From: Thermoplasmatales archaeon | Lineage (GTDB): Archaea > Thermoplasmatota > Penumbrarchaeia > Penumbrarchaeales > Penumbrarchaeaceae | DNA: 48,850 bases | Reading direction: 5' to 3' | Assembly (NCBI GenBank): GCA_030595715.1 | Contig: JAUVCN010000005.1 | Span: 1-48,850 of the forward strand | In this document: one piece after another, positions 1-48,850 of the stretch | Position numbering within the stretch: the stretch's first letter is position 1 | Layout of the letters: every line of letters starts with the position of its first letter | The notes under the pieces: model-generated | Seen by the model: the letters and a program-made list of their open reading frames with translations, nothing else | Database searches by the model: none | What the model was told of the DNA's origin: nothing | Translations under genes and position numbers: made by a program

Positions 1-540
1 GAACCTCCGTGAATTACCCTGATTGTCGAATGTGATGGATGCTGTCGCACCGGAGGCATGGATGAATCTACTGTTCGAGATCGTGAAACTATCACCGTTC
101 CTGATGTCAACTACATTCGTCTGTGTTGGGATCGAGGTGACATTGCAATCATCTATTGTGATACCTGAAGAGGAAGAAGAGTAGAGGAAACGTCCTCTAC
201 CTGTTGCATTTGCATCCCTTACCACTATGTTTCGGGCATTGTTGAAATAGAACGCCCATGAAGATGAGGATGTGAAAGTGATGTTCAAGAACAGAACATG
301 GGCCGCCGTATTATCCAAACGGATGTATCTTGACCCCATGTTCCAATCAGAGATCAGGTATGGGTTCGATCCGGTTCCGTTCCCGGACCTGACAAAGGCA
401 GAGGTACCCAGAGCTGAATCACTGGTAACATACAGGTTTGTAACCGCATCCTCTGAGGATCCTGTGAGGTTGATCACCGAAAGGCCACTGATGATCAAAA
501 CAGCCAGTATCAGCCAGGTTGGACACCTGACATTGAACAT
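1..540 (-). CDS. Secreted right-handed beta-helix protein, 5' part only
   Basis: The reverse strand is open for 180 codons from an ATG at 540 to the window edge, so the C-terminal part lies outside; the ORF track omits it. The first 23 residues are a hydrophobic signal or anchor (WLILAVLIISGLSVI). About 50 residues in comes 'GNGTGSNPYLI', the N-terminal signature shared with the beta-helix proteins at 14945 and 40478. Short Asn/Thr/Ser-rich strands follow, such as 'ITIDDCNVTSI' and 'FTISNSRFIHA', typical of parallel beta-helix (NosD/pectate-lyase-like) rungs. An AT-rich box at 563-573 lies about 25-30 bp upstream, consistent with a leaderless transcript. It is probably an exported surface protein; its ligand is unknown. 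Confidence 0.8.
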   Translation of the reverse strand, partial: MFNVRCPTWLILAVLIISGLSVINLTGSSEDAVTNLYVTSDSALGTSAFVRSGNGTGSNPYLISDWNMGSRYIRLDNTAAHVLFLNITFTSSSSWAFYFNNARNIVVRDANATGRGRFLYSSSSSGITIDDCNVTSIPTQTNVVDIRNGDSFTISNSRFIHASGATASITFDNQGNSRRF

Positions 541-562
541 ATTACTTTAACGGAAGGTCGAA

Positions 563-573
563 TTATTTAAATT
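563..573 (-). promoter_or_regulatory. TATA box of the partial beta-helix gene
   Basis: TTTAAATAATT on the reverse strand, about 25-30 bp before the ATG at 540. The spacing fits an archaeal box A with transcription starting at or next to the start codon. No Shine-Dalgarno sequence is visible. Confidence 0.5.
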
Positions 574-611
574 TTTGGAAAGTATTGTTATTATTAATTA
601 TTATCAACATC

Positions 612-1568
612 TTAATGTTTTTTTCTGTTCCTGATCAATTCAAGAAGATCCCCGATACAATCAACTTTTTTAACATCATCAACTGTCAGAAGGGGAGTTC
701 CCCCTATGTTCCTTCCCTTTATACGTCCAGTGGCTACCAGGAATGATTCATTACCGGTAACCCGGGTGATCTCTGAAAGAGTTGATCCTAGCATTCTGAT
801 CTCCCGTTCGGATGGGTCGATGGAGGTCATCACAAGGTCCTCTCTGGACCTCGCCAGCGCATCGAATGGGCACCTTGCAGTTGGTATCACTTCCATTCCA
901 ATGGAGTTCAGATGATCGAGAACATCGTTGGGATGTACATCCAAACCCGATATGTTATCTCGTATCTCTTCAAGGGACCCGCTTCTGGAAAATGGATCAA
1001 GTGGGACGATCAGTTCCACACCCATTACTTCCTCTATCTTCAAGGCCATTTCCAGATCCACACCCATCCCCGATTCATACATCTGGATCGCCCTTCTGGA
1101 TACACCTATCTCATTTGCAAGGGCTCCGAGAGAGATGCCATGGCATTCCCGTAGATCACGGATCCTGTTTCCTTCCACGGTAACGAAATGACCACCCGAG
1201 CAGTAGTAGACAAATGGGGGAACCTCTTCCACAAAGTGATCGAACAGGGTGTTCAATGTCATCAAAGGAATTCCATGGGATACGTAGAGGACGCCATCGC
1301 GGAAGGTAGATGACCTTGAAGATGGCATCAGCAGGATCGGAGAGGCGGAAAGGACCCTGGCCAGGACCTTCATCTCTCCGGTGGACTGTGATCTCAGTTC
1401 CTCTTTGTCCTTGATGAGCTTGATGAGGATCAGATCATCATCTCTTCTTGCAACCAGGTCAAAGGACATCTCGGAAGGTCCCTTTATCTGGGAAAGAATG
1501 AAACCTGATCTTTCAAGGATCTCCACTGTTGACCTCATCATGGATTTGAGGTCCATCGAAGGACTCAT
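612..1568 (-). CDS. Archaeal HTH transcriptional regulator (COG1395-like)
   Basis: About 318 residues, matching my recollection of the archaeal 'putative HTH-type transcriptional regulatory protein' family (COG1395). The N-terminal ~120 residues resemble a nuclease-fold-like domain with alternating hydrophobic strands (DLILIKLIKD, ASPILLMPSS). Near residues 130-185 is a Cro/XRE-type helix-turn-helix: 'LRECHGISLGALANEIGVSR' then 'RAIQMYESG'. The C-terminal ~120 residues are a conserved extension. The track begins at a TTG; I prefer the next codon, ATG at 1568, because an AAATATATG box about 20-25 bp upstream points to a leaderless transcript. It is monocistronic, reading away from the hairpin array. 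Targets are unknown. Confidence 0.75.
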   Translation of the reverse strand: MSPSMDLKSMMRSTVEILERSGFILSQIKGPSEMSFDLVARRDDDLILIKLIKDKEELRSQSTGEMKVLARVLSASPILLMPSSRSSTFRDGVLYVSHGIPLMTLNTLFDHFVEEVPPFVYYCSGGHFVTVEGNRIRDLRECHGISLGALANEIGVSRRAIQMYESGMGVDLEMALKIEEVMGVELIVPLDPFSRSGSLEEIRDNISGLDVHPNDVLDHLNSIGMEVIPTARCPFDALARSREDLVMTSIDPSEREIRMLGSTLSEITRVTGNESFLVATGRIKGRNIGGTPLLTVDDVKKVDCIGDLLELIRNRKKH

Positions 1569-1751
1569 CAATACCTGTATGGAAGAACATATATTTCAGA
1601 TTTCAACCTTTAGCTCACTTTCGTCGATAGATCCGATAGGATCCTGTAACTTGCTTTCGTCATTGATATCACTCGTAAGTTGGTCCTTTTTCAAAGGATT
1701 TGAATACTATGGAATTACTTTGAAAAAGGGCATCAAATTATGTTGTACATA

Positions 1752-1842
1752 CTCGTAACTTCCTCACGTCGATTCCATATCTTTTCGGAAGTTCGAGGTC
1801 CAGCTAAATTAGACCGTCGATAACGCAACTCATTCAGCGGAC
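1752..1842 (-). repeat. Alpha and gamma hairpins, R1 copy
   Basis: On the reverse strand gamma pairs GTCC with GGAC, leaves one T unpaired on the 3' arm, then pairs GCTGAAT with ATTTAGC (one G-U), with a 22-nt loop. Alpha follows with no spacer: CTCG pairs with CGAG, one A is unpaired on the 3' arm, and AACTTCC pairs with GGAAGTT around a 23-nt loop. The two helices abut, so they could stack coaxially if transcribed. The sequence GTCCGCTGAATGA recurs at 5706-5718. Confidence 0.8.
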
Positions 1843-1889
1843 TTTTTTCAAAGATTATGATTAGATATTGAATCCTTTGAAAAAAGAGT

Positions 1890-2009
1890 GTTGCAGGGGT
1901 CTCGGAAGAGAGGATTGTTCAGCATATTGGAGTGATACACCTAAGAAACAGTTACTCCCCTGCAACGTAGTTCGTATAGCGAGTTGTATGGGGCGATGAT
2001 CCATACAAC
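1890..2009. repeat. Two accessory GC-richer hairpins of R1
   Basis: GTTGCAGGGG (1890-1899) pairs exactly with CCCCTGCAAC (1957-1966) across 57 nt, and GTTGTATGG (1983-1991) pairs with CCATACAAC (2001-2009) around a 9-nt loop. They lie between the repeat unit and the argF promoter. Neither is followed by a T-run, so they do not look like ordinary terminators. They have no counterpart by sequence in R2. Confidence 0.6.
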
Positions 2010-2070
2010 AACTAGTAAGTTACTTCAATCGATATAAACCTTATTGGAATAGGAACATATCCGTTCGGAA

Positions 2071-2080
2071 AGGTATATAT
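2071..2080 (+). promoter_or_regulatory. argF TATA box
   Basis: GGTATATATC lies about 40 bp before the argF GTG, predicting a transcription start near 2100 and a short leader that includes the GGAG ribosome site at 2108-2111. Confidence 0.5.
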
Positions 2081-2119
2081 CAGGGGTCTATTTAGAGGCA
2101 AAAAAATGGAGTTGAGAAC

Positions 2120-3043
2120 GTGAAAAGGAACCTTCTCAGTGTCCTTGACATCAGGGACGAACTTGGAGATATCATTGACCTTGCAATCATCATGAAAGGT
2201 GAGAGCAAGGATGGAATGGAGAATATTGCATTCAGAGGAAAGTCGCTGGCAATGATATTCGAGAAACCGAGTCTCAGGACAAGGGTGTCTTTCGAGGTCG
2301 GATTCACACAGATGGGAGGAACTGCGATCTATCTCTCTCCCAACGAGATACAGGTGGGAAAAAGGGAAAGCGTTTACGATGTTGCCAAGGTCATGTCCAG
2401 ATTCGTGGATATGATAATGTACAGGGCATTCGACCACAGGAATGTACACGAGCTTGCAAAGCATGCTGATATCCCTGTCATTAACGGATTGGACGACATG
2501 GAACACCCGTGCCAGGCAGTTGCAGATTTCATGACCATGACAGAGGTAAAGGGAAAGCTCAAGGGGAAGACACTCGCATGGATAGGGGATGGTAACAATG
2601 TCCTCCATTCGCTAGCACTGGGAGCTGCGATCCTTGGAATGAACCTCCGTGCTGCAGTACCCGATGGGTATGATCCTGATGCTGTGATAATGAAGAAGGC
2701 AAAGGACATTGCGGAGGAGAACGGGTGCACATCGGAAGTGTTCCGCACACCGGAGGAAGCGGTTACCGGAGCGGATGTCATCTACTCCGACACGTGGATA
2801 TCCATGGGTGATGAGGGTGAGAAGGAACAGAGGCTGAGGGACTTCGAGGGATACCAGATCAACTCTGACCTCATGAAAAAGGCCAATGACGGATGCATCT
2901 TCATGCATTGCTTACCTGCTCACAGGGGTGAAGAAGTGACCGATGAGGTCATGGACTCATCCGTATCTGTTGTATTCCAGGAAGCAGAGAACAGGATGCA
3001 TGCACAGAAAGCCATTATGATCAGGATCGCTGGCCTCAGGTGA
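2120..3043 (+). CDS. argF: Ornithine carbamoyltransferase
   Basis: Cytosolic enzyme that transfers the carbamoyl group of carbamoyl phosphate to ornithine to give citrulline, in arginine biosynthesis. At 307 residues it has the usual family length. The carbamoyl-phosphate loop is EKPSLRTR (near residue 50), a known variant of STRTR. The second phosphate/carbamoyl motif HPCQ lies near 135, and the ornithine-binding catalytic motif HCLPAHRG near 262. Start is a GTG with GGAG 8 nt upstream; the ATG at 2106 reads straight into a stop. The 3' end overlaps the convergent DP1 gene by 8 bp. No other arginine gene is in the window, so it appears to be transcribed alone. Identification is secure. Confidence 0.96.
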   Translation: MKRNLLSVLDIRDELGDIIDLAIIMKGESKDGMENIAFRGKSLAMIFEKPSLRTRVSFEVGFTQMGGTAIYLSPNEIQVGKRESVYDVAKVMSRFVDMIMYRAFDHRNVHELAKHADIPVINGLDDMEHPCQAVADFMTMTEVKGKLKGKTLAWIGDGNNVLHSLALGAAILGMNLRAAVPDGYDPDAVIMKKAKDIAEENGCTSEVFRTPEEAVTGADVIYSDTWISMGDEGEKEQRLRDFEGYQINSDLMKKANDGCIFMHCLPAHRGEEVTDEVMDSSVSVVFQEAENRMHAQKAIMIRIAGLR

Positions 3044-4709
3044 TCTCCCAGGTCCTCATATCATTGGGTTTTGATAGCTCCACGACACCCATCTTTGCAG
3101 GTTGAGGTTTGAGGTTCATCATCTTCTGGAACGTGGTCTGGGACTGCCAGGTGGAACCTTCGATGAGCTGTATACCCTTGTAATTGTCCAGACCATACCG
3201 ATGAACATGACCCGAAACGAAGATATCCGGAATATCCTCTATGACAAGAAGGTCCTGTTCCTCGGGTGCAAGTTGATTCCTCATGCCATATGTAGGAGCA
3301 TAATGCCTTGACCGGAGCATCTCTTTCAATCCTTCTATTGGTTTCTCATAGGTCACTTCCCTGAACAGGGTCACCATATCATCAATGGACTTACCATGAT
3401 ATCCTGCAATGTGAACCCCTGATACGGAAAATGAGGTTGGATTTGAAAGGAAATGAAGATTTGAATTGGAGAACAGGTCCTGGAATTCCTTTTGCAATGG
3501 GGGCTGAGGTTCTGCCAGTCTAACAGCATCATGATTTCCTGGCATAAGGATGATCTCGATATGGTCCGGGAGCATTGCAAGCGATTCGGCCAGGGCCTCA
3601 TACTGCCTGGTGATATCCTTGTAGACCAGGTCCTTGTCCTGATCTGGGTATATTCCGATACCGTCAACAAGGTCTCCGGCAACCACGAAATATTTCACAC
3701 GATGACCATCCTTTGCAGGCAATGAAGCATCTGTTTCACCACGCAGCCATCTAACCATCCGGTCCCATTCTTTCTCCAGGTACATCTTGGACCCGATATG
3801 TATGTCTGATGTGAATACTGCCAACAATCCCTTGTCTTCCGATATCCTGCGTCTATGAACCCCGGGAATGTCAGCTTTGAAGATCTTATCGATAAAAACG
3901 ATCGAACCGCCCCTTCCATCACCGGATTTGTATTTCCCGACTATCCCGATAACTTCATCCTCGACGATCTTGATCGACATCAGGTCCGGTTTCTTTTTTG
4001 AGATAAGGGTCCTTATCTTTCCCGATTGGTCCTCAAGGTCGATCATTATGTGCCCATTTTTCGTTGTCCGGGACGAGTTCACGATCCCCACGAAACTGAC
4101 ATGATCATCGGCTCCACCAAGGTTACCTATGTTTTCGCACTGGGAAAGGTCCCCATATTGTTGTGTAAGGATCTGTTTAATTTTTTTATACCTGGACTGG
4201 AACAACTTCCTGAAATCATCGATCTTTCCCTGGGTACCCATATGGTCCGAAGGGTCCTTGATGATCCTTACATCGCTGTCAAATTGTCTGGCCAGGGGGA
4301 TGCCATCTTTTCCTGCTCCGGGAAGATCTATGCCTGTGGTTCTTTGTTTCATCATTGTGGTGACCGATCTGGAAATGTTCTCCATCTGTCTTCGAGGTTG
4401 GACCCCGATCCCGGGTCTGACCTCTAGTATGATCGTCGAATCCATTGGAGAAGGTTCGGTGGGCGGGTCGATCTTCACGGTCCTTTCTATCTTGACCTGA
4501 TCGTCCACGTATGGTTTAGAAGTTACGATCTGCCCTTTGGTCAAAAGACCCTCCAGATCATCCGGCTTTATCACCATTGGAATGGTTCTTCCATTCCGTA
4601 TAGCTTCCTCTAATCTGTCCAGAAGTGATGGTTCCTCCTTCATCACTGCCACAGCTTCAGGGGAAGCCAACCTTGAGATCCTCATGAGCCGCTGGGCTAC
4701 CTCGACCAT
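3036..4709 (-). CDS. polB: DNA polymerase D small subunit (DP1)
   Basis: Small subunit of the euryarchaeal replicative PolD; it carries the 3'-5' proofreading exonuclease and binds the DP2 catalytic subunit. About 557 residues. An OB-fold region (about 200-285, 'VSFVGIVNSSRTTKNG') precedes a calcineurin-like phosphoesterase domain with all metal-binding motifs: SDIHIGS (302-308), GDLVDG (346-351), GNHD (392-395), YHG and GHVHRYG near 515. The N-terminal ~190 residues are a linker with a small helical start. The ATG at 4709 is preferred over the upstream TTG because an AAATATAAAAAC box at about 4733-4745 suggests a leaderless start. DP2 is not in the window. It converges on argF with an 8-bp overlap. 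Confidence 0.95.
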   Translation of the reverse strand: MVEVAQRLMRISRLASPEAVAVMKEEPSLLDRLEEAIRNGRTIPMVIKPDDLEGLLTKGQIVTSKPYVDDQVKIERTVKIDPPTEPSPMDSTIILEVRPGIGVQPRRQMENISRSVTTMMKQRTTGIDLPGAGKDGIPLARQFDSDVRIIKDPSDHMGTQGKIDDFRKLFQSRYKKIKQILTQQYGDLSQCENIGNLGGADDHVSFVGIVNSSRTTKNGHIMIDLEDQSGKIRTLISKKKPDLMSIKIVEDEVIGIVGKYKSGDGRGGSIVFIDKIFKADIPGVHRRRISEDKGLLAVFTSDIHIGSKMYLEKEWDRMVRWLRGETDASLPAKDGHRVKYFVVAGDLVDGIGIYPDQDKDLVYKDITRQYEALAESLAMLPDHIEIILMPGNHDAVRLAEPQPPLQKEFQDLFSNSNLHFLSNPTSFSVSGVHIAGYHGKSIDDMVTLFREVTYEKPIEGLKEMLRSRHYAPTYGMRNQLAPEEQDLLVIEDIPDIFVSGHVHRYGLDNYKGIQLIEGSTWQSQTTFQKMMNLKPQPAKMGVVELSKPNDMRTWEIT

Positions 4710-4903
4710 CAATTGGGCATAACAGAGGTATTGTTTTTATATTTCCCGGGGGTTCACTAAAAGTAATTACGAGTGATGATGTGATCGTTGATATTTGTCA
4801 GTCGATCACCCAACAATGCCCCCCATATAGATCGATTTGCCCGACATTATTAAATACTTGTCCGACAAATTGGGATGAACGTCATACGATCAGAAGGGGT
4901 TTA
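4710..4903. promoter_or_regulatory. Divergent promoter region, DP1 / RHH gene
   Basis: A 194-bp gap between two divergent starts. The reverse strand has an AAATATAAAAAC box about 25-30 bp before the DP1 ATG. The forward strand has TTATTAAATAC at about 4845-4855, followed by AGGGG shortly before the ATG at 4904. Shared placement makes cross-control by the RHH protein plausible, but that is inference. Confidence 0.5.
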
Positions 4904-5287
4904 ATGGGGAAAGTTGGCAAGGTGACCATCCGGCTCACGGAAGAGCAGGCATCCGCACTTGATTTCCTTGTTGGGAATGGGAATTTCAAGAACAGGTCTG
5001 AAGCTATCAGAGCGTCGATCGATCAATTGATAGCCATACCTGAAGAGGATGAAAGAATGGTCAGCCTGAGACTTTCCGATACCATGACCATGACGATCGA
5101 GGCCCTTGTTTCCATGGAACATTTCGTGAACAAGGAACTGGGCATCAGGGAATTGATAAGGAATGGCCTGGACCAGATAGATCTGAACAAGCTCAAGTCG
5201 AGACAGGAGATACTGACCGAACTTGGAGCAAATAGATCGACAAAGGACCTTCTGGATGCTCAATATCAGAACATGCTCAAAGAATAA
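4904..5287 (+). CDS. Tandem ribbon-helix-helix DNA-binding protein
   Basis: A 127-residue protein from the in-frame ATG at 4904; the 41 upstream codons in the track are Cys/Pro-rich, overlap the promoter and are unlikely to be translated. Two ribbon-helix-helix-like halves follow each other. The first has strand 'KVTIRLTEEQ' and helices through 'FKNRSEAIRASIDQLI'; the second has strand 'RMVSLRLSD' and helices through 'LGIRELIRNGLDQI'. This would make a single-chain pseudodimer, whereas most CopG/Arc/NikR proteins have one RHH and dimerise. A charged helix closes the chain. Targets are unknown; its own promoter and divergent DP1 are candidates. A GC-rich hairpin after the gene could be its terminator. 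Confidence 0.75.
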   Translation: MGKVGKVTIRLTEEQASALDFLVGNGNFKNRSEAIRASIDQLIAIPEEDERMVSLRLSDTMTMTIEALVSMEHFVNKELGIRELIRNGLDQIDLNKLKSRQEILTELGANRSTKDLLDAQYQNMLKE

Positions 5288-5330
5288 TAGAGTTAGACCA
5301 AACGTGGGATCTAAAATGGGATGCACTCTG

Positions 5331-5384
5331 TAGGGGCCCCGGCTATTTTTCGGGGGAAAAATGGGGCCCCTATGCTCTTTTTTG
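5331..5384 (+). terminator. GC-rich hairpin terminator after the RHH gene
   Basis: TAGGGGCCCC (5331-5340) pairs exactly with GGGGCCCCTA (5363-5372), and inside it ATTTTTC (5345-5351) pairs with GAAAAAT (5356-5362) around GGGG. A six-T run follows at 5378-5383. This resembles an intrinsic terminator about 45 bp past the RHH stop, although the T-run is also one arm of the next hairpin, so the roles may overlap. Confidence 0.55.
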
Positions 5385-5424
5385 AAAAATGAATTGTAAA
5401 CACTTCCAATCATTTTTCAAAAAA

Positions 5425-5515
5425 GCCCGTAAAACAGTTTTATTGAATCGACGCTCTGTTTTACTGGGCCTCGAACTTACGTATCTTTGTTGAATAGACG
5501 GAAGTAAGTTACGAG
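5425..5515 (+). repeat. Gamma and alpha hairpins, R2 copy a
   Basis: Gamma: GCCC pairs with GGGC, T5465 is unpaired, and GTAAAACAG pairs with CTGTTTTAC around 18 nt. Alpha begins at the very next base: CTCG pairs with CGAG, A5511 is unpaired, and AACTTAC pairs with GTAAGTT around 23 nt. The gamma stem sequence differs almost completely from the R1 copy while the pairing, bulge position and abutment to alpha are kept. Confidence 0.82.
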
Positions 5516-5610
5516 TTCATCGCAACTCTAAGGAATTTTTTTAAATAATCAGCATCTTAGAAAAAAGTCCCCACAATGAGTATAGGATTGACGGTTTAAT
5601 TACGCTGAGC

Positions 5611-5655
5611 CTCGAACTCACGTCATTTCAAAAATTAACAAGAGTGAGTTACGAG
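5611..5655 (+). repeat. Alpha hairpin, R2 copy b
   Basis: CTCG pairs with CGAG, A5651 is unpaired on the 3' arm, and AACTCAC pairs with GTGAGTT around a 22-nt loop. Compared with copy a, the fifth inner pair is C-G instead of T-A, a double compensatory change. The preceding gamma is mutated on one arm and pairs only partly. Confidence 0.8.
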
Positions 5656-5751
5656 TTCAACAGAAATTCTAAGAACCCATTATGGAATATTATACTTAGA
5701 TAAAAGTCCGCTGAATGAAATGTTCAACTACAATGCCCCCATAGACCATAC

Positions 5752-7050
5752 ATGGAGAACTCCCCCTCTGATCGAAAAAATGCGGTCCTGGTCTGGATCT
5801 CCGAAGATGATGATCTTGTTGATGAAACAAAGGAGCTCTGTTCCTCCGCAGGTTACACGATAATAGCAGAGGTTAGACAATCCAAGGACCAACCACATAC
5901 AAGATACTACATAGGCCCCGGCAAGATCATCGAGTTAAAGGACATTGAGGGGATCGACCATCTGATCACACCAGTTGATCTCACTCCATCCCAGATATTC
6001 AATATGGGAAAGATGTCCGGCCTCACTGTAGTTGACAGGATCAGGGTCGTGCTTGAACTGTTCAGGTCCAGGGCGACCAGCCCGGAAGCGAGACTCCAGG
6101 TGGAGATGGCCGACCTGAAATATCAGTTGCCCATACTCCGGGAATTCATTCATCAAGGGACCTTATCCGATCGACCGGGATTCCTTGCAGGAGGGGAGTA
6201 CAGGGTCGATTATTACTACGAGATGGCAAGGAAAAGAATGGCCCATATAAAGGACCAACTGAGGATCCTGAGAAAGAGGAGAGGAATGACCAGGACACTG
6301 AGGAAAAGAAGAGGATCACACCTCGTTGCTGTCGCGGGGTATACCAATTCAGGGAAATCGACCCTCTTGAATGCCATATCCGATGCGAGGATGCCCGAAA
6401 AATCAGTGGATACAGCCGACAGGATGTTCACAACGATAGCAACGTCGACAAGGAAAATGAAGGGGGACCGTGATTGTATCATTACCGATACGGTCGGCTT
6501 CATCAGGGACCTTCCCCCCTGGCTGGTGGAGGGATTCATGTCAACATTGGAAGAGGTCTTTGAATCGGATATCATCCTTCTTCTTGTCGATGCTTCGGAG
6601 GATAAGGAGAAGGCAACAAGGAAGACACTGGACTCCCTTGACATCCTCAGAAGGGGGAACTGCTCGGGAAAGATAATACTGGTCATGAACAAGATGGATG
6701 CCATCTTGGAGGGATCTGACCACATCATCCCGGAGAGGGACCTTCCTTTCGAATATTTCAACACGATAGATGCCCAGATAGAGATATCTGCCAGGAACGA
6801 AGAGGGATTGGAGGACCTGATCAAGAGTATAGAGGCACTTCTCCCTGACCTTTTCAGGGTCAGGATAGAACTCCCCCTTACATCAGGGAGTGAGCGGATC
6901 ATGAAGATCATCAGGGATCGATCCATCGACCTCAAAATAGACTACTCGGGAACCCTTGCTACCATTGAATGTAGGATGGAAGAGAGATGGGCCATGTCGC
7001 TGAAGAAGATGCTGAATGCCGAGGGAGGTTCCCTGGACATGGAAATATGA
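5752..7050 (+). CDS. hflX: Ribosome-associated GTPase HflX
   Basis: A 432-residue HflX/Obg-class GTPase. In bacteria HflX binds the 50S subunit and splits stalled ribosomes; archaeal members also bind the large subunit, so a role in ribosome rescue is likely. The N-terminal HflX domain (about 1-190) includes the glycine-rich 'YYIGPGKIIEL' and the family stretch 'RLQVEMADLKYQLPILRE'. The G domain has G1 GYTNSGKST, G2 around 'MFTTIATSTR', G3 DTVGF, G4 NKMD and G5 SARNE. The C-terminal ~80 residues form the small terminal domain. It starts at ATG 5752 without a clear ribosome site, just past the truncated third copy of the R2 repeat. Confidence 0.95.
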   Translation: MENSPSDRKNAVLVWISEDDDLVDETKELCSSAGYTIIAEVRQSKDQPHTRYYIGPGKIIELKDIEGIDHLITPVDLTPSQIFNMGKMSGLTVVDRIRVVLELFRSRATSPEARLQVEMADLKYQLPILREFIHQGTLSDRPGFLAGGEYRVDYYYEMARKRMAHIKDQLRILRKRRGMTRTLRKRRGSHLVAVAGYTNSGKSTLLNAISDARMPEKSVDTADRMFTTIATSTRKMKGDRDCIITDTVGFIRDLPPWLVEGFMSTLEEVFESDIILLLVDASEDKEKATRKTLDSLDILRRGNCSGKIILVMNKMDAILEGSDHIIPERDLPFEYFNTIDAQIEISARNEEGLEDLIKSIEALLPDLFRVRIELPLTSGSERIMKIIRDRSIDLKIDYSGTLATIECRMEERWAMSLKKMLNAEGGSLDMEI

Positions 7051-7112
7051 AGATCCTTATAACAAATATATTTTTAATGATGTAATCGTTCGCTGGAAGA
7101 GGGGGAAAAAGT

Positions 7113-7982
7113 ATGAAAGCGGTCATTCCTGCAGCCGGGTTGGGTACAAGACTTCTACCGATCACAAAATCACAACCCAAAGAGATGATGCCGATCCTCA
7201 ATAAACCTGCCATACAATATGTTGTTGAAGAGGCTTCATATGGAGGATTCGATCAGATCCTGATCATCACGAACAGGAACAAGAAGGTGATGGAGGACCA
7301 TTTCGATCGGAACCTGGAGCTCAGGGAACTGTTGACAAAGAAGGGAGAGGAAGAGGCCCTCAAGAAATTGATCAAGATCGAGGAACTGGCAGACATATAC
7401 TACCTCAGACAGAAGGAGCAGAAAGGGCTGGGAGACGCAGTGCTCTGTTCGGAAGCATATGTAGGGAATGAGGCCTTCGCAGTCCTCCTGGGTGATGATA
7501 TCATAATATCGGACATTCCCGCAGTAAAACAACTCTGGGAAGCACACCTGAAGGTCAAGGCTCCGGTAATAGCTCTTGAGGAGGTCCCCGAGGACCATGT
7601 TGAGAGATACGGGATCGTTGAACTTGGCGAAGAAGTGGAAGCGGGGGTTTTCAAGATCACCAAGATCGTGGAAAAACCGAAGAAGGAAGATGCCCCCTCG
7701 AGAATGGCGGTCATGGGCCGGTATATTCTGGACCATGATATCTTCACATGGCTAAGGTCCGGAAAAACAGGACATGGCGGGGAGCTCCAATTGACCGATT
7801 CCCTTGCAAATTACATCGATACCAAGGGCCTGTATGGAATGCCAGTAAAGGGTCTCAGGGTTGACATAGGCTCAGTTGGCGACTGGTTGAAAGCCAACCT
7901 TCAAGTGGCATTGTTGAACCCTGAACTGAAAGAGAAGATCACCAGGTATCTGGATGAATTGAAAGCAGAAGGAAGGCTCTGA
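7113..7982 (+). CDS. galU: UTP-glucose-1-phosphate uridylyltransferase
   Basis: Makes UDP-glucose from UTP and glucose-1-phosphate, a sugar donor for glycan and surface polysaccharide synthesis. At 289 residues it has the usual GalU length. The nucleotide-binding signature PAAGLGTRLLP sits at the N terminus, followed by the catalytic lysine in 'SQPKEMMPI' and a DD metal pair in LLGDDII. 'EKPKKEDAPS' and 'GGELQLTDSL' are typical GalU motifs. The start is supported by GAGGGGG about 8 nt before the ATG, and a TATA-like AAATATATTT lies near 7064-7075. It follows hflX by 62 bp with its own promoter. Related thymidylyltransferases exist, but the motif set favours GalU. Confidence 0.92.
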   Translation: MKAVIPAAGLGTRLLPITKSQPKEMMPILNKPAIQYVVEEASYGGFDQILIITNRNKKVMEDHFDRNLELRELLTKKGEEEALKKLIKIEELADIYYLRQKEQKGLGDAVLCSEAYVGNEAFAVLLGDDIIISDIPAVKQLWEAHLKVKAPVIALEEVPEDHVERYGIVELGEEVEAGVFKITKIVEKPKKEDAPSRMAVMGRYILDHDIFTWLRSGKTGHGGELQLTDSLANYIDTKGLYGMPVKGLRVDIGSVGDWLKANLQVALLNPELKEKITRYLDELKAEGRL

Positions 7983-8006
7983 AAGATCAAAGATGTTTGC
8001 AAGCAT

Positions 8007-8414
8007 TCAGATGGAAGACCTTGTTATCACCAGTTCTCCGTGTTTGACACCTTTGATCGCTTTGATATTGTCGGTCAGGTTCCTGATCTCTACCGAAGGC
8101 CCCTTGACGATGAGTATCTCAAGGCACATATCATGGTCCATATGAACATGTGTCGTGAACAGGATCTCTTGATGATGATCATGTTGAAGGTTGATCAGCC
8201 GATTGTTGACATCTCCTTCATGGTGATCGTAGATGAATGTCAGTGTTCCGATAACCTCACCGGAACCTTCCTCCACTTCACTTTCAATGATAGCTTTTCT
8301 GATCAGGTCCCTAATAGCTTCCGATCTGGATGGATATCCCTGTGATGACACAAGGGAATCGAAACGTTCAAGCAGTTCAGGTTCGAATGATACACCGACT
8401 CTCTCAACTGGCAT
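8007..8414 (-). CDS. nikR: Nickel-responsive regulator NikR
   Basis: An RHH repressor of nickel uptake genes with a C-terminal ACT-like metal-sensing domain; nickel binding increases DNA affinity. The N-terminal RHH (RVGVSFEPELLERFDSL ... SRSEAIRDLIRKA) is followed by 'LTFIYDHHEG', and the high-affinity nickel ligands are all present: His, then 11 residues later H-x-H (HVH), then Cys six residues after that (HVHMDHDMC), matching H76, H87, H89 and C95 of E. coli NikR. The ATG at 8414 has GGGTG a few bases upstream; the ATG at 8426 in the track adds four residues (MGAT) and cannot be excluded. No nickel transporter or nickel enzyme is in the window, so its targets lie elsewhere. Confidence 0.93.
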   Translation of the reverse strand: MPVERVGVSFEPELLERFDSLVSSQGYPSRSEAIRDLIRKAIIESEVEEGSGEVIGTLTFIYDHHEGDVNNRLINLQHDHHQEILFTTHVHMDHDMCLEILIVKGPSVEIRNLTDNIKAIKGVKHGELVITRSSI

Positions 8415-8490
8415 AGTAGCACCCATTCACATTATTCACGGTACCAGATGAAACTCATTTCTTTTCTATTTTAGGTTAGAATTGAGATAT

Positions 8491-9294
8491 TCATAAAGAT
8501 CGAATACTCTTATCAAAGTGATCTCCCGACCTGAACAGCTCAAGGACCTCTTCTTCCATGAAATGAAGCTTACCCGGAATTATCAAACAATGAGGAGGAC
8601 CTCCAAGGTCCATTTCCTTCATCTCACCTATCGGTGCATACAGGACCTTACCATCTTCTCTTCCAGCTCTTACAATGGCAACTGCCATTGTAAGAGGTCC
8701 GATCTTTCCAATTCCTGCCTTTTCTTCCATCCTCAGGATGATGTCGCATCCCTCGGGGGCTGTCATGTATCTATCATTATGGGCCTGAATGTCAAGAAGT
8801 ACCAGTGAATGAAGTCCTCTCTCCATGTTATCACATATCATTTCATGCGGAGATGTCGGGAAATAATTCTCCTCAGGAAAACCAAGTGTCGTGGTCCTTC
8901 CAAATTTGTAATGCTGTAATCCTGACATACCTCCGGCGGCAGTGAAGATCGAACCTGAATTGATGATATCGACCTGACAACCTATTTTCAATGCATCTAT
9001 GCGGAGCTCCTGATGGGTCGTTGCCGTCAAGGGGTCTCCTGCAGTCAGGAAGCAGACGTTATCCTTCGACCCCAATGCTTCCATGATGAGTTCCTTTTCC
9101 TCGACATCCTCTCGATCCAGAACAGTGACCTCTTTCTCTATGATCTCTTTCAATCTCTGTATGGACCCTTCCCTTAGAATGGATGTGAAGAATTCAGCAA
9201 ATACCACATCAGCCTCTTTCATCCGGTCTATCCCCATAAGGGGAACCGACCTCTCATCGACTATTCCAAGCCCGATCAGGGACAGCCGCTTCAT
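8491..9294 (-). CDS. dphB: Diphthine synthase
   Basis: S-adenosylmethionine-dependent methyltransferase that methylates the modified histidine of elongation factor 2 on the way to diphthamide. It has 267 residues and the tetrapyrrole-methylase fold: N-terminal 'LSLIGLGIVDERS' and the SAM-binding 'LTAGDPLTATTH' near residue 85, followed by 'NSGSIFTAAGGMSGLQHYKFGRT' (quoted in part), which is strongly DphB-like. It lies 28 bp after top6A on the same strand and may share its transcript, though an AT-rich box (ATATAGATAAATAGG) about 25 bp before its ATG could drive a leaderless message. Confidence 0.95.
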   Translation of the reverse strand: MKRLSLIGLGIVDERSVPLMGIDRMKEADVVFAEFFTSILREGSIQRLKEIIEKEVTVLDREDVEEKELIMEALGSKDNVCFLTAGDPLTATTHQELRIDALKIGCQVDIINSGSIFTAAGGMSGLQHYKFGRTTTLGFPEENYFPTSPHEMICDNMERGLHSLVLLDIQAHNDRYMTAPEGCDIILRMEEKAGIGKIGPLTMAVAIVRAGREDGKVLYAPIGEMKEMDLGGPPHCLIIPGKLHFMEEEVLELFRSGDHFDKSIRSL

Positions 9295-9322
9295 GACAGG
9301 GTTAGTGCCCTCACCTATTTAT

Positions 9323-10429
9323 CTATATGATGTTTATTTCTTGAAGCTTCTCGGGAAGATATGTTTCGGTAACATAGTCCAGACCATACTTTGCAAGGGC
9401 CTGCTGTTCTGATTTCTTCTTTATCTTCAATTGAAGCTTGATCTCGGATTTCCAGGTGGACGACGAGAATCTCGGATCCGAAAGTTCCGATTTCAGGGCA
9501 TTGACATCCTGATCGGTCAATTTATCATTGGGCAGATCATAATTTATAATATCGGAAGGAGTGATGCCCAGGTAAATGGCTTCCGGAGTGGCCAGGTATT
9601 CGGATATATGTGCTGTCTTGATAGCACCGTATGCAACCGAAGCATAGATACGATATGACCATGGATCACCATCTGTGAAGAGCACGACAGGCAATTTCGA
9701 GTAATGATGGAGTCTTTTAATAAACCGTCTTGTGGACCTTGCTGGCTGACCCTTTAAATGCACAAGGATCGCATTATGGCCCTCATCGAAACCATTCTCG
9801 GCCAACCTGTCGAACATACCGCCTGTCTCTATTGCAATGATGAATTTTGCGTTAACATTTTTGAACTTCAGCTTCTCCTTCTCCACATTGTAAGGGATCC
9901 CGTATCCTGAATCACCCACATCATCCTTGCAGTTGATCTTCTTCTTCAGGCCCTTCCTGTTCATCTCCTCGATCGTGACATCACCGATGACCCTTGCACC
10001 ATCTTCTTCCGGTCTGAGCTTGAAATCCTCCCGCATGCATTTGGTGATGATCTCGAGGTCCTCTGCCAATCTGTTGGATTCATCCTGCGAGGGGAACTTG
10101 GCCTTTTCCCATCCTTCCGAGATATAATACATCTCCCTCAGTGTTGATGATTTTCCGGAATTGATCATCTCGTCGATGAAATTCACAGTATAAAGGGATC
10201 TTAGAATATTGGTTGCGCCGCCCAGGTCCTTGGCGGACCTTGTGACCTGGTCAGATCCATATACCCATACCTTGTGATCCTTGGAGAGGACGATATTGTT
10301 CTTGGTCCTGGAAGATACTTCTAAATGCGGGACCTCTTCGTTCCTGAGCTGCCCGTAAATGTATTCGGCGATCTTCTTGAGCCTGAACTGGGCCTCCTGG
10401 TTTTCTTTGAATTTCTGTTTCTTCGCCAT
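9323..10429 (-). CDS. top6A: DNA topoisomerase VI subunit A
   Basis: DNA-cleaving subunit of the type IIB topoisomerase, homologous to eukaryotic Spo11. The winged-helix (CAP-like) domain contains the active-site tyrosine within '[12 protein letters not shown]' near residue 100. The Toprim domain follows, with the metal-binding glutamate in '[11 protein letters not shown]' and DxD in '[12 protein letters not shown]'. At about 368 residues it is full length. The track begins at a GTG (10441) that overlaps the top6B stop by one base; the ATG at 10429, with GGGTG upstream, is equally good and I use it. Coupled order top6B-top6A is standard in euryarchaea. Its presence argues against Thermoplasma-type relatives, which lack topoisomerase VI. 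Confidence 0.96.
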
Positions 10430-10440
10430 CTTAACACCCA

Positions 10441-12315
10441 CTATAACGGATCAGCTCCTATGACCTCGCCCGGTAGCCTGGAGTAATAGATCTCCACATC
10501 GTCATAATCATCCTTATCCAGTCCAAGGATCGAGAATCCCAGTCTTTGCGACCTTGCAGGTTGAATGGGTCCCACATCCCACTCTATCAGGCCCTTTTTT
10601 CGAACATGCGTTTCCGGATAGATGCCCTGGATCAAAGCATCCGGAACCTTGACGTGGATCCTCATTTTCCTCTCCCTGTTGGTGTAGTTCTGATACTTGA
10701 TGGTGACCTCGGTGATCTTCTGCTTCTGATCCCCCTCACCTGATTCATGATAAACAACACCGCTGTCGAAGACGTGGACGTTCATTATCTTGGTAATGAT
10801 AGGGTCGAGCAGCGGCTCCGGTTTCCCCACCATAGAAGAGCTCTTCTTTGATATCTCAGGCAGGATCTCCCTTATGATATCATATTTTTCTGATACCTTC
10901 TTCAGCTTCTTCTTCTTGTTGATATGCGACCTGACCCTTCTTCCGCAATCCATAAGGGCTCTTCCGATCTCGTCCATTATCTCATCGACATCGGCAATAG
11001 CTTCCTTGGATTCCGATGTGAATGGAACATTGGTCGAAGCTATATGGACAAGGATCACTGCCGGACCAACCGGTATTCCCTTTCCCCCTCTCTGTTCCAA
11101 TCCGTATGGTCTCCAGTTGATCCTCTCGATCGCATGGGTTATTACACATCCTCCCTGTTGATACAACAGAGGAACACGATTTCCAAATCTCAGGATCTTC
11201 ACAGACTCTCCCGTGGGCAGATCACCCCCATACACGATCCCGGCTTCGACCTGGAAGGGGGTCCCCCTGAAGACCGAAGGATCCCTGGTCACTGTATATG
11301 CGAACTTGGAATCGATCTCTTTCCTCAGTCCCTTCCGTATCAGCATATCTCCGATGGGAGAAAGGCAATCCGTTGGAGGTGACATGAACTTCATTTCCTG
11401 AATCTTATCAAAGAGGGATTGGATATCTTCCAGCTGCAGTCTGTTCGGTTTCCTCTTTTCATCGATCCCAGCAGTGTCCAACAGTTCCCTGGCCCCCCTT
11501 GGGGATACCCTGACGAACTCGTTGATGAGGAATGATGACAATTTCCTTGCTTCAGTGTATTTCAACATGTTCTTCAGTACACCAAGTTCGATACCATGAG
11601 GATGTGGTTTACACTCATTTGCCGTCTCTGGCAGTAACTCAATAACTCGTTCGAACGTATGCACCTCATCATCCGGTCCCTTGAAGATTATCTCCACATG
11701 AGGGTTGACTATAGCTGTGGCTCTGAGATATTCCATAACGGATTGTTTCTTGTTCTTCTGATATCTCCCTTCCAGCTCCACGGAGATCTCGGTTCCATGT
11801 GGGTGATCCCATAGAACAACCTGTGGATTCTCTATCTGTGGCCTATTGGTCTTTGTGTTGATATGAACCTCCATCTGATGACATGGATAGTCCTCTCCTA
11901 TCTTGGAAGTGATAAGCGCTGCTTTTCCTGTGGTCAACTGTGAATAGAGGACAACAGATGATATTCCGATCCCCTGCTGGCCTCGTGACTGTCTGATAGC
12001 GTGGAACCTTGAACCGTAAAGGAGTCTGCCAAATACGTTGGGGATCTGCTTCTTGACGATCCCCGGACCGTTATCCCTCACGGTCATCCTGAATCTGTCC
12101 TTGTCTCCCACCTTCTCCAAACCAACGAAGATAGAGGGGAATATGCCTGCTTCCTCGCAGGCATCCAACGAATTATCGACCGCTTCTTTCACAGATACCA
12201 GAAGGGCTTTTGAAGGGTTGTCAAATCCAAGTATCTGTCTGTTCTTTGCAAAAAAGTCCGATATGGATATCTCCTTCTGGCTCTGAGCCATCTTTTCAGC
12301 ATAAGGAACCGCCAT
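10441..12315 (-). CDS. top6B: DNA topoisomerase VI subunit B
   Basis: ATPase subunit of topoisomerase VI: it clamps on duplex DNA, dimerises on ATP binding and partners subunit A for strand passage. It has 624 residues. The GHKL ATPase domain carries N-box '[16 protein letters not shown]', G1 'VRDNGPGI', G2 '[10 protein letters not shown]' and '[13 protein letters not shown]'. A helix-two-turn-helix region and transducer domain with 'ESKEAIAD' (switch-lysine region) follow, and the C-terminal ~100 residues are Ig-like. The ATG at 12315 has GGGGGT five bases upstream; a second Met eight residues later is possible. It ends in a one-base overlap with the longer top6A reading frame. Confidence 0.96.
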
Positions 12316-12390
12316 TACTTACCCCCGCTCAAGATTTATCAGTAATATCGCCCTGATTTAAACACGAAGGTAGGGGTGGGTGAAAGAAAC

Positions 12391-13881
12391 TCACTTCTTT
12401 TTGAAGAACAGATAGAGGAATATTGCCGCAATGAGCAAGGGTGATAATGTCATGATCATCCCCATGGAGCCATACTGGAATACCTCTGATACTGAAGGAT
12501 CATTTTGAAGATATCCGTATTGGATCACCATTATTACAAAATTTCCCAATGCGTCAGCGAGACCGATACAGGCAAAGACAAGGAAGAGCAGGTTCATCAA
12601 TCTGCTCATATCCTCCGATACTTCTCTCTGTCTCGTATCGATGAATGTCCTAAGGACCTCGATGGTAGCTGAAAGGATGTTTCTAGAGTGAGAGAGCTCA
12701 TCCATAAGTATTTTCAACTCCCTCTGTTTGGAGTGGATCTCCCTCAGGGATATGTCACCAAGTGAATACGACATACCTTCAAGGGCCATTTCCTCATCCT
12801 CGATCGAAAGGTTTTCCACAACATCAATAATACTCATCTCGATCTCCTGAAGAAAACCTGCTTGTCTCATGATCTTGTGTTCAACCTCTGAAACTAGTGA
12901 GAAGCGGACAGAAGCAGTGGTTAAAAGTTGCTTTTCCTCTTCGAAGGTCTTTCTCGCCAGAAAAGCCTTCTCTTTTTTCTTTCTCTTCTTGTCGGACTTC
13001 TTGGGAATGTAGTACTTCATGTGTTTGTTGATATCGTTCTGCAACTGGTAAATGTCTTCTTTCAGTTTATGTCCTTTATCACTGACATTGACAATGTCAT
13101 TGTTCTTGATATCAAGGAACAACGACTGCTGCATGAACAATTCTATCAACTTTGACTTGAATGCAACGAGGTTGATCAAATAGTTCTGTCTGGTCTGGTA
13201 TATTTTTTTTTCCGGTATGGAAGAAGTGTCATAAGGTGATGATCCGGAAACTGACATCGGAGGATCACCATATGAGGTCGTTGTCTTCACATCAGCGATG
13301 TTGATCTCGAGGACCATATCTCTTGGGAAAATACTTTCCCCCCCAAGATCTGTTCTGCCAAGAACATAGAGTGACCCTTCAACTTTTCCATGCTTCAGGG
13401 AATTAACATTGACCTCACCCCTCCCCGAGATCACCCTGTTCAGATACGAAATGTTCGTTTGAAGGATCTCCGATTGTTCAGATCTCTTATCCTTGTAAAG
13501 GAAGGTCATATCGGAATAGGTCTTGAGCCAGGCATTGTCCCTTGATCCGTTTATCATGATGGTATATCGATAAGGTTTGCATCCCTGATCTGTAAAAGGT
13601 TGAACCTTGTCCATGATCCTCTTCGAGAGCTTCAGGATCTCATCATATCTCATCTTCAAGAACTCGGGTGATACCTCAGTGAAATCCTCCTTTGAGGATG
13701 AGGCATCCATCATCAGTTCGATGACTGCCCATTCGGATTTGATGGAAATATCCACCTTTGCATCCTTGATAAGAGGGGTCTCCTTTCTCATTTTGGTCAG
13801 AAATTTCTTTTCCATATTGGGAGAGATCCTGACCAGGATCAATGAGTATATCTTCGAATCATATAGGAGAACCGACCTCAA
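12391..13881 (-). CDS. Archaeal membrane protein of unknown function
   Basis: A 496-residue protein that I do not recognise. The N-terminal ~200 residues look like a soluble alpha/beta domain ('YSLILVRISP', 'YRYTIMINGS'). The middle (about 230-400) is rich in Lys/Glu and heptad-like, with a basic patch 'PKKSDKKRKKKEK', suggesting a coiled coil. Two hydrophobic segments near the C terminus ('LLFLVFACIGLADALGNFVI' and 'MIMTLSPLLIAAIFLYLFF') form a hairpin membrane anchor with a short KKK tail. The track start is a TTG; an AATAAAAAGG box upstream could support a leaderless TTG, and the alternative is the ATG 22 codons later (MEKKFLT). It is on the top6B strand 75 bp upstream of it. The overall plan loosely resembles CorA or RMND1-type proteins, without clear motifs. 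Confidence 0.65.
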   Translation of the reverse strand: MRSVLLYDSKIYSLILVRISPNMEKKFLTKMRKETPLIKDAKVDISIKSEWAVIELMMDASSSKEDFTEVSPEFLKMRYDEILKLSKRIMDKVQPFTDQGCKPYRYTIMINGSRDNAWLKTYSDMTFLYKDKRSEQSEILQTNISYLNRVISGRGEVNVNSLKHGKVEGSLYVLGRTDLGGESIFPRDMVLEINIADVKTTTSYGDPPMSVSGSSPYDTSSIPEKKIYQTRQNYLINLVAFKSKLIELFMQQSLFLDIKNNDIVNVSDKGHKLKEDIYQLQNDINKHMKYYIPKKSDKKRKKKEKAFLARKTFEEEKQLLTTASVRFSLVSEVEHKIMRQAGFLQEIEMSIIDVVENLSIEDEEMALEGMSYSLGDISLREIHSKQRELKILMDELSHSRNILSATIEVLRTFIDTRQREVSEDMSRLMNLLFLVFACIGLADALGNFVIMVIQYGYLQNDPSVSEVFQYGSMGMIMTLSPLLIAAIFLYLFFKKK

Positions 13882-13982
13882 ATACCATCACCAAACTGCC
13901 CTTTTTATTCTAATTGAGCAAGTATTGAAGGGAAGATACTTAAAAGAATCTAATTGATTTGAAAGATCGTAGAATAATGGTA

Positions 13983-14834
13983 TCAAATAGCACAGCAGTG
14001 GTCGTATTCGACTGTCTCCCAACCTTTCTTTCGGATATGGCCATATGTTTTTTTCAATGGAAGGACGATACCATCCAATCCGATGTCAAGAAGAGAGGTC
14101 TCGACCTCGACCATACCTTTGGGTCGCATGCATCCAAGATATATCTTTCCGGATATCCTTTCCCTCATGTACCTTCCGATCGAGAGGGCATTCTCCAATG
14201 AGAGGGGGTCTATCAACTCCATCGGGGTCCCGGGTGTTGGGATCAAAATGATCAGTACCGTGGATCTTGGCTTAAAGGTCGAACAGATATCTATCGCTCT
14301 CATTTCGCCCTTGATCTCACCGAAATGGATTCCCCCCAATATGTGAGGGGTCACCTTAAGATCAGCATCCACCAGCGCCTCATATGAAGAGATATAATCA
14401 ACAACTTTCCTATCGAGATGGAGCACCTCTTTGATAGTGGAGTCATCACCGATAACATCAAAAGACACCACATCCACATCGGTTCTATGGATCGCTTCAG
14501 CTTCCTGTCGACCTACAAGCCCCACATGAACATTGATCGTCAATCCCGTTTCTCTCTTCAGCTCGGAGATCTGCTTTAGAATATCATCTGAAAAGGGCAC
14601 CCGTCCATCCGGATCACAACCACCTGAGACAAGAATGCCACTGCCACCCCGATCCCAGAGGTCCATTCCGAACTTTACAAGCTCTCCCTTCACTGAAACA
14701 TCGACCATTCCCTTGAGATACCTGCCATCACAATGCTCACAATGTCTGGAACAGGACGGCCCGGTGATCGATGCTGAAGGGAATGACACCCCAGGACGAA
14801 AGATCTCGATTCTCCGTGTCAACATACCGCCCAT
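13983..14834 (-). CDS. Radical SAM protein (COG1856-like)
   Basis: About 283 residues. The radical SAM cluster motif is CSRHCEHC near residue 30 (C-x3-C-x2-C), which binds the [4Fe-4S] cluster that cleaves S-adenosylmethionine. 'GILVSGGCDPDGRVP' is a SAM-binding GGE-like region, followed by TIM-barrel strands ('TINVHVGLV', 'VVSFDVIGDD', 'VTPHILGGIHFG'). The family resembles the archaeal group annotated as a biotin-synthase homologue (COG1856), for which lipoyl-synthase-type roles have been discussed; I cannot assign a substrate. It ends in 'HCC', which could bind a second cluster or metal. The track start is a TTG; I use the ATG at 14834, and the ATG at 14825 is also possible. It is divergent from the receptor-like gene. 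Confidence 0.78.
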   Translation of the reverse strand: MGGMLTRRIEIFRPGVSFPSASITGPSCSRHCEHCDGRYLKGMVDVSVKGELVKFGMDLWDRGGSGILVSGGCDPDGRVPFSDDILKQISELKRETGLTINVHVGLVGRQEAEAIHRTDVDVVSFDVIGDDSTIKEVLHLDRKVVDYISSYEALVDADLKVTPHILGGIHFGEIKGEMRAIDICSTFKPRSTVLIILIPTPGTPMELIDPLSLENALSIGRYMRERISGKIYLGCMRPKGMVEVETSLLDIGLDGIVLPLKKTYGHIRKKGWETVEYDHCCAI

Positions 14835-14840
14835 GATCAA

Positions 14841-14944
14841 TGTCTACTTATTGTTTTTGGGACCAGATTTGATATTATACTAATAATACTAAGAGCATGA
14901 GAGATTATTTATGTAACATTAGGAGTTCGAAGCTGGGGTTCGGT
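14841..14944. promoter_or_regulatory. Divergent promoter, radical SAM / receptor-like gene
   Basis: On the forward strand a TATTATAC box at about 14872-14880 predicts transcription from about 14900, after the first in-frame ATG (14897), which supports the ATG at 14945 as the true start. The reverse-strand promoter is less clear (an A-rich stretch near 14855). Confidence 0.45.
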
Positions 14945-17900
14945 ATGTTGAAAGAAATAGAGCACCGATCAGAAAGATATTGGATCATATCCACTGCATT
15001 TATCACACTTCTCCTATTCATAACTTCAATGACCATCTTGTTCCAAACGGGAAATATTATGGTTACGGCCCAGGATGATGCCGATCCCATCGATATTCAT
15101 AGCAATTCGGATCTTTCGGGTCACCCGGAATTAGATTCGGGTTCCGGAACCTCAGCCAACCCCTATATCTTCGCAAATCTGGATATTGACTGCAGGTCAC
15201 TTGGTGTCAAGGGGATATCCCTTCAGAACACAACCAGATATGTCATTTTCAGAAATATTACCATCCATGCTGACAATTCTGCTCCTGGCATCTATATCAG
15301 ATCCCTCTATAGTGGTGGCAATTACCATTCCATATTTGTAACCCTGGACAACGTGACAGTGATCGGAGGGGGAACACATCTAGAAATGTATGTGCCCATC
15401 AGGGTGAACGTGAACAACTGCAATTTCTCTAATCCATCCGGGAGTGGAAACATCATTCACTCGTACTACGGTTATTATATTGCATTCGATAATAATACCA
15501 TCAACGCACCCGACATGGACATATTCTTCGAATACACGAGCTATACATATGTGAGAAGGAACAACTACACCATCAGGGATCTCGAACAGAGCAGGTTCCG
15601 ATATTCGGACATTTCCAATAATACATTCAACCTCAGGACAATGAAATTATTTTCTGGATATTTCTCATACATACAGGGAAATCACATATCAGGAAAGTCG
15701 ACCGGATACGATATTTGCTGGCTCTATGACTGCAACAGGATCTGGATCGCAAATAACAGTTTCATCGGGGGCAAAGATGGGATAGTTGTCCAACACCCTA
15801 ACTCGTACTCACCTGTGAGAAACAACTACGAATGGTGGTCTTCCCTTACTTTCGAGTATAACCATTTCAACAACACCGCTGAAAGAGGCATCTATTTTTA
15901 CTGGAGAACTGGCCACCCTTACATATCACATATGCAGGTCCATCACAATGAGTTCATAGGATGTGTCGGCTATGCTATTGAACTTGCATCCGGTGGTTCT
16001 AGCACATCCAAGGTCTTCAGGAATGTATTCGAGTACAATCATGGATCATCCCATTCATATTCAACAATTCTGGCTCAATGTCGGGATGGATGGTCACAGT
16101 TCAGATGGTATGATAATTCAGTTGGAAACTTCTGGAGGGATTGGGATAATACAGATCAGAACAATGATGGTTTCGCGGATACTGGCAACTATCCACTATA
16201 TTCCAACAACGGACAGGTCGACCCATTTCCTGTTTCAAATCCATTCTTTGATTTTGAAGAACCGACCTTCCAGGTCCTGAAACCTACAAATTGGCAGTTG
16301 ACGAACAGATATGTCAACTTCACATGGTCTGCATCTGACACTCAAACCGGCATCTCCATGATCCAGATCAAGAAAGGTATCTCACCCTGGATCAATGTTA
16401 CCAATCGGGACCATCATGGTCTATATCTGTCCCAGGGTCAGCATTTGATCGAATTAAGGGCAGTGGACGGAGCAGGTTTGAAGAATTCAACCAGTCTCAA
16501 CATAAGGATCCAAAACCCGACGGACCCCGTTGAGATCATATCCCCTTTGAATGATCATTATTATGATGTCAATGAGATCCAGATCCAATGGGATCTGATC
16601 AATGATTTCGTTCCTCTTTCACTTGATACTTCATTGGATGAAGGAGAATGGACCACCAAGGACCCGTTCGGTGATCACATCATTGTCCTTGGAGAGGGTA
16701 TGCACGAATACTCAATGAGGTTCGCAGATCACTATGGAAATGAGATAGATAAGAGTGTCTCCTTTACTATCGACACCATCGATCCCGATCTGGACATTCT
16801 CTATCCCAAACCCGGATCCGTTATCTCAAATGGACTTGTCAGGTTCAGGTGGGAACATCAGGATGCGTCAGAGATCTCAAGGACAACCCTGATCATCGAT
16901 GGCGAAGACCCTTTCGATATCGAAGGAACCACTCACTCATCTTTCCTGGAAAACGGAGGGCATTCGATCGAAGTTGAAGTGGAGGACATGGCGGGGAATA
17001 TTGCAACGAATTCAATGTTCTTTACGATCTCCAAGAACACATCGCTTCACATCACCTCACCACTTCTCGATCGACCGACAAGCATAAAGGATCATGATGT
17101 CAAATGGGAGTATCTTACAGAATTGGATATATTCAAGATCCAATTGATACTGGATGATCAGGACCCTATGGACCTTCCGATCGATGTAACCTCACATCTG
17201 GTTCGACTATCGGGCGATGGCTTACATGAAATCACTATCAAGGCCCAGGACCCTGCTGGAAATATCTTTTCAGATTCAATAGCCATCCATCTCGACAATA
17301 CGAGACCATCCGTTGGATTCTTGAGTCCAAAGAACGGGGATAGGGTCAATCGAACAGAGATCACTATCAGATGGAGTGCTTCTGAATTGGGTGGTATCTT
17401 CGGATATGATCTTTTGATCGATGATGAGGTCATAGCAAAGGGAACATCGGAGATGGAGATGAGCGTATCCCTTTCCGAAGGCGAACACACCATTTCGATC
17501 ATTGCGATAGACCTCGCGGGCAATGTCGATGAAGAAGAGATCACCATCACCATTGATACGACCCCCCCAATGTTGGAACTCCTGTATCCTGCCGATGATG
17601 TTGTCACAGATCCTTACATCTCGTTGAGATGGATCGGGACGGATGCCCTGGGCATTCTGAGATATAATTTCTCATTGGATGGGAAAAACACCATTGAACT
17701 TGGTAATATTGACAATCGAGAGATCCAGATCACGGAGGGAGATCACATTTTGATCCTCAGGGCCATTGATCTGGCGGGAAATGTCAGAATATTGGTCAAG
17801 GAATTCACCGCAGACATCAATGGGCCATTGGTGGATCTGGACAAAACCATATCGAACCACATCGATCATTGGTCAGGTCTGATCAGCTGGAACATCACAG

Positions 17901-18829
17901 AAATGGTAGGGCTCAGGTCCATTGACCTGACCTTGGATGGAGTGAACTTCTCACTTTCGACGGATTCAAGGTATTATATCGCCGATCTGGAAGACGGACC
18001 TCACAGCATTTCCATCCTGGTCACAGATATTGGTGGGTGGACCGATTCGGATCACATGACATTCATTTTGGACACAAAGGCTCCGGGTTTTGAAAGGTCA
18101 ACCGACCCTGTTGAAGTGATAAGCACCACTGCCAAGATCTTCTGGGAGATCACAGAGACCGAGAGCGGGATAACCATGACCGTGCGTGTGAACGGGAAAG
18201 TGGTTACAACGAATACAGATCCTCTTGACGGTGAAATGATCATGACAGAACTCTCTTCCGGGTCCTACAGTGTGAATATTACATTCACGGACCTTGCGGG
18301 GAATGAGAAGATACTTCACTATGATCTCTTGATCGAACCACAGAAGGATGGCGGCGGTTCGGATGGCCGTTCTTTCCTTCCATTGATCCTTGGAATATTA
18401 TTGGTTATTGCTATGATCGCACTCGTTATTTTCTTGGTATTTCGTAATAAAGGAGAGAAAAAGGAAGAAAAGAGAATAACGGAGTCAGCCAAGCGACCGG
18501 ACAAGATCTCTATTGGACCGCTACCATCAAGACCGGCAGCTCCTTTTACTCAATTGAACAGAAAAGGGATCCATCAACCGAAAACGGCGGTAAAACATAC
18601 TCAGACCGTGGGTCCATCCACAGCCGATGGTGGATACATCCGACCTGAAAGGAAGAAAAGAGCACCCAGCAGGCTCATCAAAGATATTCCAACCACATCT
18701 GGACCTGACAAGGAAATGCCATCACAAAAAAGATCAAAACCTGAAGATGACATCGAAGAATGGGGAAATGTTGACGACTGGTCAGATATGGAGGAAATGG
18801 AGGAATTTGAGGAGATGGAGGAGGTCTGA
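14945..18829 (+). CDS. Receptor-like surface protein: beta-helix, eight Ig-like repeats, TM, cytoplasmic tail
   Basis: About 1294 residues. A signal or anchor ('IISTAFITLLLFITSMTILF') is followed by 'GSGTSANPYIF', the beta-helix entry motif, and Asn-rich beta-helix rungs to about residue 430. Eight Ig-like repeats of about 85 residues follow; each begins with a Pro-containing strand ('DTIDPDLDILYPKPGSVIS') and ends 'HSIEVEVEDMAGN' or 'HTISIIAIDLAGN'. A single TM 'LPLILGILLVIAMIALVIFLVF' comes next, then a ~125-residue cytoplasmic tail, basic and Ser/Thr-rich first and Glu/Asp-rich at the end. The ATG at 14945 is preferred over 14897 because the TATA box predicts transcription starting between them. 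The stop overlaps the phosphatase ATG (TGATG). The topology is receptor-like; the ligand is unknown. Confidence 0.8.
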   Translation: MLKEIEHRSERYWIISTAFITLLLFITSMTILFQTGNIMVTAQDDADPIDIHSNSDLSGHPELDSGSGTSANPYIFANLDIDCRSLGVKGISLQNTTRYVIFRNITIHADNSAPGIYIRSLYSGGNYHSIFVTLDNVTVIGGGTHLEMYVPIRVNVNNCNFSNPSGSGNIIHSYYGYYIAFDNNTINAPDMDIFFEYTSYTYVRRNNYTIRDLEQSRFRYSDISNNTFNLRTMKLFSGYFSYIQGNHISGKSTGYDICWLYDCNRIWIANNSFIGGKDGIVVQHPNSYSPVRNNYEWWSSLTFEYNHFNNTAERGIYFYWRTGHPYISHMQVHHNEFIGCVGYAIELASGGSSTSKVFRNVFEYNHGSSHSYSTILAQCRDGWSQFRWYDNSVGNFWRDWDNTDQNNDGFADTGNYPLYSNNGQVDPFPVSNPFFDFEEPTFQVLKPTNWQLTNRYVNFTWSASDTQTGISMIQIKKGISPWINVTNRDHHGLYLSQGQHLIELRAVDGAGLKNSTSLNIRIQNPTDPVEIISPLNDHYYDVNEIQIQWDLINDFVPLSLDTSLDEGEWTTKDPFGDHIIVLGEGMHEYSMRFADHYGNEIDKSVSFTIDTIDPDLDILYPKPGSVISNGLVRFRWEHQDASEISRTTLIIDGEDPFDIEGTTHSSFLENGGHSIEVEVEDMAGNIATNSMFFTISKNTSLHITSPLLDRPTSIKDHDVKWEYLTELDIFKIQLILDDQDPMDLPIDVTSHLVRLSGDGLHEITIKAQDPAGNIFSDSIAIHLDNTRPSVGFLSPKNGDRVNRTEITIRWSASELGGIFGYDLLIDDEVIAKGTSEMEMSVSLSEGEHTISIIAIDLAGNVDEEEITITIDTTPPMLELLYPADDVVTDPYISLRWIGTDALGILRYNFSLDGKNTIELGNIDNREIQITEGDHILILRAIDLAGNVRILVKEFTADINGPLVDLDKTISNHIDHWSGLISWNITEMVGLRSIDLTLDGVNFSLSTDSRYYIADLEDGPHSISILVTDIGGWTDSDHMTFILDTKAPGFERSTDPVEVISTTAKIFWEITETESGITMTVRVNGKVVTTNTDPLDGEMIMTELSSGSYSVNITFTDLAGNEKILHYDLLIEPQKDGGGSDGRSFLPLILGILLVIAMIALVIFLVFRNKGEKKEEKRITESAKRPDKISIGPLPSRPAAPFTQLNRKGIHQPKTAVKHTQTVGPSTADGGYIRPERKKRAPSRLIKDIPTTSGPDKEMPSQKRSKPEDDIEEWGNVDDWSDMEEMEEFEEMEEV

Positions 18830-19299
18830 TGCCTCTTACATCAGATCAGGAGATCGAATTCTCAAGATATGATATGTATCCGTTCAATTGGATCGTGGAT
18901 GGGAAATTGCTGGCATCTGTTTATCCAAGTGAGACATATCTGAAATATCTCGGGAAAAATGAAGGTGTGACACTGGCCGTTAACCTGACCGGATCACCCT
19001 GGGATGAGGGATGGGTGGCCAATACAGGGATCGAATGCATACATTCACCTGTCGTTGACTTCACAGCTCCGAGGCCCGAAGACGTAAGAAAGATCATTGA
19101 AAGAATAGATGAGAACGAGGGTGCAACGATGATACACTGTGCGGCAGGTATTGGCAGGACAGGAACAGTCATGGGGATCTATCTTGTAGACAAGGGTATG
19201 GACCCTCTTGAAGCTATAAGAACCGTAAGAAAGAAAAGGCCTGGCTCCATCCAGACACGCTCACAGGAAATGATGGTTCTAAACTGGAATAGAAAATGA
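18829..19299 (+). CDS. Dual-specificity protein phosphatase
   Basis: A 156-residue cysteine phosphatase. The active-site P-loop HCAAGIGRTG matches HCx5R(S/T), with nucleophilic Cys and phosphate-binding Arg. A likely general-acid Asp lies upstream in 'VVDFTAPRPEDV'. It is the size of compact archaeal DSP/Cdc14-like enzymes and should remove phosphate from Ser/Thr/Tyr of proteins; a nucleic-acid or phosphoinositide substrate cannot be excluded. The ATG overlaps the stop of the preceding surface protein and a GGAGG lies 4 nt upstream, so the two are translationally coupled. The cytoplasmic tail of that neighbour is an obvious candidate substrate, by inference. The sugar nucleotidyltransferase follows 10 bp later. 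Confidence 0.88.
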   Translation: MPLTSDQEIEFSRYDMYPFNWIVDGKLLASVYPSETYLKYLGKNEGVTLAVNLTGSPWDEGWVANTGIECIHSPVVDFTAPRPEDVRKIIERIDENEGATMIHCAAGIGRTGTVMGIYLVDKGMDPLEAIRTVRKKRPGSIQTRSQEMMVLNWNRK

Positions 19300-19309
19300 A
19301 GGTGTTCAA

Positions 19310-20047
19310 ATGGGAATTGATGTGATCGTACTGGCAGGAGGTTTTGCAAAGAGAATGTGGCCCCTTACGAAAAATACCCCAAAACACCTGCTGGATATTG
19401 CCGGAAGGCCAATGTTGAGCTATACACTCGATACCCTTGTTGAGATGGATGGGATAGATACGATCTATGTATCCACCAATGAGGCATTCGGAGAACAATT
19501 CTCGGTATTCGTTCTCGAATATCCACCTGATAAGGTGAAATTGATAATTGAGCCTTCACCAACCGAGGACAGGAAACTAGGGTCGATAGGTGGACTCGGT
19601 TATCTGATCGAAAAGGAGAAAATGTGCAAGGATACGATGATCATCGGAGGGGACAATCTTTTCGAGTTCCACCCATCGGAAGCTGTTGACATCTTTGAAA
19701 AAAGGGGAATGGATATTGTCGCAGTTTATGACGTTGGAACCCATGACAGAGCAAAGCTCTACGGGATAGTCGATTCAGGAGAGGACAGCATCATCACAAG
19801 GTTCCTGGAGAAACCCGAAGATCCGCCATCAACCCTTGCCGCAACTGCATTCTATATCTTCAAAGCGGAGACATTGGGACTTGTCCTGAAGTATCTTGAA
19901 GATGGCGGAAAACCGGATGCACTTGGATTCTTCATTACCTATCTTGTTCGGAACAGACCGGTGGTCGCATGGAAGTTCGATGGGAAATGGTTCGATATAG
20001 GTTCGCTTGAGGTTTACCACGAAGCGAATGACTACTTCGAAGCTTGA
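19310..20047 (+). CDS. Sugar-1-phosphate nucleotidyltransferase
   Basis: A 245-residue NTP_transferase protein making a nucleotide-sugar (NDP-glucose or NDP-mannose type). The N-terminal signature is 'VLAGGFAKRMWPLTKNTPKHLL', in which the canonical GTR is replaced by AKR as in several archaeal members; the catalytic Lys is in TPKHLL. The metal Asp is in 'IIGGDNLFEF', and 'RFLEKPEDPPS' and 'KWFDIGSLEVYHEA' match the glucose-1-phosphate thymidylyltransferase branch. There is no C-terminal left-handed beta-helix, so this is the short form. It starts 10 bp after the phosphatase with AGGTG upstream and is the last gene of a three-gene unit. A role in glycosylating the surface protein is plausible but unproven. 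Confidence 0.87.
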   Translation: MGIDVIVLAGGFAKRMWPLTKNTPKHLLDIAGRPMLSYTLDTLVEMDGIDTIYVSTNEAFGEQFSVFVLEYPPDKVKLIIEPSPTEDRKLGSIGGLGYLIEKEKMCKDTMIIGGDNLFEFHPSEAVDIFEKRGMDIVAVYDVGTHDRAKLYGIVDSGEDSIITRFLEKPEDPPSTLAATAFYIFKAETLGLVLKYLEDGGKPDALGFFITYLVRNRPVVAWKFDGKWFDIGSLEVYHEANDYFEA

Positions 20048-20119
20048 TGGATCGATTTATTGTGATGGTTCCCATTATTTGAAGAACTCATTTCGAGAGA
20101 TGGAAGATGGAATACTTTC

Positions 20120-20213
20120 CTATTTAGATTCGTTTTTCACATCCTTGATCATCTCATTGGTGACCTGCTTGATCGTTTGTCTGATCTCGGCACCGAAACG
20201 TTTCTGCTGGATC
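20120..20213 (-). pseudogene. 3' remnant of a gene cut by repeat copy 1
   Basis: On the reverse strand 31 codons read 'RIQQKRFGAEIRQTIKQVTN' and continue '...NESK' to a TAG at 20120-20122, with codon use like the host genes. Upstream the frame meets a TGA exactly at the edge of the 193-bp repeat (20214). This looks like the amphipathic C-terminal tail of a gene whose 5' part was lost when the repeat or island arrived. No matching 5' fragment is visible beyond the second repeat at 24778, so the other half was deleted or lies elsewhere. The parent gene is not recognised. Confidence 0.45.
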
Positions 20214-20406
20214 CTCGGTCAATCCGGCAAAAGTAGTGTGGCGAGGCGTTATGTGTAGTTGGCGAATAAACATGAAAACACCTGGCCACGAAGAAGAATA
20301 GAGTACTCAAGACATATATGAAAAGCAAGAAAAAAGAACTGCTTGATCAAAAATCTCAGTTCTCATTCGCACAGTGATATTTCTTACAAATCTCAGATTT
20401 GGAGAT
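20214..20406 (+). repeat. 193-bp direct repeat, copy 1
   Basis: Starts CTCGGTCAATCCGGC and ends TTTGGAGAT. It is identical to 24585-24777 except for one base (ATATATG versus ATATAAG). It encodes no convincing protein. It contains AGAACTG...CAGTTCT and CAAATCT.AGATTTG inverted repeats, which could act as a terminator for genes on the reverse strand. The last base lies in the stop codon of the lipoprotein gene. It marks the left edge of the AT-rich island. Confidence 0.95.
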
Positions 20407-21179
20407 TATTTTATAGAGTATGACTCTAACTCTTCCATGGTCATAAGTTGACTACCTTCATATTCTACACTCTTTATGTTCATATTAAACTCTGGACAGT
20501 AATAATGAAGTGCATAAGTATCTTGTCCAACAGTATCAACCCTAATTTCATAACATTCAAACGTACCAGCGGGAACAGTTATTTCCTTTTTTCCGAGAAC
20601 TTCATAGTTCTTTGTATAAGTCCCATCACTACTATCTTCATCAACTAATTCCCCATTCAAGTATATTTTCATATCATCGTCACTTTTTTCTTCAATGGAA
20701 AAACTCAATCCTTCTTTAATTTCATATGGAATATTACCGGTAGTTGTATATGAGGTTCTACCCTCCATTCTCATATTAATCCAATCATCATCATTATCAT
20801 ATTTTACTTTAATATTCAATTCAAATTCAACATTGACTAACTCAAAATCACTTTTTCGAATAAACCCCGTTCCGGTTCCATCCCCCTTATCATAATAAAC
20901 CTCATTTACATCATCAGAGTATTCATCGAATTCGAATTCGATATCAACGACAGCCACTTCATCGCCATCATATAAATAACTCTCACTAGTCACAACCATG
21001 GTCATCGATCCAGATCCAAAATCATTATCGGTTATCTTATATATCCACACGTTCCCCATTTTTATAATATCATTATCACTTTCTTTATCATCTGATGAAC
21101 CTATACATCCTGTCATAATCACAGTTATTATCATAATTGACGATATAAAAGTCAATAATTGAAGTTTCTTCACACACAT
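20406..21179 (-). CDS. Secreted lipoprotein of unknown function
   Basis: About 255 residues from the internal start. The first ~25 residues are a lipoprotein signal peptide ending in a lipobox ('ITVIMTGC'), so the Cys would be lipidated and the protein anchored outside the membrane. The mature part is acidic and beta-rich ('VWIYKITDNDFGSGSMTMVV') and ends 'VPAGTFECYEIRVDT ... YYCPEF', a pattern seen in beta-barrel lipoprotein-like domains such as DUF3108-type proteins. The track start at 21416 is wrong: the extra 79 codons span a hairpin and the promoter. A TTTATAAG box at about 21203-21210 and GGGAG favour ATG 21179 or GTG 21173. It is the last gene of the island. Confidence 0.65.
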   Translation of the reverse strand: MCVKKLQLLTFISSIMIITVIMTGCIGSSDDKESDNDIIKMGNVWIYKITDNDFGSGSMTMVVTSESYLYDGDEVAVVDIEFEFDEYSDDVNEVYYDKGDGTGTGFIRKSDFELVNVEFELNIKVKYDNDDDWINMRMEGRTSYTTTGNIPYEIKEGLSFSIEEKSDDDMKIYLNGELVDEDSSDGTYTKNYEVLGKKEITVPAGTFECYEIRVDTVGQDTYALHYYCPEFNMNIKSVEYEGSQLMTMEELESYSIK

Positions 21180-21389
21180 CTCTCCCATAGCATTTAGATT
21201 ACTTATAAATACGAGAGAACGGAACATTTTATGTTGGTGCCTCAGTTGAATAATGTCGATTTTGAACGTGAACCTCATGACCTTACCACCTTTTATTAAA
21301 AACTCGCATATCCGTTTCATCTCAAAACAACGCGTATAATCTATGTAAGTCCACATGTCCATCTTGTGATCCAAACTGTTTTTAAAGTT

Positions 21390-21434
21390 GGATGCGAAGT
21401 TTTGGCGGGTTTGCATGATGCCCGCTCCGCATCC
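21390..21434. other. Nested GC-rich hairpin upstream of the lipoprotein gene
   Basis: GGATGCG (21390-21396) pairs with CGCATCC (21428-21434) and inside it GCGGG (21405-21409) pairs with CCCGC (21421-21425). It stands out as GC-rich in an AT-rich stretch of about 400 bp between two island genes that otherwise holds only the lipoprotein promoter and a terminator. Role unknown; perhaps a remnant of a palindromic element. Confidence 0.5.
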
Positions 21435-21522
21435 TTAAATATAGTTTTGATGAGAAATGATTATCCAAAAAAAAACCAAGATCTGAACAACACATTATGT
21501 TCCGCACTCTAATCCAATAAAT

Positions 21523-21565
21523 AAAATATAGTCATGATGTACAATATTCAACATGACTATATTTT
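21523..21565 (-). terminator. Terminator of the caspase-like operon
   Basis: AAAATATAGTCATG (21523-21536) pairs exactly with CATGACTATATTTT (21552-21565), a 14-bp stem with a 15-nt loop, about 12 bp past the stop of the 308-residue gene. On the reverse strand the stem runs into TTTTATTTATT, as expected for termination. Confidence 0.7.
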
Positions 21566-21576
21566 CTAATAGAGAA

Positions 21577-22503
21577 TTACACATAATAGATTAATGATGT
21601 CCCCCTTGAGTTCGATTTAATTTTTAATTCCCATTTCAAATCTACCTCACTAAAACCATATACATCTGTAGTATGTAAAACCATATTCCAATCAATAACA
21701 GTGTAGGAATCTTCTCCTTTCATTATAGTTGTATTTGCTATTTTCGCCAAAGTTGTATTAATATCATCGATTCTATGGGTGAAATTATTAACATTTGAAA
21801 TAGAAAAAGTAGTATCTCGATAATATTCGATGCTTCCATCTTTTCCAAATTCAATCATAATCTCTCCCTTTGCCCCTGTTACCTTATAGCCATTCACATA
21901 TTGACGATAAACGACTCTCTGATAATCATAGCCAATTAGTTGTTCCTCTCCTGTTGTTGTATTTCCTTTATAAATATAACAAGTGGAAATTTCCTCAATT
22001 TCAACATCTGAATTTTTACCTCTAATATTTTTAATAAAGCTCTTAGCCTTAGATTCCAATGTACTATTTGACATCAGATTTTTCGTTGAGATGATTTCAA
22101 AGCTTGTGTTGTAATATTTTATAGTATTTCCTCTTCCAATAACAAGTCTCTCATTTGAGCCGTTATTTCCATATATATTTTTTACAGCAGTTGAAGTGTA
22201 AATATCCAATTGAGGGTTGGACAAATATTTCTTGGCTAAGTTTAATTCTTCAGTTGAATTATAGACATTTTCCATTTGTGACACAGTAAAGTAATAAGGT
22301 TGTTTGGAAGTGTTACTAGAGAGTTTTGATGTATTTACAAAAACAGAATTAACATTACCTTTAAATAAGGTTATTTCAGTGGTTAAATTCATCTGATTGT
22401 CAGTAGTTTCAATCTTTGGTTGTTCAAATAATACCAATACACCAATTGAAATTAAAGATATTATTAGAATCGTTGTACCCAATCCAATTATTATTTTTTT
22501 CAT
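21577..22503 (-). CDS. Membrane-anchored propeptide-like protein
   Basis: A 308-residue protein with an N-terminal anchor ('KKIIIGLGTTILIISLISIGVLVLF') and a long Asn/Thr-rich extracellular part with many N-x-S/T sites. The middle 'YQRVVYRQYVNGYKVTGAKG' and 'EIMIEFGKDGSIEYYRDT' resemble FTP/PepSY-type propeptide domains, which inhibit or fold secreted peptidases. It starts 12 bp after the stop of the caspase-like gene, with GGAGG upstream, so the two form an operon. A role as separate inhibitor or chaperone of the caspase-like partner is inference from this resemblance and the pairing. A 14-bp-stem terminator follows. Confidence 0.6.
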   Translation of the reverse strand: MKKIIIGLGTTILIISLISIGVLVLFEQPKIETTDNQMNLTTEITLFKGNVNSVFVNTSKLSSNTSKQPYYFTVSQMENVYNSTEELNLAKKYLSNPQLDIYTSTAVKNIYGNNGSNERLVIGRGNTIKYYNTSFEIISTKNLMSNSTLESKAKSFIKNIRGKNSDVEIEEISTCYIYKGNTTTGEEQLIGYDYQRVVYRQYVNGYKVTGAKGEIMIEFGKDGSIEYYRDTTFSISNVNNFTHRIDDINTTLAKIANTTIMKGEDSYTVIDWNMVLHTTDVYGFSEVDLKWELKIKSNSRGTSLIYYV

Positions 22504-22515
22504 TTAGTTCCCTCC

Positions 22516-24393
22516 TTATTTCAACCTCACATAATAAGTGCTATCATTCGAGCTTTCATCGGATGACCAACTATTAGAATTAGTTTCTACATCCCATAGT
22601 TGATCACTATTTGCTTGCCAGCTCGTATCCCAAATTGAGGCCCAAGGTTGTGCTGAGAACGCTCTTTCGAATGCAAGAGCGAATGTTGTTCCAGATGTTA
22701 ACTCATCAATAAAATCCTGATATGTTGAGAAGTCGTCCCAACTCACGTCTGTAAACCCAAGTATTGCATGGTTTTTATATAAACCGCTTTTTGCCCATTC
22801 GGCTCTTTGTTGTCCGCCAATATCTGCGTTTCCTAAGATTTCACAAGCATATAGGAAGACAATTTCTGTCTCAGACCCCCAGTTCCCAATATCATCATCA
22901 TCAACATTTTGGTTTCTAGTCAATGATAAATAAGTATCCCATAAACCCTGTACTCCATGACCTGAATGAATGACAAAATCATTAGATCTAACGTCATCAT
23001 TGTTTGTTCCATCAAAATCTGATCTATCAACAGCATCATCAATTTCATCTCTAAAAAGGAAAAGTCGACTGTCATAGTTTTCTGTGAGTTCATAGTTCAT
23101 CAAATAATAATATGCGTCGGGAAGATCTGATGCGGAATCATAATCTGACTGATAATAAAAAAGTAATTCGATGTTATAACCACCACCACCAGCAATTTTC
23201 AAATTCGTGAATTCAATTCTAGCTCCATTTGATGAATGTAACCAACTCCCCGTCAATATTAATTCAATTTGAATATATTTTGCATTGAATTCTGATGGGT
23301 TCCCTATTGAAAGTGTTCCAGAAGATTGTGGAGCTACGTATTTATTAGGAGCAGTAACAGTATTGTAATCGATAAATTGGTTCGTATCAGTTCCAAGCAA
23401 TGACCTACTTGCATCATAATAATGAACTTTAAAATACCCCCTATATACCATACTTCCGGCGGTGTTCCAATATTCACGATTGTAGTCAATCTGAAAATTC
23501 CCCACATAGTTCTTCAATGTAGAATGTTCATTATTGAAATATAAAAATGGTGTTCTTGCCTTTACTGTCCCATAATCATTGCCATTTGCAGCTCCATTCC
23601 GAAGCTCGAGTTTGACTAATCCACCTGTAGGGCAATATTTTCCCAATGTGACTGCAGAATCACCTTTTGAATATTCAGTCCCAGCGAACAAATTGTATTT
23701 CAGGTCAATATTAGTATAAAGAATTTTCACACCATCAACTGAATAAAGCCATGAACCTTCTGTTACGAAAATAATTTTTATATATGATATACCGTCATTT
23801 GTAATTGAATAAGTGGTGCTTCCCGCGGAATGGAGATCCCCATCGTCATCTGGTGCGGTAGTATAGGAATTGAAAGTATCATATCTTACAACATAATTGA
23901 CACTAGATTGACTCACAACATTATTTGAGCTGTCATATCCAATAATTCTAAAATATGATCTACAAATCATCGAGGTACTAGTGCTCCAATAATCGCACCT
24001 ATAATCTGCACTTAAAGTAATGGTGTATGAGAATGGAGACTGTGTCTTAGGTATGAAAATCTTATGAGATGTGGCTTTCATCGATCCATAATCCTGACCA
24101 CTAACCATAACTCCATTTCCAATAACTTTTTCAATGATACCAATGTTTGAGGATTCATCGCCAACAACCCCATTTGCATCTTTATCACAATCATAAACCA
24201 CAGCTGTTCCTCGATCAGATTCATCGAAATTAAACGATGTTCCGTATCTTGATTCCCAAATTGGTTCATGATAATATTTATTCTCATATTCGATATGAGC
24301 TGCATCCTCTGTTTCTGCATTTCCAGAAATCGTAACAATGAAAATGGAGAAAACCATCGTCGTCACGACTAATAAATATTTCCAATGGCTCAT
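22516..24393 (-). CDS. Secreted caspase-like (His-Cys dyad) protein with duplicated beta domains
   Basis: A 625-residue exported protein; residues 7-25 form a signal peptide ('LLVVTTMVFSIFIVTISG'). Two homologous ~130-residue beta domains follow (about 95-230 and 265-400), sharing 'DYGSMKA/DYGTVKA', 'DYWSTSTSMICRSYF/EYWNTAGSMVYRGYF' and 'TEGSWLYSVDG/TGSWLHSSNG'. The C-terminal domain (about 405-600) has 'FVIHSGHG' (His479) and 'VFLYACEIL' (Cys517), the two hydrophobic-strand motifs of clan CD (caspase/gingipain/CHAT) enzymes, and recalls the uncharacterised DUF6345 family. It is first in an operon with the propeptide-like gene. AATATATAAATG upstream and GGTGA 7 nt before the ATG support the start. 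Peptidase activity is inference. Confidence 0.7.
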   Translation of the reverse strand: MSHWKYLLVVTTMVFSIFIVTISGNAETEDAAHIEYENKYYHEPIWESRYGTSFNFDESDRGTAVVYDCDKDANGVVGDESSNIGIIEKVIGNGVMVSGQDYGSMKATSHKIFIPKTQSPFSYTITLSADYRCDYWSTSTSMICRSYFRIIGYDSSNNVVSQSSVNYVVRYDTFNSYTTAPDDDGDLHSAGSTTYSITNDGISYIKIIFVTEGSWLYSVDGVKILYTNIDLKYNLFAGTEYSKGDSAVTLGKYCPTGGLVKLELRNGAANGNDYGTVKARTPFLYFNNEHSTLKNYVGNFQIDYNREYWNTAGSMVYRGYFKVHYYDASRSLLGTDTNQFIDYNTVTAPNKYVAPQSSGTLSIGNPSEFNAKYIQIELILTGSWLHSSNGARIEFTNLKIAGGGGYNIELLFYYQSDYDSASDLPDAYYYLMNYELTENYDSRLFLFRDEIDDAVDRSDFDGTNNDDVRSNDFVIHSGHGVQGLWDTYLSLTRNQNVDDDDIGNWGSETEIVFLYACEILGNADIGGQQRAEWAKSGLYKNHAILGFTDVSWDDFSTYQDFIDELTSGTTFALAFERAFSAQPWASIWDTSWQANSDQLWDVETNSNSWSSDESSNDSTYYVRLK

Positions 24394-24424
24394 TTATTTC
24401 ACCTACTATATTATCTTTGTGCAT

Positions 24425-24433
24425 TTATATATT
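24425..24433 (-). promoter_or_regulatory. TATA box of the caspase-like operon
   Basis: ATATATAAA on the reverse strand about 32-40 bp before the ATG at 24393, giving a short leader that contains GGTGA. Confidence 0.5.
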
Positions 24434-24584
24434 CCATTAATTGACTATATAAACAAACTTATATTTTGCACCTCTGCGAATGGGGGTGTATTTATATTTT
24501 TCTGCTTCCTTTTTTAAAAATGTGTTATCACAACACATCTGCGACAATGAGTTCGAGATGATATCCAACTCCATCTTATCATAA

Positions 24585-24777
24585 CTCGGTCAATCCGGCA
24601 AAAGTAGTGTGGCGAGGCGTTATGTGTAGTTGGCGAATAAACATGAAAACACCTGGCCACGAAGAAGAATAGAGTACTCAAGACATATAAGAAAAGCAAG
24701 AAAAAAGAACTGCTTGATCAAAAATCTCAGTTCTCATTCGCACAGTGATATTTCTTACAAATCTCAGATTTGGAGAT
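24585..24777 (+). repeat. 193-bp direct repeat, copy 2
   Basis: Matches copy 1 at 192 of 193 positions, in the same orientation, and marks the right edge of the island. Before it (24520-24540) is an ATGTGTT/AACACAT hairpin. The 24394-25044 gap also holds the operon promoter and the possible inverted-repeat element at 24784-25013; I see no gene in it. Confidence 0.95.
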
Positions 24778-24783
24778 CTTTCT

Positions 24784-25013
24784 ATTGACCCCCAATTCCG
24801 GCAAAGGGCCATTAAATCTCATATGGCACATAATAGGAGAATAAATGACATAATATTGACATTATTAGATATATTGAATAAGATCCATTTCCACATGAGT
24901 ATTATCTTGCAATAGTATTTTACTTCCAAATCAATATGACATTGCGGAGATACCCTCATCATTTCCCTTCCTGGCATATTATTATGATGTCCTTTCACAC
25001 ATTTGGGGTCAAT
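24784..25013. repeat. Possible small inverted-repeat element
   Basis: ATTGACCCCCAAT (24784-24796) is matched at 12 of 13 positions by the inverted copy ATTTGGGGTCAAT (25001-25013). The 230-bp AT-rich interval has no reading frame of note. It could be a MITE-like element next to the island, or chance. Confidence 0.3.
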
Positions 25014-25044
25014 GGTTCAGATCCTCAATAAAAATGGAGATGGA

Positions 25045-26280
25045 TCACTTTAATATATTGAGGGATCCTTTTTTTGCTATTTTCAGAATGTCCCCTGCTC
25101 CAAGGATCTTGACCTCATCATCTTCAATATCCAATTTCTCCTTGGAAATAAAGATCTTGTTGCAATACAGATCACTGACCTTATCTTTGAAGACCTCTAG
25201 GTCCTTTCCATTGCTTTTTCCCCATTTGACCTCTCCAACGAGGAAAGGCTTGTTCCTCTTTGTTATAAAAATGTCGATCTCCCTATCAGGTTCCTTAACC
25301 AATTCCACCCTTCCTTCCACGATCTCGGCAATGAATTCACATAAAAATTCCTCAACTGCCAATTGATTGAGTTTGTCAATGGTTGGTTTTATCTCTCCGT
25401 GTTGGATCTCACGATCCTCAAGATTGTAACTTGACTCAAGATAATAATAGAGTTTCATCACGTGTGATGTCAATCTGTAAACGGACTTTCTGCTCTTGTA
25501 TTTTTTATATTTTTTCAGCAGACCCATCTTTTTAAGATTGCTCAGATATGGCAATATACTTGGAGAATAGGGTTGAGTTATTATCCCACGGTCATAAAGG
25601 ATCTTGGCGATCCGATTGTAATCATCCATTCCGGAACCTACCAGAGATATGATAGACTCATAGGTCCTTGTCAATTCCCTTTCCTCCTCAGAGAACACCT
25701 CTCCAACGAGTCCTGGTACCACATATTTGAGGGTTGGGATGATCAGAGAGAGATCCTTACATTTTTCAAGTAGAGGAATTGTCCACGGATCCATCATATA
25801 GGGAGATAAAGATATTGTCTCAACAGGGTCCATATGCTCTGATAAACCATTGATGATATCGATAGGTCCTATCAGGGGTATCCTTACAGGATAGAGAAGT
25901 CCAAGCAAAGGGGATCTGTTAGAGAGGACCTTATCAACAATTTTCAGACTTGACCCGGATAGGATCAAATTTCCATAAGGATGTGAGAGTGCGATCTCAT
26001 CCCACAGGTTCATTGAAAGCCTCTGGAATTCGTCGATAACGATCGTCTCTCCGTCCATGAGCATTTTTTTCAGGTCCTTGATGAAGCTGGAAAGATCATT
26101 ATATTCCCGAGATGTTTCACCCTCCATCAGGATGGAACCGCCCCTCTTGACAAGGAAGAATCGATCATGGTCCAGAAAATTATTCAGCAAGAAAGTCTTA
26201 CCAACCTTCCTCCTGCCAAAAACAAGTAACCAACCACCAAGGTTGGAGAGTTGGGCGACCTCGGATCTATGAACCAGCAT
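25045..26280 (-). CDS. Archaeal AAA ATPase with DUF234-type nuclease-like tail
   Basis: A 411-residue member of the archaeal ATPase group common in thermophile and euryarchaeal genomes. Walker A is GRRKVGKTFLL near residue 25, Walker B 'ETIVIDEFQRL' near 80, and sensor-like 'LILSGSSLKI' follows. A winged-helix region (about 205-265) precedes the C-terminal domain with 'DREIDIFITKRNKPFLVGEVKWGK', a PD-(D/E)xK pattern (E-I-D ... G-E-V-K). Function is unknown; nucleic-acid processing or defence has been suggested for the group. The track starts at TTG 26298, but GGAGG 7 nt before the ATG at 26280 fixes the start. A palindrome covers its transcription start. It lies 270 bp from the island. Confidence 0.85.
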   Translation of the reverse strand: MLVHRSEVAQLSNLGGWLLVFGRRKVGKTFLLNNFLDHDRFFLVKRGGSILMEGETSREYNDLSSFIKDLKKMLMDGETIVIDEFQRLSMNLWDEIALSHPYGNLILSGSSLKIVDKVLSNRSPLLGLLYPVRIPLIGPIDIINGLSEHMDPVETISLSPYMMDPWTIPLLEKCKDLSLIIPTLKYVVPGLVGEVFSEEERELTRTYESIISLVGSGMDDYNRIAKILYDRGIITQPYSPSILPYLSNLKKMGLLKKYKKYKSRKSVYRLTSHVMKLYYYLESSYNLEDREIQHGEIKPTIDKLNQLAVEEFLCEFIAEIVEGRVELVKEPDREIDIFITKRNKPFLVGEVKWGKSNGKDLEVFKDKVSDLYCNKIFISKEKLDIEDDEVKILGAGDILKIAKKGSLNILK

Positions 26281-26281
26281 T

Positions 26282-26313
26282 ATTGAACCTCCGTTCAATA
26301 ATCACGGTTCAAT
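26282..26313 (-). promoter_or_regulatory. Operator-like palindrome at the ATPase promoter
   Basis: ATTGAACC (26282-26289) and GGTTCAAT (26306-26313) form an exact 8-bp inverted repeat, with a third partial copy (ATTGAACGG) between. It lies between the TATA box (TTTATATATT, about 26316-26326) and the ATG, and includes the GGAGG ribosome site. A repressor bound here would cover the transcription start; if the start is further upstream than I predict, the RNA could instead hide the ribosome site. Confidence 0.55.
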
Positions 26314-26331
26314 GAATATATAAATCTTTCC

Positions 26332-27027
26332 TTAGATGATCTTGCCAGTCGATGTGATCCTTATGATCGTCCCATCGATATGATATGTCAACTGGACATT
26401 CTTCTGCTGGACAGAGAACTTCTTCACCTGGATGGTGTGATAGATGCCCTCTATGATCCTGACCGTGTCAAGTTCCATCAGTCCATCGAACTTGTCGATG
26501 ATCGACTGCATATCCCTCTCCGGAAGTATATCTGCCATCAAGAACACTACAGCAATATTCTTCCTCATCGCGACCTCCCTGACCATGATCACAAAGTCAC
26601 CAGCATCCTTGTAACCGAACTTCTCAACGAAGAAGGTAAATGGATTGATAAGGACCCTGTTCACTTTATTCTCATCAAGACCTCTCATGTGTTCGATTAT
26701 TCTTGCGGGAGCCGCCTGGATGAAAAACTTGGAGTATTCCGGACAGGCATTGACGAATTGAAGGTTCTTCATTAGGTCGGAACTGACCTCTTCTTCCATC
26801 AGGTCGAGGATCTCATCCGAGGAAGCTTCCACATCATAAAATGCAACCTGTTCGCCTTTTTCCAGTCCCTCGAGAATATAGCGAAACCCGAACAGGTCCT
26901 TCCTTGAAGAAGGATCGCCAACGAAAAGGTTGATGGTCCCTTTCTTCAACCCGCCATAATGTAAAGCTTCATCAAGTCGGGGGATCCCGCTTGAGACGAC
27001 CTCTTTCTTTCGTCTAACCTTTGACAT
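26332..27027 (-). CDS. KaiC-like RecA-fold protein with degenerate P-loop
   Basis: A 231-residue single-domain KaiC/RadA-like protein. The opening 'SSGIPRLDEALHYGGLKKGT' and 'INLFVGDPSS' match the KaiC pattern (G-x-x-x-LD-x-x-L-x-GG-x-x-x-G), but the Walker A region reads GDPSSRKDLFGF where GxxxxGK(T/S) is expected, so ATP binding is doubtful. A Walker-B-like strand 'VNRVLINPFTFF' and 'VAVVFLMADI'-type strands complete the fold. Such degenerate members may act as scaffolds or regulators; the function here is unknown. A TATA-like TAAATAACC about 25 bp upstream implies a leaderless ATG at 27027, and an inverted repeat lies over the start site. Confidence 0.75.
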   Translation of the reverse strand: MSKVRRKKEVVSSGIPRLDEALHYGGLKKGTINLFVGDPSSRKDLFGFRYILEGLEKGEQVAFYDVEASSDEILDLMEEEVSSDLMKNLQFVNACPEYSKFFIQAAPARIIEHMRGLDENKVNRVLINPFTFFVEKFGYKDAGDFVIMVREVAMRKNIAVVFLMADILPERDMQSIIDKFDGLMELDTVRIIEGIYHTIQVKKFSVQQKNVQLTYHIDGTIIRITSTGKII

Positions 27028-27029
27028 GC

Positions 27030-27049
27030 ACCATACAATCGGGTATGGT
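27030..27049 (-). promoter_or_regulatory. Operator-like inverted repeat of the KaiC-like gene
   Basis: ACCATAC (27030-27036) and GTATGGT (27043-27049) form an exact 7-bp inverted repeat with a 6-bp spacer. It sits between the TATA box (27047-27056) and the ATG at 27027, the position of a repressor operator. Confidence 0.5.
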
Positions 27050-27118
27050 TATTTAGGGATTCTTACGAAGTTCGACAAAAACTGAAAATAGAAGATATGG
27101 AATGGTAACCTGAGTGCG

Positions 27119-27949
27119 ATGGTATCAAATGATGTCGTGTTAAGAGGAGGTTTGATCCTCTCTGTAATGATCCTATCAGCAATTTTTGCAGGATATCTTT
27201 CAGGGTTCACTGAAAAAGCGGAGGATATTACCTTCGAGAAACTTGCATCCAATGTATCAATGGTGTTCAACGAGATCGGTCAAATGGAGGTGGGATCGTC
27301 ATTGATCATTTCCTTTGGGGATCCACCCGATGATATTGAACCATATATCAAGTTCAGGGATACCATTGGAGGGCAGAACCCTTCTTTGAAGGTCCTACCC
27401 GGATCCATCTATCTGGAATTGGATGGGAAACGGAAGTTGATCATTGAAAAAGATAATATAATCCCCACTCACACACCATTGAACGATCAACCGATATCGT
27501 CAACAGCACTCCGAACGATCTCAAGGTCTTCTGGTGGATATTCTACCACGCTTCCTGCCTGTATAAAAATAGAGATAGGAAGGTCCGTTCCGGATATTGG
27601 ATTGTTCATATATCCAATAGTAAACGAGGATAAGGATGCCGACATCCTGAGAGACATTCAACAGTTCGTGGAGGATAATTCGCTTCCGGTCGATGTAGAG
27701 AACAAGACCATGGAAGTTGCGATCGATAATGGATTGGTCCTTCATGAGGCAGGGTTCATAATGGGACCTGGGGATGGGACAGTATTGAAATGGGGAAAAT
27801 GCCCATCAATATTCGTTCTTCCCTACAGTATCGAATTCGAGATCCCCGGGGATGAACAGAGGTATATGGAAGGGTTCACGATCAAGAGGGATATCGAGAT
27901 CAATGATGATGGGTCGAACTCCTGTTCATGGTCGATCTCTTTTTCATAG
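27119..27949 (+). CDS. Membrane-anchored pilin-like protein
   Basis: A 276-residue protein with one N-terminal hydrophobic segment ('LILSVMILSAIFAGYLSGF') followed by an extracellular domain rich in beta strands ('SLIISFGDPP', 'SIYLELDGKRKLIIEKDN'). The layout, a short basic start, one TM and a soluble domain, resembles archaeal pilin-like proteins. Two Cys (in 'PACIK' and 'GKCPSI') could form a disulfide. It converges on the 1515-residue gene with only 5 bp between stops, suggesting a linked role. It is divergent from the KaiC-like gene. The specific function is unknown. Confidence 0.6.
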   Translation: MVSNDVVLRGGLILSVMILSAIFAGYLSGFTEKAEDITFEKLASNVSMVFNEIGQMEVGSSLIISFGDPPDDIEPYIKFRDTIGGQNPSLKVLPGSIYLELDGKRKLIIEKDNIIPTHTPLNDQPISSTALRTISRSSGGYSTTLPACIKIEIGRSVPDIGLFIYPIVNEDKDADILRDIQQFVEDNSLPVDVENKTMEVAIDNGLVLHEAGFIMGPGDGTVLKWGKCPSIFVLPYSIEFEIPGDEQRYMEGFTIKRDIEINDDGSNSCSWSISFS

Positions 27950-27954
27950 AACAG

Positions 27955-30900
27955 TTATCCTTCCCATATCTCACCTTTGATCAGCCACAGATCAGTTGTG
28001 GATGAAAAGGAAGTTACATCATAAAAAATACTGACGATCGCTGATGGAGCTTCCATCACCAGTATCCCGAACGAAACATGCCAGGAGCCGATGTCTTTCC
28101 CGATCAATTCCATCGGCAATGCCAAATTCACCTCTGCATTGAAACCAAGTGTAAGGGAATCTGGGATCTGGACCCCTTCCGGCGCCATATCAGAAACCGA
28201 TATTGGGGTCTCAACCTCTGTGAAAAATAAGATCGATATATAACACATCTCCAGGATCTCATAAGGGAATGTGATCAGATTACCAGAACTATCGGGATCC
28301 TTTATGTTCTCGATCAGGATCAGAATATTTTCATATATCCATTCAAGGAACAATGCAACAGCTTCCCCATCCGCCCGGAGGGACAACTCAACTCCACCAC
28401 CTGCGCTCCCTGAGGCATCTTCAACTTCCATTGTAAGGAATACCCTGATATCAACAATAAGCTCTGATATCATTGCTATGAATCTCTCGAGGAATAGCTC
28501 GACAGACCGTTGAATAAAATGAACAACCGTTTCAAATGAAAGGCCGTATAGATGATAGGCTTCTTCCCAGGCCTCTTTGATCGATGAGAATGCAATTGAA
28601 AGGATCATACCTTTGATCGATATTCCCTGGGACCCACCGTTCGATGAACCCGGGGTTGGATCGCCCCACTTCCATATTCCGAAACCATCATTATCCCTCC
28701 CGATCGAATCACCCTGAACGCCATCGATCCAGACATCGTCGAGAACCACTCCGGAAGGGGACCTCAGTATGATATGGAACCTATCTTCGAGATCCGGTGT
28801 TGAATTCCATCGCCAGATCTCTTCTTCTCCAAGTTCGATTAAAGTGTAAGGATCAGGAGGATGTCGGAGGATCCAGGAACAGATGAATTCGTCATTTTCA
28901 TCGCAAACCTCGATGGTTGAACCGGAGAAAGGATGGGACCTCGGATCGAATACCTCTATCCATGAGAGATTCCCTTCAATAAAGCCCAATTCATTTAGGG
29001 TTGGCGGAAGCTCATCGGGCATTCTGTAACGTAACCTGAATCCAGCATCAAAAACCGCTTGTATCCCCAATGGCGGGATCGGGACCACTGGTTCCACTCC
29101 CAATGAAGATGAGATTGAAACTTCTGATACCCTGTACTCGACAAGTCCTGGAGCATAGAAGGATATTCTTGTCTTGGAGGAACCCTCTTCCCCGAATACA
29201 CCCTCAAGGGAGAAAAGATGTGGATGATCTTCCATGAAAGGGTCCAATTCAATTCTCAGATAAAGGGGCCCTTTCTCGATCGTGATGGTTCCATTGAACC
29301 TCATGGTCCCGTTCTCAACTCGTCTGATACCAAAGTATCCATGAAGGCCGATAGGAGCCATGTCTACTACCATTTCAAGAAGAGCCCCCTCATTACCGTT
29401 GAGTGCCTCCTTTTCGGAAGATAGAACCATATCTAGTGGGCCAAATGACAGACCTACCTCGAACCGATCGATCCCGATCAGTTCACATAGTGTTGAAAGG
29501 ATCTCGGAAAGACCCATCTCGATCAATTCCTTGATAAGATCCTTGATCCCTTCTCGCAATGTCGATGAAAGGTCCATGGTTACGTTTGTTGCCACCCTGC
29601 TGATCTCCGCAAGATCAAGATCACTGTTCTCCATCAGGTCCATGACAATTGGTGGTATTTCCTGAAGAGATGATAGTGAATTGGAAATAATTGGTTCGGA
29701 GGCGTTCAATAGTCTATTGGTGAATTCGACCACCGCTTCCTTTGCCTTATCCATGGCGATATCCATGAGTGTTTCTTCAAGAGTGTACTCAGATCCCTCC
29801 ATTGGCCATGAGGTGTAAGTTGTCAATTGTACCATAAGGTCCACGGCAACTTCCCTGGTTGCGTTTGAACCTCCCTGGGTCGAATGATCGAATTCATACG
29901 ACCGGAGAACGTGAAGTTCAAAATACGAGGTATAAGGAGAGCCATCCGTTGCTGGATCGGTGTCATGAGCTCCGCCAGCATTCATCAGTTCATAGTGAAG
30001 ATCATATCCCGGATCAACGTTCACGATCGTATCCAAATCCATTATTTGCGCTGATCCAAGATAGTCCAATCTCACGTTGGCACCCCTATTCCCCCCCAGA
30101 TCCGGCAGGAAATGCCTTGACCTTGAAAAGGATTCTGAACCGGTAGCATCGTTCATGATCCCCATTATCACCCCGTAGAGGATCTCTTGCAACCGATCAC
30201 TTATCGATGAATTGTTCCATTCCCATGGCAAAGGGAATGGAAGGTTAACATCTCCTCTGGTCGGTGTTAGCTGGAAGGTTCTTCTGATGATCCCTATATC
30301 ATGAACCCCATAACCTGTTCCGACCTCCCTTTCCTTCACTTCATCGAAAGAACTCTCAAGATCGGTCCGGATCATAGTATGAATGATCTGGTCCGGATCA
30401 TCTTTTTCTAACAGGGTGAAGGCGATTTTAAAGAGCAGAGACGGATCGGATAATGCTTCATCGACATCATCAGGAACCGGGATGCCATTTGGTTCATCAC
30501 CGCTTTCAATAACCACCGAACCTGAAAAGGAACAAGATAATACTTCAATGTCCACTTTTTCTGGTATTTCCCGGACCATCTCGTATTCTGCATGGTCCAA
30601 CTGTTCTTCCCGGTGAGTAACATTGTTATACTTATCAGCAAAGAACCCCACCATGGACCCTCCCATCGCTCCGATAGTGGTTTGAACGATGTCCGATAAC
30701 CCTGCCAGCTCTATACTGTTGATGACACACGGACCCAGTTCGGAAACGATGTCCGGAACCGATCCAAGTGAAAGACCAATAAGGAACGATGTCGGCTCCA
30801 TTCTATCATCAAGGGAAGGATAAGAAGCATGTCCCCATCCTTTCCATATTCGATCCCAAGAATCTGTTCCTTCAACTGATAAGCCGTCCATCAGGTCCTC

Positions 30901-32502
30901 GATAGCATTTCTCAGAGCGGATTCCATATGTTCTCTGAGCTGGATCTCAGTTGCGATATATCCTTCATCGACCCCCAGGACCGATGAGATCCCATCGATG
31001 ACAGATCCATTATCCAACAGGTCCACATTGTGAAAATCCGGCTCCACTGGTTCAGGGTCAAAGATAGCAGTGACATTATAAATGGAATATTCCTGCCATT
31101 CATGACCCGAGTTCCCATCCGGGACCATAAGTGAAAAATTCCGTTCCATCCGGCCAAGATCTACCTTTGGATATCCCTCCACTTCTTTCCCATCCCAAAC
31201 TTCTCCCGGGATGGTTTGCAGAAATAGCTTTCCATCATTGCCTTTCAGTGCGGGTTCCAGCCGATAAAATGATCTGATCATATTCCTGACAGCATCATCC
31301 CTATTATCGATCATTCTCCTCCCAAATATGGTTTCGCTCAGATCATCGAACGACTCCGTTGCTTTCACGAACATATTGAATGAACCACCAAATACCTTAA
31401 GCATTCCAGAATCGATCCCGAAATAGTTCACTAGATCAAGGACCATTCTCTCGAGAATGGACAGGAGGAATGGCCGGAGCAGGTCATCGACCGAAGGAGG
31501 ATATTCCTCGGAAAATAGTCCCTCGGAGATCAGAACAAGCATTGCCGGATCAACCGGTCCATCATTATCCTCCAACATCTCCACAATGGTCGGTGAACAT
31601 CCATAAGACCCCCTGACGGACCTCAAAGATGATTCGACATTCATCAAACCTTCAAGATCGAATGAACCCAAATAGGCCTTTGAGAGAAGATGGACCGATA
31701 GGTCCAAACAGCCCTGGATCTCATCATGTGTAAGAAGTTCTGGGATCGTCTCCTCATGTCCTGGAAGGACTGATCTTCCGGATCCGAGGAAGGCTTTGGT
31801 CCTGACAAGCGAAGATACGATATGCTGAAATAATTCGGAAAGTTCAGTTCCAGTCATTGCCATCTCCAGCCGAACCAACCGGTTGACCAGGATATCAGTT
31901 ACGGAAGTCCTCTCGATCTTCAATTCAATAGCTCGAGATGTTGAAAGAGAGGAATCTTCCGTATTCGCCTTGATGTTCATGGAGATGGTCGAATTCGTCC
32001 CCATGGAACCTGGCCTCCATCCATAGGTCCACGGACCCGTTCCATTCGGTTTGGAGCCTGAAATTCCAGATGTTGGCATCATTTGAGAGATCCTTAAAGG
32101 CGTGACCGATATGGAGATATCATCCATGTCAAATCGACATCCATATCCCGACCCATTCCTATCATGGAGCAGGCCCTGAACGATCGATCCCAACCTTTTG
32201 ATCAATCTACCCTCAAGCTCCGAATCCATCCTGGTTGAATTCCATGAACTGGTGTTCGAGACCATCTCTAAAAAGATGTCATCATGCAGGTCATGGATGG
32301 TGAGTTCGATATCACTTACGACCGATGTGAGTTCACCCATTATCCGATGCAGGTCCTCTGCATCTTCGATCTCCTCTTCTCCCTGTTTCTGGAGCCAGAT
32401 CAGATATGAAATGTAACCACTGGATATCACAACAATAATAATGGAAAGGTATGCAAATGCCTCCTTTCCGGAACGATCCTTTCCGATCCTCGAAGATCTC
32501 AC
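27955..32502 (-). CDS. Giant pilin-cluster surface protein (1515 aa)
   Basis: The N terminus has one TM ('AFAYLSIIIVVISSGYISYLI') followed by a heptad-like helix ('EEEIEDAEDLHRIMGELTSV'), as in pilin-like proteins, and then about 1450 extracellular residues without detected repeats. Toward the C terminus 'FDPRSHPFSGSTIEVCDEND' through 'IWKWGDPTPGSSNGGSQGIS' resembles a lamin-tail-type surface domain. The GTG start overlaps the preceding stop by 4 bp (GTGA), so it is translationally coupled to two small pilin-like genes. Halophilic archaea have comparable clusters of one very long and several short pilin-like proteins next to a secretion ATPase; no ATPase is present here. A role as an assembly or adhesin component is inference. 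Confidence 0.6.
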   Translation of the reverse strand: MRSSRIGKDRSGKEAFAYLSIIIVVISSGYISYLIWLQKQGEEEIEDAEDLHRIMGELTSVVSDIELTIHDLHDDIFLEMVSNTSSWNSTRMDSELEGRLIKRLGSIVQGLLHDRNGSGYGCRFDMDDISISVTPLRISQMMPTSGISGSKPNGTGPWTYGWRPGSMGTNSTISMNIKANTEDSSLSTSRAIELKIERTSVTDILVNRLVRLEMAMTGTELSELFQHIVSSLVRTKAFLGSGRSVLPGHEETIPELLTHDEIQGCLDLSVHLLSKAYLGSFDLEGLMNVESSLRSVRGSYGCSPTIVEMLEDNDGPVDPAMLVLISEGLFSEEYPPSVDDLLRPFLLSILERMVLDLVNYFGIDSGMLKVFGGSFNMFVKATESFDDLSETIFGRRMIDNRDDAVRNMIRSFYRLEPALKGNDGKLFLQTIPGEVWDGKEVEGYPKVDLGRMERNFSLMVPDGNSGHEWQEYSIYNVTAIFDPEPVEPDFHNVDLLDNGSVIDGISSVLGVDEGYIATEIQLREHMESALRNAIEDLMDGLSVEGTDSWDRIWKGWGHASYPSLDDRMEPTSFLIGLSLGSVPDIVSELGPCVINSIELAGLSDIVQTTIGAMGGSMVGFFADKYNNVTHREEQLDHAEYEMVREIPEKVDIEVLSCSFSGSVVIESGDEPNGIPVPDDVDEALSDPSLLFKIAFTLLEKDDPDQIIHTMIRTDLESSFDEVKEREVGTGYGVHDIGIIRRTFQLTPTRGDVNLPFPLPWEWNNSSISDRLQEILYGVIMGIMNDATGSESFSRSRHFLPDLGGNRGANVRLDYLGSAQIMDLDTIVNVDPGYDLHYELMNAGGAHDTDPATDGSPYTSYFELHVLRSYEFDHSTQGGSNATREVAVDLMVQLTTYTSWPMEGSEYTLEETLMDIAMDKAKEAVVEFTNRLLNASEPIISNSLSSLQEIPPIVMDLMENSDLDLAEISRVATNVTMDLSSTLREGIKDLIKELIEMGLSEILSTLCELIGIDRFEVGLSFGPLDMVLSSEKEALNGNEGALLEMVVDMAPIGLHGYFGIRRVENGTMRFNGTITIEKGPLYLRIELDPFMEDHPHLFSLEGVFGEEGSSKTRISFYAPGLVEYRVSEVSISSSLGVEPVVPIPPLGIQAVFDAGFRLRYRMPDELPPTLNELGFIEGNLSWIEVFDPRSHPFSGSTIEVCDENDEFICSWILRHPPDPYTLIELGEEEIWRWNSTPDLEDRFHIILRSPSGVVLDDVWIDGVQGDSIGRDNDGFGIWKWGDPTPGSSNGGSQGISIKGMILSIAFSSIKEAWEEAYHLYGLSFETVVHFIQRSVELFLERFIAMISELIVDIRVFLTMEVEDASGSAGGGVELSLRADGEAVALFLEWIYENILILIENIKDPDSSGNLITFPYEILEMCYISILFFTEVETPISVSDMAPEGVQIPDSLTLGFNAEVNLALPMELIGKDIGSWHVSFGILVMEAPSAIVSIFYDVTSFSSTTDLWLIKGEIWEG

Positions 32503-32990
32503 TGAAATGCCTCCGGATCAGGATATGGACATCTTGACATGGGCAAGTAGATCGTGAGATGGACACCATTCAGGAAATCCCAATCCCATGTGGTAACATC
32601 ATCGTGAAGATCGGGAGACCGGGATCTATTGATCCCGATCCAGATCATTGACCAGAGGCCATCTGGGGTAAAGAATAGAATCTCATTCAGCATTTCATCC
32701 ATTGGAGAGATATTTCCTGTTGAGATGATCCCCTGACCCGTCCATATGATCACCTTACTGCTATTTTCATAAAAGATGGGGGTGCCATCAAGAAGATGTT
32801 TCTCCTCGATCGATCTTACAGTTGAAATACCGATCTGTTCAACCTGGAATGACCGGAGATCCCCGCTATCTACCGTGGTATCCCCATTCAACAGATATGT
32901 GGCCCCAGCGGTGATCAAAGATACTGCAGATATCAACATTATCATTGAAATAGGAGTTTCAATACCAGCTAAAGCAACTTTGTTGATCAC
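32499..32990 (-). CDS. Small pilin-like protein
   Basis: 163 residues. The N terminus 'IETPISMIMLISAVSLITAG' is a short polar start followed by one hydrophobic segment, then a soluble beta-rich domain ('SKVIIWTGQGIISTG', 'GVHLTIYLPM'). It starts at a GTG overlapping the previous stop by 4 bp and overlaps the next gene the same way. Middle gene of three coupled pilin-like genes. No enzymatic motif is seen; a structural role in a pseudopilus is inference. Confidence 0.6.
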   Translation of the reverse strand: MINKVALAGIETPISMIMLISAVSLITAGATYLLNGDTTVDSGDLRSFQVEQIGISTVRSIEEKHLLDGTPIFYENSSKVIIWTGQGIISTGNISPMDEMLNEILFFTPDGLWSMIWIGINRSRSPDLHDDVTTWDWDFLNGVHLTIYLPMSRCPYPDPEAFQ

Positions 32991-33430
32991 GTAGACTCCC
33001 CCAATTCACAAATGGATAGACTCCCCGCTTGAACGACCCCATCCAACTCGATCAGGACAGAAGCGGAGTGTGTAACGGAAACCACTCTGAAACCTTCATT
33101 GATGGTTTGAGGTGACCCTTCAATTACAGAGAAAGAAAGGTCAGATCCTTCCGTCCTTATGCGGACAAGGAATGAGATGTCGGATCGAATGAACCTTGAA
33201 CTCTCCTTGAATGTAGTATTTGATGGCAGTTCCAGAAGTCCATCGTTATCGGGATCGAGAAATTCCCAATCCATGACAGACCTCAATATCTGTTCAAATG
33301 GAAACGGCCCTTCCTCTTTATGGATACTTGACGATAATGTTGATATCAGTCCAAAGGTAAGAATGATCGCCAACGAAAATGCTAACAGGTCACCTGCCGG
33401 TGACAAGGACCCAACGTCCTCAACCCTCAT
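32987..33430 (-). CDS. Small pilin-like protein, first gene of cluster
   Basis: 147 residues. The N terminus 'MRVEDVGSLSPAGDLLAFSL' runs into the hydrophobic 'AIILTFGLISTLSSS', then a soluble domain containing 'DPDNDGLLELP', a possible calcium-binding loop. First gene of the coupled set, with its stop overlapping the next GTG. The promoter would lie in the 198-bp gap to the divergent gene at 33629, which has AT-rich stretches on both strands but no other gene. Confidence 0.6.
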   Translation of the reverse strand: MRVEDVGSLSPAGDLLAFSLAIILTFGLISTLSSSIHKEEGPFPFEQILRSVMDWEFLDPDNDGLLELPSNTTFKESSRFIRSDISFLVRIRTEGSDLSFSVIEGSPQTINEGFRVVSVTHSASVLIELDGVVQAGSLSICELGEST

Positions 33431-33628
33431 ATCCTCTTTATCTGCAACATGAGATAATAATTTATCCTACGAGGGAGCAAAATAATTCTTGACATCTAGG
33501 TTGTCGATAGGTTTAATACGAACTCGATTCATTCTGAAATGGGGTTAAGGTCCCGGGATTGTCGGGATTGATGTTCATTTACTGGCATCAACTCTACCTT
33601 GGAACCCTTGCAATAATGGAGGAATAAT

Positions 33629-34843
33629 ATGAAAATCGGACAGTTCACAGCACTATTGTTTGCATCTCTACTTGGATTCTCACTTTTCTTTGCCGGAGTC
33701 CAGGCTGAGGATACAATTTCATATGCCGATCCTGCGGGCGATGTGGAAAACGATGGACTTGATCCAGCCATCGGTTCGAACGTTGACATATTGGCAATAT
33801 CGATAGATACGTCATCTGATCCCATAGAATTAACATTGACCGTATCCGGATCAATAGACTATTCGGGAGAGGGCATGATATATGTGTTCATGTTCTTTTT
33901 GGATCAGGTAGGAGACGGGTCCGAAAGCACTGCCGTCACAGTATCATTGAATACTGGTACGTTCAGTTCAGACTACGGTTCCATGTTCGGTTTTGGACTT
34001 GAAATATCTGGGAATGGAACTGATACATTGACAGTAAGTGTTCCAAAGAATTCAATTGATGCGGAGACACATCCAGTCCAGGATATCTATGGGATGGTGG
34101 AAGTAACTGATTATGGAACGTACGGATATGCAATAGATACGATCAATGATGACTTCGGTAACATTGAACCTGTCGATGACGATCCCGATGACGACACAGA
34201 TGATGATGATTGGGATGACGATGACTGGGATGAGGATATGATCCCTGACCCGTTGAAGGAGACACCAACCGATACTTCCATCTCGGTAGACATCGAGAAT
34301 GCCGATATCTCCATAGATATTGGCGATGAGATGTTCGAGGTGGAACAGACGATCGATGGGACCACGACGGGAACGGTGGATCACTGTTCAATGACGATCG
34401 TGACCTATTACAAGGATGGAACCTATGATGCCGATGATTGGAACATCGGCCCCGAAGACAATCCAAAAGAATCGTTCATGGGGATCACCTTCGAGAACCA
34501 TTTTTACGGAACCGGTTCCGAGGGACAGGATGACTGGTTGAAATGGGAGCTCTACAACTATGCGAAGGCTCCAAGTGAAATGCTGGACGATGTGCTTGAG
34601 GAAAGCGAAGAACTCGAATCGGGGAACATAACTTCGATCCATATTGTCATCAGGGCATACTCGGATGAGAGTGAGACCATGTGGAACCAGGACTCATCGG
34701 ATGTGACCGATGATTTCATGAAGGCGATCCAGGGAGATGATGGAGATGATAATGGACTTCCTGCGCCTGGTGTGATGTTCATCATCGGAACCTTCGTCTT
34801 GATAGCAATGCTGGGTATCGCAACAAGTTACAGAAAGAGATAA
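33629..34843 (+). CDS. Secreted acidic protein with a C-terminal sorting-like tail
   Basis: 404 residues. The signal peptide 'FTALLFASLLGFSLFFAGVQA' precedes a beta-rich domain ('DPAGDVENDGLDPAIGSNVD', 'ISIDTSSDPIELTLTVSG') like those of secreted cell-surface proteins. An acidic linker with more than a dozen Asp ('DDDPDDDTDDDDWDDDDWDE') follows near residues 190-210, then a second beta domain. The C terminus, LPAPG, a TM (VMFIIGTFVLIAMLGIA) and TSYRKR, has the three-part layout of an archaeosortase or sortase substrate. The start is fixed by GGAGG 7 nt upstream. A strong hairpin follows the stop. The Asp tract may bind calcium. Confidence 0.75.
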   Translation: MKIGQFTALLFASLLGFSLFFAGVQAEDTISYADPAGDVENDGLDPAIGSNVDILAISIDTSSDPIELTLTVSGSIDYSGEGMIYVFMFFLDQVGDGSESTAVTVSLNTGTFSSDYGSMFGFGLEISGNGTDTLTVSVPKNSIDAETHPVQDIYGMVEVTDYGTYGYAIDTINDDFGNIEPVDDDPDDDTDDDDWDDDDWDEDMIPDPLKETPTDTSISVDIENADISIDIGDEMFEVEQTIDGTTTGTVDHCSMTIVTYYKDGTYDADDWNIGPEDNPKESFMGITFENHFYGTGSEGQDDWLKWELYNYAKAPSEMLDDVLEESEELESGNITSIHIVIRAYSDESETMWNQDSSDVTDDFMKAIQGDDGDDNGLPAPGVMFIIGTFVLIAMLGIATSYRKR

Positions 34844-34854
34844 TAGAACAATGA

Positions 34855-34876
34855 ATGAGGGGCAAAAGCCCCTCAT
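34855..34876. terminator. Bidirectional terminator
   Basis: ATGAGGGGC (34855-34863), a four-A loop and GCCCCTCAT (34868-34876) form a perfect 9-bp stem between two convergent genes, with pyrimidine-rich TCTCTTCTTTT following on the forward strand. Confidence 0.75.
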
Positions 34877-34884
34877 CTCTTCTT

Positions 34885-35301
34885 TTATCTGAGATGGAGG
34901 ATCAGTTCATCATAGGCATTGCCCACGATAACTCTCATCTCCTTGTGAGTATCACAGCCATTCGGATCGTTCACGTCCACACGAACATCCCTGATCTCCG
35001 TTACTCCGGTGAACAGTCCCACATCACAGCCAGGACATGTGAAAAAATCCACATTCGGGGCATCCCGCCTCTCCAGAGTATCGGAACATCCCTTGCATTG
35101 GGCCCCATCAACGATCTCGACTACCCTGAATGAATCGATATCTATCCCGGCTCTTTTCAAATTGAAACCGAGGACATCGCACCCGGAACAAGTATAGAGG
35201 ACCTGACCCCCCCAGTTCCACGCCAGGAGTGGGGTCTCGCATTTCGGACAGTGAACATCCGGTCCATCGATCATCAGTTCATAACACTCGGCAGTCGTCA
35301 T
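34885..35301 (-). CDS. Double zinc-ribbon protein
   Basis: 138 residues with four CxxC knuckles: CPKC and CSGC (about 18-42), then CKGC and CPGC (about 70-92), making two zinc ribbons that could each bind one Zn(II). A C-terminal domain ('EIRDVRVDVNDPNG', 'VIVGNAYDELILHLR') follows. There is no DNA-binding helix, so it may act in protein-protein or RNA contacts. It is monocistronic and converges on the secreted acidic protein gene. Family not recognised. Confidence 0.7.
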   Translation of the reverse strand: MTTAECYELMIDGPDVHCPKCETPLLAWNWGGQVLYTCSGCDVLGFNLKRAGIDIDSFRVVEIVDGAQCKGCSDTLERRDAPNVDFFTCPGCDVGLFTGVTEIRDVRVDVNDPNGCDTHKEMRVIVGNAYDELILHLR

Positions 35302-35424
35302 GGGAATTCATCTTCTTAATGCTCAATGAAACAGGATAGATATTGCCTTCTAGCCTGAATTGTTAGGAAGATTCACCAAACTCCCTTCGGATGTATTTAT
35401 ATCCGACCGTTGGAATGTAACCTT

Positions 35425-37722
35425 GTGAGTCCAGAAGAAGAGGTTTTTTTTGACCATCCGATGATAAGGAAAGAGACCATATCCAGAAGGAAATATCAGG
35501 TCGAGATCGCCACAAGAGCCCTCCAGAGACCGACGCTGGTTGTCCTTCCAACAGGTCTCGGGAAGACGATAATAGCCCTGATACTGATAGCCGAAAGGAA
35601 AAAACAAGGAAAGGGACCATTCCTGATGCTGGCCCCCACAAAACCTCTTGTTGAACAACACAGGGCATTCATGGAAAGACACCTCCTTGACACCAATATG
35701 ATCATGCTCACCGGAGAGATCCTTCCGGCAAAGAGAAAGGACCTCTACAAGGAAGGATATTTGATAATCTCCACCCCCCAGGTCATTAAGAATGACATCA
35801 TCTCGGGAGATCTTGATATTGGTATGTTCCAAACGATGATTATCGATGAGGCACACAGAGCTTCCGGAGATTATCCATATGTATTCATCTCCGAGATGTT
35901 CTATGAGAAAAGACCGGAAGGCCTCACACTGGGATTGACGGCATCTCCGGGTCATGAAGTATCCAGGATCTATGAGGTATGCAAGAACATCGGTGCTGAA
36001 TCGATCGAGGTCAGGGTTGATTCCGATCCCGATGTGAAACCCTATATCCAGGAAATGGAGATCACCCGTATCAAAGTGGACCTCTCGGAAGGAATGAGAT
36101 CTGTGATAGGAATACTCGAAAGAGCATTCCTCGATAGGATCGGGAAACTGCAGAGAATGGGTGTCATCAGAAGAGGGCCCAAAACATCGATTAAAGAGCT
36201 CCTTGGAGCTGCTGGAAGGATCCAGGAAATGATCAAGAGAGCAGGGAGCCGGGGTGGTGGGTCCTATTATCAGGCGATGTCCATTCAGGCCCAGGCAATG
36301 AAGATATCGCATGCAATGGAACTTGCAGAGACGCAGGGATCTGAAGCACTCTATCAGTACATAACCCGCCTGGTGAAAGATACCGGTAATCCTGACTGCT
36401 CCAAAGCCACGAGGAAGGTTGTATCGGATCCGCTGTTCTCAATGGCTCTGAACAAGGTTGAAGCTCTGAGAGAGGAGGTCCCAACCAAGATCATCGCATT
36501 GGAAAGAGCTGTCATTCAGAAGCTGCGTGAGGACCCGGAAGCGAGGATCATAGCATTCACCCATTTCAGGGATACTGCATCCTTTGTCTTTGAACGTCTG
36601 AACAAGCTCTATGAAAAGGGGGTCAAACCGGCAAGGTTCGTGGGCCAGGCTTCGAGGGGGAACGATACAGGCCTCTCCCAGAAGGAACAAAAGGAGATCC
36701 TCAATGCTTTCAGATCAGGAGAATTCAATGTTCTGATCGCAACATCAGTTGCCGAGGAAGGACTTGACATACCGGGAGCGGACCTTGTGATCTTCTATGA
36801 GCCGATCCCTTCAGAGATCCGGACCATTCAACGAAGAGGGAGAACCGGAAGACATTCGTCTGGAAAGGTAGTGGTCCTCATATCCCGGGAAACCAGGGAT
36901 GTTGCATATTCTTTCTCTGCCAGAGACAAGGAATTGAAGATGGAAAGACAGTTGATGGCCCTGAGAAGAATGCTATCGAACACACCCATCCCGAAGAGAG
37001 AAAGGAGACCGGAGAAGGCATCCCAACTATCTGATCCCACCAAACCGACACTGGATTCATTTTCCGAGGATCGGGGAATGAAAAAAGAAATGAGACCAGG
37101 GATCATAGTGGATCAGAGAGAGATGACATCCTCTGTTGCGGAGGAGCTGATCAGATCCGGTTTCAGGGTTATAGCAGCCCCATTAGGTGAAGGAGATTAT
37201 CAGATCTCGAATAGGGTAGGGATCGAGCGAAAGACCACACAGGACCTTTCTGATTCATTGATAGATGGAAGATTGTTCGACCAGGCAAAGAGACTGTCAG
37301 AGAGATTTGAAAGGCCGATGATCCTGATCGAGGGAGATGATATCTTCCACAAGAGGAACATCAACAAGAATGCTCTATATGGTGCCCTGGCTTCCATAAC
37401 GCTCAATTTCAACATACCTCTGATGTTCACGAGAGATCCCAAAGAAACAGCTGAATTCATGATGGTCGTCCACAGGAAGGAAGAACAGAAGAATGACAAA
37501 AAGAGATCTGACCATAGAAACAGGAGTGTAACAAAAGATGAGTTGGGGGTTAGAGTTATATCGGCCCTTCCGGGTGTATCTATCGTTATTGCAAAGAGGA
37601 TCAAGGATAGATTCAGGACCATAAGATCGCTTTCCAATGCAACGCTAGAAGAACTTATGGAAGTTGAAGGGATAGGAGAAAAAAAAGCAAGAGAGATCTT
37701 CAATGCATTGAACCAGGAATGA
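35425..37722 (+). CDS. hef: Hef-type helicase/nuclease
   Basis: Archaeal FANCM/XPF relative that unwinds and cuts stalled forks and branched DNA. The helicase half has Q/I motifs 'RKYQVEIATRAL' and 'LPTGLGKTIIAL' (Walker A), DEAH (MIIDEAHRA), 'LTASPG' (motif III) and motif VI 'RTIQRRGRTGRH'. The insert between the RecA lobes is present. The XPF nuclease (about 555-685) has the catalytic 'VGIERKTTQDLSDSLIDGRL' (ERKxxxD). Two helix-hairpin-helices end the chain ('ALPGVSIVIAKRI', 'VEGIGEKKAREIF'). So it is the full fusion, not the split form. The track starts at TTG 35410; an ATTTATAT box at about 35394 favours a leaderless GTG at 35425. Confidence 0.95.
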   Translation: MSPEEEVFFDHPMIRKETISRRKYQVEIATRALQRPTLVVLPTGLGKTIIALILIAERKKQGKGPFLMLAPTKPLVEQHRAFMERHLLDTNMIMLTGEILPAKRKDLYKEGYLIISTPQVIKNDIISGDLDIGMFQTMIIDEAHRASGDYPYVFISEMFYEKRPEGLTLGLTASPGHEVSRIYEVCKNIGAESIEVRVDSDPDVKPYIQEMEITRIKVDLSEGMRSVIGILERAFLDRIGKLQRMGVIRRGPKTSIKELLGAAGRIQEMIKRAGSRGGGSYYQAMSIQAQAMKISHAMELAETQGSEALYQYITRLVKDTGNPDCSKATRKVVSDPLFSMALNKVEALREEVPTKIIALERAVIQKLREDPEARIIAFTHFRDTASFVFERLNKLYEKGVKPARFVGQASRGNDTGLSQKEQKEILNAFRSGEFNVLIATSVAEEGLDIPGADLVIFYEPIPSEIRTIQRRGRTGRHSSGKVVVLISRETRDVAYSFSARDKELKMERQLMALRRMLSNTPIPKRERRPEKASQLSDPTKPTLDSFSEDRGMKKEMRPGIIVDQREMTSSVAEELIRSGFRVIAAPLGEGDYQISNRVGIERKTTQDLSDSLIDGRLFDQAKRLSERFERPMILIEGDDIFHKRNINKNALYGALASITLNFNIPLMFTRDPKETAEFMMVVHRKEEQKNDKKRSDHRNRSVTKDELGVRVISALPGVSIVIAKRIKDRFRTIRSLSNATLEELMEVEGIGEKKAREIFNALNQE

Positions 37723-37787
37723 TGAACGTTCGAACTCCAATATCTGACCAAACGTAGGTGGTCTGGCGGATAAGATGATCTGACCGA

Positions 37788-38036
37788 TCAATGGTCAATT
37801 ACCTCGTAGTCCTCCTCATCAACGTTCTTGGTCTTTTTATCCCAGATGGGAGTGCCCGAGCTTTCCCAATTTGGCCCTTCCGAGTCTGTGAGATACTCCG
37901 GCTTCTTTTCGATCTTCTTTTCATCCGGTGATACCATGAAAGAGACCACCTCATCTGAACCGAAGGTCTCGGTCTTGGGCTCTGGTTCATGCGCTTTCTT
38001 CGGTGTTATTAGAAATGGATTTTCTTCTTCTGGCAT
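37788..38036 (-). CDS. Small acidic protein, unknown
   Basis: An 82-residue, highly charged, proline- and glutamate-rich protein ('EPEPKTETFGSDEVVSFMVS') with no predicted fold; likely disordered. Evidence that it is real: an AATTATATAG box at about 38075-38084 and GGGG 7 nt before the ATG. No motif is recognised. It lies alone between hef (convergent) and the flavoprotein gene. Confidence 0.6.
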   Translation of the reverse strand: MPEEENPFLITPKKAHEPEPKTETFGSDEVVSFMVSPDEKKIEKKPEYLTDSEGPNWESSGTPIWDKKTKNVDEEDYEVIDH

Positions 38037-38172
38037 GTAATTTCCCCAATTGCATATATGGATTCGACTACTATATAATTATGACCACCGTGATATGAAA
38101 AAATGACCATTTTCGGATGGATATTCATGCAATAATTCAACAATGGCACCCTCAATGGAGGATTTGTTATTT

Positions 38173-38748
38173 TTATTGGTCAAGTTTCTTCATTAACCAT
38201 GCCATATTCTCACCAAGGTCCACCATTGTGGCCATACCTTCTTCATCCGAGGTAACATCCCCAATATCCAGCCCAACGCAAAGATTCCAGTATGTGGACC
38301 CGGGAACTATCATTTGCTCCACCAAGAAGAAATAGTTCATATCATTGAATGCAGGCAATGCTCCTGCCCTTCTGACCGCCACGATGGCAGCCCCCACTTT
38401 TTTCCTGAGCATGTAATTATTTGCCTTGACAACCCTGCCCGACCTGTCGATCAGTGCCTTCATCTCCGGAGTGATATTTGAAAAATATACAGGAGAGCCC
38501 AGTATTATGCCATCGGCTTCTTTCATCTTTTTCACAAGGCTGTTAACGATATCATCATCAATAACGCACTTCTCATCCATGTTCTTTGCACAATCGCCAC
38601 ATGCTCTACATCCATGGATCGTTTCTCCAGCAAGCTGTACCATCTCACATTCGATCCCTTCACCCTCAAGAACAGAGAATACCTTTCTCATCATGATCGC
38701 AGTGTTGCCATCCTTACGTGCACTCCCATTGATCCCAAGAACCTTCAT
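38173..38748 (-). CDS. Iron-sulfur flavoprotein (NADPH-dependent FMN reductase family)
   Basis: 191 residues. The flavodoxin-like FMN-binding start 'LGINGSARKDGNT' is followed by the compact cluster motif CRACGDCAKNMDEKC (C-x2-C-x2-C-x7-C), as in methanoarchaeal Isf, and 'ILGSPVYFSNITPEMKALID'. It probably transfers electrons between a reductant and FMN, perhaps reducing oxygen or peroxide; Isf from Methanosarcina does this. The start is supported by GAGGGG 9 nt before the ATG and a TTATAAAATAATT box. It lies downstream of msrB on the same strand, so the two may serve oxidative-stress defence together. Confidence 0.9.
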   Translation of the reverse strand: MKVLGINGSARKDGNTAIMMRKVFSVLEGEGIECEMVQLAGETIHGCRACGDCAKNMDEKCVIDDDIVNSLVKKMKEADGIILGSPVYFSNITPEMKALIDRSGRVVKANNYMLRKKVGAAIVAVRRAGALPAFNDMNYFFLVEQMIVPGSTYWNLCVGLDIGDVTSDEEGMATMVDLGENMAWLMKKLDQ

Positions 38749-38827
38749 GTGAATTTACCCCTCGACATATTGAAATGTCAATTATTTTATAAAAGCGGAA
38801 CGGTATAAGTTACAAGATAGGTGAATT

Positions 38828-39214
38828 TCACACGAGATCGAGCGATGATGAATTGACACAGTAACGGAGACCAGTTGGTTCAGGTCCATCATTGAACAGA
38901 TGGCCCAGATGTCCACCACATCTTGCACAGAGGATCTCGGTCCTGGTAGTTCCATTTCCTTTATCTTCCCTGGTATCGATATTCTCACTTCTTATCACAT
39001 TGAAAAATGAGGGCCATCCCGAACCTGAATCGAATTTTGCATTTGAAGAGAACAGCTCGAGACCACATCCACCGCAAACAAAGGTCCCTGCTTCTTTGTT
39101 GTGAAGGAGCTTTCCTGTAAATGGCATCTCTGTCCCACCTTTCCGAAGAACCTCGAATCGATCCCTTGACAACCGCTTCTTCCATTCATCCTCTGTCATG
39201 ATCAACTCTTCCAT
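38828..39214 (-). CDS. msrB: Peptide methionine-R-sulfoxide reductase
   Basis: Repairs oxidised methionine (R isomer). 128 residues, single-domain MsrB. Catalytic motif 'LRYCVNSSSLD' (Cys). Two zinc-binding CxxC pairs: 'VCGGCGLELF' and 'LCARCGGHLGHLF'. 'KFDSGSGWPSFF' is the substrate-pocket tryptophan region. The start ATG at 39214 lies about 30 bp after a GAATTATAATTTC box, so the leader is short or absent. MsrA is not in the window. It is divergent from the CNNM gene. Confidence 0.95.
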   Translation of the reverse strand: MEELIMTEDEWKKRLSRDRFEVLRKGGTEMPFTGKLLHNKEAGTFVCGGCGLELFSSNAKFDSGSGWPSFFNVIRSENIDTREDKGNGTTRTEILCARCGGHLGHLFNDGPEPTGLRYCVNSSSLDLV

Positions 39215-39332
39215 GGTATCACATCAATGTATCTCAGGTCAATGAAATTATAATTCACCTTAAGAACTTAGACCTTCAAAAAGGTTTTTCATATAGTTGA
39301 ATGTAATACAGGCCCAGTATAGGAGTGACCGG

Positions 39333-40358
39333 ATGGATACCCTGATAGTGATCGGATTCCTGATCGTATTCATGATCGTACTGATCTTCCTTTCAGGATG
39401 GTTTTCCGGGTCTGAAACCGCCCTCACCAACCTCTCCTCTGCAGATATCGCAAGGATGAAGAGGCATAAGGTGAAGAACGTAGAATACATTATAAAATTG
39501 AAAAAGAGGATGGACAAGACCCTGATAACAATACTGATCGGGAACAATATTGTCAATATCGTTCTTTCCTCGATAACTGCACTCATTGCAAACCAATTAT
39601 TTGCGGAACTTGGCGTATCTTTGATGATAGGAATGATAACTTTTCTGGTGATCATCTTTGGAGAGATCACACCCAAGAATTCTGCTATCTTTGACTCTGC
39701 AAAGATCGCAAACAGGAATGCACGGGTCATCTACTTCCTCTCGATCTCCCTAACCCCCCTGATCCTCATGTTCAGATGGATCTCAAAGTCCATTATCCGA
39801 CTGACCCGGGGGAATGAAAAAAGTCAGAACCTGTTTGCATCCGATGATGAGATCAAGGACCTTGCCAGTCTCTCGGAGGAAGAGGGTATCATCAAACCCA
39901 TAGAACGTGAGATAATTCACCGTGTCTTCAAGTTCGGTGACAAGAAGGTGAAGGATGCAATGGTTCCCATGTCCAATGTATTCTGCCTGGATGATGATAT
40001 TTCTCTTGAAGGGGTCAAAGTATCAATAACATCCCGTGGGTTCACCAGAGTGCCAGTGATGGGAGATGACAACAGGATCATGGGATTGATATATTCAAAG
40101 GACCTGATAACAGCGAAAGAGGAAAATATCCCATCAATAATGAGAAAACCTTTCATTGTCCGGGAAACGGATGATGTCACAGACGTTTTCCACAGGATGA
40201 AAACCGAAAGGATACATCTGGCGGTAGTCATGAACAAGAAGGGAGATCATACAGGAATTATTACTCTTGAGGACCTCCTGGAGGAGCTTGTAGGCGAACT
40301 TCATGACGAGTATTTCGAGAAAAAATACTCCAGATACCGGACCAAGGACTATTCCTGA
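39333..40358 (+). CDS. CNNM/CorC-type transport protein with CBS pair
   Basis: 341 residues. The DUF21 (CNNM) membrane domain has about four TM segments ('VIGFLIVFMIVLIFLSGWF' then 'SGSETALTNLS', the signature stretch; 'LIGMITFLVIIFGEITPKNS'). A cytoplasmic CBS pair follows (about 195-325): 'FTRVPVMGDDNRIMGLIYSK' and 'HLAVVMNKKGDHTGIITLED'. CNNM/CorC proteins are linked to Mg(2+) or Co(2+) efflux, with CBS domains sensing nucleotides. The C-terminal transporter-associated domain is missing or very short. The start is the internal ATG at 39333, with AGGAG 7 nt upstream; the track start (39297) adds 12 unlikely residues. Confidence 0.88.
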   Translation: MDTLIVIGFLIVFMIVLIFLSGWFSGSETALTNLSSADIARMKRHKVKNVEYIIKLKKRMDKTLITILIGNNIVNIVLSSITALIANQLFAELGVSLMIGMITFLVIIFGEITPKNSAIFDSAKIANRNARVIYFLSISLTPLILMFRWISKSIIRLTRGNEKSQNLFASDDEIKDLASLSEEEGIIKPIEREIIHRVFKFGDKKVKDAMVPMSNVFCLDDDISLEGVKVSITSRGFTRVPVMGDDNRIMGLIYSKDLITAKEENIPSIMRKPFIVRETDDVTDVFHRMKTERIHLAVVMNKKGDHTGIITLEDLLEELVGELHDEYFEKKYSRYRTKDYS

Positions 40359-40477
40359 GATGATAATATGACCCATATCTTTTGAACCTTATTCCGCGGG
40401 AATTACCAGGATGTAGAAACCGAACTGAACCGATTATTATAAATCGAGACAGGCCCAATCCAGTAACCGGAGATAGG

Positions 40478-43400
40478 ATGAAGATCCGGGCTTTCGTTAT
40501 AATGATCCTAGTTATGTTCGGTCCATTTTTTTCATTGGTCCAAGTTGGATCTTCATCGATCGATCAAGAAATGACAGTTAATAATAACGAGATAATATTG
40601 ACATCAAGCTCCCCCATTCTTATCCTCAATGACACCACGTTCGATGAGCAGGCTTCTACGAATGGATGGCAGGGAAACGGTTCGACATCGGATCCATACA
40701 TCATTGAGGACCTCGATATTAATGCGAATGGTACAGGTTATGGCATTGGTGTTTCCACAACTTACAGCTTCATCATCAGGAACTGCACGATCACCAATGC
40801 TTCAGGTGGAGGTTCGCCTCTTGGTGGGATATCCATCATCAATGGGAATGCAACGATCCACAACAATACCATTTCAAAATGCGGCTATGGCATCAATGCC
40901 GGAGATGGATGCATTATATCGAACAACACATTGACATTCAATAATTTCGCCATCTGGGCAATTGGAGATGAAATGACAATTACAGGGAACAACTGCTCTC
41001 ACAATCCAAATACGGGCATCCACTACCAAGGCATTCTTTCCCTACTGAAGGATAATATGATCAACGACAATGATTTCGGGATCCATTTGGTTGGAGCAAG
41101 CCGGAATTGGCTTGAATCCAATACCATGATCTTCAATGATGATCATGGGATCAAGCTTGATTATGGAAGCAACAATAATACCGTTATTGCCAATGTTGCT
41201 TACAAGAATGATGACGGGATCATGATCGATAGAGGTTCTTCTGGCAATATCATTGTAAATAATTCGATCAAAATGTGCGAGGAAGGGCTATATGTTCTCA
41301 GTGGGTCCGAGAACGAATTCTACGGGAACAGGATGGAAGGATGTTCATTCTACTTTGGCACTTCGTTGGGTTCACTTCTACCAACCATCTATTACCAGAA
41401 AATAACATTGAATAATACCGTCCTTGGACCGATGGGATGGGAACCAGTCCTCTATATTGGCGGACATGGCATGAATAACGCATCGATAACCGACCATGCA
41501 CTGGGTCAGATAATCATGTGGGATGTTGATAACGTTTCAATTTCCAATGTAAATATATTTGGAGGGACAGCTGGTATATTTGCTTTCAATTGCATGAACA
41601 TCACGGTTCAGAATTGCATGATCGAAGAGCATGTGTATGATGGGGTGATCGCATTACATTGTGATCGGATGAATATAACCTCCACCACGGTCACTCGGTC
41701 AAATGTCGGTCTTAACCTCCTTGATTGTGATGACATTCATGTTTTGTCCAATTCGCTTGGATCGAACGAACTGGGATTGGGATCTGATCACGTATCCGGA
41801 ATTCTAGTTGAATCAAATTTATTTGAGTATGGAAGGGGTGGGATCTGGATCCGATCTCAATGCAGTTTTTCAAGAGTGATCAACAACAGATTCTATGATC
41901 AGACATCTTTCAGTCTACAATGTGAATCGGGGAGCAATATTTCAGAAAACCGGATAGGCAAATATCCTTCAACCGCAATGGGACCTGATGATGGTATCAT
42001 CATTAGAGACGGTGCACCTTCACTTTCATCCAACATCATTCAATACTGTAAAAATGGTATCTCTATTGAATATACAGATTCTGTAAGAATAATTAGAAAC
42101 ACCATCCAGTACTGTGATACGGGCATATATGCAATATGGACACGGATGGAATGGATCCACGATAATATCATTAAGGGTTTTAGCAAATCTGGCATACATC
42201 TAGATCATTCAACATTTTCTGATGTACGGGGAAACAAGATCGAGAACAACGGGACATCCGGAACTGGAATTTTTATTTCTCAATCCTACTCACCTGGTCT
42301 TAACAAGAACATACTTCTGAATACATCTATTGACCTTTACTATATTGAAGGTACAGAACCCCCGAAGATAGCAATTTCAAAAGACAATACGGTCAATGGT
42401 GAACCTGTCCATTATTATGGATTCGAGGATCTGAAGGATAGGACCCTTCCAACGAAAGGAGGGCAGTTTATTTTCTTTGGTACCCAGGGCGGAACATTGA
42501 AAGACGTTGAGATGAAAGGAGGATATATCAGGGTTTTGGTGTATGATTCCGTTGATCTGAAGTTGGAGGATCTGAGTTTTCGTGATCCCGAAGATAAAGG
42601 GTTTGGTATTGGGGTAAAGACCGTGTTTTCTGAAAATATTGAGATCAATGATTGTAGATTTGATAATATCAAAGATTTCATTGTGATAAATAACTGTCTA
42701 AATATCGTGATCCTGAATTCAACTTTTACTCAATGTACGGGATCTGCCATAGATTCATATTTTTCAACGTTCGAGGTTAACAAATGCCTGTTTTTTGAAT
42801 GCAACATCGGAGTGGATGCCAAAAGCGACAAGGGATCAAAGATACTCAATTCCCTTTTTGAGGAAGGCGTGGAGGGGATCGTTATCGATCACGTTTCAAA
42901 ATCCACCTCCGTTCAGTACTGCGGATTCATCGAGAACCATGGTTATGGTGTCTGGATAAAAGAGGGAGCCTTTGTCAAGGTCTATGACAACTCCTTCATT
43001 TACAATGGCAGAGAGCTTCCAGAAGGAGGAGACCTGAGGATCGATACGAAGCACAATCAGGTCTTCGGGAACTACTTCTGGGACCATCTGATGCCCGATA
43101 TAAATGGCGATGGATTCGTTGATATCCCATACGAGGGATACATTGGTGAGAATATAACAGAGGGGAATGAGAGATCATATCTCCCTCTCGAGATCCTTGG
43201 AATGCCCCTCGATGTCCGGATATCTCAATTCCTGGGAGACTGCATCCTGAACTGGACGGAACCTGAAATGGGTTGTTATGTCAATTTGACAGGATTTACA
43301 GTTAGAAGAATAGGAACCGGTGACATGATCCCGTTGAGTTGGGATGTTGGCAATGACATGGGGAAGTTCGTTGATGCAGGAGTGGAAGCTTCGGGGGAGA

Positions 43401-44770
43401 TATTCTATTCGATCCATGCCAGATCTCAACTGGGAGATGGAAAACCAATGATCGTTTCCATTAACAGGACCACAACATCACCTGCCCTTTCTTTCGACCA
43501 GATGAATGGGTCCATATTCGCGAAAGACAATATCACATTATCATGGAATATCGAAGGACCTTGGGAAGAGATCGTTTCGGTCGAGTTCTCATTGAACGAG
43601 AGTGACCCATATTTCAGTTTACAGGGGGCCCCCATGTTCTTTGTCCTTGAAAATGTCCCGAACGGTTGGCACGAAGCAAAGGTCAGGGTCAGGGACATCA
43701 GGGGTTTTTCTACATTCGCTTCCATCTCATTCCTTGTAGATTGGGAGGCCCCAAAGGTCCATTTATTGGAACCCGGGAAATGGATCTCGGATGAAGTACT
43801 GTTCGAATGGAACATCTCCGATAACATCGAGATATCAAGGATCTATTATGAACTCTCTCTCCACCAGAACACCTCATCATACGAGATAGAGGGTCATAAT
43901 CTCACATCTGACTTACCTGTGACCACAAGGTCGGGTGATACTCCACCCTCTGATGAAAGGCGGTTGATATCATGTGGGAACCTGTCTCTCCATGAAACCA
44001 TGAAAAAGTTCAACCTTACCGATGGTAACTATTCTTTCATCTTGACAGTGACTGATATTGCGGGAAATATGGCTATGGATGGGAAATCGATCGGAGTTGA
44101 CAGGACCTCACCGATCGTCATGGGTTACGGCCCGTCAGGAGAGAACGCCGCCATCAACGGAACCATCTGGATCGAGGTATCGGAGATACTGGTCCCACAT
44201 TCGATCAAATTCGATCTCTATGGAGTTTCCGGTAACTGGTACAAGAGGTCCAATACAACATATGAGCTGATACCAACAGATCGGTTGGATCATTATGTTG
44301 AATACCTTGCAAGATTTGGTGGAAGGGACCTTGCAGGGAATGAGATCGGGATATCATGGACGTTCAGGACTTTGAAGGATCTCGCGAGGAAAACAACCAT
44401 TACAGGTAAAATAGTAGACATGGATGGCAAACCACTCGAAAATGCCGAGATAATGATCATCTCCTTAACTGAATCGAGGATGATCCTTTCTGAAACCAAT
44501 GGTGATTTCCATCTGGATCTATCGGAGGGAAACTATTCGATCCACATATCATTGAAGGGATATTACAACCAAACGAAGGACGTCACGGTCCCTTATTTTG
44601 GCGGACCCGTGGACATTGGAACTTTTTCCCTTGAAAAAATTGATGAAGTGGAAACGGAGAAGAAGTTTCCCTGTTTGATGATCTTGGTCGGGATCTTCTT
44701 GATAACGATCACGATCTACTTCGCAATATCTGCGTTCACACGGAAAAAGGGTCCGTTCGATGAGGAATGA
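40478..44770 (+). CDS. Secreted NosD-like beta-helix protein with Ig-like and carboxypeptidase-regulatory domains
   Basis: About 1430 residues. Signal peptide 'AFVIMILVMFGPFFSLVQVG', then 'GNGSTSDPYIIEDLDI' (entry motif) and a long parallel beta-helix with repeating 'N-x-I-x-x-N' rungs ('IHNNTISKCGYGINAGDGC', 'NIIVNNSIKMCEEGLYVLSG'). A second helix block (about 650-900) follows, then fibronectin/Ig-like domains (about 930-1330). A carboxypeptidase regulatory-type beta-sandwich ('TTITGKIVDMDGKPLENAEI') and a C-terminal TM 'LMILVGIFLITITIYFAISAF' with a basic tail close the chain. The start is fixed by GGAG before ATG 40478; the track start adds 32 implausible residues. Probable cell-surface binding protein. 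Confidence 0.82.
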   Translation: MKIRAFVIMILVMFGPFFSLVQVGSSSIDQEMTVNNNEIILTSSSPILILNDTTFDEQASTNGWQGNGSTSDPYIIEDLDINANGTGYGIGVSTTYSFIIRNCTITNASGGGSPLGGISIINGNATIHNNTISKCGYGINAGDGCIISNNTLTFNNFAIWAIGDEMTITGNNCSHNPNTGIHYQGILSLLKDNMINDNDFGIHLVGASRNWLESNTMIFNDDHGIKLDYGSNNNTVIANVAYKNDDGIMIDRGSSGNIIVNNSIKMCEEGLYVLSGSENEFYGNRMEGCSFYFGTSLGSLLPTIYYQKITLNNTVLGPMGWEPVLYIGGHGMNNASITDHALGQIIMWDVDNVSISNVNIFGGTAGIFAFNCMNITVQNCMIEEHVYDGVIALHCDRMNITSTTVTRSNVGLNLLDCDDIHVLSNSLGSNELGLGSDHVSGILVESNLFEYGRGGIWIRSQCSFSRVINNRFYDQTSFSLQCESGSNISENRIGKYPSTAMGPDDGIIIRDGAPSLSSNIIQYCKNGISIEYTDSVRIIRNTIQYCDTGIYAIWTRMEWIHDNIIKGFSKSGIHLDHSTFSDVRGNKIENNGTSGTGIFISQSYSPGLNKNILLNTSIDLYYIEGTEPPKIAISKDNTVNGEPVHYYGFEDLKDRTLPTKGGQFIFFGTQGGTLKDVEMKGGYIRVLVYDSVDLKLEDLSFRDPEDKGFGIGVKTVFSENIEINDCRFDNIKDFIVINNCLNIVILNSTFTQCTGSAIDSYFSTFEVNKCLFFECNIGVDAKSDKGSKILNSLFEEGVEGIVIDHVSKSTSVQYCGFIENHGYGVWIKEGAFVKVYDNSFIYNGRELPEGGDLRIDTKHNQVFGNYFWDHLMPDINGDGFVDIPYEGYIGENITEGNERSYLPLEILGMPLDVRISQFLGDCILNWTEPEMGCYVNLTGFTVRRIGTGDMIPLSWDVGNDMGKFVDAGVEASGEIFYSIHARSQLGDGKPMIVSINRTTTSPALSFDQMNGSIFAKDNITLSWNIEGPWEEIVSVEFSLNESDPYFSLQGAPMFFVLENVPNGWHEAKVRVRDIRGFSTFASISFLVDWEAPKVHLLEPGKWISDEVLFEWNISDNIEISRIYYELSLHQNTSSYEIEGHNLTSDLPVTTRSGDTPPSDERRLISCGNLSLHETMKKFNLTDGNYSFILTVTDIAGNMAMDGKSIGVDRTSPIVMGYGPSGENAAINGTIWIEVSEILVPHSIKFDLYGVSGNWYKRSNTTYELIPTDRLDHYVEYLARFGGRDLAGNEIGISWTFRTLKDLARKTTITGKIVDMDGKPLENAEIMIISLTESRMILSETNGDFHLDLSEGNYSIHISLKGYYNQTKDVTVPYFGGPVDIGTFSLEKIDEVETEKKFPCLMILVGIFLITITIYFAISAFTRKKGPFDEE

Positions 44771-44918
44771 AGTTATTCTACAGGACACATCATCAACAGG
44801 ATCATCAAATATTATTGAATAACCCACATTCCCGGAACTACACGAATTTTGTAAATAGTTGTTCTATTTTTAATGCAAATATGCTCATTATTCCATTTCA
44901 AAAACCTGCGTGAGATAG

Positions 44919-46376
<1,458 letters not shown>

Positions 46377-46397
46377 AATTTTTACTACCTGTATTTC

Positions 46398-46429
46398 GAA
46401 AGGTCCTTTCCGGGACCTTTCTTTTTTTT
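46398..46429 (+). terminator. gdhA terminator
   Basis: GAAAGGTCC (46398-46406) and GGACCTTTC (46413-46421) form a perfect 9-bp stem with a 6-nt loop, followed by eight T residues (46422-46429). Confidence 0.85.
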
Positions 46430-46471
46430 CATAATTAAATAGTAGTGTTGACTTCAAGAACCGGGAAATAA

Positions 46472-47275
46472 ATGAGATTCTGGTGGGTCCTGATAATCGT
46501 AGCTGTTATAATGATACTTCCAGGTTTACTTTTTTTTGCAGTTGGTGTCAGTCTTTGGACAGATGAACCGGAAAAAGATGATCCGCTAACGGATGAAGAT
46601 GAAAGCGATGACCCCCAAGGTACAGCATGTATGACATTTGTGTTCTGTGTTCCAATGTTCTGGCTTCCGGCACTCGTTCTATTGATCCTCGCGTATGTAG
46701 GTTATCGGGATAACAGCGGGATCGGTGAGATGGCAGATCTTATGCAAGCTCATGATACGCTGCAAGTAAAGGAAGTTGCAAGTACCATGGGTATCAGTCA
46801 AGCCACGGCAAAGAAGAGAATGTCCAAATGCATCAATAAGAGGAAGGTCGAAGGAAGAATGAGGAATGATACATACTTCTCACCTCGATATCTTGATATG
46901 GCGCAGAAGAACCTTAGAAGAAGGGAATATCTCATTGATATGGCTGACATTCTGAAAGCTTACAGGAGGGTTCGATTGGAGGATTTCGGTGAGAGGATCG
47001 ATATGGACCCATGGGATGCGGAAAAGGTCATCCTTGAATGTCTGGAGGATGGATTGGTCCACGGATATATATCACATAGATCAAAGACCTTCTTCACCAA
47101 GGAATATCTTGACCAGCTGGAAAATGTCCAGTTCGGATGGACCTGCAGAGGATGCGGTGGAAGGAACTCGGAACTGCTCCTTCCGGGTGAAGTGGATACA
47201 TGTTCATATTGTGGATCCCTGTCAAAGGCAAAAGGAACCGAGGCAAAGTATGTTGCCTTCGAGTTGGTCGATTGA
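46472..47275 (+). CDS. Membrane-anchored HTH / zinc-ribbon protein
   Basis: 267 residues. Two TM segments at the N terminus ('VLIIVAVIMILPGLLFFAVGV' region and 'MTFVFCVPMFWLPALVLLIL') flank an acidic loop. A winged-helix-like domain follows ('LQVKEVASTMGISQATAKKR'), a second helical repeat ('VRLEDFGERIDMDPWDAEKV') and a C-terminal zinc ribbon with CRGCGGRN and CSYCGS (C-x2-C ... C-x2-C). This suggests a membrane-tethered regulator. I do not recognise the family. It begins 95 bp after the gdhA stop, beyond the terminator, with an ATAATTAAATAG box near 46432. Confidence 0.7.
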   Translation: MRFWWVLIIVAVIMILPGLLFFAVGVSLWTDEPEKDDPLTDEDESDDPQGTACMTFVFCVPMFWLPALVLLILAYVGYRDNSGIGEMADLMQAHDTLQVKEVASTMGISQATAKKRMSKCINKRKVEGRMRNDTYFSPRYLDMAQKNLRRREYLIDMADILKAYRRVRLEDFGERIDMDPWDAEKVILECLEDGLVHGYISHRSKTFFTKEYLDQLENVQFGWTCRGCGGRNSELLLPGEVDTCSYCGSLSKAKGTEAKYVAFELVD

Positions 47276-47363
47276 TAAGAGGATGTTACAATCGAACTGG
47301 AACGATTAATTTATCCAGGGGCATTCACCACATGGAGCGAGGATAAAACCGCGATGGAGTGAT

Positions 47364-47380
47364 ATGGTAATAATTACCAT
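47364..47380. promoter_or_regulatory. Palindrome upstream of the SBBP gene
   Basis: ATGGTAAT (47364-47371), one A, then ATTACCAT (47373-47380): a perfect 8-bp inverted repeat lying about 25-30 bp before the AT-rich promoter box (TATTTTTATATTATT, about 47401-47418) of the gene at 47446. It is a candidate binding site for an activator or repressor. Confidence 0.5.
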
Positions 47381-47445
47381 GAATTTCTGATTCGTTCGGA
47401 TATTATTTTTATATTATTAAAGCCGTTTATATCCGAGGGAAGAGT

Positions 47446-48850
47446 ATGAAGCTGTTATCTGTTCTATCTGTTGTTTTGATGGTGACAATATGTTTTTTCA
47501 CAACTTTGAATGGTGAGGGATCAGCGGAGGAAACTGTGAGATCCATTGGGATGCCACAGATCAATGAGAAAATTGTCGGTAATATCGTGTCCAATCCAAA
47601 CTTTATCAGGAACGAGGGGCAATGGGAAGAAGATGTATCCTACAGGACAGATACTCGATTTGGATTCATGACCTTTGGTCAAGGGTTTTTCAATTTCGAC
47701 TGTTATGATATCTTCGAAGGGGATCACAACTTGGATATTATGAAAGTTGAAATGGAAGGAATACCCATGGGAGAACCTATTGGGCAGGATGCTGCAGAAA
47801 CGAGGTCAAATTATTTCATAGGAGAGGATGAAGAGAAATGGGCCTCGAATGTGACCAATTTCAGAAGCATAGAGTTCATCCCCCAAGGAAAGGAAATGAA
47901 CATGGCCTTCACCCGTGAGGATGGTCAGATGCAAATGGACCTTTATGGGGACATAGATAACATTTACGACATCGTGTTCAGGATCAAGGGCCATAGTTAT
48001 CTGACCGTGGTTGATGATATGATAGAGATCGGAACAACCTCGGATGGTGTTATCCTGATAGAACTCCAGGAAACAGACGGTCTTTCTTTCAGCTCCGCTG
48101 GAAAGGACGGCTGGAAGTTCAGTAAATTTACATCGAGGGCTTCCGATCCCAATGCAACGATGATATCATGTGTCATCTATTCGACATTCTTCAATAGTGG
48201 GCCGTCTACCAATCCGAACGATATGTGGGTTGATGATTCAGGTTGCGCATATGTCGTTGGTCAGACGAAATCCTCCAATCTTCCCACCACACCCGGGTGC
48301 TATCAATCAACAGGGAATTTCAGATTCTCCTATTTTGTCAACTGGATCGATGCGTACCTTTTCAAGATGGACCAGAGCGGAACCGACCTGGATTACTGCA
48401 CTTATATAGGATCGATATACAAAGAAGATGGTAGAGGCGTGACCGTCAATTCCACTGGATGCGCCACGATCGTAGGAAAAACCGAATCAGGCATGTATCC
48501 TACAACACCAGGAGCACTCTGCAGTTCGGGCGGAGGATACTGTGCGGGCTTTGCAACTAAATTCGATCCGTGGGGTGCCTCCCTTGTTTATTCCACGACA
48601 CTAGATGGAAGTGAGGAGGATTACGCCGTAGATGTCCTGAACGATAAGGATGACAACGCCTACATAATCGGATATACCTGGTCTTCGAATTTCTACCTCA
48701 CATCGAATGCATTCGACAAATCCAAGGGTTACCCCTATTACAACGATGCTTTCCTGATGCAGTTGAATGCCTCGGGGGACAAGGTTCTGTTCGCCTCTTT
48801 CATTGGAACTGACCAGGCTAATGAACTCCCCTGGGAAATGGCAATGGATG
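47446..48850 (+). CDS. Secreted SBBP-repeat protein, 5' part only
   Basis: 468 codons, open to the window edge and absent from the track. Signal peptide 'LLSVLSVVLMVTICFFTTLNG'. The N-terminal ~230 residues match the domain that precedes SBBP repeats in secreted proteins: 'NPNFIRNEGQWEEDVSYRTD' followed by 'TRFGFMTFGQGFFNFD'. SBBP beta-propeller blades follow: 'CAYVVGQTKSSNLPTTPGCY', 'DAYLFKMDQSGTDLDYCTYI' and 'CATIVGKTESGMYPTTPGAL'. The start is supported by GAGGG shortly before the ATG. It is likely a large extracellular protein, possibly continuing into PKD-like or other domains and a tail beyond the window; ligand unknown. Confidence 0.82.
   Translation, partial: MKLLSVLSVVLMVTICFFTTLNGEGSAEETVRSIGMPQINEKIVGNIVSNPNFIRNEGQWEEDVSYRTDTRFGFMTFGQGFFNFDCYDIFEGDHNLDIMKVEMEGIPMGEPIGQDAAETRSNYFIGEDEEKWASNVTNFRSIEFIPQGKEMNMAFTREDGQMQMDLYGDIDNIYDIVFRIKGHSYLTVVDDMIEIGTTSDGVILIELQETDGLSFSSAGKDGWKFSKFTSRASDPNATMISCVIYSTFFNSGPSTNPNDMWVDDSGCAYVVGQTKSSNLPTTPGCYQSTGNFRFSYFVNWIDAYLFKMDQSGTDLDYCTYIGSIYKEDGRGVTVNSTGCATIVGKTESGMYPTTPGALCSSGGGYCAGFATKFDPWGASLVYSTTLDGSEEDYAVDVLNDKDDNAYIIGYTWSSNFYLTSNAFDKSKGYPYYNDAFLMQLNASGDKVLFASFIGTDQANELPWEMAMD

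Follow-up and report, generated by a model that had tools for sequence, protein, structure and literature searches.

What are the bulged hairpins that recur at this archaeal locus, and how did they come to be there? The window, by which we mean the whole 48,850-nt stretch of DNA that was analysed, contains three copies of a hairpin that we call alpha, at 5470-5515 and 5611-5655 on the plus strand and at 1752-1797 on the minus strand. Their stems are CTCG-AACTTAC / GTAAGTT-A-CGAG (first copy, 23-nt loop), CTCG-AACTCAC / GTGAGTT-A-CGAG (second copy, 22-nt loop), and CTCG-AACTTCC / GGAAGTT-A-CGAG (third copy, 23-nt loop), and all three agree with the original prediction: the arms are perfect complements apart from an extra A, which sits on the 3' arm four pairs from the base. 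The prediction had placed the set at 5470-5655, which is correct for the two plus-strand hairpins; the third lies outside that range and on the opposite strand. The stems are real, but the earlier account missed the two hairpins that accompany alpha, with which it forms a repeated and probably mobile unit.

A repeated three-hairpin unit

Alpha is the 3'-most hairpin of a gene-free unit of ~140-150 nt in which the hairpins stand in the order P-beta-alpha. The P hairpin (~45 nt) is a stem of at least ~10 pairs closed by roughly 17-29 nt of loop. The beta hairpin (~44 nt) lies directly upstream of alpha and has a single bulged base, usually T, on its 3' arm, and alpha (~46 nt) likewise has a single bulged base on the 3' arm, the A bulge. 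The loops of beta and alpha have an AAYYGACG motif near the 3' arm in common, the GNRA-like sequences GAGA, GAAA, GTGA, and GCAA precede the alpha 3' arm, and a fourth hairpin is added in some forms of the unit.

Two arrays of these units are present in the window. The plus-strand array starts at the T-run of a terminator hairpin (TAGGGGCCCC..GGGGCCCCTA, then the T-run; 5331-5372) that belongs to the upstream ribbon-helix-helix gene and is kept in the nearest relatives. In the first unit, the terminator T-run forms part of the left arm of P (5377-5425, 16 bp, 17-nt loop); beta (5426-5468) pairs CCC-GTAAAACAG with CTGTTTTAC-T-GGG around its T bulge and has TTGAATCGACG in the loop; and alpha (5470-5515) has its A bulge at 5511 and GAATAGACG in the loop. 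The second unit consists of a decayed P and beta (5528-5609) and an alpha (5611-5655) with the A bulge at 5651. A truncated third unit, read by eye at 5664-5725, has P-like arms TCTAAG..CTTAGA and a beta left half, TCCGCTGAATGA, and is followed by the hflX leader. On the minus strand, the second array comprises P (1842-1886, CTTTTTTCAAAG / CTTTGAAAAAAG), beta (1799-1841, TCC-GCTGAAT / ATTTAGC-T-GGA), and alpha (1752-1797, A bulge at 1756), together with remnants at 1610-1730, where another P-like hairpin (1730-1685) is accompanied by orphan alpha 3' halves carrying GACGAAAG. These remnants are as nested insertion and decay would leave them. Upstream of this array, positions 1890-2010 (minus strand) hold an RNA-gene-like block with a GTTGCAGGGG..CCCCTGCAAC stem and T6, for which there was no Rfam match.

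The 3.07-Mb genome has 10 matches to the alpha pattern and none to the pattern read backwards, and chance does not account for it. A covariance model of alpha detected 46 strong copies in the same genome, spread over 26 places, and 1-6 per genome in most members of the same family. Every genome used is a MAG in many contigs, and several arrays run to contig ends. Among the 57 genomes searched, alpha matches occurred in six of the seven other same-family genomes and in both genomes of the sister family (same order), with none in the other genomes of the class and phylum, in agreement with the class search. When 84,980 species were scanned for the form seen in relatives, with part of the first-look candidates scored, matches came solely from Thermoplasmatota MAGs.

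Tandem copies were seen at two further loci. Locus L042 (G000:C33) holds a pair of near-identical ~168 nt copies, which suggests a recent duplication of the unit. Locus L060 (G004:C203) is a three-unit array with a 135-nt period, in which the beta arms switch wholesale from CTC-CCCCAAC to ACC-AACCAAC with pairing maintained.

Insertion and nesting of units

Two kinds of comparison bear on whether the unit moves. At the first locus, the ribbon-helix-helix gene and hflX adjoin in all seven (7/7) same-family relatives, and the array between them is absent in all seven. Comparison with these genomes shows the hflX array as a lineage-specific insertion at the terminator T-run.

Second, comparing arrays with one another gave pairs of empty and filled sites; the P loop, the beta 3' arm, and the alpha loop all served as sites, and the inserts measured 145-154 nt. 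The sequence CCATTGTTGA|TGCGTCTCG is continuous in contig C95 and has ~150 nt inserted at the same point in C176, and the window beta at 1799-1841 is the empty form of a beta that is interrupted in C146. Split alphas with 12/12 matching arms contain, after the 23-nt loop, an insert of exactly 150 nt (C127) or of 151 nt (C89); one further split alpha, with one arm mismatch, contains a 304-nt insert, or twice the unit.

All nested units are in one orientation. Directly 3' of TTGA or CTGA (offset 0-2 nt) lie 18 of the 25, counted by eye, and since copies partly share an origin and several descend from one event, these represent fewer than 25 independent events; the same relatedness means that counts of changes and junctions throughout this study are not counts of independent events. 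Nested units without TTGA/CTGA mostly have GAGA or GAAA before the P arm; some alpha-loop insertions follow GAGA or GAAA, and one is near GATC. Inspection of the junctions by eye revealed no target duplication in the cleanest cases (the alpha splits at C127b and C89) and no clear terminal inverted repeats in the units. The right junctions differ between copies (AAGGA, ATAAT, CATG, ATTG) with no obvious common motif, and the right ends of units are uncertain, as boundaries were judged by eye on these junctions. The overlap of the P left arm with terminator T-runs had raised the idea that P arms are copied from the target, which we dropped because nested copies bring their own P left arm.

We consider the unit to be, with fair probability, a non-coding and transposase-free palindromic mobile element of ~150 nt that inserts into its own hairpins and works like the IS200/IS605-derived PATEs.

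Search for an enzyme

We searched for genes that might move such a unit. No Y1 (HUH) transposase (PF01797) was found in the genome itself or in 10 genomes of the order, with five control genomes positive, and no TnpB was found above the cut-off. Reverse transcriptase was not found in the genome itself and is present in two relatives. The only tyrosine recombinase of the genome is a single contig-end fragment, and the two complete ones that we looked at are Xer-like. For integron integrase, the best related recombinase from three genomes reached 187 bits against an NCBI cut-off of 265 and was equally close to archaeal XerA. The original prediction read the fixed extra base as a protein contact or a recombination-type hairpin, and the second reading gains indirect support: alpha-bearing units have entered the P, beta, and alpha hairpins of other units, all in the same orientation. 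Alpha itself is a putative recombination site, Y1 is absent from these genomes, and an integron integrase is unsupported.

The same searches bear on a stronger claim, that the units are true IS200/IS605-family derivatives (PATEs) whose Y1 transposase has been lost or is encoded in genomes beyond those sampled. Insertion in one orientation, mostly 3' of TTGA/CTGA, the absence of target duplication, the palindromes, and the lack of a clear terminal inverted repeat all fit this claim. IS200/IS605 elements combine insertion of this kind with bulged hairpins; ISDra2 inserts 3' of its target, TTGAT (PMC2806898), and the IS605-derived, transposase-free PATEs of Haloquadratum carry palindromes near their termini, lack inverted repeats, and do not duplicate the target (PMC3119063). 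Against it, no Y1 was detected in the order although the search works in the controls, and a right-end cleavage motif is not obvious in the units. Both the loop length (22-24 nt) and the run of three contiguous hairpins also set the units apart from the usual ends of IS200/IS605 elements. We regard true membership as somewhat unlikely, if the best placed of the alternatives, and have not filed the unit under IS200/IS605 or PATEs because Y1 was not found in these 10 genomes; having tested for Y1 and not found it, we can say that the unit works like these elements and not that it is a member.

Gene context and the copies of relatives

Placement relative to genes raises the question of whether the unit acts as RNA. 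With gene context set by codon-usage scoring, array and upstream gene agree in strand in 25 cases and disagree in 5, and the downstream gene shows no strand bias (18 vs 14). Two arrays follow rRNA genes (16S and 5S), and most copies sit just 3' of another terminator. In relatives, copies are mostly single and have the order P, beta, alpha, and a terminator-like hairpin with a T-run, and this last hairpin covaries. The sister family has a divergent form of alpha in which the bulge is absent.

Several side observations concern these regions. Five loci of relatives (L058, L062, L063, L069, L072) have extra small hairpins between beta and alpha, such as TGCCAAT..ATTGGCA. At L071 of the sister family (G008), repeated blocks carry the tRNA T-arm-like GGTTCAAATCCCGG in a long inverted repeat with CCGGGATTTGA and adjoin a TTGACG-loop hairpin. 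Separately, the ribbon-helix-helix gene contains in its 3' region ATGGGATGCACTCTGTAG (window 5316-5333), a perfect complement of CTACAGAGTGCATCCCAT (L032; G000:C47:6617-6632); the latter is part of an RNA-gene-like block that precedes the C47 array. Only at those two places does the genome match the 16-nt core of this pairing exactly, and counterparts of both blocks are present in G005; an antisense RNA and its target are a possible reading.

The terminator-like hairpin and T-run that end the relatives' copies count against the mobile element and fit an RNA element. P-beta-alpha, with or without the terminator, would then be a non-coding RNA or a 3'-UTR module, the transcript of which binds a protein or protects 3' ends, and copies could have spread by any means. 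The strand shared with the upstream transcription unit (25 of 30 cases), the copies that follow 5S and 16S rRNA genes at two loci, and the GNRA-like sequences before the alpha 3' arm speak for this reading as well. Against these stand the location of most copies just 3' of another terminator, the lack of a match to any Rfam family, and the precise nesting, which requires a mobility mechanism in any case. A known RNA family in particular was rejected, as the window gave no Rfam match at the gathering score and the related loci matched solely rRNA, tRNA, and chance hits. Base pairing in alpha weighs in the same direction: the 261 cells of the interior pairs comprise 251 Watson-Crick, 3 G-U, 3 A-C, and 4 other pairs, and G-U, being no commoner than A-C, hints at DNA rather than RNA, albeit in small numbers. 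Because of the sense orientation and of the terminator in relatives' copies we keep a structured RNA in consideration, and judge it unlikely as the main explanation.

Pairing and bulge are kept while bases change

The original prediction took the paired changes between alphas as selection for pairing, not sequence. One-arm changes did not prove as common as two-arm changes: an 18-row alpha alignment had 27 double-changed cells, 0 one-sided, and 2 unpaired, a count that is partly circular as rows were partly chosen for pairing. In the 39 distinct alphas of the genome, found with a covariance model that rewards pairing, 405 cells were Watson-Crick, 12 were G-U (8 of these in the terminal pair), and 12 were mismatched; two out-of-register copies account for some of the mismatches. 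The bulge in these alphas was A in 33, T in 5, and G in 1, and in 13 same-type alphas of relatives it was A in 11 and G in 2.

Beta is a fairer test of pairing than alpha. Candidates were sought by position upstream of alpha, and 24 distinct betas, picked by eye as the single-bulge class, had 97.9% Watson-Crick cells, with 53 double changes vs 5 non-Watson-Crick cells in a pairing-anchored count; re-pairing their arms between copies gave 65.7% (maximum 77% in 1000 trials). The bulge was T in 21 of the 24. As these betas had been picked by eye, we also ran an unselected test over all upstream stretches, and 24 of the 51 distinct 52-nt stretches upstream of alpha formed a single-bulge hairpin with at least 9/10 Watson-Crick pairs; re-joining halves between copies gave 3.0 such stretches on average (maximum 8), and shuffling letters gave 0.06. 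The arms of P vary widely between copies yet remain complementary.

A constraint on pairing rather than sequence is supported, also by beta, but selection is not its only possible source, since template switching can yield paired changes without it (PMC8794818). Under such mutational homogenisation, replication would switch templates in quasi-palindromes so that one arm is rewritten from the other, and double changes would arise with no selection for pairing. In known cases, template switching has made new hairpins and repaired existing ones, introducing both compensatory changes at once (PMC8794818; PMC3820800), and the rarity of G-U intermediate states in alpha and beta also speaks for it. 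It would be expected to erase a bulge as readily as a mismatch, yet the A and the T are kept at the frequencies given above, and it leaves the conserved loop motif, the dispersal, and the precise 150-nt insertions unexplained. We give it the least weight of the three alternatives. A viral origin was rejected, with 0 exact matches in viral contigs and loose-pattern matches that look like chance.

A proposed mode of movement

Structured RNA and template switching can each be partly true alongside mobility, and the weights that we give to the alternatives and to the favoured explanation are for this reason not meant to sum to one. Returning to the transposase-free mobile element, sequence comparison shows its insertion, nesting, placement, and kept pairing and bulge. 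We infer that the element would move as a folded single strand, that its bulged hairpins may be handles for a recombinase supplied in trans, and that its targets are probably single-stranded or hairpin-forming DNA. The recombinase may have been lost or be of an unrecognised type, and the working form could be DNA or RNA.

A bolder proposal, for which we hold out limited expectation, would place the unit in a new class of archaeal mobile elements. Members of this class would travel as folded single strands and insert into the hairpins of their own kind, moved by a recombinase unrelated to Y1 transposases or integron integrases, and the bulged-base hairpins would be the recognition code. If true, an uncultured archaeal order would carry a self-nesting hairpin family in which structure is kept to the single bulged base while sequence changes. 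This would amount to a natural record of what the putative single-strand recombinase can read, and a clean case in which to separate selection for pairing from mutational arm-copying.

Comparison with known systems

Group II and IIC introns show nested insertion, sites after terminators, and a bulged A in domain VI near the 3' end, and the unit resembles them in all three respects. Unlike these introns, it is far too short, its own genome has no reverse transcriptase, and no group II family was among the Rfam matches of the window and related loci. Integron attC sites and CALIN arrays (PMC3053210; PMC2727003) are similar in their imperfect hairpins with extrahelical bases, their location downstream of genes, and their low sequence conservation. 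The units differ from them in having no cassettes, in being nested rather than tandem, and in the lack of any integrase over the NCBI cut-off, and judged by eye the alpha and beta arms do not fit the attC R boxes (RYYYAAC / GTTRRRY).

The REPs of Escherichia coli are also numerous intergenic hairpins, and a bulge is required for the strand-specific action of TnpA-REP on their folded single-stranded DNA (PMC8266576). REPs have a 5' GTAG, short loops, and a chromosomal Y1 gene for TnpA-REP, none of which we found here; GTAG was not consistent before hairpins in the sequences inspected, and we do not assign the units to the REP / TnpA-REP system.

By analogy, the PATEs and SMR-A repeats of Haloquadratum are the closest described elements. 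SMR-A repeats are transposase-free mobile repeats that insert into the palindromes of other elements (PMC3119063), and the units resemble them in size (~110-150 bp), in the absence of target duplication, and in sitting within other elements' palindromes. SMR-A repeats have prominent terminal inverted repeats and attack other families, whereas the units here have no clear ones and attack their own kind. From PATEs the units differ in that no Y1 gene was found in the order, in their three contiguous long-loop hairpins with covarying arms, and in their insertion into the same type of element. Like PATEs, they live in archaea, are small, gene-free, palindromic, and dispersed, lack both clear terminal inverted repeats and target duplication, and are themselves insertion targets.

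Follow-up and report, generated by a model that had tools for sequence, protein, structure and literature searches.

A secreted caspase-like protein of the DUF6345 family and its propeptide-like membrane partner: an apparent two-gene module in Thermoplasmatota archaea

Where secreted peptidases are known to carry an FTP/PepSY propeptide, this part commonly has two functions, as it both folds the enzyme and inhibits it. Some secreted cysteine peptidases are, for their part, encoded next to a small gene for a propeptide analogue or an inhibitor, as in SpeB-Spi and in the C10 peptidases of Bacteroides; in the latter, the inhibitor genes lie within 35 bp and two of the protease genes are carried by mobile elements (PMC2873492). 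A PepSY protein can also accompany a hydrolase in one operon, as in the SleB-YpeB system, where YpeB gives SleB its stability and perhaps also keeps it inactive (PMC6660665). The peptidases of clan CD share as hallmark a His/Cys dyad in which the His precedes the Cys and has a Gly beside it (PMC4357240). We describe here an archaeal locus in which a protein with such a His/Cys pair is encoded next to a propeptide-like membrane protein.

The locus belongs to a Thermoplasmatales archaeon (assembly GCA_030595715.1, contig JAUVCN010000005.1), positions 1 to 48,850 of this contig, that is the whole stretch of 48,850 nucleotides that was analysed, being called the window. Two open reading frames of the minus strand form the pair: the gene of the caspase-like protein (22516-24393, 625 aa) and that of its partner (21577-22503, 308 aa), which starts 12 bp after the stop of the former. 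A sequence-only reading had described these two genes, their spacing and a His/Cys pair placed after two duplicated beta domains, all of which the open reading frames and the comparison of the domains bear out. The 625-aa protein begins with a predicted signal peptide (about aa 1-26, 24316-24393, with a hydropathy peak at aa 6-24), continues with beta domain 1 (about aa 40-235, 23689-24276) and beta domain 2 (about aa 236-400, 23194-23688), which are duplicates of one another (32% identity over 151 aa, E=2e-20), and ends with a domain (aa 401-625, 22516-23193) carrying the predicted catalytic His479 (GHG in IHSGHG, codon 22957-22959) and Cys517 (YAC in LYACEIL, codon 22843-22845). Homologues at 38-39% identity are found in two genomes of the same archaeal order (G003 and G008). 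A third related protein, from G030 (L012:4047-8495, an open frame of 1483 codons), carries one or more CUB domains ahead of its DUF6345-type domain, in the place of beta domain 2.

By profile comparison, the C-terminal domain is a member of DUF6345 (PF19872). A whole-genome profile search gave the window protein 28.6 bits, above the curated cut-off of 26.9 bits, and filtered hmmscan gave no DUF6345 match for it; relatives match the Pfam model at 4.5e-6 and 1.7e-5 (26.7 and 24.9 bits), and the window group, with the proteins of G003, G008 and G030, reaches 97.3% in hhalign against the other DUF6345 members. Queried with the window peptidase as a single sequence, Pfam, NCBIfam and PDB yielded no matches, including to Pfam C14 (PF00656) or C25 (PF01364), and PADLOC and PHROG yielded nothing useful. 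As a query against genome contigs, the window domain found no match and the A2 alignment three loci. No relative of the window domain was found in the viral contigs, plasmids and phages scanned with it or with its relatives, nor did a related DUF6345 fusion used as query match any phage. No mention of DUF6345 was found in the literature searched.

A survey of 390 Thermoplasmatota genomes identified 16 DUF6345-type genes in 13 genomes. Downstream of twelve of these 16 genes, at most 20 bp away and in the same orientation, lies a gene encoding a homologue of the partner, although several partners were first recognised by their position, so that this count alone is partly circular (in G030, the listed partner start overlaps the upstream gene and a later Met leaves a short gap). 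In three others the two parts are fused, the partner part being N-terminal in G213 and C-terminal in G072 and G254, while the C-terminal part of the last protein (G183) is unmatched by the partner profiles. A protein encoded by a Deinococcus plasmid also carries in one chain a DUF6345 domain and, at its N end, a partner domain, preceded by a lipoprotein-like N terminus. The co-occurrence expected by the sequence-only reading is therefore observed, and the 12 adjacent and three fused cases indicate that DUF6345 and its partner form a real and conserved module, apparently an undescribed one. The idea of a split propeptide fits in part: as fusions occur at either end, a partner with its own gene is but one arrangement out of three, and a classic N-terminal propeptide that is cleaved off does not fit them all.

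The partner family was also recognised from its sequence. The window partner as sole query found the partners beside the caspase-like genes in G003 and G030; the A4 partner profile, built without the fused members, recovers the C-terminal part of the fusions in G072 (6e-21) and G254 (2e-15); and a second partner profile, with Deinococcus left out of its training, finds the fused part of the Deinococcus protein at 2e-5. Forty control loci taken from the surroundings of C25 and C14 peptidases, 141 kb in all, gave no partner match. The pairwise distances of the peptidases and of the partners are correlated (r=0.66, permutation p=0.0002), a correlation that species descent can also yield, and pairs are duplicated as units, with two in G057 and three in G256. 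Partner homologues also occur alone (G002, G003:C64, G008:C21 and G177) or at contig ends (G004 and G020), and some of the lone ones may therefore do other work. In G256, a gene for a NosD-like repeat protein, which has a hydrophobic segment at its C terminus, comes after two of the three pairs (L040:6832-7767 and L044:7091-8410). In G253, the DUF6345 gene (L045:4783-5609) is broken across frames next to an intact partner gene, by decay or by assembly error.

As the relatives keep the two genes side by side or fused, they probably specify one controlled enzyme. Our main reading, to which we give a probability of about 60%, is that the pair would act as one unit made of a latent secreted cysteine peptidase with a caspase fold and of its cognate membrane-tethered propeptide-like regulator. 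DUF6345 would be the peptidase domain, of clan CD fold and presumably catalysing by its His/Cys dyad, and the beta domains would be targeting or substrate-binding modules. The FTP/PepSY-type domain of the partner, anchored in the membrane on the outer side, would bind the newly exported peptidase, aid its folding and keep it latent at the surface of the cell; cleavage or dissociation of the partner, in response to some trigger, would end this latency.

Several features of the partner are consistent with such a location. It has a single hydrophobic segment, at its N terminus (predicted transmembrane anchor, aa 8-26, 22426-22482, hydropathy 2.57), as has every examined partner with an intact N terminus. 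It also contains 11 N-x-S/T sequons versus one in the peptidase, a number in keeping with a position outside the cell. The sequence-only reading had seen in it a propeptide-like protein on a membrane anchor. Taken alone, the window partner scores 13.6 bits (0.063) with Pfam FTP, below the cut-off of 21 bits; the resemblance is real and becomes clear only once relatives are added, since the family alignment displays an FTP-like segment with the pattern NGxxVxGxxGxIxxxxGxxG followed by a PepSY-like segment. These correspond in the window to about aa 142-230 (21814-22080, QYVNGYKVTGAKGEIMIEFGKDG) and, as judged from the pattern, about aa 232-308 (21580-21810). Among the weak sequence matches in PDB is 4k90_B (E=0.35), which comes from an extracellular metalloproteinase of fungalysin type. 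An FTP/PepSY-type fold is cystatin-like, with a helix and an antiparallel sheet. In the AlphaFold model of a natural fusion (overall pLDDT 45), the domain homologous to the partner, from about residue 495 on, is modelled better than the other folded parts (block pLDDT 41-89), with the order H-E-E-H-E-E-E-E, and the top Foldseek match of this weak model is the PepSY region of YpeB (probability 0.98, E=6e-3), with caspases among the next ones. Profile comparisons of the partner subfamilies give 97.5% between the window type, which also adjoins caspase-like genes in G003, G008 and G030, and the G057 type, 97.0% for the G256 type, 95% for G039 and 92.6% for the N-terminal part of the G213 and Deinococcus fusions, with at most 0.4% for the reversed controls of one set of these comparisons, and indicate that all these partner subfamilies are one superfamily.

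The partner could instead be chiefly a foldase or a tether that leaves the active site of the enzyme unblocked, a reading that we consider unlikely in view of the dual role of the known FTP/PepSY propeptides. It would account for the single N-terminal hydrophobic segment of the partners and for the lipoprotein-like N terminus of the Deinococcus fusion, and it has a parallel in SleB, the stability of which requires YpeB (PMC6660665).

The identity of the enzyme itself, which the sequence-only reading had called clan CD-like, is upheld by profile homology. Of the aligned cores of divergent DUF6345-type relatives, 15/15 retain the His and 14/15 the Cys, GHG (with small variants) and xxC being found together in 14 of the 15 cores, and the Deinococcus homologue keeps both residues; this retention far exceeds what chance motifs would give. 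Profile comparison of DUF6345 with the C14 caspases gives 95% in hhalign, versus at most 0.5% for reversed-profile controls, whereas that with the C25 gingipains gives only 16-36%, so that kinship with C25 is weak. An HMM trained solely on DUF6345 members retrieves two C14 caspases, L046 (3e-7) and L107 (9e-7), and the DUF6345 model of Pfam itself matches L046 at 3e-4; in the alignment with L046, the GHG and the strand bearing the Cys are both in register. (The DUF6345 matches of G168 and G224 were C14 caspases and were left out of the DUF6345 set.) As DUF6345 profiles thus recognise C14 caspases with the His and Cys in register, DUF6345 is most likely an undescribed family of clan CD peptidases, and its caspase fold is likely.

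Structure prediction is consistent with this fold at low confidence. The AlphaFold models, both made from too few sequences, have a pLDDT of 38 for the window domain (five sequences) and of 45 for the natural fusion. The order of strands and helices in these models fits the caspase type. In clan CD peptidases, the dyad sits where strands 3 and 4 of the caspase/haemoglobinase fold end; the predicted strands 73-78 and 111-117 of the window domain end at His79 and Cys117 (domain numbering), two residues that may share one pocket. Foldseek lists caspases among the matches of the weak models (probability 0.6-0.8, E about 0.1), with equal scores for flavodoxin-like folds, and retrieved no match below 1e-3 with the AlphaFold models. 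Such scores would also suit a DUF6345 domain that is an inactive caspase-fold domain or another alpha/beta binding domain, the pair then forming a surface complex for adhesion or sensing. The G039 member (L041:4881-5666) has lost the catalytic Cys (DSSH) and keeps its partner gene, so that at least one DUF6345 protein cannot be a cysteine peptidase. As a reading of the whole family, however, an inactive domain seems distinctly improbable, given the conservation of the His and the Cys in nearly all of the very divergent members, Deinococcus included, and the significant in-register similarity to C14 caspases.

The GC content of the window pair is 34%, versus 44-47% in most flanks. In a relative, G005, the genes of a nucleotidyltransferase (19310-20047 in the window) and of a KaiC-like protein (26332-27027) are only 37 bp apart, an empty junction which implies that the window carries there a 6.3-kb insertion (20048-26331). 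The pair is likewise lacking at this place in G003 and G006, G003 having one elsewhere. Within the insertion, two direct repeats of 204 nt (20214-20417 and 24585-24788), which are 98% identical and have no other copy in the genome, bound a GC-poor unit of 4.6 kb made of both pair genes and of a third gene, which encodes a DUF3108-like lipoprotein (20406-21416, minus strand; Pfam DUF3108_like, 8.6e-6). No integrase was recognised for the 6.3-kb insertion. The insertion also includes, on the minus strand, a gene for an AAA_14/DUF234-like ATPase (25045-26298; Pfam AAA_14, 1.2e-7), which is absent from the G005 junction and weakly matches the PADLOC candidate models PDC-S01 and PDC-S27. The mobile appearance noted from the sequence thus agrees with the composition, the repeats and the empty junction, and the pair was likely acquired horizontally.

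Two linked genes within an insertion that has flanking repeats could also form a toxin/immunity system, as the sequence-only reading had suggested, in which the secreted caspase-like protein would attack neighbouring cells and the membrane partner would protect the producer. Polymorphic toxin systems do include caspase-like toxins (PMC3482391), and the N-terminal domains vary here, from CUB in G030 to other beta domains in the window. No delivery module, toxin repeats or variable toxin tip was recognised, however, PADLOC has no match for either protein, and the partner domain is part of the same chain in G072, G254, G213 and Deinococcus, which would be unusual for an immunity protein; we regard this reading as very unlikely. 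A role in defence was dropped, since the two are exported proteins and no defence model matched either of them.

A latent peptidase with its own regulator would give a testable identity to DUF6345, a family of unassigned function, and would link caspase-fold peptidases to a type of regulator that metallopeptidases and enzymes of spores are known to have, while the natural fused and split versions offer material on the interconversion of inhibitor domains and separate regulators. Thermoplasmatota are rich in secreted clan CD peptidases, with 14 Peptidase_C25 (gingipain) matches in the genome of the window and some in 56 of the 116 genomes sampled from the phylum, and no account of how these peptidases stay inactive was found in the literature searched. 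More broadly and more tentatively, at somewhat less than even odds, DUF6345 may be an undescribed clan CD family, present in archaea and at least one bacterium, whose latency depends on an FTP/PepSY-type domain located at its N or C terminus or encoded, with a membrane anchor, by a separate gene, and that moves horizontally as a two-gene cassette.

Compared with described families, the window domain passes the curated threshold of Pfam DUF6345 in the genome search and has its His and Cys at the same positions, but it belongs to a divergent subgroup, and the Pfam entry has no function. With the C14 caspases and C25 gingipains, it shares a His preceding the Cys, a Gly beside the His and, in the weak models, the order of the predicted strands and helices, and with C14 a significant profile similarity; it differs from both as DUF6345 is a separate family and as its regulator in the window is encoded by another gene. 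The core pattern of the partner and its fungalysin match recall the FTP/PepSY propeptides of M4 peptidases and fungalysins, but the partner falls below the Pfam cut-off, is linked to a cysteine-peptidase-like protein and is mostly a separate membrane protein. Like SpeB-Spi and the Bacteroides C10 systems, the window pair consists of adjacent, co-directional genes, some of those in Bacteroides being borne by mobile elements; unlike DUF6345, however, the C10 peptidases are not members of clan CD, and Spi is not described as a membrane-anchored FTP/PepSY protein (PMC2873492). SleB-YpeB likewise associates a secreted hydrolase with a PepSY-domain protein, which ranks first among the structural matches of the weak fusion model, but SleB lyses the spore cortex and is not a peptidase, and the system is restricted to bacterial spores. 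These precedents work alike and their enzymes are not relatives of DUF6345; by analogy, the role of the partner would most likely resemble that of Spi for SpeB or of YpeB for SleB. The plan of a protease with a separate propeptide-like regulator is already known, and the present pair adds to it a version in which the enzyme likely has a caspase fold.
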